A DNA stretch of 42,320 bases from Actinomycetota bacterium (GTDB lineage: Bacteria > Actinomycetota > Acidimicrobiia > Acidimicrobiales > Ilumatobacteraceae), in contig JAQCGT010000012.1 in assembly GCA_027730505.1 (NCBI GenBank), positions 1-42,320 of the forward strand. The letters run 5' to 3'. The position numbers and the translations under genes were made by a program. The notes under the pieces are model-generated. The model saw only the letters and a program-made list of their open reading frames with translations, did not search any database and had not been told where the DNA came from. This document shows positions 1 to 42,320 of the stretch, piece after piece (position 1 is the stretch's first letter; each line of letters starts with the position of its first letter).

Positions 1-1
1 C

Positions 2-565
2 CTGTTCGGACTGCTCGCCACCCTCATGTTGCTCCTCGGCATGATCACCGGCCTGCTCGAAGATCTGAGCGACCTCGACCTTGCCGGAACCGTGTTCGCA
101 GAAGGTTCGGCAGTGCTCGTCATCTATGCGGGAGCCCTCGCTGCTCTCGGAGGCCTCGTGATGTGGGCTCCCAAGCTCTGGGGTATGCAGATCCCTGAGA
201 AGAAGGTGTTGCCCCTCGCGCTGCTCGGAGCGCTCGCCACCGTGCTCGCCGCTGTGCCGCACGTCATCGCCGGATTCAGCGGGCAGGCCGGCGGCGTCGG
301 CACCTACGACGGCGACGGCGCATCGGCCGCTCTCAACGGCATCGTTCTCGTCGGCCACGCTCTCATGGCGCTCACCGTGCTCGGCGTTGCCGGTGCGATC
401 GCCACCAGCCGAGGTTCAGGTGACGGCAGCACCAACCCGTGGTGCGCCCACACCGTCGAATGGTCGACCACCTCGCCGGCCCCGGCCGACAACTTCGCTG
501 CGATGCCGACCGTCCGGTCGGCCGAACCCGAACTCGACCAGACCCCTGAAGGGAGCCCGTCGTGA
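2..565 (+). CDS. Haem-copper oxidase subunit I-like protein, C-terminal part (5' end outside window)
   Basis: The reading frame enters from the left edge at base 2 and shows the last 188 residues or so of a COX1-like protein. The tail motif NPW..HTVEW(S/T)TTSP and the helix XI motif W(A)PKLWG are typical of subunit I C-termini, and four hydrophobic segments are visible. When aligned by the LD and WxPK anchors to the intact ctaD in this window, the helix X haem-ligand motif HFH is replaced by SAV (near base 130). The haem-propionate arginine pair of GxPRR is replaced by GFSGQAGG (near base 280). So this copy probably cannot bind haem at helix X as normal oxidases do. The upstream ligands (helix II His, HPEVY, HH) lie outside the window, so the loss is shown only for this half. 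It overlaps the next gene by four bases (GTGA) and belongs to the same operon. It could be a structural paralogue rather than a working oxidase. Confidence 0.8.
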   Translation: MFGLLATLMLLLGMITGLLEDLSDLDLAGTVFAEGSAVLVIYAGALAALGGLVMWAPKLWGMQIPEKKVLPLALLGALATVLAAVPHVIAGFSGQAGGVGTYDGDGASAALNGIVLVGHALMALTVLGVAGAIATSRGSGDGSTNPWCAHTVEWSTTSPAPADNFAAMPTVRSAEPELDQTPEGSPS

Positions 566-1140
566 CGCTCGCCCTCCCCGCCGGCCCAGCACCGGCAGCA
601 CGGCGCCAAATCTTTGTCGGCACCGCCCTCGCCGCCCTCGCCGGCACCACGATGATGGGCGGGATGCTCGCCGTGTGGGCGCTCATCCGTCAGCGTGCCG
701 TCGATGCCGGCGAACGCTTCCCCGTCAACTTCATCATCCCCGAAGTGGCCACCAACGTGATGTTGATCACGTTGTTCTCCCTGTGCCTGTTCGCCCAATG
801 GGCCGTGTACTCGGCCCGGCGTGGCGACCGTGCGCACACCGGCCTCGCCCTCGGCGTGGTGCTCGTGCTCGGTATCGCCTACGTCAACGCGCAAGCCTTC
901 GTCTACACCCAGATGGAGATGCCGCTCGCCGGCAGCGGCTACGCCACGATGTTCTATGCCATCACCGGAACCATGGTCGCCATGGTGGTCGCCGGTCTCG
1001 TCTACACCGTCGTCGCAATGTTCCGATCACTCGGCGGTCGCGACCGCGAGTTCGAGGTGATCTCCGCCCACGCCATGTACTGGTACTTCATCGCCGCCGC
1101 CTACGCCGCGATGTGGTTCCTCGTCTACGTCACGAAGTGA
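562..1140 (+). CDS. Cytochrome c oxidase subunit III-like membrane protein (divergent copy)
   Basis: A 192-residue protein with about five membrane segments, aligned by topology and by its last two helices to subunit III of haem-copper oxidases. GTG start overlaps the preceding stop (GTGA), so it is translationally coupled to the subunit I-like gene. The canonical copy in this window (5602-6225) has FHGVH at residues 149-153 and WHFVD at 188-192. Here the matching places read GTMVA near 136-140 and WYFIA at 174-178, so both signature His positions and the Asp are missing. Subunit III binds no redox centre but normally holds lipids and supports proton uptake; the lost residues suggest the protein pairs with the equally divergent subunit I-like protein rather than with CtaD. 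Family assignment is moderately sure, function unknown. Confidence 0.75.
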   Translation: MTLALPAGPAPAARRQIFVGTALAALAGTTMMGGMLAVWALIRQRAVDAGERFPVNFIIPEVATNVMLITLFSLCLFAQWAVYSARRGDRAHTGLALGVVLVLGIAYVNAQAFVYTQMEMPLAGSGYATMFYAITGTMVAMVVAGLVYTVVAMFRSLGGRDREFEVISAHAMYWYFIAAAYAAMWFLVYVTK

Positions 1141-1154
1141 GAGCAGGTACCTGA

Positions 1155-2288
1155 ATGTTCACCACCGGTTCCAAACTCCTCCTCGGCTCCACCGTCGCTG
1201 CCCTCATCGGCACCCTGCTCTACGGGATCCTCGTCGGCGGAATCATGGGCACCGTCGGACTCGTGTCGGCCACCGCTGCGCTCGGCACCTTCGCCGCCAT
1301 CAACATCTTCACCCGTGACGCCAACGTGTCAGTCGACGACATCGATGCGTTCGCCGGCGCAGCCGCTGGCGCCGAACGCCCGGGATCGAGCATGTGGCCT
1401 CTCGCCATCGGCCTGGCCACCGCCACGATCACGCTCGGACTCGTCACCTACACGGCGATCTTCATGCTTGGCGTGATCCTGCTCATCGCCGGTACCGCCG
1501 AATGGATGCTTCAGGCGTGGGCCGAGCGAGCATCGTCGGATGCCAACCACAACCGCGAGGTGCGTGGTCGCCTCGCCTACACCGCTGAGATGCCGGCGGC
1601 GGCTGCCATCGGTCTCGGCATCGTCATCTACGCCTTCAGCCGAGTGATGCTCGGCGTGCCGAGCAAAGCCTCCACCATCGTGGCATTCTCGGTCGTGGCG
1701 GCAGTTGTGCTTGCCGTTGGAGCGTTCGTCGGCAGCAACCGTCGTATCTCCGCCCCCAAACTCACCGGCCTGTTCGCGGTCGCCGGTGTGGTGCTTGTCT
1801 CAGGCGGTGCCGTCGCCGGTCTCAACGGCGAGCGTGAGATCGAAGAACATCACACCACCGCCTACTACGCACAAGAGGGCAAGTGCGGCACGGGTGAAAT
1901 CTCGGCCGACGAGCACGCCAGCCAGACCGTTGCTGGCAAGGCGTCACAGGCAGCGACCGTGGTGCTCTCCGACAGTGGATTGACCTACACCTTCCCCGGC
2001 CTTGACCAGGTCCGTTCGGGTTCGATCCAGCTGCCCCGCTCGAGCGCCGTGAACATCCTGTTCCGCAACGAGACCAACGAACACCGTCGCCTCGTGGCCG
2101 ACATGGCACCCGAGGTCGAGGGATCACCCGCCAAGATCTGCAGTCAGTTGGTCGAAGAGGGCGGCGTACAGCTCCTCACCCTGAACTATCCCGTTCCGAG
2201 CTTCGATCCGTCGGTCGAAGCCAACGGTGGCTACGCCCTCAGCGTGCCCGGCGTCGACGGCGCCCGCCTTGAGGTCGTGGTGCCATGA
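1155..2288 (+). CDS. Polytopic membrane protein with C-terminal cupredoxin-like domain
   Basis: A 377-residue protein I cannot place in a named family. Residues 7-225 hold about seven hydrophobic segments (around 7-28, 30-52, 82-102, 104-120, 147-166, 173-193, 204-223). Residues 226-377 form a domain predicted to lie outside the membrane, with a cupredoxin-like pattern: FRNETNEH at 303-310 and a closing strand YALSVPGVDGARLEVVV at 360-376. In true copper cupredoxins the last part reads like YxFxCxxPGHxxxGM; here Cys, His and Met are absent, so a type 1 or CuA site is unlikely. The start ATG lies 14 bases after the subunit III-like stop. The stop overlaps ctaC by four bases (ATGA), so it is cotranscribed with both oxidase sets. 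It may play the part of subunit II/IV for the divergent subunit I/III pair; that is inference. Confidence 0.7.
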   Translation: MFTTGSKLLLGSTVAALIGTLLYGILVGGIMGTVGLVSATAALGTFAAINIFTRDANVSVDDIDAFAGAAAGAERPGSSMWPLAIGLATATITLGLVTYTAIFMLGVILLIAGTAEWMLQAWAERASSDANHNREVRGRLAYTAEMPAAAAIGLGIVIYAFSRVMLGVPSKASTIVAFSVVAAVVLAVGAFVGSNRRISAPKLTGLFAVAGVVLVSGGAVAGLNGEREIEEHHTTAYYAQEGKCGTGEISADEHASQTVAGKASQAATVVLSDSGLTYTFPGLDQVRSGSIQLPRSSAVNILFRNETNEHRRLVADMAPEVEGSPAKICSQLVEEGGVQLLTLNYPVPSFDPSVEANGGYALSVPGVDGARLEVVVP

Positions 2289-3595
2289 GTCACTCCCACG
2301 AGGATCACGAACGCACCATGTCGACCGATGTCCGTACTACTCGTAGGCTCTCTTCCGTGCGCTCTTCACTGACCACCGCAGGGCTCGCAGTAACAGCCAT
2401 GATCGGGCTGTCTGCATGTGCGAGCAACGCCCCGCAGGACACGTGGCAGCCCGCCGGCGAGAACGCCCAGAAGATCCACGACCTGCAGTGGCCCGTGTTC
2501 ACGGTGGCCGGCATCGTCGGTGTGATCGTGCTGGTCTTCATCGGTGTCATCGTCTTCCGCTTCCGTGACAAAGGTCAAGCGATTCCCGAGCAGACACACG
2601 GCAAGGCCTGGCTCGAGTACCTCTTCATCGCCATCCCCGCCGTGATTCTCGCCGCCATCGCCATCCCGACTGTGGGCGTCGTCCTCGCTCTCGCCGAGAC
2701 CGATGACACCGAATGCATCATCAACGTCACTGGTCAACAGTGGTGGTGGGAATACGACTACGAAGTGGAGCCCGACGGCTCCATCTGCGGTTTCGCCCCG
2801 TCCGCCGGTGAGGCCAGCCCGATCATCACATCGGGCCAGGTGGTGATCCCGGCAGGCACGAACGTCCTGCTGCGAGGCACCAGCCGCGACGTGATCCACA
2901 GCTATTGGATCCCCCGTCTCAACGGTAAGCGAGACATGGTCCCAGGCCGAGTCCACTACCTGCGTCTGCAATCCGACACGCCCGGCATCTACGCCGGACA
3001 GTGCACCGAGTTCTGTGGGCTCTCCCACGCCAACATGCGCATGGAGACCGTGGTGCTCGCGCCCGCTGACTTCCAGCGATGGCTTGACAACGAACTCGAG
3101 CCCTACAAATCGCCCGCCGAAGGCACCCTCGCCAAAGAAGGCGAAGCCACCTACATCACCCAGTGCGCACGTTGCCACCAGGTGAATGGCCTCGTCGACG
3201 ACAAGGGCACCGACGACACGAGCGATGACACCGTCGTCGTGTCGTACCCCGACCAGTTCGTGTTCTCGGGCGCAGCCCCGAACCTCACCAACCTGATGGG
3301 GCGCAACACCTTCGCCGGCGCCTCATGGGATCTGCTGACACCCGAGTGTCGTGAGGACGTCTGGGAAGCGAGCCCGGAAGAGTTCGGTGAGAAGTATCTC
3401 GCCGGCGTCACCGAGGACTGCCTCAACGACATCGATCTGCGGGAATGGCTCCGCAACGCACCGGCCAAGAAGCCGATGTACGCCGACGCCGAGCTGTTGG
3501 AACCCACCGACGGCAAGACCCGCGGCATGCCCTATCTGGCCCTCTCCGAGGACCAGATCGACCAACTGATCGCCTACCTGCTCGAGCGCAAGTGA
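2285..3595 (+). CDS. ctaC: Cytochrome c oxidase subunit II with fused cytochrome c domain (caa3-type)
   Basis: Subunit II takes electrons from cytochrome c through CuA and passes them to haem a in subunit I. A signal peptide ends in a lipobox (LSAC, Cys near residue 45), followed by two membrane helices around 60-85 and 110-135. The CuA ligands are complete: H205 in DVIHSYW, then C240, E242, C244, H248 and M251. A c-type haem motif CARCH sits at 294-298 and a likely axial Met in RGMPY near 415, so the protein carries its own cytochrome c. Between haem motif and Met there are about 60 extra residues compared with usual caa3 tails, including an acidic DDKGTDDTSDD stretch. The ATG overlaps the previous stop; ctaD follows after 7 bases. 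Identification is secure. Confidence 0.97.
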   Translation: MSHSHEDHERTMSTDVRTTRRLSSVRSSLTTAGLAVTAMIGLSACASNAPQDTWQPAGENAQKIHDLQWPVFTVAGIVGVIVLVFIGVIVFRFRDKGQAIPEQTHGKAWLEYLFIAIPAVILAAIAIPTVGVVLALAETDDTECIINVTGQQWWWEYDYEVEPDGSICGFAPSAGEASPIITSGQVVIPAGTNVLLRGTSRDVIHSYWIPRLNGKRDMVPGRVHYLRLQSDTPGIYAGQCTEFCGLSHANMRMETVVLAPADFQRWLDNELEPYKSPAEGTLAKEGEATYITQCARCHQVNGLVDDKGTDDTSDDTVVVSYPDQFVFSGAAPNLTNLMGRNTFAGASWDLLTPECREDVWEASPEEFGEKYLAGVTEDCLNDIDLREWLRNAPAKKPMYADAELLEPTDGKTRGMPYLALSEDQIDQLIAYLLERK

Positions 3596-3602
3596 GGTTC
3601 TG

Positions 3603-5609
3603 ATGGCCATCATCGAACGCCCCTCCGACACCGTCGCCCTCGCACCATCGGGTGCGCCGGCCGTCGCCACCCCCGACACGTCGTACGGCGTGTTCCGCCG
3701 ACCGGTGCACACCACCGGGTGGAAGTCGTGGCTCTTCACGATCGACCACAAGAAGCTCGGCATCATGTACGGCGTCACCGCCATGGTGTTCTTCATCATC
3801 GGAGGCGTCGAGGCACTGCTCATCCGTCTGCAGCTCGCCGGTCCCAACGGCACCGTGCTCAACGCCGACCAGTACAACCAGATGTTCACGATGCACGCCA
3901 CCACCATGGTGTTCCTCTTCGTGATGCCGATGGCTGCTGCGTTCGCCAACTACATGGTGCCGCTGCAGATCGGTGCCCGTGACGTCGCGTTCCCACGAAT
4001 CAACGCGTTCGGATACTGGGCCTACCTGTTCGGAGGACTGCTCCTCAACTCGTCATGGTTCCTCGGCGGTGCCGCAGACGGTGGCTGGTTCATGTACGCC
4101 CCCAACTCGTCGGTCGTGTTCTCGCCGACCAACGGCGTCGACTTCTGGGGTCTCGGCCTCCAGATCACCGGAATCGCCTCGCTCACCGGTGCGATCAACC
4201 TGATCGTCACCGTCATCAACATGCGGGCACCCGGCATGAGCCTCATGAAGATGCCGATCTTCACCTGGATGGTGATGGTGGTGCAGTTCCTGCTGCTCTT
4301 CGCCATGCCGGTCATCACCGTGGCGCTGTTCATGCTCATGTTCCAGCGCTCATTCGACGCCACGTTCTTCAGCGTCGAAGCCGGTGCCGACCCGCTGCTG
4401 TGGCAGCACCTGTTCTGGATCTTCGGTCACCCCGAGGTGTACATCATCGTGTTGCCGAGCTTCGGCATCGTGTCGGAGATCCTCCCGGTGTTCTCGAAGA
4501 AGCCGCTCTTCGGATACCCGCTCGTCGTGTTCTCGGGTGCCGCCATCGGACTCGTCGGCTGGGGTGTGTGGGCCCATCACATGTTCGCCTCCGGCCTCGG
4601 ACCGATCTCGGTCGCCGTGTTCTCGGTGGCCACCATGGCGATCGCCATCCCGACCGGCGTCAAGATCGTCAACTGGACGCTCACCATGTGGGGCGGCAAG
4701 ATCGCCTTCACCGTGCCGATGCTCTACGCCGTCGGCGTGATCGTGCAGTTCACCATCGGTGGCCTCTCGGGCGTCACCCACTCGGTCGCCCCGTCGGACA
4801 CCCAGCAGACCGACACCTACTACATCGTCGCCCACTTCCACTACGTGATCTTCGGTGGAGCGGTGCTCGGACTGTTCGCCGGCCTCTACTACTGGTGGCC
4901 GAAGATGTTCGGCAAGATGCTGAATGAGCGTCTCGGTAAGTGGAACTTCTGGCTCACGATCGTCGGAATGAACTTGACGTTCGGGCCGATGCACGTCATC
5001 GGTCTTCAGGGTCAGCCCCGCCGCATGTACGTGTGGACCGAGAACCGGGCCGGTGAAGGTTTCTTCAACATCGGGTTCTGGAACCTGATGGCCACCATCG
5101 GATCGTTCGTGCTGACCCTCGGTGTGTTGGTGTTCCTCATCAACATCTACGTCTCACACCGCAAGGGAACTGAGAAGGCACCGCTCGACCCATGGGACGC
5201 TCGAAGCCTCGAGTGGATCACGGCCAACCCGCCGAAGGAACACAACTTCGACCGGCTGCCGACGGTTGGTCATCTTGATGAGTTCTTCCATCGCAAGTAC
5301 GAAGACCGCGGCGAAGGTGAACGCCACGACTACCACCAGGTGGCAACCGCCGAGGAGATCCTCGCCGCCGAGGAGGCCAGCGCCGACAAGCACATCCACC
5401 TGCCGTCGCCGTCGTACTGGCCGATCCTGCTTGCATTCAGCCTCCCGATCATGGGTTACGGCGTGATCTACAACCTGTATCTCCTCGCCGGTGGTGCCCT
5501 GTTGGCGCTGGTGTCGATGTACGGCTGGGGTATGGAGCCGCACACCGCGCCGAGCGATGACTACGACCCGCCCAAGGGCACCGAACTGGAGGTGGCCGCG
5601 CATGGCTGA
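3603..5609 (+). CDS. ctaD: Cytochrome c oxidase subunit I with C-terminal extension
   Basis: Catalytic subunit of the aa3-type oxidase: reduces O2 to water at a haem a3/CuB centre and pumps protons. All ligands are visible: H98 and H413 (haem a), H411 (haem a3), H276, H325 and H326 (CuB) and Y280 in HPEVY, the tyrosine that is cross-linked in this family. The PRR motif for haem propionates is present after residue 470. The protein has 668 residues, roughly 80-100 longer than a minimal subunit I; the extra tail (about 575-668) includes a His- and Glu-rich linker and one or two more hydrophobic segments, as in subunit I/III-linked caa3 enzymes. It overlaps ctaE by 8 bases. Confidence 0.98.
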   Translation: MAIIERPSDTVALAPSGAPAVATPDTSYGVFRRPVHTTGWKSWLFTIDHKKLGIMYGVTAMVFFIIGGVEALLIRLQLAGPNGTVLNADQYNQMFTMHATTMVFLFVMPMAAAFANYMVPLQIGARDVAFPRINAFGYWAYLFGGLLLNSSWFLGGAADGGWFMYAPNSSVVFSPTNGVDFWGLGLQITGIASLTGAINLIVTVINMRAPGMSLMKMPIFTWMVMVVQFLLLFAMPVITVALFMLMFQRSFDATFFSVEAGADPLLWQHLFWIFGHPEVYIIVLPSFGIVSEILPVFSKKPLFGYPLVVFSGAAIGLVGWGVWAHHMFASGLGPISVAVFSVATMAIAIPTGVKIVNWTLTMWGGKIAFTVPMLYAVGVIVQFTIGGLSGVTHSVAPSDTQQTDTYYIVAHFHYVIFGGAVLGLFAGLYYWWPKMFGKMLNERLGKWNFWLTIVGMNLTFGPMHVIGLQGQPRRMYVWTENRAGEGFFNIGFWNLMATIGSFVLTLGVLVFLINIYVSHRKGTEKAPLDPWDARSLEWITANPPKEHNFDRLPTVGHLDEFFHRKYEDRGEGERHDYHQVATAEEILAAEEASADKHIHLPSPSYWPILLAFSLPIMGYGVIYNLYLLAGGALLALVSMYGWGMEPHTAPSDDYDPPKGTELEVAAHG

Positions 5610-6225
5610 CACCGCCGTCCATGACGACACGCACGCCGCACACGACGACCACGCCGCACATCACACCTCGACCGGCCTGTCGAACAACAAGCTGGCGATG
5701 TGGATGTTCCTCGGGTCAGAGTGCCTGCTCTTCGGCGGCCTCATCTCGACGTACATGCTCTACCGCGGTCGCCATTCGGCGAACCTCGGACCCGACCAGG
5801 TGTGGGACATCCCCTTCACGTCGGCGTCGAGCTTCGTGCTGTTGATGTCGTCACTCACCATGGTGCTTGCGGTGTCATCGGCACATCGCAAGGACGACCG
5901 CAACACCAAGGTCTGGCTCTCGGTGACAGCTCTGCTCGGCGCTCTCTTCGTGGCCGGCCAGGTGTATGAGTTCACCACGTTCTACCGAGAGGGCCTCGGC
6001 TTCACCACGAGCTTGTTCTCCTCGAGCTTCTACACCCTCACCGGTTTCCACGGTGTGCACGTGACCGTCGGCATCATCATGCTCATGTCGCTCTCCGGCA
6101 TGATCAGCCGCAACAAGGTGCCCGGCGACAAGGCTGAGACCGTCGAACTCTTCGGTCTCTACTGGCACTTCGTCGACGTGGTGTGGATCCTCATCTTCAC
6201 CCTCGTCTACCTGATCCCGGCCTGA
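5602..6225 (+). CDS. ctaE: Cytochrome c oxidase subunit III
   Basis: A 207-residue subunit III of the caa3 oxidase with five membrane segments after a His/Asp-rich cytosolic N-terminus (residues 1-25). Family signatures are intact: E123, FHGVH at 149-153 and WHFVD at 188-192. The longer frame open upstream was rejected: the ATG at 5602 gives a normal N-terminus and overlaps the ctaD stop by 8 bases, in keeping with coupled translation. It is the canonical counterpart of the divergent copy at 562-1140. Confidence 0.95.
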   Translation: MADTAVHDDTHAAHDDHAAHHTSTGLSNNKLAMWMFLGSECLLFGGLISTYMLYRGRHSANLGPDQVWDIPFTSASSFVLLMSSLTMVLAVSSAHRKDDRNTKVWLSVTALLGALFVAGQVYEFTTFYREGLGFTTSLFSSSFYTLTGFHGVHVTVGIIMLMSLSGMISRNKVPGDKAETVELFGLYWHFVDVVWILIFTLVYLIPA

Positions 6226-6241
6226 CCAGAATCGAGACGCC

Positions 6242-6565
6242 ATGAGCAGCGCCACCGACACCCATAGCGAACACGACACCGAATCACACGGATTGAGTGA
6301 TCTTGGTTACATCAAGATCGCGATCTTCCTCGCAGTCATCACTGCGGTGGAGGTCGTGTTCAGCTACACCCAGGAACAGCTCGGTGCTGCGTTCCTACCC
6401 GGACTGCTCATCCTCATGGGCGTCAAGTTCTTCATGGTGCTGCTCTACTTCATGCACCTGAAGTTCGACTCCAAACTGTTCAGCCTCATGTTCTACATCG
6501 GAATGGGACTGGCGGTCGGTTGTTACGCCGTGTTCCTGGCGACGATGCATTTCTTCCACTCCTGA
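6242..6565 (+). CDS. ctaF: Cytochrome c oxidase subunit IV (prokaryotic COX4 type)
   Basis: A 107-residue protein with a polar His/Glu-rich start (1-22) and three membrane helices (about 24-42, 50-75, 80-103). The middle helix carries KFFMVLLYFMHLKFD, the hallmark of the short bacterial subunit IV family of caa3 and bo3 oxidases. This subunit stabilises the complex and has no cofactor. It sits 16 bases after ctaE and 15 before ctaG, in the same operon. The symbol follows actinobacterial/Bacillus naming and could equally be given as coxD-like. Confidence 0.88.
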   Translation: MSSATDTHSEHDTESHGLSDLGYIKIAIFLAVITAVEVVFSYTQEQLGAAFLPGLLILMGVKFFMVLLYFMHLKFDSKLFSLMFYIGMGLAVGCYAVFLATMHFFHS

Positions 6566-6580
6566 CCCCCGGAGGCGTCG

Positions 6581-7522
6581 ATGCCGGCGCAACTCGACAA
6601 TTTGAACCTCAACCCGTGGGCCTTCGTCCCACACCCCGAGGTGTGGCTGCTCGTCGGGTTCCTCACGGCTGCGTACGTGTACATGGTGCGGGTCATCGGG
6701 CCGAAAGCCGTCGGCCCCGGTGTCGAGGTCATTTCCCGCCGTAACCGCAACTCGTTCATCGCTGCCATGGTGATCCTGTGGATCGCAAGCGACTGGCCGG
6801 TGCACGACATCAGCGAGGACTACCTCTACTCGGTGCACATGGTGCAGCACATGGCACTGGCCTTCTGGGTGCCGCCGCTCGCCCTCATGGCCACCCCAGA
6901 GTGGCTCATGCGTACCCTCATCGGTTCGGGACGGATCTACAAGGCGTTGCGGTGGCTCACCCTGCCCGTCGTTGCGGCGCTGCTTTACAACGGTGGCACC
7001 ATGCTCACCCACCTGCCGTCGCTGGTGAACGCGTCCGTCGGCGACGGCTACTGGAACGGCGCACTGCACTACGGCCTTCATGTGATCGTGGTGACGGCGT
7101 CATTGCTGATGTGGATGCCGGTCGTCGGTCCGATCCCCGAGTTCCGCCTCGGACTCATCGGCAAGATGATCTACCTGTTCGCGCAATCGATCGTGCCGAC
7201 GATCCCTGCGGCGTTCCTCACCTTCGCCGACTCGGCCGTGTACTCGGCGTACGAACGTCCGGTGCGACTCTGGGGCATGTCGCTCGTCGACGACCAACAG
7301 CTCGCCGGCGCCATCATGAAACTGATGGGCGGCATGTTCTTGTGGGCACTCGTGATCTACTACTTCATGCAGTACGCGAAGCAGTTCCGTCACAGCCACG
7401 ACTACCGACGCGGCAACCGACCACACGACAGCGAGATGGTGGGAACCGATGACTCGCCGCTCACCACGGCCGACGTCGAAGCCGCATTTGCCCGCAGTAC
7501 CCCGGTCCGCGAAGAGCGCTGA
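6581..7522 (+). CDS. ctaG: Cytochrome c oxidase assembly protein, CtaG/Caa3 family
   Basis: A 313-residue membrane protein with about seven helices. Motifs SDWPVHDISEDYLYSVHMVQHM (central part) and the later W.PV....P are those of the Caa3_CtaG family, which is needed for making active caa3 oxidase, probably in delivering copper to CuB. Several conserved His and Met residues (SVHMVQHM) could bind copper. A good ribosome site GGAGG (6571-6575) lies five bases before the ATG. It closes the oxidase operon; serS begins 17 bases later from its own promoter. The cytosolic tail is charged and Ser/Thr rich. Confidence 0.9.
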   Translation: MPAQLDNLNLNPWAFVPHPEVWLLVGFLTAAYVYMVRVIGPKAVGPGVEVISRRNRNSFIAAMVILWIASDWPVHDISEDYLYSVHMVQHMALAFWVPPLALMATPEWLMRTLIGSGRIYKALRWLTLPVVAALLYNGGTMLTHLPSLVNASVGDGYWNGALHYGLHVIVVTASLLMWMPVVGPIPEFRLGLIGKMIYLFAQSIVPTIPAAFLTFADSAVYSAYERPVRLWGMSLVDDQQLAGAIMKLMGGMFLWALVIYYFMQYAKQFRHSHDYRRGNRPHDSEMVGTDDSPLTTADVEAAFARSTPVREER

Positions 7523-7526
7523 CCGC

Positions 7527-7532
7527 TAGCCT
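7527..7532 (+). promoter_or_regulatory. Probable -10 hexamer of leaderless serS
   Basis: TAGCCT lies seven bases before the GTG start of serS. It fits the TAnnnT actinobacterial -10 pattern and puts transcription start at or next to the start codon. No clear -35 is seen. Confidence 0.5.
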
Positions 7533-7539
7533 CGGCGCC

Positions 7540-8853
7540 GTGATCGACGTCCGGCTCCTGCGTTCCGACCTTGACGCTGTTCGTGCGTCGCTGGCTCGTC
7601 GTGGCGATGCCGACCTTGATTCGCTCGTCGACACGATGATCAGCCTTGACGCCAAGTTGCGTGAGATCACCGCCGAACGGGATGCCGTGCGGGCCAAGGT
7701 CAACGAACTCTCGAAACAGGTTGGAATGCTGCGTCGAGACGGCGATGCCGCCGGCGCTGAAGCGCTCCAGGCCGAAAGTCGTGCGCTCGGTGAAACCGAG
7801 AACACCTTGGCCGCCGACCACGACACGATGTCGGCGAAGCTCCGTGAGGTGCTGTTGGTGGTGCCAAACCTGCCCCATCCGGATAGCCCCGATGGTACGA
7901 GTGATGCCGACAACCCGGTGATCTCGGGGCCGTTTCTCCCAGCTGGCGGCATCGATGGCTTTGCCGAACACCAACGCGTACCTCACTGGGAGATCGGCAC
8001 CGATCTCGGCATTCTCGACAGTGAACGTGCCACGAAAATCGCAGCATCGATGTTCACCATGCAGCGCGGGGCTGGCGCCACGCTCGCCCGGGCGCTCTGC
8101 CAGTACGCGCTCGACGCCAATGCCGATGCCTTTGAGGAGGTGCGCCCGCCCACGCTGGTGTCGACGGCCACCCTGACCTCAACCGGTCAGCTGCCGAAGT
8201 TCGCCGATGACGCCTATGCCATCGAACGCGACGACCTGTGGTGTATCCCGACCGCCGAGGTGCCGCTCACCTCGATGTACGCAGGCGAGGTCCTCGCCCA
8301 AGCAGACCTACCGGCGCGGTTCATGGCGTACAGCCCGTGCTATCGCCGCGAGGCCGGCTCGGCAGGCCGCGACACCCGCGGCATGTTGCGCGCCCATGAA
8401 TTCGACAAGGTCGAGATCCTTGCCCTGGCTACCCCCGACCAGGCGGCTGAGCTGCTCACCGAGATGGTGGGCCGTGTCGAGCGACTGATCTCGTCACTCG
8501 GCCTGCACCACCGGGTGATCGAGATCTGCACCGGTGACATGGGTCAGAGCCATCACCGTTCCTTCGACGTCGAGGTGTACGCGCCGGGATGTGAGCAATG
8601 GCTCGAGGTGTCGTCGGTGTCATGGTTCTCCGACTATCAGGCCCGTCGCGCTGACATCCGCTACCGGCCGCTCGACGCCGACGGCAAGCCGGTGAAGGGC
8701 ACCGCTCTCGTACACACCCTGAACGGCTCGGCGCTCGCCGTGCCACGGGTCTGGGCCGCAATTCTCGAAACCAACCGGCAACCCGATGGCACCATCGCAG
8801 TGCCGAAGGTGCTGCACCCGTACATGCGTGGCATCACGGTGATCGGCGGCTGA
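7540..8853 (+). CDS. serS: Seryl-tRNA synthetase
   Basis: Charges tRNA-Ser with serine (class II synthetase). The 437-residue length is normal. Residues 1-105 form the long antiparallel coiled-coil arm that grips the tRNA; the catalytic core follows, with motif 2 around [21 protein letters not shown] and the serine-specific [15 protein letters not shown] segment, and motif 3 near the C-terminus ([19 protein letters not shown]). The GTG start at 7540 gives the family N-terminus [10 protein letters not shown]. pdxH begins one base after the stop, so the two are cotranscribed. Confidence 0.97.
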
Positions 8854-8854
8854 T

Positions 8855-9502
8855 GTGGCCGACCGTGATGCCATTCGTGATCGGCGTATCCAATACGAGA
8901 CCGCTGGTCTCGAGGTTGGCGATGTCGACAGCGATCCGGTCGTCCAGTGGCACCGCTGGTACGACGACGCGGCGGCGGCCGAGCTGGTGGAGCCGAACGC
9001 GATGACAATCGGCACCGTCGATGCTGACGGTGTGCCCGATGCCCGCATTGTGCTCGTGCGGGCCGTTGACCATGCCGGACTCACGTTCTTCACCAACTAC
9101 GACTCGGCCAAAGGAACGCAACTCGGTGCCAACCCGGCGGCAGTGGCGGTGTTCGGATGGCTCGACCTGCACCGTCAGGTGCGCGTGCGCGGCACGGTCA
9201 CCAAAGTCACCGAGGCGGAGAGCGACGAGTACTTCATGAGCCGCCCGCGTGGATCGCGAATCGGCGCGTGGGCGTCGCCGCAGTCGACCGTGATCGCCGA
9301 CCGAGCCGAACTCGAGCATCGGGTAGCCGGCGAAACCGCTCGCTTCGATGGTTCCGAGGTCACTCGTCCCGCACATTGGGGCGGCTACCGGATCGTGCCG
9401 GACACCTGGGAGTTCTGGCAGGGGAGACCGAGCCGTCTTCACGACCGACTCCGCTACCGGCGAGTCGGTGACGTCTGGGTCATCGAACGCCTCGCCCCCT
9501 GA
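8855..9502 (+). CDS. pdxH: Pyridoxamine 5'-phosphate oxidase
   Basis: FMN enzyme that oxidises pyridoxine/pyridoxamine phosphate to pyridoxal 5'-phosphate in the cytosol. The 215 residues match the family length. Recognisable blocks are the N-terminal WhrWydda segment, [22 protein letters not shown], the FMN-binding [13 protein letters not shown] and the C-terminal [17 protein letters not shown]. The GTG start lies one base after the serS TGA; no separate promoter is seen. Confidence 0.96.
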
Positions 9503-9554
9503 TCACTCAGACGGTTCGCCACCGCGTTGGGTGCGCACCGAAACAGCGGTATTC

Positions 9555-9585
9555 GTACAGAATGACAACAAACATTCTGTACACT
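9555..9585 (+). promoter_or_regulatory. Perfect inverted repeat and -10 box ahead of vapBC (autoregulatory operator)
   Basis: GTACAGAATG (9555-9564) and CATTCTGTAC (9573-9582) form an exact 10-bp inverted repeat with an 8-base spacer. The right arm overlaps TACACT (9580-9585), a TAnnnT -10 box that lies six bases before the ATG at 9592. Toxin-antitoxin operons of this class are normally repressed by the antitoxin dimer bound to such a palindrome; that binding is inferred. Confidence 0.75.
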
Positions 9586-9591
9586 TTGGAG

Positions 9592-9873
9592 ATGGACATC
9601 GGCATCACCGAACTCCGGGCCAACCTCGCACACTGGATCGCCCGAGCAGCGTCGGGTGACGATGTTGTGATTACCGACCACGGACGTCCCGTTGCGCGTC
9701 TGGTGCCCACCGAACCCGTTGACCGGTGGTCGGAACTCATCGAATCAGGACTCGTGCTGCGACCAGACGAGGTGACTCGGAGTCACCGAACGGACGACTT
9801 CCCGATTGCGCACGAGCCGACCGGGGTGTCGCTCGCCGATGAACTCGAGGCGATGCGAGACGAAGACCGTTGA
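9592..9873 (+). CDS. Antitoxin of the Phd/YefM (VapB-like) family
   Basis: A 93-residue antitoxin with the Phd/YefM N-terminal fold: MDIGITELRANLAHWIARAASGDD, then VVITDHGRPVARLVP, which forms the DNA-binding dimer. The C-terminal half (about 50-93) is acidic and probably unstructured until it wraps the toxin. An earlier in-frame ATG at 9562 lies inside the left operator arm. The ATG at 9592 is preferred because it starts at the conserved Phd N-terminus and lies six bases after a -10 box, so the mRNA is probably leaderless. Its stop overlaps the toxin start by four bases (TTGA). Confidence 0.88.
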   Translation: MDIGITELRANLAHWIARAASGDDVVITDHGRPVARLVPTEPVDRWSELIESGLVLRPDEVTRSHRTDDFPIAHEPTGVSLADELEAMRDEDR

Positions 9874-10295
9874 TCGTCTATCTCGACACGAGTGCGGTCA
9901 TCAAGCTCATCCACATCGAGACCGGCACCGATACGGCACAGCGGCTCTGGCGATCAGCATCGACTCTGTGTGCGAGTTCGATCGTGGTGCCAGAGGTGGC
10001 CTCGGTGATCCGCCGCGTGTCGGGGCCAAGCGGACCGGGCCAGCTCCAGCAGGCGTGGATGTCTCGTCGACGCTACGTCTCAATGATCTCGGTCGATCCT
10101 TCGGTCATCGCTCTCGCCGAAGACCTCGCCGGACGCCACCCACTCTCGGGCGCCGATGCGCTCCATCTCGCCTCGGCACTCACGACCAACTTCGGCAACC
10201 TCATCTTCCTCACCTGGGATCGACGGTTGCATCAGGCGGCGCACGTTGAGGGGCTCACCGTCGCTCCCCGAGACCCGAACGCAGGCGAGCCGTAG
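9870..10295 (+). CDS. vapC: VapC-family toxin, PIN-domain ribonuclease
   Basis: A 141-residue PIN-domain endoribonuclease toxin, which cuts specific RNAs (often tRNA) with Mg2+. The four acidic active-site residues are present: D6 (YLDTSA), E42 (VPEVAS), D96 (GADALHLA) and D117 (TWDRRL). The start is a TTG that overlaps the antitoxin TGA, so toxin is made only after antitoxin. Nothing suggests decay: the frame is full length and the active site intact. The RNA target cannot be read from the sequence. Confidence 0.93.
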   Translation: MIVYLDTSAVIKLIHIETGTDTAQRLWRSASTLCASSIVVPEVASVIRRVSGPSGPGQLQQAWMSRRRYVSMISVDPSVIALAEDLAGRHPLSGADALHLASALTTNFGNLIFLTWDRRLHQAAHVEGLTVAPRDPNAGEP

Positions 10296-10308
10296 ACTTA
10301 CGGGGGTC

Positions 10309-11289
10309 ATGACCTCTGTCCAACCCCCAAGCACGCTCCCGCAGGCCAACGACCCGTGCTGGTGCGGCAGCGGACGTAAATACAAGCGCTGCCACCGAGC
10401 CTCTGAAGGTCGTGTGCTGCCGGGTGAGATCGCGCCGATGCTCACCGTTCCCGAGCACATCGCTCGACCCTCCTACGCCGACACCGGCGAGGTGGAACGC
10501 TGGGACGAGCCGCTCGTGAAGAGCCCCGAGATCATCGAACGGATGCGACACGCCGGACGCATCGCGGCCGAGGTACTCCGACTCGCTGGCGAGTATCTGA
10601 AGCCCGGCATCACCACCGACGAGGTCGATCGCTACGTCCACCAACTGTTCATCGACCGCGACACGTACCCGAGCACCCTCAACTACCACGGCTATCCCAA
10701 GAGCCTGTGCACCTCGGCCAACGAGGTCATCTGCCACGGCATCCCCGACTCGCGGGTCATGCTTGACGGCGACATCATGAACCTCGACGTGACCGGCTAC
10801 GTGGGCGGCGTGCATGGCGACACCAACGCCACGTTCTGCATCGGCAACGTCGACGCCGAGAGTCGTGAACTCATTCGCGTCACCGAAGAGTGCACGTGGA
10901 AAGGCATCGAAGCGGTGCGTCCCGGACGGCCCGTGAGCGACATCGGCCGCGCCATCGAAGAGCACGCCAAAGCGCACCGCTACGGCGTGGTGAAGGCCTT
11001 CATCGGACACGGCATCGGCGAGCAGTTCCACACCGATATGCAGATCCTCCACTACTACGACTCGCGTGCCACGACGATCATGCAACCCGGCATGACCTTC
11101 ACCATCGAACCGATGATCACCCTCGGTGATTGGCGGCATCGCATGTGGGACGACGGTTGGACAGCGGTGACCGCTGACTGGCGGCGCACAGCGCAGTTCG
11201 AACACACCGTGCTCGTCACCGACGACGGTGTTGAGGTCCTCACCGGTGGTGACGGCGCCGTGTCGGGAACCGCCCCCTGGAATCGCTGA
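10309..11289 (+). CDS. map: Methionine aminopeptidase type I with N-terminal SEC-C zinc motif
   Basis: Removes the initiator methionine from nascent proteins. The five metal ligands are present: D160, D171, H234, E267 and E298. The 326-residue form has an extra N-terminal arm with a SEC-C type zinc motif (C17, C19, C28, H29 in CWCGSGRKYKRCH), which resembles the ribosome-facing extension of the longer actinobacterial MetAP (MetAP1c). The start at 10309 gives this arm directly; the frame remains open upstream inside vapC but without family match. TAGACT (10293-10298), overlapping the vapC stop, lies ten bases before the ATG and may be its -10 box. Confidence 0.95.
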   Translation: MTSVQPPSTLPQANDPCWCGSGRKYKRCHRASEGRVLPGEIAPMLTVPEHIARPSYADTGEVERWDEPLVKSPEIIERMRHAGRIAAEVLRLAGEYLKPGITTDEVDRYVHQLFIDRDTYPSTLNYHGYPKSLCTSANEVICHGIPDSRVMLDGDIMNLDVTGYVGGVHGDTNATFCIGNVDAESRELIRVTEECTWKGIEAVRPGRPVSDIGRAIEEHAKAHRYGVVKAFIGHGIGEQFHTDMQILHYYDSRATTIMQPGMTFTIEPMITLGDWRHRMWDDGWTAVTADWRRTAQFEHTVLVTDDGVEVLTGGDGAVSGTAPWNR

Positions 11290-11336
11290 CGAGTCAACCC
11301 CTCACGTCGGGAACCGCAACGGCGCTCCGAGCGACC

Positions 11337-11855
11337 ATGACAGTCGTGAAGACACGACTCCTGCTCCCCGCTCTCGCTGTGATCACCCTCGGTGCTGTTG
11401 CCTGTGGCGGTGACGACGAGAGCATCACCATCACCGACCCGTGGGCCCGAACCAGCCCCGCCATGGTCACGATGGGCGCCGCCTACATGCAGATCGCCGC
11501 ATCGGCAGGCGACACCCTCATCGGCGTCAGCGTGCCCTCATCGATCGCCGAACGTGCCGAGATCCACGAGATGGCCCCTGTCGCCGCAACAGACGACTCG
11601 ATGGAAATGAGCTCGGACGATTCAATGGACATGGACTCCATGGATATGGAGTCGATGGACGAGGTCATGGTCATGCAACAGATCATGAGCCTCGAGCTCC
11701 CGGCCGGTGAGACCGTTGAACTGAAGCCCGGCGGCTACCACGTCATGCTCATCGGACTCGCTGCCCCGCTCGAGATCGGTGAAACCTTCGACCTCACCCT
11801 CGACTTCGAAAACGCCGAGGATCAGGTTGTGACCGTGGAGGTCCGCGAAGGCTGA
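11337..11855 (+). CDS. Copper chaperone PCu(A)C lipoprotein with Met-rich insert
   Basis: Periplasm-side/cell-surface copper(I) carrier of the PCuAC family, which hands copper to the CuA site of oxidase subunit II. A lipoprotein signal ends at AVAC (C23). Copper-ligand motifs are visible: H77/M79 (EIHEM) and H135/M137 (GGYHVML), with DPWAR and PAGETVELKPGG flanks typical of the family. Between residues 89 and 113 there is an unusual insert with nine methionines among Asp/Ser (MDM-type repeats), a plausible extra Cu(I) site. The TlpA-like gene follows with a one-base overlap, and SCO1 lies in the opposing operon. Confidence 0.9.
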   Translation: MTVVKTRLLLPALAVITLGAVACGGDDESITITDPWARTSPAMVTMGAAYMQIAASAGDTLIGVSVPSSIAERAEIHEMAPVAATDDSMEMSSDDSMDMDSMDMESMDEVMVMQQIMSLELPAGETVELKPGGYHVMLIGLAAPLEIGETFDLTLDFENAEDQVVTVEVREG

Positions 11856-12334
11856 TGCTGCGCCGGATTGGATTCGCCGCACTGCTCGTCATCGTCACCG
11901 CATGCGGCGGGTCCGACCCATCGGCGACCCTGCCCGACATCACCCTCGAACGAGTCGACGGTGATGCCGCAGTCGATCTCGGTGATCTCGACGGCCCTGC
12001 CGTCATCAATCTGTGGGCGACCTGGTGTGCCCCATGTCGGCGAGAGATCCCCGATCTTGAGACGTTTCATCGAGACCTCGGCGACGCCGTCGACGTGATC
12101 GGCATCAACATCGGCGACGAGCCGGACCAGATCACCAACTTCCTCAACGACCTCGACGAACCCGCCGTCACCTACACCCAACTCGTCGACCCACTCGCCG
12201 ACGTCGCCGATCACCTCGGATCGAGCACACTGCCCGTCACCGTGGTTGTGGCCAACGGCCAGATCGTGGAACGACACGATGGCCCGATCACCGCCGACGA
12301 ACTCAACGATCTGATCGCACCACACCTGGGCTGA
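11855..12334 (+). CDS. TlpA-like thioredoxin-fold lipoprotein
   Basis: A 159-residue exported thiol-disulfide protein. The lipobox is VTAC (C17); the redox motif WCAPC gives C58 and C61, and the cis-Pro region reads STLPVTVVV. Such proteins reduce the cysteines of CuA or of apocytochromes outside the membrane. The ATG shares one base with the PCuAC stop, so the two are an operon. Its last 32 bases overlap the 3' end of the opposing gene. Confidence 0.88.
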   Translation: MLRRIGFAALLVIVTACGGSDPSATLPDITLERVDGDAAVDLGDLDGPAVINLWATWCAPCRREIPDLETFHRDLGDAVDVIGINIGDEPDQITNFLNDLDEPAVTYTQLVDPLADVADHLGSSTLPVTVVVANGQIVERHDGPITADELNDLIAPHLG

Positions 12335-13319
12335 TGAGCACAGCGAGTGCGCCGGCGATCGCCGCCACCGCCACCACCGCCGCACCGGCCGTGACCACAC
12401 GATCGACGGCGCCGGGCCACGGACTCGGAATCAACGCCCGCCACAATCCGGTACGGCGATCCCACACCCACACGCTGAGCACCACACCCGATACGAGCAA
12501 CGCACCGTTCGCCCAGAACCAGCGGCCCGACCGCTCGAACGCCACACCAGCCGCGCCGCCGATCAGTGCGCCGAGCGGCAACACCCACCAGCGCGGGTTA
12601 GGGCCGGTATCAGCCGGCGTTGTCGCGTAGGTAACGACTCCGACGATCAGTGCCACCAGCGACACAGCGCCGAGCCACATCGACGCAGCAGCCAGTCGAC
12701 GTCCACCGAAGACCAGTACCGCTGCCACCGCAGCCATACCGAGAATCAGACCGGCGATCGATGGTCGTGCCGACGGGGCTGGCAACAACGTGCTCTCCAC
12801 CCGCACCGCCACGTCGACATCGTCAACCGTGAACGGCACCAGCGACGAGATGACGACATCCCCGGGCTCGGCCCCAATCGGCGGGGACGACTCCATCCAA
12901 TGGATCCGGTGATCGTGCCATGCCACCGAACAGTCATCGTCGATCTGCTCCCACTCGGGGGTGGCGTCCGGATCGACGAAGTCCGGTCTCACGACATCGC
13001 CATAGCGATCCTCGTTGTACCAGGCGGACCAACTCAGGCGGTTCTGCCACACCGAGCAATCGGCATCGATCCGCAGATAGGGCTCGGCGTCGTAGCCCGG
13101 GATCGTGGCGGTCGACCCAGGATCGACGTTCAGCCACAAGAACGAATCGACCCCTTCGACCTTGATCGAGAATGTGTCGGGCACACCGTCAGCACCGTCA
13201 GCGGTGACATCGACAACCACCGACTCGAAATCTGTCGGGCCGGGCGCATCGGCCGAGACCACCCTGGCAGGAATGATCACGAAGGCACACGCGAGCAGCG
13301 ATCCCCGCAGCCACCTCAT
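12303..13319 (-). CDS. Exported protein with C-terminal membrane helices, unknown function
   Basis: A 338-residue protein I do not recognise. Residues 1-24 are a signal peptide (MRWLRGSLLACAFVIIPARVVSADA). Residues 25-180 form a domain outside the membrane with paired Cys in DCSVWQNR and DDCSVAWHDH, each in an Asp-rich setting. Residues 185-330 hold about five hydrophobic helices. The ATG at 13319 overlaps the stop of the cupredoxin-like gene by four bases (ATGA), which sets the start and places it as last gene of the sigma/cytochrome/SCO operon. A role in copper handling or in sensing for the sigma factor is possible but unproven. Confidence 0.75.
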   Translation of the reverse strand: MRWLRGSLLACAFVIIPARVVSADAPGPTDFESVVVDVTADGADGVPDTFSIKVEGVDSFLWLNVDPGSTATIPGYDAEPYLRIDADCSVWQNRLSWSAWYNEDRYGDVVRPDFVDPDATPEWEQIDDDCSVAWHDHRIHWMESSPPIGAEPGDVVISSLVPFTVDDVDVAVRVESTLLPAPSARPSIAGLILGMAAVAAVLVFGGRRLAAASMWLGAVSLVALIVGVVTYATTPADTGPNPRWWVLPLGALIGGAAGVAFERSGRWFWANGALLVSGVVLSVWVWDRRTGLWRALIPSPWPGAVDRVVTAGAAVVAVAAIAGALAVLISPGVVRSDR

Positions 13320-13705
13320 GCGGGAAGAACCTTGAGGGTGAACCGCCCGCTCGGATGCACCGAACAATCCCCGCTCAACTCACCAGCCGAGGTGAACGAC
13401 TGCACCATCGTCTCACCCGCACCCACATAGAAGATGCCGACCACATGGCCACGGTCGTCCTCGTTCACGATGCGGATCGACTCCCCGACACGCACCACGA
13501 GTTCGGCTGGCACGATGTCGAGTTGCTCCCCGGCATCGATACGGGCGCCGGCACCTGCCGGAATCGTGTAGTCGTACTCGGCGACCGCCGACATATCACC
13601 GGCTGTCGTTCCGGGAGCGGAGTCACCGGACGTCACCCAGACACCGGCAACAACACCGACCAGCCCGAGCGCCGCCACCACCGCAAGCAGCCGCAGTCGG
13701 TTCAC
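13316..13705 (-). CDS. Cupredoxin-like exported protein
   Basis: A 129-residue protein with an N-terminal membrane anchor or signal peptide (4-25) and a cupredoxin-like domain. Possible copper ligands are H87 (DRGHVVGIF), C114 and H117 (GDCSVHPSG). The usual fourth ligand Met after CxxH is not seen (the sequence goes on RFTLKV), so the site may be three-coordinate or use a different ligand. Four-base overlaps (ATGA) join it to SCO1 upstream and the membrane protein downstream. It may carry electrons or copper for the respiratory chain; this is inference. Confidence 0.78.
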   Translation of the reverse strand: MNRLRLLAVVAALGLVGVVAGVWVTSGDSAPGTTAGDMSAVAEYDYTIPAGAGARIDAGEQLDIVPAELVVRVGESIRIVNEDDRGHVVGIFYVGAGETMVQSFTSAGELSGDCSVHPSGRFTLKVLPA

Positions 13706-14310
13706 GCCCGTCGACCCGCCAGGAGATCCTCGATGTCGGCCCGCAACGCCGCCCGTTCGAGACCGAACGGCCAGGTGATGAGCAACCCACCGGTGTCATC
13801 GACGGCGTACAGCGATCCCGAGTGCGCCACCTCGATCGTTCCGTCATCGGCTTCGGTGACCGAATAGCTCGCGCCGAAGGCCTCAGCCGCAGTCAGCAGT
13901 TGCACAGCATCCTCGGTACCGAGAGCGATGCCATCGGGGAAGAAACTCGTCACGTAGTCAGGCAGGATCGGAATGTCGCGATCGGGATCAACCGTCACCA
14001 TCGCCACGTCGACCCGATCACGATCGGCGTCATCGATCTCGCGCAGTGCAATTCGAAGATCCTGCATTGTCGTTGGACACACATCTGGGCAATTCGTGTA
14101 GCCGAAATAGACGATCAACAGTCCGTCATCGTCAGCGACGAGCTCCCGCTCACCGCCAGCGTCGCCGAGAATCGGCAGCACGACTCCGGCCAGACTCGGA
14201 TTCGGAGTGCGCACGTAGCCAGCGAGCTCACGCTGACCTCCGCACGCAACCGCGAGGAACGCCAGCACCACAGCAATGACCGCTCGGGGCATCAGCGCAG
14301 CCCGCCTCAT
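13702..14310 (-). CDS. SCO1/SenC family copper chaperone lipoprotein
   Basis: A 202-residue SCO protein, needed for loading or reducing the CuA centre of cytochrome oxidase. Lipobox AVAC (C23). The copper/redox motif is C74-x3-C78 in GYTNCPDVCPTTM and the third ligand H163 is in VAHSGSLYAVD, all as in working SCO proteins. ATGA overlaps on both sides show tight translational coupling with the cytochrome c and cupredoxin-like genes. Confidence 0.94.
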   Translation of the reverse strand: MRRAALMPRAVIAVVLAFLAVACGGQRELAGYVRTPNPSLAGVVLPILGDAGGERELVADDDGLLIVYFGYTNCPDVCPTTMQDLRIALREIDDADRDRVDVAMVTVDPDRDIPILPDYVTSFFPDGIALGTEDAVQLLTAAEAFGASYSVTEADDGTIEVAHSGSLYAVDDTGGLLITWPFGLERAALRADIEDLLAGRRA

Positions 14311-14690
14311 GGCAACTCCAACTCAGCGATGAAGTCAGTGATCGACTCGACATCGCTCAACGAGAGATTGTTCATCGGCATCGGAATCGAATAGCCGGCA
14401 ACTTTTCGAGCTGCCGGATCCATGATCGACTCGACGACATAGGCACGGTCGGCAACGAGGGATGTGCCGTCGGCGAACTCCGAGGTCGATCCGATCAAGC
14501 CCACCAACGACGGGCCGACACCGCCTCCGCCATCTGATCCATGACACGCAGCACAACCGTTCGAGATGTAGATCGACCGGCCCGCGGCCGCAGCCTCGGA
14601 CAATGCTGGCCCGGAATCATCAGCACCACACGCTGCGAGTAGAGCGACACCGACGGCAACGCCGAGCACCGACCGTACCGACGACGTCAC
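14307..14690 (-). CDS. Monohaem c-type cytochrome lipoprotein
   Basis: A 127-residue lipid-anchored cytochrome c: lipobox AAC (C21), haem motif CAACH at 46-50, and MPM near 103-105 as likely axial Met. The closing part (DRAYVVESIMDPAA through LSDVESITDFIAEL) strongly resembles the cytochrome domains fused to oxidase subunit II. It could carry electrons to the caa3 oxidase. It is coupled by ATGA to the sigma factor upstream and SCO1 downstream. Confidence 0.93.
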   Translation of the reverse strand: MTSSVRSVLGVAVGVALLAACGADDSGPALSEAAAAGRSIYISNGCAACHGSDGGGGVGPSLVGLIGSTSEFADGTSLVADRAYVVESIMDPAARKVAGYSIPMPMNNLSLSDVESITDFIAELELP

Positions 14691-15271
14691 GCGGAACGCT
14701 CCACAACGCCAAATCCCGAACCCTGAAGATGCTCGATCAGATCCATTCGTGCACGAGCGACGCGCGACCGGACTGTGCCGATGGGACAGTCGATCACATC
14801 AGCTGCCTCGGCGTAGGACAAGCCGAGGACCTGAGTCAGCACAAACGCATCACGGCGATCCGGATCAAGCCGATCGAACACATCGTCGAGTTCGGTGGTG
14901 CCCAGGTCGTGATGCACATCAGCGACGACACCACCTTCGAGTCGGCCGTTGCGGCGACGCGTGCGCTCCCGACGCCGGACTGAGTCGGCGCAGACCCGTC
15001 GGGTGATCTGGCGAACCCAGTGCACGGCCGGCCCATCACCGCGGAATCGGTGCATCGAGGCGACGATTCGTTCATTCGTCTCCTGGATCAGGTCGTCGAT
15101 CGAGTCCGGGTCTCCGAGAAGTCGGCACAACGGCTCGATCTCTGTGCGAGCCCACACGAAGAATTGCCGAGACGCCTCGGCGTCGCCCGCGGCCGCGGCG
15201 AGCAGGAGCTCGGACCAACGGGCATCGGCGTCGGCGACCATTCCCCCAGTCAACCAGGTCTTCCGCCACAT
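14687..15271 (-). CDS. ECF-type RNA polymerase sigma factor
   Basis: A 194-residue ECF sigma factor. Region 2 covers about 45-105 (DDLIQETNERIVASMHRF, VHWVRQITRRVCADSVRRR) and region 4 about 135-185 (DRRDAFVLTQVLGLSYAEAADVIDCPIGTVRSRVARAR, split here by motif). No anti-sigma gene is adjacent; the genes coupled to it are a cytochrome c, SCO1 and a cupredoxin-like protein, so it may govern respiration or copper/redox stress genes. Start at 15271 has GAGGA nearby; M11 (15241) is an alternative. The stop overlaps the cytochrome start (ATGA). Confidence 0.9.
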   Translation of the reverse strand: MWRKTWLTGGMVADADARWSELLLAAAAGDAEASRQFFVWARTEIEPLCRLLGDPDSIDDLIQETNERIVASMHRFRGDGPAVHWVRQITRRVCADSVRRRERTRRRNGRLEGGVVADVHHDLGTTELDDVFDRLDPDRRDAFVLTQVLGLSYAEAADVIDCPIGTVRSRVARARMDLIEHLQGSGFGVVERSA

Positions 15272-15287
15272 CTCCCAGGGTCCTCGG

Positions 15288-16631
15288 TCACACCAGACGA
15301 CCGGTGCGAGCCCACCACTCGATCAGCCGAGATCGCGCCTGGGTGTCGAACGAGAACGCCGACAACACCGCCTCCCCACAGGCGACCAGATCACCGGCGG
15401 TGAGGGCCTCGACGGCCACATCGAGCGACACCCTCGGCCATGGCACCGACATGATCACCGATGGCGATAAACGCACGCTCGTCGGTGCCAGGCCCGAACC
15501 GGCCATCGTCTGCCAGGCGTGCAACGTCGCCACCGGCGACGTCAGCAATGCAGCGATCGCGTCGACGTCACCCGGATCGTGGGGCACCACCGAGACCACG
15601 GGCACGCCCGGCAACCACGAACCGTCCCGATCAGCGACCGCCTCCACCACACGAGTCTGAGCCGCAACGAGCACCTTGGGAACCAACAGGGCCTCAGCCC
15701 ATGGTCGGAACCGACCCTCGAGCTGATCGAGATCAACTCTCGGATGATCAAGGCGCTGCTTCGCGAACCGCACCGGACGCTCACCCCACCGACACCGACC
15801 GGGATCGATCAACCCCGACGTCACCAGCGGCGGACCGACAGCACCGTCGGACACGGCGGGAACAAGTGCGTAGTACTCGTCGCGGAAATTCGCAGTGGCC
15901 CTCGCTCGATCACCGATGGTCGTACCGGTGTCGGGAAGGGCCAACCGAGGAACGTCGAGCACCTCGGTCACCACCGACGACCACGGCGCAGGATCACCGG
16001 GAATGTCCACATCACGGCGCTCGAAGACCAGCATGCACACGTTCACCTCGGCGTCGAATGGACGCTCGGGCGACCACCACGACCCGACGATGTGCGCCGC
16101 GCCCGTCACCGCAGAGCGCAACGCGGCGGCATCACGGGCCGTCAACACCGACTGGGGGAGCAGGATCACCATCCGGCCACCCGGCCGTAGCGACAACACA
16201 CCAGCGAGACAGAACTCCATCGCGGCGTTCGCGTACGGGCCACCGCCGAAACGACTCGCACCACGACGAGACGTCGCCGTTGCCATCTGGGACAGGAACG
16301 GTGGGTTTGCGATCACGAGATCAAACGGTCCGCGTTCACGACTCCAATCCACCGACAACCCGTCAACGCAGCGCACGTCGAGACGCCCGTCGTCTATGGC
16401 AGCCACGGTCTCCGCATCGACATCAGCACCGACGGCGATCACACCGTCGCCGAGTCGATCACAGATAGCTGAGAGCAGCCGACCATCGCCACACGCCGGA
16501 TCGAGCACCCTCATCGCACCAGACGTCGGCGTCACATCGTCAAGCAACGCGTCGGCCATCCGGGCGATGAGTGACGCCGGTGTGTACCAAGCGCCGAGGC
16601 GTCGGCGCTGCGCCGGTTGCCGATCCGCCAT
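15288..16631 (-). CDS. N6-adenine DNA methyltransferase, Eco57I/TaqI-like
   Basis: A 447-residue DNA methyltransferase predicted to methylate adenine N6. Motifs run in gamma-class order: motif X AWYTP (14-18), SAM-binding motif I DPACGDG (44-50), catalytic motif IV NPPF (109-112), then a C-terminal region of about 200 residues likely to be the target-recognition domain. No restriction endonuclease is nearby, so it looks solitary. A longer frame exists upstream, but the ATG at 16631 starts just before motif X and lies six bases after TACGCT, a leaderless -10 box shared with divergent coaA. It heads the operon that continues into the sigma factor 16 bases downstream. Confidence 0.88.
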   Translation of the reverse strand: MADRQPAQRRRLGAWYTPASLIARMADALLDDVTPTSGAMRVLDPACGDGRLLSAICDRLGDGVIAVGADVDAETVAAIDDGRLDVRCVDGLSVDWSRERGPFDLVIANPPFLSQMATATSRRGASRFGGGPYANAAMEFCLAGVLSLRPGGRMVILLPQSVLTARDAAALRSAVTGAAHIVGSWWSPERPFDAEVNVCMLVFERRDVDIPGDPAPWSSVVTEVLDVPRLALPDTGTTIGDRARATANFRDEYYALVPAVSDGAVGPPLVTSGLIDPGRCRWGERPVRFAKQRLDHPRVDLDQLEGRFRPWAEALLVPKVLVAAQTRVVEAVADRDGSWLPGVPVVSVVPHDPGDVDAIAALLTSPVATLHAWQTMAGSGLAPTSVRLSPSVIMSVPWPRVSLDVAVEALTAGDLVACGEAVLSAFSFDTQARSRLIEWWARTGRLV

Positions 16632-16637
16632 CGGCGA

Positions 16638-16647
16638 AGCGTAGGGT
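16638..16647. promoter_or_regulatory. Overlapping divergent -10 boxes between methyltransferase and coaA
   Basis: The ten bases AGCGTAGGGT contain TAGGGT on the plus strand (16642-16647) and TACGCT on the minus strand (16643-16638). They share the TA at 16642-16643. Each hexamer lies exactly six bases before its start codon (GTG 16654; ATG 16631), as expected for leaderless transcripts. Confidence 0.65.
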
Positions 16648-16653
16648 CGCGAC

Positions 16654-17571
16654 GTGCCCGACAGGTACATCGAATTCGATCGAGCCGGCTGGGCCGCGCT
16701 GCGAGCCGCGACCCCGCTCACCCTTGACGACGCCGACCTCGACCGCCTGCGCGGTATCAACGAGCGCATCGACCTCGACGAGGTCACCGCCGTGTACCTG
16801 CCGCTCAGCCGCCTACTGAACCTCTACGTGAGTGCCGTGCAGGACCTGCATCGGGTGTCGGCCACCTTCCTTGGCACGTTCGCGCCGAAAGTGCCGTATG
16901 TGATCGGTGTCGCTGGATCGGTCGCCGTCGGCAAGAGCACCTTCAGCCGCATTCTCCAAGCGTTGCTGTCGCGTTGGCCTGACCACCCGGCGGTCGACCT
17001 CATCACCACCGATGGATTCCTCCATCCCAACCACGTACTCGCCGAACGCGGCCTGATGGATCGCAAAGGCTTTCCCGAGAGCTACGACACCCGCGCCCTC
17101 GTGGGGTTCCTACGCGACGTCAAGAGCGGACGCCCCGAGGTGAGCGCACCGGTGTACGACCACGTGACCTACGACATCGTCCCCGATGCCGCCGTGACGG
17201 TGCGCACCCCCGACATCGTCATTGTCGAAGGAATCAACGTGCTGCAGGTGGGCCGAGATACCACCGAGTACGTGAGCGACTACTTCGACTTCTCGATCTA
17301 TGTCGACGCCGACGAAGACGACATCGAGGAGTGGTATGTGGAACGCTTCCGCACCTTCCGCCAGTCGGTGTTCACCCGACCCGACAGCTACTTCTCGAAC
17401 TATGCCGACCTCGACGATGCGATGGCGGAACAGATGGCACGATCGATCTGGGAGCGGATCAACGGCGTGAACCTCACCGAGAACATCATGCCGACCCGAG
17501 ACAGGGCTTCACTGGTGATCCACAAAGGCGCCGACCACCGGGTCACCTCAGTACGACTGCGCAAACTCTGA
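16654..17571 (+). CDS. coaA: Pantothenate kinase, type I
   Basis: First step of coenzyme A synthesis: ATP-dependent phosphorylation of pantothenate. The 305-residue size and the P-loop [12 protein letters not shown] (85-96) are hallmarks of the CoaA family; [10 protein letters not shown] and FPESYDT further support it. The GTG start at 16654 is fixed by a leaderless -10 box. Its TGA directly abuts the stop of the opposing HAD gene with no spacer (TGATCA). Confidence 0.97.
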
Positions 17572-18282
17572 TCAGATCGTGTGCTCGGCCGCGAGCCAGC
17601 CAGCCACATCACCAATCGATGCGAGTTCATCGAAATGATGCTCGGGATCCGCGACCAACTCGTGCTCCCAGGTGGAGTGATAGGGCACGTGCACACCCCA
17701 TCCGCCGAGTTCGATCAGCGGCAACACATCGCTGCGCACCGAGTTACCGACCATCACGAACCGTTCCGGGGTGATCGACCATTCGCCGAGCAACTTGGCG
17801 TAGGTGTCGACGTCTTTGTTGAGCACCACACCGACCCGTTCGAACAGGTGCTCCAAACCCGATGTGCGCACCTTGCGGGTCTGATGTACGAGATCGCCCT
17901 TGGTGATCAACACGAGGCGATGCGTCGCCGACACTGCAGCGAGTGCTTCTGGAACTCCGGGCAGCAACTCGACGGGTTGACGCAACATGTCGTGGACGTG
18001 ATCGACCAGTGCGCCGAGCACCGCCGAAGGCACCCGACCGCCGGTGGCCGTCACCGCCGCTTCAACCATCGACAGCCCGAATGCCTTCACGCCGTAGCCC
18101 GACAATGGCACCCGGTCGAGTTCGATCGCCCGCAACGAATCAGCCAGATCGACACCATCGGGGGTGTGGGGACCGACCAGTTCGAAGAAGAGCGCCTCAG
18201 CTTCGTCGAACGACTCCTGGCTGCGCCACAAGGTGTCATCGGCATCGAAGCCGACCACGTCGAGCAGATCGCCGCGGCGCAT
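17572..18282 (-). CDS. HAD-superfamily hydrolase
   Basis: A 236-residue haloacid dehalogenase-type phosphatase. Motif I is FDADDTLW with nucleophile D13 and acid D15; motif II lies near LVLITKG; motif III/IV is in VMVGNSVRSDVLP. The helical cap between residues 20 and 105 indicates a C1-type cap. The substrate is unknown. It shares one base with the stop of the HTH_22 gene, forming a three-gene operon with it and the thiamine-binding-like gene. Confidence 0.88.
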   Translation of the reverse strand: MRRGDLLDVVGFDADDTLWRSQESFDEAEALFFELVGPHTPDGVDLADSLRAIELDRVPLSGYGVKAFGLSMVEAAVTATGGRVPSAVLGALVDHVHDMLRQPVELLPGVPEALAAVSATHRLVLITKGDLVHQTRKVRTSGLEHLFERVGVVLNKDVDTYAKLLGEWSITPERFVMVGNSVRSDVLPLIELGGWGVHVPYHSTWEHELVADPEHHFDELASIGDVAGWLAAEHTI

Positions 18283-18641
18283 CAGCGATGGATTGCGTTC
18301 AGATAGTTGTAGACCGTGATCCGGCTCACCTGCATGGCATCGGCGAGGTCCTCCACCGCCCGGCGCAAGGTGAACGCCCCCCGCTCATCCAGCAGCCGCA
18401 CCGCCCGCTGTTTGTCCTCGCGCGACAGGGTCGGAAGTGGACCACCCAACTCGCCTTCCACCGCCTCGATCAACCGGTCGAGGGCCCCGTGCAAGGGCGG
18501 CAGACGCACGGCTGCCACCGTCTCGCCTTCCCACACGACCGGTATGTCAGCGGGTTCAGCCACATCAGCGGCCACCACACGGGCGCCAAGCGCATCGAGC
18601 ACCGGAGTCAACGCGGTGACCAACGGATGATCAAGCGCCAT
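18282..18641 (-). CDS. HTH_22 (YheO-type) transcriptional regulator, short form
   Basis: A 119-residue protein. Residues 72-119 (LSREDKQRAVRLLDERGAFTLRRAVEDLADAM.VSRITVYNYL) match the HTH_22 DNA-binding domain found at the end of YheO-like regulators. The N-terminal 70 residues are too short for the full YheO PAS domain and may be a reduced ligand-binding part. The ATG at 18641 was chosen over upstream in-frame starts because those only extend into the previous gene; this leaves an 11-base overlap. Its partner genes suggest it senses a small cofactor-like molecule, but no ligand can be named. Confidence 0.72.
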   Translation of the reverse strand: MALDHPLVTALTPVLDALGARVVAADVAEPADIPVVWEGETVAAVRLPPLHGALDRLIEAVEGELGGPLPTLSREDKQRAVRLLDERGAFTLRRAVEDLADAMQVSRITVYNYLNAIHR

Positions 18642-18876
18642 CGACCGACACCCCGTCGATCTCGATCGTGACCCGGGTCGCACCATTGGCATACGCCACA
18701 CGAACTACCTCGGCCACCAGTTCAGGCATCTGTTCGGCTTCGGCAATACACGTCGATCCGAACGCCCCGAAGTCGACGGTTACGCCAAGTGCCTCAAGCG
18801 CAGCGACGGGAGCCGTCACGTGCGCACCCGGCTGACCGTCGACGAAAGGCTCGATGGTGAAGTCGAGGCGCTGCAC
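18631..18876 (-). CDS. Thiamine-binding-like protein (MTH1187/YqgV family)
   Basis: An 81-residue protein with a ferredoxin-like fold pattern: strand DFTIEPFVDG, helix HVTAPVAALEALG, strand VDFGAFGSTCIAE, helix MPELVAEVVRVAYANGA, strand RVTIEID. This fits the small MTH1187/YqgV/YkoF thiamine-binding family, although the match is by pattern only. The GTG start is supported by TACAAT (18884-18889), a near-perfect -10 box seven bases upstream. It is the first gene of an operon with the HTH_22 regulator and the HAD phosphatase. Confidence 0.62.
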   Translation of the reverse strand: MQRLDFTIEPFVDGQPGAHVTAPVAALEALGVTVDFGAFGSTCIAEAEQMPELVAEVVRVAYANGATRVTIEIDGVSVDGA

Positions 18877-18883
18877 CTCACCG

Positions 18884-18889
18884 ATTGTA
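18884..18889 (-). promoter_or_regulatory. -10 hexamer TACAAT for the thiamine-binding-like operon
   Basis: On the minus strand TACAAT lies seven bases before the GTG at 18876. It differs from the TATAAT consensus at one position and predicts a leaderless or nearly leaderless mRNA. Confidence 0.55.
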
Positions 18890-18900
18890 GAGCGGACGTG

Positions 18901-19167
18901 TCACGTGCCCATGATGCGCATCAGTTCCTGCGACCTTGCGACACAATCACGGCCGGCGGCGGCGAACGCCTCGTCGAGGCGGGAGAGCACCTGCTTGAAC
19001 GACCCGTTCCAATCCTGTTCGAACCGCTGACGGGCCGGGCCCTGCCACGTTGTCGACCCGATCGAGCGGTCGACGGTTGCGACCATCCGGTGCAACACCT
19101 CAATCTGCTCGGTCAACGTGCGGCCCAATTGGGCCAGTTGTTCGGGATTCGCTCCGTACATCACCAT
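18901..19167 (-). CDS. WXG100 family protein (ESX-like), orphan
   Basis: An 88-residue helical-hairpin protein with W41-Q-G43 at the turn and QRFEQDWNGSF after it, the layout of the WXG100 family, whose members are secreted by type VII systems. A GGAGGA ribosome site (19171-19176) lies just upstream; M3 (19161) has better spacing and may be the real start. No EccC ATPase or other type VII gene is in the window, and no partner WXG protein is adjacent. It could therefore form a homodimer and depend on a system elsewhere, or be an intracellular family member. Confidence 0.8.
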   Translation of the reverse strand: MVMYGANPEQLAQLGRTLTEQIEVLHRMVATVDRSIGSTTWQGPARQRFEQDWNGSFKQVLSRLDEAFAAAGRDCVARSQELMRIMGT

Positions 19168-19219
19168 GATTCCTCCGATCGTGCTCTGCGACTGCGAGAG
19201 CGTCGCCAGAGGGGATCGA

Positions 19220-19849
19220 TCACTCGTCGCCAGGGAAGAGCACACTCGGCGACCATGAATCAGCAGCGGCGACGAGTCCGTCGATCAACGCCTCTGTGTG
19301 CGGCGTGAGACCGTGCTCCCAGTCCCACCACAATGGCGACGAACCGCGTACCCGGGGAGGCAACTCGATCTGGACCCCGGCGCCGCGTGGCAGGTTCACC
19401 GGATTGCGCGGATGCATCCCACGCAGATCCTTCGGAATCTCCTCGGCGTCACTCACCAGTCGATACGCGGGCAGCCGAGATCGAAGGTGCTGAGCCACAT
19501 GATGAGCCAAGTCACGGTTACGACCACCGAGCAGCAGTGACGTGAAGAAGCCCCGTCTCCCGAAGCCGTGCACCGTCACCACCACATCGACATGTTCGAT
19601 GAACGCCGACATGGCATCGGAGTGGCTCGGGTCGAACCGGATCGACGGAATGTGAGGGGGATCGTCGCCGGGATGGAGCACGCCGTAATACGACGCACCA
19701 GCACGCATCGCCGCCTCCCGGGCGATCAGATCGGTGGCGGCTTCGAGCCCGCCACCGTGGTACGCCATGAAGCCGAACGTCGAGCGCAGCACACATTCCT
19801 CGACCACACCGTCGGTGGCCAACAGACGGGCGAAGTCGTCTGACGCCAT
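19220..19849 (-). CDS. Poly-gamma-glutamate hydrolase family protein (PghP-like)
   Basis: A 209-residue protein resembling the zinc-dependent poly-gamma-glutamate hydrolases first known from phages. Supporting motifs are AYHGGGLEAATDLIA (H31, E36), VVVTVHGF (H94), LLLGGRNRDLAHHVAQHL and the late GVQIELPPRVR (E162). The first and last could hold the zinc ligands and catalytic Glu. No signal peptide is visible, so action would be inside the cell or after release. It precedes the WXG100 gene by 52 bases on the same strand; a link between the two is not established. Confidence 0.72.
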   Translation of the reverse strand: MASDDFARLLATDGVVEECVLRSTFGFMAYHGGGLEAATDLIAREAAMRAGASYYGVLHPGDDPPHIPSIRFDPSHSDAMSAFIEHVDVVVTVHGFGRRGFFTSLLLGGRNRDLAHHVAQHLRSRLPAYRLVSDAEEIPKDLRGMHPRNPVNLPRGAGVQIELPPRVRGSSPLWWDWEHGLTPHTEALIDGLVAAADSWSPSVLFPGDE

Positions 19850-19881
19850 GACCGCATCGTGCCACCGTCACACCGCCGACC

Positions 19882-19887
19882 TAGCAT
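19882..19887 (+). promoter_or_regulatory. -10 hexamer of leaderless orn
   Basis: TAGCAT lies eight bases before the ATG at 19896. It is identical to the hexamers before the RidA gene (29272) and the HesB/IscA gene (26782). Confidence 0.5.
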
Positions 19888-19895
19888 CGTTACCG

Positions 19896-20468
19896 ATGTT
19901 GGTGTGGATGGACCTCGAAATGACCGGACTCGATCACACGAGCGACGTCATCGTTGAGATCGCCACGCTCATCACCGACGACGAGTTGCAGATCGTGGCC
20001 GAAGGCCCCGACCTCGTCGTGCACCAACCCGACGAGGTGCTCGCCGCCATGAACGACGTCGTCACCCGCATGCACACCGAGTCGGGCCTGCTCGAAGCCA
20101 TCCGCACCTCCACGCTCGACCTTGCCGAAGCGGGTCGCCTCACGCTCGACTTCATCCGCGAGCACTGCCCCGAACCGGGAACCGTGCCGCTGTGCGGCAA
20201 CTCGATCGGCACCGACCGCCGATTCCTTGCGGCATATCTCCCCGAGATCGAGAACTATCTGCACTACCGCAGCGTCGACGTCTCAACCATCAAAGAACTG
20301 GTTCGTCGTTGGTATCCCCAGACCCAGACCCTGCGGCCCTGGAAACCCAACAGTCACCGCGCCCTCGACGACATCCGAGAGAGCGTCGCTGAACTGCAGC
20401 GCTACCGCGACTTCGTCTTCCGCGACCCGGATCAAGTCGACGCCGCCATTGCCGCTCGCCCCAGTTGA
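19896..20468 (+). CDS. orn: Oligoribonuclease
   Basis: A 3'-5' exonuclease that degrades the last di- to pentanucleotides of RNA, including pGpG from cyclic di-GMP. The DEDDh active site is complete: D6 and E8 (WMDLEMTGLD), D107 (GNSIGTD), H154 and D159 (NSHRALDDI). Length is 190 residues, as usual. The open frame continues upstream into the opposing gene, but the ATG at 19896 starts exactly at the conserved N-terminus and has a TAGCAT box eight bases before it. Confidence 0.96.
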   Translation: MLVWMDLEMTGLDHTSDVIVEIATLITDDELQIVAEGPDLVVHQPDEVLAAMNDVVTRMHTESGLLEAIRTSTLDLAEAGRLTLDFIREHCPEPGTVPLCGNSIGTDRRFLAAYLPEIENYLHYRSVDVSTIKELVRRWYPQTQTLRPWKPNSHRALDDIRESVAELQRYRDFVFRDPDQVDAAIAARPS

Positions 20469-20501
20469 CGAAACCGAGGTTTCAGGTGCGACACTGCACC
20501 C

Positions 20502-21476
20502 ATGCGCGCCGCAGTTGTCGAGCAATACGGAGGACCCGAAGCCATTTCGGTGATGGAGGTTCCCGATCCGATTCCGGGTCCTGACGAGATCCGAGTGGCG
20601 GTCGAGTACAGCGCCTGCAATCGTGCCGACACCCTGCAACGTCAGGGTGCATACCCCGATCCGATCAAACGCCGGCACGAGATCCTCGGACTCGAGTACG
20701 CCGGCCGAGTCGAATCGGTGGGCGAACGGGTCACCCGCTGGTCGGTCGGCGATCGCGTGATGGGCATCGAAGCCGGCGCCTGCAACGCCAGCATGATCGT
20801 CACCCACGAGCGCATGGCGCTTCCGGTGCCCGAATGCATCAGCGACACTGAGATGGGTGCGATCCCCGAGGTGTTCATCACGGCGTGGGATGCACTGTGC
20901 GCCCAAGGTGGCCTCACCGCCGGTCGATGGGCGCTCGTGCACGCTGGTGGTTCCGGCGTCGGCACCGCTGCCATCCAGATCGCGAAGGCCATCGGAGCGA
21001 ACATCGCGGTCACCTGTTCGGCCCGCAAAGCCGACGCCTGTCGTGCCCTCGGCGCCGACCTTGTGCTCGAGCGCTCGCCAGCCGACTGGCTCGGTGCGCT
21101 CACTGAACACGTTCCGGGTGGCGTCGACGTGGTGCTTGACGTGATCGGCGGTGAAGAAGCCGACCGCAACCTCAAGGCCGTGAAGACCCAGGGCACGATC
21201 ATGCAGGTCGGATTCATGGGTGGCACCACCGCCACCATCACCGCCAGCCTGATCTTGTCCAAGCGCATCCACTGGATCGGCACCACCCTGCGGAACCGCC
21301 CGATCGAACAGAAGATCCAGGCGGTGCAGGGATTCGCCGCTGAGATGCTCCCGCTGTTCGAGGCCGGAGTGCTGAAGCCTGTCGTCGACACCACCTTCGC
21401 GCTCGACGACATCGCTGACGCGCATCGCCACATGGAAGCCGACGCCAACATCGGCAAGATCCTCCTCAAGATCTGA
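20502..21476 (+). CDS. Zinc-independent quinone oxidoreductase-like protein (MDR family)
   Basis: A 324-residue NADPH-dependent medium-chain reductase, similar to quinone oxidoreductase QOR/PIG3. The N-terminal half is the GroES-like substrate domain (EYSACNRADTLQRQGAYP, typical of the PIG3/TP53I3 type). The Rossmann domain has HAGGSGVGTAAIQIAKAIG. No catalytic zinc Cys/His set is seen. GACACT, six bases before the ATG, with TTGACG further up may be a weak promoter. Substrate unknown. Confidence 0.9.
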   Translation: MRAAVVEQYGGPEAISVMEVPDPIPGPDEIRVAVEYSACNRADTLQRQGAYPDPIKRRHEILGLEYAGRVESVGERVTRWSVGDRVMGIEAGACNASMIVTHERMALPVPECISDTEMGAIPEVFITAWDALCAQGGLTAGRWALVHAGGSGVGTAAIQIAKAIGANIAVTCSARKADACRALGADLVLERSPADWLGALTEHVPGGVDVVLDVIGGEEADRNLKAVKTQGTIMQVGFMGGTTATITASLILSKRIHWIGTTLRNRPIEQKIQAVQGFAAEMLPLFEAGVLKPVVDTTFALDDIADAHRHMEADANIGKILLKI

Positions 21477-21498
21477 CGTCGAAAAACGCGAGGAGTCG

Positions 21499-21520
21499 CT
21501 CGTTCCGTCCTCGGGACGAG
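21499..21520 (+). promoter_or_regulatory. Hairpin immediately before the whiB start codon
   Basis: CTCGTTCC (21499-21506) pairs with GGGACGAG (21513-21520) around a six-base loop, giving an 8-bp stem with one G-U pair. It ends one base before the ATG at 21522, where it could limit ribosome access. No tract of T follows, so it is not a terminator. Confidence 0.45.
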
Positions 21521-21521
21521 C

Positions 21522-21860
21522 ATGACACTCGAACTCGACTACATCACCGAACCCGTCGTCCTCACCGACACGCATCGCGCCCGCTGCGCCGATGGAGAAG
21601 GCACGTTCACCACGCTGTTCTTCTCCGACGATGCCATCGACTTGGCCCGAGCCAAAGCGATCTGTCAACGGTGCAGCCTGAGCGATGACTGCCTCGCCGG
21701 CGCGCTCGAACGATCAGAGCACTACGGCGTGTGGGGCGGACAACTCCTAATGGATGGTGTGATCGTCGACGACCGCCCACGACGGGGTCGGCCGCCGAAG
21801 AGTCCACGTCCTGCGCTCGAGGTCGAGGAAGTGCCCGTGCCGCCACACCTTGTCGCCTAA
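21522..21860 (+). CDS. WhiB-family Fe-S regulator with C-terminal AT-hook-like tail
   Basis: A 112-residue actinobacterial WhiB-like protein. The four [4Fe-4S] cysteines are C22, C48, C51 and C57 (C-x2-C-x5-C); the turn motif GVWGG is at 69-73. These proteins sense redox/NO and bind the sigma factor sigma-A. After the core comes a basic stretch RPRRGRPPK (85-93), which contains an AT-hook-like GRP core and probably gives DNA binding, as in WhiB7-type proteins. The 45-base leader holds a hairpin next to the start codon. The subtype cannot be fixed. Confidence 0.93.
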   Translation: MTLELDYITEPVVLTDTHRARCADGEGTFTTLFFSDDAIDLARAKAICQRCSLSDDCLAGALERSEHYGVWGGQLLMDGVIVDDRPRRGRPPKSPRPALEVEEVPVPPHLVA

Positions 21861-21866
21861 TAGCCT
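21861..21866 (+). promoter_or_regulatory. -10 hexamer before the TlpA-like/CcdA operon
   Basis: TAGCCT lies six bases before the ATG at 21873, which suggests that this operon is transcribed leaderless and separately from whiB. Confidence 0.5.
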
Positions 21867-21872
21867 GACCAT

Positions 21873-22475
21873 ATGGATCAACGCACCCGGCTCAAGGTGT
21901 TCGCCGGGGTCGCCGGGGTGATCATGCTCGGTCTCATCGCCGTCGGTGCACCGGAGGTGCGCGACGCTGTGAGCGGCTCGGATGTTGACGTCGTGCTCAG
22001 CGAGCCGGGCGAATATCAGCAGCCGGTCGATGGGTCATCGACCACGTTCAGGGACTTCTTCCCCGACGTCGAGATCTACGACACGGCTGGTCAGGCCGTC
22101 ATGAGCCGCGCCCTGCTCGGCACCCCGCTCGTGGTCAACCTCTGGTTCGCCAATTGCCCACCGTGTCAGCGCGAGATGCCCGACTTCGCGGCAGTCGACG
22201 AGGCGACGGGCGATTCGGTCCGCTTCGTCGGCATCAACCCGGTCGATACCGTCGAGCGTATGACCGCCTTCGCCGACTCGGTCGGCGTCACCTATGAGCT
22301 CTACAGCGATCCGTACGCCAGGATCACCGATGCGCTCGGCACAGTTGCGTTCCCACTGACTGTGTTCGTCGACGCTGAGGGCAACGTGCTCGACCGACGA
22401 GGCGTGCTCGACGTCGAATCGCTCGGCGAACGCATCGAAACCCTGTTCGACATCACGGTGGACATCTCCGCGTGA
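21873..22475 (+). CDS. TlpA/ResA-like membrane-anchored thiol-disulfide oxidoreductase
   Basis: A 200-residue protein with an N-terminal membrane anchor (residues 9-26) and a thioredoxin domain outside the membrane. The redox motif is WFANCPPC with C95 and C98; VAFPLTVFV supplies the cis-Pro. The next gene encodes a CcdA-type electron carrier and overlaps by four bases (GTGA), the usual partner for keeping such a domain reduced during cytochrome c maturation. Confidence 0.9.
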   Translation: MDQRTRLKVFAGVAGVIMLGLIAVGAPEVRDAVSGSDVDVVLSEPGEYQQPVDGSSTTFRDFFPDVEIYDTAGQAVMSRALLGTPLVVNLWFANCPPCQREMPDFAAVDEATGDSVRFVGINPVDTVERMTAFADSVGVTYELYSDPYARITDALGTVAFPLTVFVDAEGNVLDRRGVLDVESLGERIETLFDITVDISA

Positions 22476-23305
22476 GCCTGTCGTTCCTGCGTGGACTCGT
22501 CGCTGCGGTCAATCCGTGCGGTTTCGTGCTGCTCCCCACCTACTTGATGTTCTTCCTCGGTGCTGAGGTGACAGGAGCGGCATCGGGGATCGGGGTCCGA
22601 CGCGCCGGCATCAGACGCGCGCTGACGGTGAGCGGTGCATTGACCGCCGGCTTCATGGCGGTGTTCATCGTGGTCGGCATGGTCACGTACCACTTCACCT
22701 CATGGATTCAGCGCAACGCCCGCTACGCCACGATCGTCATCGCCATCGCTCTCGTCATCTTCGGCATCGCCATGCTCTCGGGTCGTCGTCTGCCCATCAA
22801 CACCCCACACCTCAACGCCGGCGGACGTGACCGTGGACTGTGGTCGATGTTCGTCTACGGCATCGCCTACGCCGTCGCATCATTGGGCTGCACCATCGGG
22901 CTGTTCCTTCCGTCGGTGTTCACCGCCCGCGACGACGGACTCATCGCCGCCATCGGTCACGTCGCGGCATACGCGCTCGGCATGGGCATGCTCATCACGG
23001 CGCTCACCGTGTCGCTGGCCGTCGCCAAAGTCGGCCTGCTCGGCGTGCTGCGACGTTCGACGCAGTATGTAGAACGAGTCGCCGGGGTGTTCGTGATCCT
23101 GTCGGGCATCTACCTCGCCTGGTACTTCTGGGTGGTCGACATCGGGTCGGGCACCGACCCCATCACCGGTGCCGTCGAAGACGTGCAGCGCTGGGTGATC
23201 ACCTCGCTCGACGCCAACTGGCAGGTCGCGGCGGTTGTCCTCGGCGCAGTGATCGTCGCCGCCCTCGGTTACGTCCGCTGGGGCCGCGACACCGATCAGC
23301 GATAG
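22472..23305 (+). CDS. ccdA: CcdA/DsbD-family thiol electron-transfer membrane protein
   Basis: A 277-residue protein with about six core helices and an extra C-terminal helix, which carries reducing equivalents across the membrane to the TlpA-like partner. The two essential cysteines are present: C16 in the NPCG motif of helix 1 and C140 in SLGCT of helix 4. The GTG start overlaps the partner's stop. The last ten bases overlap the opposing CoA-transferase gene. Confidence 0.9.
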   Translation: MSLSFLRGLVAAVNPCGFVLLPTYLMFFLGAEVTGAASGIGVRRAGIRRALTVSGALTAGFMAVFIVVGMVTYHFTSWIQRNARYATIVIAIALVIFGIAMLSGRRLPINTPHLNAGGRDRGLWSMFVYGIAYAVASLGCTIGLFLPSVFTARDDGLIAAIGHVAAYALGMGMLITALTVSLAVAKVGLLGVLRRSTQYVERVAGVFVILSGIYLAWYFWVVDIGSGTDPITGAVEDVQRWVITSLDANWQVAAVVLGAVIVAALGYVRWGRDTDQR

Positions 23306-24582
23306 CCGAGCGCGCTGGCCTCACGGGCCAATTCGTCGCGATGATCGGGATGAGCGATCGATATCAACGCTGCGGTGCGCTCGGCGATCGTCCGCCCTCG
23401 CAACTCGGCCACACCCCATTCGGTCACCACCTTGTCGACCGTGTTCTTCGGTGTGGTCACCGCCTCGCCCGGGGCCAACCTCGGCACGATCCGGCTCCGA
23501 CCGTCACTCGTCGTCGAGTGCAGCACCACAAAACCCTGACCGCCCTCTGAGTACATCGCACCGCGAGCGAAATCGTTCTGTCCACCCGACGACGAGTAGT
23601 ACCGCCCATCGATCGTCTCCGAGGCGCACTGCCCGTAGAAATCGACCGACAGCGTGGCGTTGATCGAGATGAACCCTCGCTCACGGGCGATGATCCGCGG
23701 ATCGTTCACATATCGGACCGGCCACAACTCGACAGCGGTGTTCTCATGCAGGAAGCGGTGCAATCGGTCGGTGCCGAGTGCGAACGTGCCGACCGTCTTC
23801 GTGCGGTTCAGGTCCTTACGAATGCCGTTCACCACACCTGACTCGATCAGATCGACCACACCGTCGGACAGCAACTCGGTGTGGACACCGAGATCGCGAT
23901 GATCCGACAGCGCCGCCATGATCGCGTTCGGGATCGCCCCGATACCGGTCTGCAACGTCGCCCCATCGGGAATCCGCTCCGCGACAAACCCGGCGATGCG
24001 ATGATCGATCTCATCGGGCGCACGCGGCGGGACCTGCACGAGCGGACGGTCACTACGACACCAGCCGAGCACCTGCGACGAATGCAACTGATTGCGGCCG
24101 AATGTGCGCGGCATGTGCTCGGTCACCTCGAGAAAGAAGCGGGCTCGACCGATGAAACTCGAGACGTAGTCGGCGGAGACGCCGAGCGAGAAATAGCCAT
24201 GCTGGTCAGGTGGAGACGCGGCCGCGATGACCAGTGGGTCGCTTGTGCGCCACCGCATGATGTCGTACACCTCCGAGAAATGGTTCGGCACCAGATCGAC
24301 CGTGCCCTTGGCATAGTGCTCACGGGTGATGTGCGACAGGAAGTACGCCACGTGATGCATCCGATCACCGAAGCGCCCAGCGAGATACGGCCGATCGTGC
24401 AGCGCATGCATCTGATGGACACGCAACCCGGTCGGCCCGCGACCCCCGGCGACTGCTGATTCGATTGTGTCGAGCAACAATGTTGGCTCACCGTTTGCGA
24501 GCGGCACGATCAGATCGGTGCCATCAGCCACATGATCGAGAATCACCGACGCGTCACACGGGCTCGTCGCATCAGTTCCCAC
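23296..24582 (-). CDS. Acetyl-CoA hydrolase/transferase family (4-hydroxybutyrate CoA-transferase-like)
   Basis: A 428-residue CoA-transferase. Motifs TGIGAIPNAIMAAL (212-225) and HTELLSDG (234-241), with E236 as likely catalytic glutamate forming the glutamyl-CoA thioester, match the family of 4-hydroxybutyrate and acetate CoA-transferases. The upstream frame extends into the opposing Nudix gene. The GTG at 24582 is preferred because it gives the family length and lies seven bases after TACGGT (24590-24595, minus strand). Acceptor and donor acids are unknown. Confidence 0.88.
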   Translation of the reverse strand: MGTDATSPCDASVILDHVADGTDLIVPLANGEPTLLLDTIESAVAGGRGPTGLRVHQMHALHDRPYLAGRFGDRMHHVAYFLSHITREHYAKGTVDLVPNHFSEVYDIMRWRTSDPLVIAAASPPDQHGYFSLGVSADYVSSFIGRARFFLEVTEHMPRTFGRNQLHSSQVLGWCRSDRPLVQVPPRAPDEIDHRIAGFVAERIPDGATLQTGIGAIPNAIMAALSDHRDLGVHTELLSDGVVDLIESGVVNGIRKDLNRTKTVGTFALGTDRLHRFLHENTAVELWPVRYVNDPRIIARERGFISINATLSVDFYGQCASETIDGRYYSSSGGQNDFARGAMYSEGGQGFVVLHSTTSDGRSRIVPRLAPGEAVTTPKNTVDKVVTEWGVAELRGRTIAERTAALISIAHPDHRDELAREASALGYR

Positions 24583-24589
24583 GTCGGCC

Positions 24590-24613
24590 ACCGTAGGCCG
24601 ACTGGGATACCGT
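24590..24613. promoter_or_regulatory. Back-to-back -10 boxes of the CoA-transferase and Nudix genes
   Basis: Minus-strand TACGGT (24595-24590) serves the GTG at 24582 and plus-strand TACCGT (24608-24613) serves the ATG at 24620, seven and six bases away. Any -35 regions would lie within the opposite gene, so the two polymerases probably exclude each other. Confidence 0.45.
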
Positions 24614-24619
24614 CGCCCT

Positions 24620-25495
24620 ATGACGTCCGACACTGGATCGACCCCATCCGAACGCCAGCGAGCGGCTGATGTGCCCGTGAGGCCCGCAGCAACAGTGATG
24701 TTGGTCCGCGACGGTGACGCCGGGCCTGAAGTGTTCATGCTGCGCCGGACGCTGTCGGCGGCGTTCGCGAGCGGTCAGTACGTCTTCCCCGGCGGCAAGG
24801 TCGACGGCACCGACCATGCCGAGGAACTCGAACCGATCTGCGACGGTCTCGACGACGACGGAGCGTCAGCGCGTCTCGGACTCGAACGCGGCGGTCTCGC
24901 CTGGTTGGTGGCCGCCATCCGTGAGAGCTTCGAAGAAGCTGGTGTGCTGCTTGCCCGCCGGGCCGACTCAGCCGAGATGATTCGGTTCGACGCCGACATC
25001 GCCGGGCCCATGGCCGAAGCACGCCGTTCGATTCATGCGGGTGACCGTTCTCTCGCCGACCTGTGCCGTGAACACGACCTTCGACTCGTCACCGACGCGA
25101 TCGGTTTTGTGAGCCACTGGATCACCCCGATGGGTGAAGGTCGACGATTCGACACCAGATTTCTGCTCGCTCGGGCACCCGAAGCCCAAGAACCACTGCA
25201 CGATGGTGGCGAGACGATCGACAGCCTGTGGGTGCGACCCGCCGACGCGCTCGATCGTTGGCGGGCCGGTGACCTGCAGATGTTCCCGCCGACCGTGGCG
25301 AACCTCGAGTGGCTCGGCTCGTACGGCGATGCCGACGACGCCTTGGTCGGTGCCGAAGATCTCGGTATCCCCTCGCCAATCCTTCCCCGTATGCGCACCG
25401 ACGCCGATGGCAACGTGACCGGCATTGCGATGCCCGGTGAGGCCGATTACAACGACGTGCCGCTGCCCGAATTCGTCTTCGGGCGCTTCCGATGA
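24620..25495 (+). CDS. Nudix hydrolase, NUDT19/NUDT7-like
   Basis: A 291-residue Nudix enzyme. The Nudix box is split by a long insert, as in acyl-CoA/CoA-cleaving members such as NUDT19: FPGGK at 56-60, then about 40 residues, then RESFEEAG at 101-108 with the metal-binding glutamates. The N-terminal strand ATVMLVRDGDAGPEVFMLRR fits. It lies next to a CoA-transferase and 3 kb from no other CoA gene, so CoA-ester hydrolysis is a guess. It ends one base before the convergent Mrp gene. Confidence 0.88.
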   Translation: MTSDTGSTPSERQRAADVPVRPAATVMLVRDGDAGPEVFMLRRTLSAAFASGQYVFPGGKVDGTDHAEELEPICDGLDDDGASARLGLERGGLAWLVAAIRESFEEAGVLLARRADSAEMIRFDADIAGPMAEARRSIHAGDRSLADLCREHDLRLVTDAIGFVSHWITPMGEGRRFDTRFLLARAPEAQEPLHDGGETIDSLWVRPADALDRWRAGDLQMFPPTVANLEWLGSYGDADDALVGAEDLGIPSPILPRMRTDADGNVTGIAMPGEADYNDVPLPEFVFGRFR

Positions 25496-25496
25496 G

Positions 25497-26738
25497 TCAG
25501 TCGGCCGACTGAGCGTCAGCCTCTGACAGCGCCGTCTCGACCGCTGCGAGCAGCCGAGCTGAGCACCCGGCCATGTCGATCCCGTCGGTGGACGGCACCA
25601 TCGGCACCACCTCATCGCGAAGTCGATTGACGATCGCACGCAATGCAGTCGCCGCCGGCCCATCGGACGAGAGGATCACCGGTTGGCCGATGTCGCCGCC
25701 GTCAGCGAGCGCAGCCTCGATCGGAATCGAACCGAGCAGTGGCGCCCCAACGGCGTCGGCGAGCGCCTGGCCCCCACCAGAGCCGAACACCTCATGGTGT
25801 TCGCCGTGCTCGCACACGAACCCCGACATGTTCTCGATCACACCGACGACCGGCAGGAACGAGCGTCTCGCCATGTCAGCGGCGCGCTGAGCGACCCGTT
25901 GCGCGGCGAGTGCTGGGGTGGTGACGACAACGAGCGAGGTCCGAGGCAGCAGTCGTGCCAGCCCCATCTGCACATCACCGGTACCCGGCGGCATATCGAT
26001 CAGCAGATAGTCGAGGTCACCCCACGCCACATCGCGCAGGAACTGTTCGACCGCCTTGGTGAGCATCAGGCCACGCCACATCAATGCGGTGGACTCTTCG
26101 ACCAAGAACCCGGTCGACACCACCTCGATCATCCCGTCACCGATCGGCAGACGATTCGGCGTGATTCGGGGACGACCGTCAACCTCGGCGGCCTCAAGCG
26201 GTTGGTCAACACCGAGGAGACGTGGAACAGAGAACCCCCAGATGTCGGCATCGAGCACCCCGACGGCGAGCCCACTCGCCGCAAGTCCGGCAGCCAGGTT
26301 GACCGTCACCGAGCTCTTGCCGACCCCGCCTTTGCCGCTCGCCACGGCAACGATCCGGCAACGCTCGCCGATAGCGGTTTCCGGGGCGCGTTCACGGGCA
26401 TTCCAGCGGGCCGTCGTCATTGCCGCCGTGCGCTCCTCTGGGGTCATCTCGCCCCAGTCGATCTTCACCGAGGCCACCCCCGGATGAACGCTGATGCGAT
26501 CCTCGATCGACCGCTTGATCTCGGCGCGCATCGGACAGCCGCCGATGGTCAGCTTCACCCCGACTGTGACCGCGCCGTCGGGAGCGACCTCAACCGACGG
26601 AATCATGCCGAGCGTCACGACATCACTTCCCAGTTCGGGATCGATAACCGTTCGAAGGGCATCGGTGACCACATCGACCGAAGGGGGTTCAGCAACGGTG
26701 GGCTCGTGCGCCGGCGGCGTGATCAAGCCGTCGTCCAT
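25497..26738 (-). CDS. mrp: Mrp/ApbC-type iron-sulfur cluster carrier ATPase
   Basis: A 413-residue P-loop ATPase that carries [4Fe-4S] clusters. Residues 20-100 form a MIP18/DUF59 domain (VIDPELGSDVVTLGM, TIGGCPMR). The deviant Walker A is SGKGGVGKSS (134-143). In the usual CxxC cluster motif the sequence reads FVCEHGEHHEVFG, so only C309 remains and the second Cys is lost. The ATG at 26738 is chosen over a TTG six bases upstream because TAGGAT (26745-26750, minus strand) lies six bases before it. A divergent HesB/IscA-type gene supports the Fe-S role. Confidence 0.93.
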   Translation of the reverse strand: MDDGLITPPAHEPTVAEPPSVDVVTDALRTVIDPELGSDVVTLGMIPSVEVAPDGAVTVGVKLTIGGCPMRAEIKRSIEDRISVHPGVASVKIDWGEMTPEERTAAMTTARWNARERAPETAIGERCRIVAVASGKGGVGKSSVTVNLAAGLAASGLAVGVLDADIWGFSVPRLLGVDQPLEAAEVDGRPRITPNRLPIGDGMIEVVSTGFLVEESTALMWRGLMLTKAVEQFLRDVAWGDLDYLLIDMPPGTGDVQMGLARLLPRTSLVVVTTPALAAQRVAQRAADMARRSFLPVVGVIENMSGFVCEHGEHHEVFGSGGGQALADAVGAPLLGSIPIEAALADGGDIGQPVILSSDGPAATALRAIVNRLRDEVVPMVPSTDGIDMAGCSARLLAAVETALSEADAQSAD

Positions 26739-26744
26739 GCCCAA

Positions 26745-26809
26745 ATCCTACCGAGGGGTGGTCCGCCGGTCGCCGTGTGGCTAGCATTTCCACCATCGTC
26801 ATAGGAGGA
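26745..26809. promoter_or_regulatory. Divergent promoter region of mrp and the HesB/IscA gene
   Basis: Minus-strand TAGGAT (26750-26745) serves leaderless mrp. Plus-strand TAGCAT (26782-26787) lies 30 bases before the GTG at 26818 and is followed by a strong ribosome site AGGAGGA (26803-26809) with eight-base spacing, so this transcript has a short leader. Confidence 0.55.
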
Positions 26810-26817
26810 ATTCAGAC

Positions 26818-27147
26818 GTGATCACACTCACCGACACCGCCGCCAACAAGGTCAAGGAGCTTCTCGACGCCGAAGGCTCGTCCGAACTCGCTCTGCGCGT
26901 CGCCGTCCGCCCCGGCGGATGCAGTGGCTTCTCCTACGAGATGTTCTTCGACGGCGACATCGCCGCCGACGATGAGCAGGCCACCTTCGGTGACGCCAAC
27001 CTCGTGAAAGTCGTCGTCGACCCGGCGTCAGCTCAGCTGCTCCAGGGTGCCACGCTCGACTACAAGGACGGCCTCGAGCAGTCGGGATTCGCCATCACGA
27101 ACCCGAACGCCAGCCGTACCTGCGGTTGCGGCCAGAGCTTCTCCTGA
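26818..27147 (+). CDS. HesB/IscA-type iron-sulfur cluster insertion protein
   Basis: A 109-residue A-type carrier that inserts Fe-S clusters into target proteins. The three cluster cysteines are present: C35 in GGCSGFSY, and C102 and C104 in TCGCGQSF. The size is normal. ErpA, IscA and SufA cannot be told apart by eye. The strong ribosome site upstream suggests high expression. The OmpA-family frame begins inside its last 22 bases. Confidence 0.95.
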   Translation: MITLTDTAANKVKELLDAEGSSELALRVAVRPGGCSGFSYEMFFDGDIAADDEQATFGDANLVKVVVDPASAQLLQGATLDYKDGLEQSGFAITNPNASRTCGCGQSFS

Positions 27148-28661
27148 GTCGAAACAGTCGCCGAATCCCCGTCGTACTCGGGGTCATTGCGTCGCTCGGC
27201 CTAATCATCGGGGCACCGCTCTACCTGCGTGCCGTTGAGGACGACCTCGCAGGCCGCGTACTGGCGGCAGCTGTCGAGGCTGAACCAATGGTCAATGGCG
27301 TGACCTTCGATGGCCAAGACGGCACCGTGTTCTGCGTCACCCCGCTCGATTATCCGGCGAGCCTCGTCGCTGCCCTCAAGGAGGTGAGCGGCGTGCGCTC
27401 GATTACCGCTGATCGCACCTGCCGGGTGCTGCGCGCCCCCACCGTCGACCCCAACCTGCCGGTCGCCGTGACTGTCGCCACGTCGACCACCACCACCGTC
27501 GCATCGCCAATCGATCCGACCACCACCACGCTCGGGTCTTCCACCACGACCACCACATCGGTCCCTGAACCCGAAACCGAAGGCGATGCGATCGTCGAGC
27601 AACTCACCTCTGACCCAGCGCTCACCACCTTCGCCCGAATCATCGACGCGTCCGGACGTATTGCTGGCGAATCGGGGCCCATCACATTGCTCGCTCCGGT
27701 GGACGGCGCCTTTGATGACCTCGGTGCCGACGCCCTCGCTGCGCTGCTTGCCGACCCGACGGCCCTCGACGCCCTCATCGATCGTCACCTGCTCGACGAC
27801 GACGGCGATCGAGTCGTACCCGACGGCGACAACCTGATCGTCGACGGAACTGCCCGCCTCATCGACCGTGTCGATGTCGGCAGCAGTTCGATCTGGCTGA
27901 TCGATGCCGTGCTCGCTTCTGGAGACCTTGGAATCGTGCCGACACTGCGAGTCGACCTCGCGGTCGACGGCGTTGAGATCATCGGCACTCTCGCCGACCA
28001 GACGACGCTCGACCGTTTCGTTGTCGCAGCATCCGCCGCAGGCCTACCCGTGAACGTCACCCTAGACCCCAACGAGACGACGACAGTCGCCCCGGCCGAC
28101 GTCGGTCCGCTTGAGCGTCTGATCAGAGCGATGGTGACCCTCCTCGATACCGCGTCGCTGTCCGTCGATGACGACAGCGTGACTCTGATCGGTACCCGAT
28201 TTGACGAGACCGATGCCGACACCGTGGCCGCGCTCGCCCGGGTGCTCGACGCCGAGGTGACCATCACCGCCCGCCCGAGCCCTACCCAAGCGGAGATAGA
28301 TCGTCTCAACGATGTGATCGCCGAACTGGTCGCCGCTGACCCGATCTCGTTCGAGTCGGGGAGCGCCCGGATCGTCGCCGGTAGCAATGATGTGCTTGCC
28401 CAGATCGCGGCGATCCTCGAGCGCAACGCAGAACTCGAGGTCACCGTGCGCGGCCACACCGACAGCAACGGTGTTCCGGCCTCGAACCTCGCGCTCGGGG
28501 CATCGCGAGCCGATGCCGTCGTGAATGCACTCGTCGACCTCGGCATCGACGCAGGTCGTCTGACCGCACAGGGAGTGGGCTCGGCAGAACCGGTGGTCAT
28601 CGACGGGATCGAGGACCCCGAGCGGAGTCGCCGTGTCGAGTTCGTCCTCGTGGGAGGATGA
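27126..28661 (+). CDS. OmpATb-like envelope protein: TM, BON-like, FAS1-like, BON-like and OmpA domains
   Basis: About 511 residues. A membrane segment (14-34) is followed by a BON-like part (40-105), a Ser/Thr/Pro linker (117-150), a fasciclin (FAS1)-like domain (155-265, with ITLLAPVDGAFDDL and IDRHLL), a second BON-like region (272-385) and a C-terminal OmpA peptidoglycan-binding domain (388-509, with GHTDSNG at 443-449 and SRRVEF at 501-506). Mycobacterial ArfA/OmpATb has TM-BON-OmpA; the FAS1-like piece is extra. The start is uncertain: the TTG at 27126 overlaps the previous gene by 22 bases, and a CTG at 27144 is possible. The next gene is coupled. Confidence 0.85.
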   Translation: MRPELLLSRNSRRIPVVLGVIASLGLIIGAPLYLRAVEDDLAGRVLAAAVEAEPMVNGVTFDGQDGTVFCVTPLDYPASLVAALKEVSGVRSITADRTCRVLRAPTVDPNLPVAVTVATSTTTTVASPIDPTTTTLGSSTTTTTSVPEPETEGDAIVEQLTSDPALTTFARIIDASGRIAGESGPITLLAPVDGAFDDLGADALAALLADPTALDALIDRHLLDDDGDRVVPDGDNLIVDGTARLIDRVDVGSSSIWLIDAVLASGDLGIVPTLRVDLAVDGVEIIGTLADQTTLDRFVVAASAAGLPVNVTLDPNETTTVAPADVGPLERLIRAMVTLLDTASLSVDDDSVTLIGTRFDETDADTVAALARVLDAEVTITARPSPTQAEIDRLNDVIAELVAADPISFESGSARIVAGSNDVLAQIAAILERNAELEVTVRGHTDSNGVPASNLALGASRADAVVNALVDLGIDAGRLTAQGVGSAEPVVIDGIEDPERSRRVEFVLVGG

Positions 28662-28668
28662 CGAGGCG

Positions 28669-29274
28669 ATGTTCTACACCCTCACCATCGGAATCCTTTG
28701 GTACCTGGTCGCGCTCGGACTCGGTCTCGTCATCGGATGGGTGCTGCGCAGCACCGCCGCCAGCCGACAGGTGAGCCGGGCGCGCCGCCGCCAACAGTCC
28801 GAGTCGGAAGCCGAGATCGCAGCATTGCGTGAACGGGCTAGCGACCTCGAGCGCGCTGCCGAGGAACGCGACGGGCTCAAGGCCGAATTGGAACGGCTCC
28901 GCGCAGCTGCCGAACGCCCGGCAGCCGACGCCTCCGAACCAATTGATGAACCCGCTCTTGACCTCACCCTCGACCTTGACACCGCTGCAGCCGTTCTCGG
29001 CAGGCGACTCGTGCTCGACGACCTGCGCGCAGTCAGCGGCATCGGCCCGGCGATCGAGCGACTGTGCCAAGGAATCGGTATCCGCACGTGGCTTGATCTC
29101 GCCACCACCGAGATCGGCGTACTGCGATCGATGCTGGCCGATGCCGGCCCGCGATTTGGCATGCACGATCCGACGAGTTGGCCCCAGCAAGCGCGACTGC
29201 TTGCCGAGGGACGATGGGACGAATTCAAAGAACTCGAGGCTCGTCTCGCCACCCAGCGCAGTGCCGCCACCTAG
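28669..29274 (+). CDS. Membrane-anchored coiled-coil protein with helix-hairpin-helix domain
   Basis: A 201-residue protein. Residues 5-26 are a membrane helix, 45-85 a charged coiled coil, and 115-185 a helix-hairpin-helix domain (LRAVSGIGPAIERLCQGIGIRTWLDLA, then WPQQARLLAEGRWDEF) of the kind seen in predicted DNA- or protein-binding tails. The ATG at 28669 follows the OmpA-family stop by seven bases and is preferred to an upstream start inside that gene. This TM-coil-HhH arrangement downstream of an OmpA protein suggests a role in envelope organisation or in linking DNA to the membrane; unproven. Confidence 0.8.
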   Translation: MFYTLTIGILWYLVALGLGLVIGWVLRSTAASRQVSRARRRQQSESEAEIAALRERASDLERAAEERDGLKAELERLRAAAERPAADASEPIDEPALDLTLDLDTAAAVLGRRLVLDDLRAVSGIGPAIERLCQGIGIRTWLDLATTEIGVLRSMLADAGPRFGMHDPTSWPQQARLLAEGRWDEFKELEARLATQRSAAT

Positions 29275-29277
29275 CAT
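29272..29277 (+). promoter_or_regulatory. -10 hexamer of the RidA gene
   Basis: TAGCAT lies six bases before the ATG at 29284. Its TAG doubles as the stop codon of the preceding gene. Confidence 0.5.
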
Positions 29278-29283
29278 GCGCTC

Positions 29284-29631
29284 ATGAGCGCACCAATCGG
29301 GCCCTACACACCCGCAGTTCGCGCCGGTGACTTCATCATCGTCTCCGGCCAACTCGGCATCGTCGGAGGTTCGCTTGCCGACGGCGTCACCGCCCAGACC
29401 ACCCAGGCCGTGGTGAACCTCGAGGCCCGTCTCGCCGAGATGGGCGCCGGGCTCGGCGATGTCGTCAAGACGATGTGCTTCCTGACCGACATGGGCACGT
29501 TCAGCGAGTTCAACGACGCCTACGTGGCCGCCTTCGGCGACCACCGCCCGGCCCGCTCGACCATCGGTGTCGCAGCACTACCGTTCAACGGTGCCGTCGA
29601 GATCGAAGCATGGGCGTACCGCCCGGCCTGA
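29284..29631 (+). CDS. RidA/YjgF family enamine/imine deaminase
   Basis: A 115-residue trimeric Rid protein that hydrolyses reactive enamines or imines made by PLP enzymes. Signatures are IGPYTPAVRAGDFIIVSGQLG, FLTDMGTFSEFNDAY, and ARSTIGVAALPFNGAVEIEAWA, where the Arg of ARST is the expected substrate-binding residue. The start is fixed by a leaderless -10 box. It lies just upstream of the purine deaminase region, though probably as a separate transcript. Confidence 0.93.
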   Translation: MSAPIGPYTPAVRAGDFIIVSGQLGIVGGSLADGVTAQTTQAVVNLEARLAEMGAGLGDVVKTMCFLTDMGTFSEFNDAYVAAFGDHRPARSTIGVAALPFNGAVEIEAWAYRPA

Positions 29632-29651
29632 GCCGACCGGAGCCGAACAGG

Positions 29652-29657
29652 TAGGAT
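29652..29657 (+). promoter_or_regulatory. -10 hexamer before the small membrane protein/deaminase pair
   Basis: TAGGAT lies seven bases before the ATG at 29665, consistent with a leaderless two-gene transcript. Confidence 0.5.
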
Positions 29658-29664
29658 CAGGGTC

Positions 29665-29820
29665 ATGGCCGGAGCCATCGCGATCGTCATCGTCCTCGCC
29701 CTCTTTCCCGTGTTGATCGGCATCAGCGGCGGGCTCGCAAGCGCCATCATCGGAGCGGTGCTGCAGCGCGACGGCGAGATTCGCCACGAGGGCAGCGAAC
29801 TCGCCGCCATCGACGACTGA
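29665..29820 (+). CDS. Small membrane protein (51 residues)
   Basis: Reading from the ATG at 29665 gives 51 residues to a TGA at 29818-29820. Residues 3-33 are almost wholly hydrophobic with Gly (AGAIAIVIVLALFPVLIGIS and on), enough for one long or two short helices; the tail (35-51) is charged. Four things support a real gene: a -10 box at the right distance, a clean hydrophobic-then-acidic design, a four-base gap to the next gene, and the absence of a competing frame. I do not recognise a family. Confidence 0.65.
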   Translation: MAGAIAIVIVLALFPVLIGISGGLASAIIGAVLQRDGEIRHEGSELAAIDD

Positions 29821-29824
29821 TCCG

Positions 29825-31198
29825 GTGGACACCACCTCGCACGAACTCGTCGTCCACTCCGCTCGGCTCGTCGCAACCTGCGACGCCAATCGAGCAGAGA
29901 TCCGCGGCGGATGGGTGGCTATCGACAATGGACTCATCACCGCGGTCGGATCCGGTCAGGCTCCCCGCGGTGCGAATGAGATCGATGCGTCGGGTTGCCT
30001 TGTCACCCCCGGGTTGATCAACACCCATCACCACCTCTATCAGAATCTGACACGGGCCTATCCGCCGATGACGGATTCACCGCTGTTCGGCTGGCTGCAG
30101 TCGCTGTATCCGCTGTGGGCGGCGCTCGACACCGAGTCGGTGTATCTGTCGGCGTGGGTTGGACTGGCCGAACTTGCCTTGTCGGGGTGCACAACCTCAA
30201 CCGATCATCTGTATGTGCATCCACGAGGTGCGGGTGACCTCCTGGCCGCTGAGATATCGGCGGCGATCGACCTCGGCATGCGGTTCCATCCGACGCACGG
30301 CTCGATGTCGCTGTCGGTGAAAGACGGCGGACTGCCCCCCGACGATGTCGTGAGCACCGACGATGAGATCCTCGCTGCGGCCGAGTCAGCGGTGAGCAGA
30401 CACCATGACCGTCAGCATGGTGCCATGGTGCGGATCGCCCTCGCCCCGTGCTCGCCGTTCAGCGTCACCGAGCAGTTGTTGATTCGTACAGCCGAATTGG
30501 CGGAGCGTCTCGACGTGCGTCTTCACACCCACTTCGCCGAGAACGCCGAGGACGACGAATTCAGCCTCGCCACCTTCGGCTGTCGACCGACCGAGTACCT
30601 CGAACGCACCGGATGGTGCACCGACCGCACGTGGGTCGCGCACTGCGTCATGCCGAACGCCGACGAGATCACGAGACTCGGTGCCGCCGGAGTCGGCGTG
30701 GCGCACTGTCCGAGCTCGAACCTGATCCTCGCCTCGGGCATTGCGCCGGTCGTTGCATTGCGCGACGCCGGATGTCATGTGGGCCTGGGCGTCGACGGTT
30801 CGTCATCTGCCGATTCGGCTTCGTTGTGGCTCGAAGCGCGCCAAGCGTTGCTGTTGGCCAAGTTGCGTGATGGCGCGGCGGCGATACGCGCCCGCGAGGT
30901 GCTCGAGATCGCCACCCTCGGTGGCGCTGCGTGTCTCGGCCGTAGCGGTGAACTCGGCGTGCTCACCACTGGAGCGGTCGGCGATGTCGCGATCTGGGAT
31001 CAGACCGGGCCGGCCCACGCCGGAGCGATCGCCGATCCGATCGAGGCATGGTTGCGTTGCGGTCCGACCGGGGCGCGAGACACGATCGTCGCCGGTCGGG
31101 CAGTGGTGCGCAATTCCGTGCTGGTGTCCGACCGGATGGATGAGATTCTCACCGCTCACGCCGTGGAAGCACGACGCATCCAGCGCCTGACCGACTGA
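29825..31198 (+). CDS. 8-Oxoguanine deaminase-like amidohydrolase
   Basis: A 457-residue metal-dependent amidohydrolase of the cyclic-amine deaminase group. The metal site begins with H68 and H70 in PGLINTHHHLYQNLTRA, followed by LHTHFAEN, WVAHCVM and the Asp of GLGVDGSSSADS. The THHHLYQNLTRA block is characteristic of 8-oxoguanine deaminases, which turn 8-oxoguanine into urate and ammonia; related triazine or guanine deaminases remain possible. GTG start four bases after the small protein gene. Its stop lies three bases from the convergent glnR-like gene, and a xanthine dehydrogenase-like enzyme is 3 kb away, which fits purine nitrogen recovery. Confidence 0.85.
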   Translation: MDTTSHELVVHSARLVATCDANRAEIRGGWVAIDNGLITAVGSGQAPRGANEIDASGCLVTPGLINTHHHLYQNLTRAYPPMTDSPLFGWLQSLYPLWAALDTESVYLSAWVGLAELALSGCTTSTDHLYVHPRGAGDLLAAEISAAIDLGMRFHPTHGSMSLSVKDGGLPPDDVVSTDDEILAAAESAVSRHHDRQHGAMVRIALAPCSPFSVTEQLLIRTAELAERLDVRLHTHFAENAEDDEFSLATFGCRPTEYLERTGWCTDRTWVAHCVMPNADEITRLGAAGVGVAHCPSSNLILASGIAPVVALRDAGCHVGLGVDGSSSADSASLWLEARQALLLAKLRDGAAAIRAREVLEIATLGGAACLGRSGELGVLTTGAVGDVAIWDQTGPAHAGAIADPIEAWLRCGPTGARDTIVAGRAVVRNSVLVSDRMDEILTAHAVEARRIQRLTD

Positions 31199-31201
31199 GA
31201 T

Positions 31202-31900
31202 TCAGACACCCCAGCGAGACTGGCCGAAGCGGTAGCCGACCGAGCGAACCGTCTGAATCAGATCGGCGTGCTCCTCACCGAGCTTGGCTCGCAGACGTCG
31301 CACATGCACGTCAACCGTGCGGGCGCCGCCGTAGTACTCGTATCCCCACACGCGGCTCAACAACATCTCACGGGTGAACACCTTGCCCGGATTCTGAGCC
31401 AGGAATTTCAACAACTCGTACTCCATGTACGTGAGGTCGAGCGGTCGATCACTGATCGAGGCCTGGTAGGTCTCGAGGTTCAGGGCGAGGTCGTCGTACA
31501 CGACGAGATCGCTGCGCGCCGCGACGGTGACCGTCGCAGCCATCAGGTGACGCATTCGTGCCTCGAGTTCACTCGGATGGAACGGTGCGAGGCAGAAGTC
31601 GTCGAAGAGGTCGTCCCGCAACTCGAGATCGGCGAGTTGTCCACCGGGAACGAGCACGAGCGTGCGCGCCGGATCGGAGTCGCCCTTGCGCAACGACCGA
31701 ACGAACGCCCACGCCGCCTCGGCATCAACGGTGAGATCGATGACTGCTCCGGCCCAACCGGTCGCCGGCCGAGCGTCAACGGCTCCCTCCCAACTGCTGA
31801 CACCCTTCCACGCATAGCCGGCGAGGTCGAGGGTACGCGCCAGTTCCGTGGACACCGGATCGCCGAACACGACGATCATTCCGATGTCCACCTGCGTCAC
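31202..31900 (-). CDS. glnR: GlnR-like orphan response regulator (OmpR family)
   Basis: A 232-residue regulator with an N-terminal receiver-like domain and a winged helix (131-225: TYMEYELLKFLAQNPGKVF, REMLLSRVWGYEYYGGARTVDVHVRRLR, VRSVGYRF). The receiver lacks the acidic pair of normal response regulators (it reads IVVFGDP), as in GlnR, which works without a sensor kinase. GlnR controls nitrogen assimilation in actinobacteria. The start chosen is a GTG overlapping the glnA stop (GTGA); ATG 31879 is an alternative. Position directly after glnA, and a GlnR-box-like array before glnII, support the name; the symbol is inferred. Confidence 0.8.
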   Translation of the reverse strand: MTQVDIGMIVVFGDPVSTELARTLDLAGYAWKGVSSWEGAVDARPATGWAGAVIDLTVDAEAAWAFVRSLRKGDSDPARTLVLVPGGQLADLELRDDLFDDFCLAPFHPSELEARMRHLMAATVTVAARSDLVVYDDLALNLETYQASISDRPLDLTYMEYELLKFLAQNPGKVFTREMLLSRVWGYEYYGGARTVDVHVRRLRAKLGEEHADLIQTVRSVGYRFGQSRWGV

Positions 31901-33234
31901 AGCGACCCCAGATACCGGTCGATCTCGAACTGGCTGACGTGGGTCTTGTAGTCCCGCCACTCACGGCGCTTATTGCGCAAGAACCACTCGAAGATGTGCT
32001 CACCGAGCGCTTCGCGTGCGAGATCAGATTCCTCCATGACCCGCAGCGAGTCGGACAATGACTGTGGTAACTGGCCGATCCCCAGTCGTGACAACTCCCG
32101 GTCACCGAGTTCGAACAGGTTCGCGTCGGCCTCGCCCGGCAACTCGTACCCTTCGCGCACGCCTCGCATACCGGCTGCCAGCAGCATGGCGAACGCCAGA
32201 TACGGGTTGCAGCTCGGATCAGGGGAGCGGTATTCGAGGCGCGTCGCACTCGGATTACCGCGCTTTGGAATGGGCACCCGGATGAGACCCGACCGGTTGT
32301 TGCGGGCCCACGAAACGTGCACTGGAGCCTCGAAGCCCGGCACCAGCCGCTTGTAGGAGTTCACCGTCGGATTGGTGATCGCAGTGATCTCAGCGGCATG
32401 GCGCAACAGACCGGCCATGAACGACTTGGCCAGCGGTGACAGGTTGTACGGGTCATTGGGATCGTAGAAGGCGTTGTCATCACCGCGGAACAACGACATA
32501 TGGGTGTGCATGCCCGATCCCTGGACGCCCTCGAGCGGCTTTGGCATGAACGTGGCGTAGACGCCGTGCTGGGCGGCGACCTCACGCACCACCAGACGGA
32601 AGGTCATGACCGCATCAGCCATGATCAGCGCGTCGTCGTGGCGCAGGTCGATCTCCTGCTGGCTCGGCGAGTCCTCGTGGAACGAGTACTCGACCGGGAT
32701 GCCGAGCTGTTCGAGCGTGCGGATCGTCTGCTTGCGCAGATCACCGGTGGCGTCACGGGTGGTCAGATCGAAGTACCCGCCGGCGTCGAGAGGCACCGGA
32801 CGCTCGCCGGTGACCGGGGGAGCGAAGTAGAAGAACTCGATGTCGGGGGCGATGTAGAAGCTCAGCCCGTCAGATCGCAACGACTGCACCTGGCGACGCA
32901 ACACCTGGCGGGGGTCACCGTCGAATGGGGTGCCATCGAGGTGATGGATGTCGCAGAACACTCTCGCCTCAGTCGATGATTTGTCGCCCCACGGCAAAAT
33001 CTGGAACGTGTCGGGATCGGGGATCGCCAACACATCGGATTCCTGCACACGGGAGAATCCGTCGATCGACGACCCGTCGAAGGTCATACCGTCGCTCAGC
33101 GCGTTCTCGAGTTCGTTCTGGCTGATGGCGAAGCTCTTGAGGTTGCCGAGTACATCGGTGAACCACAGACGCACCATACGAACCCCGCGCTCGGCAGCGG
33201 TTTTCAGGACGTAGTCGCACTGTTGGTCGCGCAT
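31897..33234 (-). CDS. glnA: Glutamine synthetase type I (GSI-alpha-like)
   Basis: Makes glutamine from glutamate, ammonia and ATP. The 445 residues include the latch DGSSIDGF (53-60), metal/ATP motifs in YSFHEDSPSQQEIDLRH, the GSGMHTHMSL signature (239-248), and NPTVNSYKRLVPGFEAP. R62 in GFSRVQESD is the residue that mediates feedback inhibition in GSI-alpha enzymes. At the adenylylation site the usual Tyr (NLYDLP) is Phe (NLFELG, F374), so covalent control is unlikely. The ATG at 33234 follows an AGGAG ribosome site; the upstream extension was rejected. It overlaps glnR. Confidence 0.95.
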   Translation of the reverse strand: MRDQQCDYVLKTAAERGVRMVRLWFTDVLGNLKSFAISQNELENALSDGMTFDGSSIDGFSRVQESDVLAIPDPDTFQILPWGDKSSTEARVFCDIHHLDGTPFDGDPRQVLRRQVQSLRSDGLSFYIAPDIEFFYFAPPVTGERPVPLDAGGYFDLTTRDATGDLRKQTIRTLEQLGIPVEYSFHEDSPSQQEIDLRHDDALIMADAVMTFRLVVREVAAQHGVYATFMPKPLEGVQGSGMHTHMSLFRGDDNAFYDPNDPYNLSPLAKSFMAGLLRHAAEITAITNPTVNSYKRLVPGFEAPVHVSWARNNRSGLIRVPIPKRGNPSATRLEYRSPDPSCNPYLAFAMLLAAGMRGVREGYELPGEADANLFELGDRELSRLGIGQLPQSLSDSLRVMEESDLAREALGEHIFEWFLRNKRREWRDYKTHVSQFEIDRYLGSL

Positions 33235-33274
33235 GATCTCTCCTTCGGCGGGACAAGTGTGGCAGCAAAGTGCG

Positions 33275-33305
33275 AAAAGAGGGTCCCGCCGCAGCGGAAC
33301 CCTCT
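33275..33305 (-). terminator. Intrinsic terminator between glnII and glnA
   Basis: On the minus strand AGAGGGTTCCGC (33305-33294) pairs with GCGGGACCCTCT (33289-33278) around a TGCG loop. This gives a 12-bp stem with one G-U pair, followed by TTTT. It lies 29 bases after the glnII stop and 40 before the glnA start, and may fully or partly end the glnII transcript. Confidence 0.8.
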
Positions 33306-33334
33306 CTTCGAAGGGGGGATCTGTGGACTGGCGC

Positions 33335-34363
33335 TCAGCGCTTCTTCGAGCCCTTGGCAGCCGCCGTGCACACCGTGTCGGTGATGAGGCGGGCCACGGT
33401 GTAGGGATCGCAGTTGGCGTTGGGACGACGATCTTCGGCGTAACCCTTGCCGTCCTTCTCCACCTGCCACGGGATTCGGATCGAAGCGCCACGGTCAGAC
33501 ACGCCGTAGCTGAACTTGTCCCACGGAGCGGTCTCATGAGCACCGGTCAGACGGTCCTGGATGCCGTCGCCGTAGTTCATGACGAGATCCATGTAGTTCT
33601 TTCCGATCGCCTCGCAGGCAGCGGTGATCGCCCTGTAGCTCTCACGCATTGCGACAGTCGAGAAGTTGGTGTGACAGCCAGCGCCGTTCCAGTCACCCTT
33701 CTTGGGCTTGGCGTCGAAGCTGATGACTACGTCGTAATCCTCGGCGATGCGATGGAGAAGCCAGCGCGACACGTACATCTGGTCGCCGACAGCGGTCGGG
33801 CCGAGCGGTCCGATCTGGTACTCCCACTGGCCGGGCATGACCTCGGCGTTGGTGCCCGAGATCGACAGACCGGCATCGATGCAGGCCTGGGTGTGCTCTT
33901 CGACGATCTCACGACCGACGACGCGGCCGGTGCCGACGCCGCAGTAGTACGGACCCTGCGGGGCGGGCTGGCCACCACCGACGGGGAAGCCGAGGGGGCT
34001 GCCGTCGGGACGCAGCATCGTGTACTCCTGCTCGAGGCCGAAGATCATGGCGTCATCGGCGTACTTCTTCTCGATCCGGGCGCAGGCGGCACGGGTGTTC
34101 GACGGATGTGCACGCATGTTCGAGGCGAGCAACACCTCGCACATCACGAGGATGTTGCGACCACCACGGATGGGATCGGGGCACTGGAAGACCGGACGCA
34201 GCACACAGTCGGACTTGTCGCCCGTGGCCTGCTCGGTCGAGGAACCGTCGAAACCCCAGATCGGGGGTTCGGTGACCTCGTCATGGAGGATCTTGGTCTT
34301 GGACCGGAGCATGGGTGTCGGCTCATGGCCGTCGATCCAGATGTATTCAGCTTGGTACGCCAC
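33335..34363 (-). CDS. glnII: Glutamine synthetase type II (eukaryotic type)
   Basis: A 342-residue GSII. Signatures are AEYIWIDG, PPIWGFDGSSTEQA (latch), FGLEQEYTML, ISGTNAEVMPGQWEYQIGP and GAGCHTNFST, all typical of eukaryotic and actinobacterial/rhizobial GlnII. These enzymes are octamers or decamers and are not adenylylated. GTG start with AAAGGG about seven bases before. The GlnR-box-like array and a fair promoter lie in the 100 bases upstream, so expression is probably nitrogen-controlled. Confidence 0.96.
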   Translation of the reverse strand: MAYQAEYIWIDGHEPTPMLRSKTKILHDEVTEPPIWGFDGSSTEQATGDKSDCVLRPVFQCPDPIRGGRNILVMCEVLLASNMRAHPSNTRAACARIEKKYADDAMIFGLEQEYTMLRPDGSPLGFPVGGGQPAPQGPYYCGVGTGRVVGREIVEEHTQACIDAGLSISGTNAEVMPGQWEYQIGPLGPTAVGDQMYVSRWLLHRIAEDYDVVISFDAKPKKGDWNGAGCHTNFSTVAMRESYRAITAACEAIGKNYMDLVMNYGDGIQDRLTGAHETAPWDKFSYGVSDRGASIRIPWQVEKDGKGYAEDRRPNANCDPYTVARLITDTVCTAAAKGSKKR

Positions 34364-34387
34364 AGGGGACCCTTTCGGTTCAGATGG

Positions 34388-34415
34388 CTTGTAGGGGCGT
34401 CGCAGACGATGTCAG
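34388..34415 (-). promoter_or_regulatory. Predicted glnII promoter
   Basis: Minus strand: -35 CTGACA (34415-34410) and -10 TACAAG (34393-34388) with a 16-bp spacer. The -35 box overlaps the last half-site of the GlnR-box-like array, a layout usual for activated promoters. The expected transcript start is about 18 bases before the GTG. Confidence 0.5.
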
Positions 34416-34459
34416 CACGCCGTTTCGAAGCCGTGTCCCAATTGTGAACGCCGTGTGAA
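34411..34459 (-). promoter_or_regulatory. GlnR-box-like array upstream of glnII
   Basis: On the minus strand five 5-mers ending in AC are spaced exactly 11 bp apart: TTCAC (34459), TTCAC (34448), GACAC (34437), GAAAC (34426) and CTGAC (34415). This follows the GlnR consensus of gTnAC and GaAAC half-sites separated by six bases. Binding is inferred. Confidence 0.65.
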
Positions 34460-34463
34460 CTGG

Positions 34464-37064
34464 TCAGCGAGGGCGCATCGGCAACCTATGTCGGTGCTCG
34501 CCGTCGAAGGCGTGGAGCGCTGCGGCCACCGCTGGCGCCGTGGGCACCAGGCCGATCTCACCGACACCTTTGATGCCGAAGGGCGACCGAGGTTGTGGCA
34601 CTTCGACGAGGCGAACCTCGACAGCAGGCATGTCTTTAGCGCGCAGGATGCCCAACTGTCGCAAGGTGGTCGCAGTCGGCATTGCCGACTCATCGGCGGG
34701 GAAGTCCTCGGTGAGGGCGTAACCGAGACCCATGTGCACTGAACCCTCGACCTGACCTTCGACGAGTAAGGGGTTCACCGCACGGCCGACGTCGTGAACG
34801 GCGACGACACGATCGACCGAACCACCCTCATCGAGCACGACCATCTGCGCCGCATATGAGAAACACGAATGGATCGTCGGGTTCTGCACCGTCGGGTCGC
34901 CGAGCTTCTGCGTCCAATCGATCACGTACTCACCGTGATGATCGACGTCAGGTGTGCATCCAGCCTCGAGCGCGGCCGCACACGCAGCGCGCACCGAGCC
35001 GGCGGTCATCAACGTGCCTCGGCTTCCCGTGGTTTGACCGAAACCGAGTTCACGCGTCGTGTCGACGATCACGTCGATACGACTGGGATCGACACCGAGT
35101 TCACCAGCAGCCACCTGTAGGGCGACCGTGTGCACACCTTGACCCATTTCGGTCCATCCATGACGCACCTCGATGCGGCCGTCGGTTCGGAACCGCACCA
35201 CCGCACCGCACACCTCTCGGAAGCCGTTGCCGAGTCCTGAGTTCTTCATGCCGATGGCGAGACCCACGGCCCGCCCCTCGGCACGCGCTGCCTCCCAGTC
35301 GGGCCGGATCGCATCGAGACAGGCGAGTGCCCCACCGGCACCGTCGTCCATCACCTGACCAGGACCCCAGATGTCGCCCGAGGCGATCACGTTGCGCCGA
35401 CGCATCTCCCATGGATCGATCCCTGCGACCTCGGCGAGACGATCGATCATGCCCTCGGTTGCGAACTGCGCCTGATTAGCGCCGAAGCCTCGGAATGCTC
35501 CGCACACCGGGTTGTTCGTGCGAACCGCGATCGCCTCAACGTCGAGCGCCTGCCAGCGGTATGGACCTGCAGCGTGGCCGGCGGCCCGTTCGAGCACTTT
35601 CATGCCGACACTCGCATAGGCGCCGGAGTCGCCGATGGCACGAACCGAGAGACCGGTGAGTGTGCCCTCGGCATCGCATCCCGCACGCATGACCAACTGG
35701 ATCGGATGACGCTTGGCGTGCATGCGGAAGCTTTCCGGTCGGCTGAGCGTGCACTTGACCGGGCGGTCGAGAATCCAGGCAGCGAGTGCTGCATGCCCCT
35801 GGTTGGACATGTCCTCCTTGCCGCCGAAAGCACCGCCGTTAGACACGAGCTCGACCGTGACCCGGTCGCGTTCAACGCCGAGCACGGCAGCGATGTCGTT
35901 ACGGTCGTCCCACACACCCTGACCACCCGAGTACACGTGCAGTCGGCGATCATCGCCACTGCCCGAAGGGACCGCCACCGTCGACTCCGGCTCCAAGAAG
36001 GCGTGCTCGATGCGCTGCGTGGTGAATGTTTCGCTGACGACATGGGCGCTCGCATCGATCACGGCATCGACATCTTTTGACACACCGTCAGCGCTGCGTC
36101 GGTACGCGCTCGTCGACAGCACGTTCGAGTCGGTTCCCCAGACGGCGATCGGAGCGCCCTCAGCCAACGCTGCCACGGGGTCGACGACCGGCGGAAGTAC
36201 GTCGTAATCGATCGCCACCAGTTCAGCTGCTGCCCGTGCCCGCTCCCGTGTGTCGGCCACGACGACAGCGAGCACATCGCCGCCATAGGAGGTGACACCG
36301 TCGACGGGAATCATCAACGGCCAGTCCTTGTGGATGAGTCCGGTGCGCAACTCGCCGGGGATGTCCTGGGCGGTGAGAACCGACACCACTCCGGGTGCCG
36401 CACGCGCGTCGGCGATGTCGATGCGTCGCACCCTGGCTCGGGCGTGGTCGGTGAGCCGAAGCGCTGCGTGCAGCATCCCCGGCACTCGAATGTCGTCGAC
36501 ATAGTCACGATGGCCGAGGGTCAACTCAGCTGCCTCGTACTTGGCGCCCCGGCCACCGACACCGTCGGCAAGGCGCGGCGGGTCAACGGCACGTCCCTGT
36601 GCGACGGTCTCGATGGCGTCGAGGATCTTCACGTATCCAGTGCAGCGGCACAGATGGGCGCCGAGATGCGGGGCCATCGCCTCCCGGGTGAGCGCCGCCC
36701 CCTTCTTCGCGATCTGATGATGGGCCCGCATGACGATGCCCGGAATACAGAATCCGCATTGGAGGCCACCGCAGGCTGCGAAGGCCTCGGCGAATCTCGT
36801 GCGTTCATCCTCGGGCAGCCCTTCGAGGGTCACCACCTGCTTGCCCGCCACCGAGTCGACTGATTGCTGGCAGGCCACCACGGCCCGCCCGTCGATGAGC
36901 ACCGTGCAGCAGCCGCACTGACCGGATGGGGAACATCCGTCCTTCGGCGAGGTGATGTCGAGCTCTTCGCGAAGAGCCGACAGCAGGTGCGGGTGCTCGA
37001 CCCCGACGCTCACGTCATGGCCGTTCACGCTGAACTGGACACGCCCCTGCTCGATCACCGACAC
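34464..37064 (-). CDS. Xanthine dehydrogenase-family molybdenum hydroxylase, fused Fe-S and Mo subunits
   Basis: An 866-residue molybdopterin enzyme. The N-terminal plant-type [2Fe-2S] site has C44, C50, C53 and C65; the second [2Fe-2S] site has C103, C106, C139 and C141. Residues from about 175 on are the molybdenum domains, with substrate motif NPVCGAFRGFGANQ and the catalytic E836 in GVGEIG. There is no FAD subunit in the chain or next door, as in Desulfovibrio MOP-type aldehyde oxidoreductase or the fused Se-dependent hydroxylases. The substrate may be xanthine or another purine given the neighbours, but an aldehyde or N-heterocycle cannot be excluded. GTG start (MSVIEQGRVQF). Confidence 0.9.
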   Translation of the reverse strand: MSVIEQGRVQFSVNGHDVSVGVEHPHLLSALREELDITSPKDGCSPSGQCGCCTVLIDGRAVVACQQSVDSVAGKQVVTLEGLPEDERTRFAEAFAACGGLQCGFCIPGIVMRAHHQIAKKGAALTREAMAPHLGAHLCRCTGYVKILDAIETVAQGRAVDPPRLADGVGGRGAKYEAAELTLGHRDYVDDIRVPGMLHAALRLTDHARARVRRIDIADARAAPGVVSVLTAQDIPGELRTGLIHKDWPLMIPVDGVTSYGGDVLAVVVADTRERARAAAELVAIDYDVLPPVVDPVAALAEGAPIAVWGTDSNVLSTSAYRRSADGVSKDVDAVIDASAHVVSETFTTQRIEHAFLEPESTVAVPSGSGDDRRLHVYSGGQGVWDDRNDIAAVLGVERDRVTVELVSNGGAFGGKEDMSNQGHAALAAWILDRPVKCTLSRPESFRMHAKRHPIQLVMRAGCDAEGTLTGLSVRAIGDSGAYASVGMKVLERAAGHAAGPYRWQALDVEAIAVRTNNPVCGAFRGFGANQAQFATEGMIDRLAEVAGIDPWEMRRRNVIASGDIWGPGQVMDDGAGGALACLDAIRPDWEAARAEGRAVGLAIGMKNSGLGNGFREVCGAVVRFRTDGRIEVRHGWTEMGQGVHTVALQVAAGELGVDPSRIDVIVDTTRELGFGQTTGSRGTLMTAGSVRAACAAALEAGCTPDVDHHGEYVIDWTQKLGDPTVQNPTIHSCFSYAAQMVVLDEGGSVDRVVAVHDVGRAVNPLLVEGQVEGSVHMGLGYALTEDFPADESAMPTATTLRQLGILRAKDMPAVEVRLVEVPQPRSPFGIKGVGEIGLVPTAPAVAAALHAFDGEHRHRLPMRPR

Positions 37065-37125
37065 GCTTTACATTCTGTCAAAGACTCGGGGTGAACGACA
37101 GGGTCGGGTGTGCGACCATGGGTTC

Positions 37126-37479
37126 ATGTCCGTCGTCAAGATCAACGCCATCGAGGTGCCACCAGGTGCCGGAACCGAACTCGAGGCCCGATTCGCCGCC
37201 CGAGCCGGATCGGTCGACTCACAGCCCGGCTTCGAGGAGTTCATGCTGTTGCGCCCGGTTGCCGGCGACGACCGCTACTTCGTCGTCACCCGGTGGGAGA
37301 GCGAACAGGCCTACCAAGATTGGCGCAACGGCCAGGCGTTCGCCCACCAACATCGCGAGACCCACACCGACGACGGCCACGGCGATGCCAAACCCCAACA
37401 CCCGGTCGCCTCTGGGGCGTCGTTGCTCGAGTTCGAGGTGGTGTCGCTGACCGTGGGCGGCACGCATCCAGCACCGTAG
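37126..37479 (+). CDS. MhuD/IsdG-like haem-degrading monooxygenase (ABM fold)
   Basis: A 117-residue dimeric ferredoxin-fold protein very close in pattern to mycobacterial MhuD: VVKINAIEVPPGAG, FEEFMLLRPVAGDDRYFVVTRWES and the ending GASLLEFEVV. N7 and W66, key in haem binding and ruffling, are in place. The haem-ligand His (75 in MhuD) is Gln here, flanked by H74 and H76. About 11 extra residues follow, rich in His (H74, H76, H80, H85, H92). The ATG at 37126 starts the family N-terminus; TACATT (37069-37074) could be the -10 box of a leader of about 45 bases. Confidence 0.85.
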   Translation: MSVVKINAIEVPPGAGTELEARFAARAGSVDSQPGFEEFMLLRPVAGDDRYFVVTRWESEQAYQDWRNGQAFAHQHRETHTDDGHGDAKPQHPVASGASLLEFEVVSLTVGGTHPAP

Positions 37480-37482
37480 GCT
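37477..37482 (+). promoter_or_regulatory. -10 hexamer before lysC
   Basis: TAGGCT lies nine bases before the GTG at 37492. Its TAG is also the stop codon of the MhuD-like gene. Confidence 0.4.
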
Positions 37483-37491
37483 CTGGGCCTC

Positions 37492-38742
37492 GTGGCCCTC
37501 ATCGTCCAGAAGTACGGCGGAACATCCGTCGCCGATCCCGACCGCATGCGAGCGGTCGCCGATCACGTCGCCTTCACCAAGCGTCATGGCGACCAGGTCG
37601 TCGTCGTCGTGTCGGCCATGGGCAAGTCGACCGACAACTTGATCAAACTCGCCAACGAGGTGTCGTCGGTCCAACCCGGACGCGAAATGGACATGCTGCT
37701 CACCACCGGTGAACGCGTGTCGATGTCACTGCTGTGCATGGCACTCGCCGACCGTGGGATCGAAGCGATGAGTTTCACCGGCAGCCAGGTCGGCATCATC
37801 ACCGACACCGCCCATGGCAAGGCCAAGATCCTCGAAGTGCGCGGCGACCGTCTTCGTGAAGCACTCGCCGAGGATCGGGTGTGCGTGGTCGCTGGATTCC
37901 AGGGCGTGTCGACCGCCAAAGAGATCACGACCCTCGGCCGCGGCGGCTCCGACACGACCGCCGTTGCCATCGCAGCGGCCCTTGGTGCCGACGCCTGCGA
38001 GATCTACACCGATGTGACCGGCGTGTTCTCTGCCGATCCCCGCATCGTGCCCCAGGCCCACAAACTCGCCCACGTCAACTTCGACGAGATGCTCGAGATG
38101 GCCGGTGCCGGATCAAAGGTGCTCGCTCTGCGCTCAGTCGAGTTCGCCCGCAACCACAACGTCCCGATCCACGTGCGCTCCAGTTTCACCTGGGAACCCG
38201 GCACGTGGGTCACCACCGAGGAGCCGTCCATGGAAGATCCGATCATCTCCGGCGTCGTCACCGACTCGAGCGAAGCCAAGGTCACCGTGCTCGGTGTGCC
38301 CGACCGCCCCGGAATCTCCGCCGCCCTGTTCGAGCCGCTCGCCGCCGCCAACGTGAACGTCGACATGATCGTGCAGAACACCTCGACCGAGGGTCGCACC
38401 GACATCTCGTTCACCGTGCCGATTGCCGACATGAAGGTCGCCGAGGGCATCGTCGCCCAAGTCGCCGAGCAGATGCAGGCAGCCGGCGTCACCCACGACA
38501 ACGACATCGCCAAGGTGTCACTCGTCGGCGCCGGAATGAAGACCTCACCCGGGGTCGCCGCCTCAATGTTCCGCACGCTCGCCGACAACGGCGTGAACAT
38601 CCAGATGATCTCCACTTCGACCATCCGAATCTCAGTCGTCATCGCCTCGGCCGACCTCGAGAATGCAGCGCGCTGCCTTCACACCGCGTTCGGACTCGAC
38701 TCGGGGCAGGCGTACTCCGCCCCCCTGCCTGAGCGGAAGTGA
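37492..38742 (+). CDS. lysC: Aspartate kinase
   Basis: First enzyme of the lysine/threonine/methionine pathway: phosphorylates aspartate. The 416 residues start with the kinase motif VQKYGGTSV (4-12) and contain [22 protein letters not shown]; two ACT domains for feedback control by lysine or threonine fill about 260-416. An internal in-frame start at 38230 is well set for a separate beta subunit. The GTG start and the TAGGCT box suggest a leaderless mRNA. The stop overlaps the methyltransferase start (GTGA), and asd follows. Confidence 0.97.
38218..38742 (+). other. Internal ribosome site and start for the LysC beta subunit
   Basis: GAGGAG (38218-38223) lies six bases before an in-frame ATG at 38230 (residue 247). 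The product would be 170 residues starting [10 protein letters not shown], holding only the ACT domains. The site matches the place where alpha/beta aspartate kinases of Corynebacterium and Bacillus start their beta chain. Confidence 0.7.
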
Positions 38743-39581
38743 CAGAATCGGGTCCCATGGCCCGCCGCTCCCAACTGATCCCCTGGAAGGTGGCCGGGCG
38801 CGTCAGCGAACGTCACTCAAGCGGTGATGACGTGGTGCGCGAGACAGGCTGGGTGTTCAACAACGCCACCGGGAATCACCTGACCCTCGCCGAGTTCGTG
38901 GCGAGCGGCGACGACGAGGTGCCGGCCTATCTCGAGGCCTTCGACCTGCGATCAGATGCCAATCAGGGTCGTACCGTCGTCGAGATCGGATCGGGTATCG
39001 GTCGAATGACGGCCGCCTTCACCCGCGAGTTCGGTTACGTGATCGCAGCCGACCTCGACATCGGATTCCTGGAACGGTGTCATGAGACCGTCGCCCGCTT
39101 CGGTCGAGCCGAACGCCTGCACACCCTCGAGGTCGCCGACGGTCGATCCCTCGATCTGCCGGACGACTCCGTCGATCTGGCGTTCAGTTACATCACGCTC
39201 CAACACTGCGCCCCTGCCGACGCGCTGCATCTCGCCAGCGAAGCCGTTCGCGTGACTCGTCCCGGCGGTTCGGTTGCGCTGAACTTCCGCGGCTCGTCCC
39301 GTCTCGACCCGGTGCTGTTGCCACTCGGCGCAGTTATCAGAGCAGCGTTCAGGGTTCCCCGAGTCGGCGAGTGGCTGTCACAGCAGCGGGTCATCACCCG
39401 TCTGGCTTGGCAGGTGAGCCGAATCGACCCCGAACAGGTTCTGTCGCTGCTCGAGGGTCGTCTCACGTCGATCGCCGTCTACACCGGCCAGCCCGCGCGG
39501 CCGGTGCCAGAGGGCGCCGTGTGGCGACATTTCGACGGCATCAACCAGAACCACTGGTGGCTCATCGCCACCGTCAGGTGA
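38739..39581 (+). CDS. Class I SAM-dependent methyltransferase
   Basis: A 280-residue protein. Motif [16 protein letters not shown], acidic residue after strand 2 (AADLDIGF) and [16 protein letters not shown] (motif IV) define a Methyltransf_11-type fold. The C-terminal third is basic and amphipathic and may set substrate specificity. The GTG at 38739 overlaps the lysC stop; the ATG at 38757 is also possible. It sits between lysC and asd, but no role in amino-acid synthesis is known for it. Confidence 0.85.
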
Positions 39582-39595
39582 TCACCGCCTGCCGT

Positions 39596-40627
<1,032 letters not shown>

Positions 40628-40631
40628 TCCG

Positions 40632-40910
40632 TCAGCAGGCACACGGGATGGCCGAGCACTTCGGACAGCCCCCTCGGTAGCGCTCGGCCACATCGGTCAG
40701 ATCCACACCGACCTGATTGGCGAGCGAGGCGAGCCACGCCAGTACGTCGCTGAACTCGTGGGCAATTTGATCGGGCGTGCCCTTGCGCACGGCTTGGGCG
40801 AGTTCGCCGAGTTCCTCGCACAGCCAGGCGACGGTGGGCGCCACTCCTCGGTCACGATCCATGTCACCGTAGGTGGCCTCGATCACGTCCTGGAGTTCGC
40901 GCAGATTCAT
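40632..40910 (-). CDS. MazG-like nucleotide pyrophosphohydrolase with C-terminal Cys cluster
   Basis: A 92-residue all-alpha NTP pyrophosphohydrolase. The metal-binding set E32, E33, E36 and E52, D55 (CEELGELAQ ... HEFSDVLAW) fits the MazG family. The tail ends GCPKCSAIPCAC: C82, C85, C90 and C92 could hold zinc or a cluster, which plain MazG proteins lack. TACGGT (40922-40917, minus strand) lies six bases before the ATG, so the mRNA is probably leaderless. It converges on asd, four bases apart. Confidence 0.87.
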   Translation of the reverse strand: MNLRELQDVIEATYGDMDRDRGVAPTVAWLCEELGELAQAVRKGTPDQIAHEFSDVLAWLASLANQVGVDLTDVAERYRGGCPKCSAIPCAC

Positions 40911-40916
40911 GTGATG

Positions 40917-40977
40917 ACCGTATCCGTCGGTGACAGGTGAAAATCCCCGACCCAGATCGTTCTTCCCCGCCTACGGT
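40917..40977. promoter_or_regulatory. Divergent leaderless promoters, MazG-like gene and exported protein gene
   Basis: The same hexamer TACGGT occurs on the minus strand (40922-40917) six bases before the ATG at 40910, and on the plus strand (40972-40977) nine bases before the ATG at 40987. Confidence 0.45.
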
Positions 40978-40986
40978 GCCGCCCCC

Positions 40987-41850
40987 ATGAAGGTCATGGT
41001 GCGTCCCGGTGTGATCGTGACCATCGGCGTTGTGCTCCCGATCGCTGGGCTGGGGCTCTGGTCGCCGTCCGAGGACGCGCCCGAGCGTGTGCGGGTGGTG
41101 CTCGAGACGGAACCCGTCGCCGGTACGGCTGCGGCCCCGGCGACGAGACGGGTGATCCCCACTCCGAATCGTGTTGACACACCGGTGGAGGCGATTGCCG
41201 TCGTTGCCACCCAGACGATGCCTATCGAGGAGACCACGACCGTGATCTCACCCTCGACGACGTTGCCCATCACCATCCCGGCGTCACCGAGGGTTGCGCA
41301 GCCCGATGCCCACGCCGAACCCGATGTTGAGATCATCGAGGAGGTTCGTTGGGTGACGGGAATGATGCCAGTGCTCAGCCCAGTCGACGCGGCCACCGCT
41401 GACGCCGTGCGCAGCGCTGTCCATGAGGCGTGGGCGACACACGTGGCGTCATTGCGAGCCCCTGAGGATGCCACCCTCGAAGCGGACGCGAGCAGGCGTC
41501 GCTCGGGATATGCCCGCTACTTGATTGACAGCCGTGTGTCGGAGTACCGGGCGATGCGTCTGTACGCGACCCCGGCGTTCGGTATCCCGACGACGCTCAC
41601 CGTTGCGGCTGTGGCGGCGCTCGACTCCGATCGGATGATCGCCACCTACTGCGTCATCGACTCCGAGATCATCATGGAACGCGACGGCGATCCACGGGGT
41701 GGTGATTCGTTCCACAACACCGTCGTCGCTCGTGAACAGGGGCGATTTGGCCTGCTGCGCAGCGCCGACGGCTGGTTGATCGACGACATTGCGGTGACCG
41801 ACCGCCAGGTGCTCCACCCACAGGCTCCATCAGAGGTTCCGCCATGTTGA
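40987..41850 (+). CDS. Exported or membrane-anchored protein, unknown function
   Basis: A 287-residue protein I do not recognise. Residues 6-25 are a signal peptide or anchor (RPGVIVTIGVVLPIAGLGLW); 30-125 form a low-complexity linker rich in Thr/Pro/Val (TTTVISPSTTLPITIPAS); 130-275 form a folded domain with an NTF2/SnoaL-like strand pattern, ending near DGWLIDDIAVTDRQVL. An upstream ATG at 40930 was rejected: the one at 40987 starts right at the signal peptide and has a TACGGT box nine bases before it. It overlaps the next gene by seven bases. Confidence 0.7.
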   Translation: MKVMVRPGVIVTIGVVLPIAGLGLWSPSEDAPERVRVVLETEPVAGTAAAPATRRVIPTPNRVDTPVEAIAVVATQTMPIEETTTVISPSTTLPITIPASPRVAQPDAHAEPDVEIIEEVRWVTGMMPVLSPVDAATADAVRSAVHEAWATHVASLRAPEDATLEADASRRRSGYARYLIDSRVSEYRAMRLYATPAFGIPTTLTVAAVAALDSDRMIATYCVIDSEIIMERDGDPRGGDSFHNTVVAREQGRFGLLRSADGWLIDDIAVTDRQVLHPQAPSEVPPC

Positions 41851-42320
41851 TCCGCGCCCTCGCTTGGGTGGTGGTGGCAGCCACAGCCCCCTTCACCGTC
41901 GGTGACGGCGAGGGTTCAGGTGACCCGTCGGTCGAACTCATCGCCGAGGGTGACACGATTGGTGCGGGGATCGAGATTCCTGACGTCGAGCGTCCCGGCG
42001 AGCCGGGATCGAGGAATGGCGACTGCTTCTGGCGGTACTACCAGTATTCGGTGGTGCCGCCCGAGCCTGGTGACGTGTTCTCGCAGCGGCCGTTCATCCG
42101 TGAGCATCCGACGACCGGACGCCTGCAAGTCGCTGTCGATTACGTGTGCGACGGCCAGGTCAGCGGCATCGGTTGGGTCGACGCCGATCCTCCATCCGTG
42201 GCAGAGCTGTTGACCGGACCGAGCGCCGCTGTCAGGCGTCGACTGCCGGCTCCGGTTCCTCGCATCGATCCGGCTGGCGGTGCCACCGTCAATCTCGGGC
42301 TCTGGTTGGCGGTCGAATCC
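41844..42320 (+). CDS. Secreted protein, unknown function (3' end outside window)
   Basis: An open frame of 159 codons from the ATG at 41844 to the window edge without a stop. Residues 1-17 form a short signal peptide (MLIRALAWVVVAATAP). Then comes a mature part with Cys at CFWRYYQY and YVCDG, and near the edge a LPAPVPRIDPAGGATVNLG segment that recalls a Pro-rich motif found in many actinobacterial secreted proteins. The ATG overlaps the previous gene's stop by seven bases, so the pair is an operon of exported proteins. Confidence 0.75.
   Translation, partial: MLIRALAWVVVAATAPFTVGDGEGSGDPSVELIAEGDTIGAGIEIPDVERPGEPGSRNGDCFWRYYQYSVVPPEPGDVFSQRPFIREHPTTGRLQVAVDYVCDGQVSGIGWVDADPPSVAELLTGPSAAVRRRLPAPVPRIDPAGGATVNLGLWLAVES

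Follow-up and report, generated by a model that had tools for sequence, protein, structure and literature searches.

Which regulator reads the direct repeats upstream of glnII in this Ilumatobacteraceae genome, and how is the promoter built to which they belong? The window, i.e., the whole stretch of DNA that was analysed (42,320 nucleotides), carries glnII, glnA, and glnR in this order on its minus strand. Most of the 100 bp that separate the GTG start codon of glnII (34363) from the stop codon of a xanthine-dehydrogenase-like gene (34464-34466) is taken up by an array of phased pentamers. The sequence-only reading of this DNA had described a box of five GlnR half-sites, the last one overlapping a -35 box. 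The features of the locus are the following:

34455-34459, minus strand: half-site 1, TTCAC, a-type position, kept in relatives
34444-34448, minus strand: half-site 2, TTCAC, b-type position, kept in relatives
34433-34437, minus strand: half-site 3, GACAC; G[CA]AAC in most relatives (GCAAC in most)
34422-34426, minus strand: half-site 4, GAAAC, the most constant b-type site
34412-34414, minus strand: TGn, extended -10 motif, part of CTGAC; TG at +45/+46 in 29 of 46 loci
34406-34411, minus strand: -10 hexamer CATCGT (nAnnnT), +48 to +53 from the first base of half-site 1
34370-34376, minus strand: probable ribosome binding site of glnII, GAAAGGG, read from the sequence
33335-34363, minus strand: glnII, glutamine synthetase II, GTG start (NF041605, 570.8 bits, cut-off 500)
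approximately 33266-33310, minus strand: strong hairpin with UUUU tail in the glnII/glnA gap (MFE -40.3 kcal/mol for 33240-33340, z = -2.65)
31897-33234, minus strand: glnA, type I glutamine synthetase of ~445 amino acids (TIGR00653, 477.7 bits, cut-off 429.15), alpha-like by length and closest structures
31202-31879, minus strand: glnR ortholog, OmpR-type orphan regulator, ATG at 31879, with 8hig and 8hih as nearest solved sequences

On the minus strand, TTCAC, TTCAC, GACAC, and GAAAC follow each other at exact 11-bp steps from 34459 down to 34422, which corresponds to the 5-bp a- and b-type half-sites, 6-bp spacers, and direct 11-bp register of a GlnR box. The positions and the spacing of the five pentamers that had been described at 34459-34411 are correct, but the fifth one does not behave as a half-site, as detailed below. 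Furthermore, five half-sites would not be unusually long, as had been supposed, since four are the canonical GlnR element and published elements range from 0 to 6 sites (PMC10704036, PMC4140684). The letters of the array fit the degenerate actinobacterial GlnR consensus (t/gna/cAC, GnAAc; PMC10704036, Table 2), and the fit to the strict Streptomyces coelicolor consensus is poorer at sites 1-3. A chance periodicity has in its favour that the expectation for five AC dinucleotides in an 11-bp register is 0.10 per window, so such a run is weak evidence for an array when taken alone, so that the case rests on conservation. The pattern TTCAC-n6-TTCAC-n6-GnnAC-n6-GAAAC has one match with 0 mismatches in the 42,320-nt window, and according to dinucleotide shuffles only 0.01 occurrences of the four-site pattern are expected per window even when up to three mismatches are allowed. 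Sequence, phase, and orientation are moreover deeply conserved, which already refutes chance, and its probability can be regarded as practically negligible.

Four half-sites at 11-bp steps are present in 28 of 30 glnII loci of close relatives (the locus described here being one of the 30), and the two exceptions, L023 and L030, are degenerate. The comparison was extended to 78 glnII upstream regions of named genomes, comprising Ilumatobacteraceae, other Acidimicrobiia, Actinoplanes, Microbispora, Streptacidiphilus, Streptomyces, and others, the threshold being a four-site score of 17 out of a maximum of 20. At a step of 11 bp, 59 of the 78 regions reach this score, compared to 0-3 at the control steps 8-10 and 12-14, 10 at the harmonic step of 22, and one on the reverse strand at step 11. 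The glnII loci of Actinoplanes are mostly without a clear array. The orientation of the array is constant in the family, where the gene order is glnII-glnA-glnR, as well as in other families, in which glnII and glnA-glnR diverge. The 11-bp phasing typical of a GlnR box, which the sequence-only reading had asked to be checked, is thus kept in relatives, and so is the orientation. A profile built from the glnII and amt arrays (R1) was additionally run on 79 genomes of the order and gave a match at E <=0.1 in 63 of them. Among the best 29 loci, which were fetched, 28 have the site immediately before a glutamine synthetase or Amt gene, and the remaining locus, at a contig end (L247), likewise carries glnII; the profile had been built without 27 of the 29 sites.

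What, then, is the fifth unit? Offsets were numbered with the first T of half-site 1 as 0, and the columns following half-site 4 were inspected in 46 arrays, all of them from outside the genus. The nnnAC of the fifth unit is kept in 10 of the 46, versus 25 to 46 for sites 1-4; half-site 4 has G, A, and A at its positions 1, 3, and 4 in all 46, partly by selection. An A at +49 and a T at +53 are found in 46 of 46 loci, a count that drew, like the following ones, on loci selected by sites 1-4 only. With a slightly different selection the pair is present in 53 of 55 distinct glnII loci, in 23 of 28 order-wide matches (with four further ones shifted one base on), and in 13 of 13 amt promoters, compared to counts of 0-9 for the same pair at other offsets and background frequencies of 0.22 for A and 0.19 for T. 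The motif nAnnnT is characteristic of -10 hexamers, which a preceding TGn turns into extended -10 elements. In the same genome, the -10 elements of amt (TACCGT) and of two pstS promoters of the PHO type (TAGTTT) are located at the identical offset, and the degenerate array of a small regulator gene has GAACCT there.

It had been proposed instead that CTGAC is a fifth GlnR half-site overlapping a -35 box, CTGACA, with a -10 element further downstream, e.g., the genus-conserved CCCCTACAAG. CTGAC is indeed in exact register, CTGACA matches four of the six -35 bases, and CCCCTACA is kept within the genus. However, the AC of the fifth unit is mostly lost outside the genus, A+49 and T+53 are invariant, and the amt and pstS promoters have TAnnnT at the same offset; therefore CTGACA is very probably not a -35 box, its position behaving across relatives as TGn plus -10. 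A sigma-70 scan for a -35 hexamer with a -10 located 16-18 bp downstream gave no such pair, and the region where a -35 would be is occupied by sites 3-4. The five-site version is accordingly very improbable, and CCCCTACAAG as -10 in combination with CTGACA as -35 was rejected on the same grounds. The predicted promoter layout is four 11-bp half-sites followed by a -10 at +48, with no -35, and the transcription start of glnII is inferred to be near 34399.

If the array is a GlnR operator, further nitrogen genes of this genome can be assumed to carry it, and absence from them would have spoken against the proposal. For a hold-out test a second profile (R2) was built from other genera only; since its members were required to have A+49 and T+53, R2 is no evidence for those two columns. 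In the whole genome, R2 detected the glnII array with E = 1.0e-11 and an array upstream of amt with a modest score (E = 0.0047), and no further match was found up to E = 10. Within the window, the glnII site scored 46.0 bits and the next best one 7.8. The amt array reads GTCAC-n6-GAAAC-n6-GCGAC-n6-GAAAA, has its -10 at the same offset as glnII, and shows the a-b-a-b order of the published S. coelicolor consensus (PMC10704036). A degenerate array upstream of the winged-helix gene that precedes amt escaped the profile but turned up in a looser scan. Several nitrogen genes are thus covered: glnII and amt by profile, plus this degenerate one. The search for targets relied on profiles and patterns, and as degenerate arrays escape profiles, other weak targets may have been missed. 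A second exact copy of GTTCACACGGCGTTCAC on contig C107 is presumably due to chance; it is found on the opposite strand, where a nucleosidase-like gene has its 3' end, and lacks sites 3-4.

The winged-helix gene is a small ORF (L072; G000:C33:21489-21692, minus strand) of 75 amino acids counted from the ATG, consisting of an OmpR-type winged-helix domain on its own (PF00486, 35.1 bits). It immediately precedes amt and is conserved in the genus. Its own array reads GAAAC.TTCAC.GCGAC.GTGAT, with the -10-like GAACCT at +48. That the product is a reduced NnaR-like co-regulator of GlnR is only a guess. Downstream of amt, as read from the translations, two tandem PII (GlnK-like) genes are followed by a gene for a ferredoxin-domain protein resembling the coenzyme F420 hydrogenase beta subunit.

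The half-sites also have a resemblance to PHO boxes, and a phosphate regulator of the PhoP/RegX3/PhoB type might read the whole array or sites 1-2, alone or in competition with GlnR. The genome contains two pstS-like genes (L081 and L083 on contigs C59 and C153) with near-identical PHO promoters that have TTCAC units in an 11-bp register and TAGTTT at +48. Sites 1-2 (GTTCACA) resemble the GTTCACC units of both pstS promoters, which share the 11-bp phase and the -10 offset, and a PhoB/RegX3-like regulator gene is located ~6 kb from one pstS (contig C153). Moreover, competition of PhoP and GlnR at glnA, glnII, and amtB has been published for S. coelicolor (PMC10704036). Yet, direct GTTCACC repeats in an 11-bp register, which define a PHO box, are not present at glnII: there are only two units, both GTTCACA instead of GTTCACC, and sites 3-4 differ, being GlnR b-type sites common to amt and to glnII of Streptomyces. 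In addition, the hold-out profile R2 has no match at the pstS loci, and none of the fetched order-wide matches is located at a phosphate gene. The PHO box as sole identity of the array is rejected, as the profile separates both classes, and a phosphate regulator as its sole reader appears unlikely, although the evidence does not speak against competition; taken together, reading by a phosphate regulator in either form is improbable.

The regulator that most likely reads the array is the product of glnR (31202-31879). As the sequence-only reading had stated, this gene lies ~2.5 kb downstream on the same strand, two genes after glnII. Compared with solved sequences, the regulator scores 132.8 bits against 8hig and 130.8 bits against 8hih, both of which we take to be GlnR, versus 81.1 for MtrA and 72.5 for RegX3; its OmpR-type DNA-binding domain is hence nearest to GlnR. 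The recognition region RTVDVH[VI]RRLRAKLG is near-invariant among relatives. The protein can be designated an orphan regulator, its gene being flanked by glnA and an 8-oxoguanine-deaminase-like gene with no sensor kinase adjoining. In the 79 genomes of the order, GlnR orthologs and paralogs are clearly separate, with an ortholog at E < 1e-40 in 72, and the orthologs adjoin glnA in most relatives. The co-occurrence of GlnR and array reaches p = 0.03 when the loosest cut is applied but no significance with stricter cuts, the power being low with only 7 of 79 genomes negative for GlnR. In one genome for which no GlnR ortholog was scored (G068), arrays precede a glutamine synthetase gene and an Amt-like gene (L260, G068:C53; L263, G068:C130), and an ArsR/rhodanese-like gene is found at the place after glnA where glnR is expected. 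Loss of GlnR, assembly gaps, or another reader may account for this combination. A search of the literature on GlnR in Acidimicrobiia retrieved no paper joining both; the match concerned GlnRS.

The receiver domain is less constant. Of the published receiver features (Asp at 48-50, Arg-52), the Asp is present here and Thr replaces Arg-52. D48 is reported to be essential in GlnR of Mycobacterium smegmatis. Among 36 aligned GlnR sequences of Acidimicrobiia (orthologs from L115-L150), 11 have this receiver Asp (D48), and T, S, A, or a similar residue stands in place of the usual receiver lysine in GlnR of this class, the DNA-recognition region being near-invariant.

Compared with known systems, the array shares with the S. 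coelicolor GlnR box (gTnAC-n6-GaAAC-n6-GtnAC-n6-GAAAC) the four 5-bp half-sites, the 6-bp spacers, the location on the coding strand, and the position before glnII and amt. It differs in sites 1-2, which are TTCAC and TTCAC instead of gTnAC and GaAAC, and in site 3, which is GACAC. At glnII loci of Streptomyces, GTAAC-n6-TTCAC-n6-GCAAT-n6-GAAAT is followed by TTGACAGGCT, with the A and the T at the same offsets as here. The array described here heads glnII-glnA-glnR, whereas in S. coelicolor glnII is SCO2210, glnA is SCO2198, and glnR is SCO4159. With PHO boxes and PhoB-type class II promoters it has in common the 11-bp phasing, the GTTCAC core in sites 1-2, the -10 offset, and the lack of a -35, but GTTCACA stands in place of GTTCACC and sites 3-4 are of the GlnR b-type. 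In the GlnR activation complex of Shi et al. (2023; 8HIH; cited in PMC10704036), four DNA-binding domains are arranged head to tail on a four-site promoter and a receiver-domain tetramer bridges to RNA polymerase. The 8hih entry contains four chains of the GlnR sequence. Four sites followed by a fixed -10 fit this complex; the receiver domain here has diverged.

Based on this, 34406-34459 is very probably a GlnR-dependent activator site fused to a glnII promoter without a -35. Four DNA-binding domains of GlnR would bind head to tail to the four 11-bp-spaced half-sites, i.e., two 22-bp a-b boxes, and bound GlnR would cover the would-be -35 region and keep RNA polymerase in place on CATCGT and its TGn extension, at the fixed distance of +48 bp. 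Transcription would then proceed from near 34399 through glnII, with partial read-through of the hairpin into glnA and glnR. The proposal that a GlnR-type operator drives glnII is thus supported by four phased and conserved sites, the amt array, and a GlnR encoded nearby, and direct activation of glnII by GlnR is probable. In S. coelicolor, GlnR activates glnII under nitrogen limitation (PMC10704036), and by homology the same is likely to apply here.

The strong hairpin between glnII and glnA is possibly an attenuator or a leaky terminator. With this hairpin in between, positive autoregulation of glnR through the glnII array is only a possibility. A similar hairpin is found in the glnII-glnA gap of L118, and among collinear relatives about half have a hairpin of different sequence in this gap and the others a very short gap. 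The gln genes are flanked by purine-catabolism genes that are kept there in the genus: an 8-oxoguanine-deaminase-like gene (29825-31198, plus strand) and the fused xanthine-dehydrogenase-like gene (34464-37064, minus strand), hinting at purines as nitrogen source.

The array represents what appears to be a canonical GlnR-type operator-promoter in Acidimicrobiia, which is ordinary in kind, its novelty being limited to the order in which it occurs. A wider view, which we put forward as speculation and regard as rather doubtful, is that the nitrogen and phosphate regulons of Acidimicrobiia and glnII of Streptomyces use one rigid -35-less grammar of four 11-bp half-sites with a -10 at a distance of exactly 48 bp from the first, in which the letters of the half-sites alone would pick GlnR or Pho. 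In this case glnII, with its first two PHO-like sites, would be a built-in integration point, and GlnR of this class would work without the receiver aspartate needed by mycobacterial GlnR and, in the family, sit in the operon it activates. The four-site layout corrects the five-site/-35 version, which would have implied an unusual mechanism. The rule of a fixed -10 offset, nAnnnT at +48 to +53 of a four-site array, may be used for predicting start sites and as a filter against false GlnR boxes, and the order-wide operator would allow prediction of the regulon from sequence. It places the Acidimicrobiia, i.e., Ilumatobacter-like aquatic actinobacteria that are mostly uncultured, probably among the users of GlnR.
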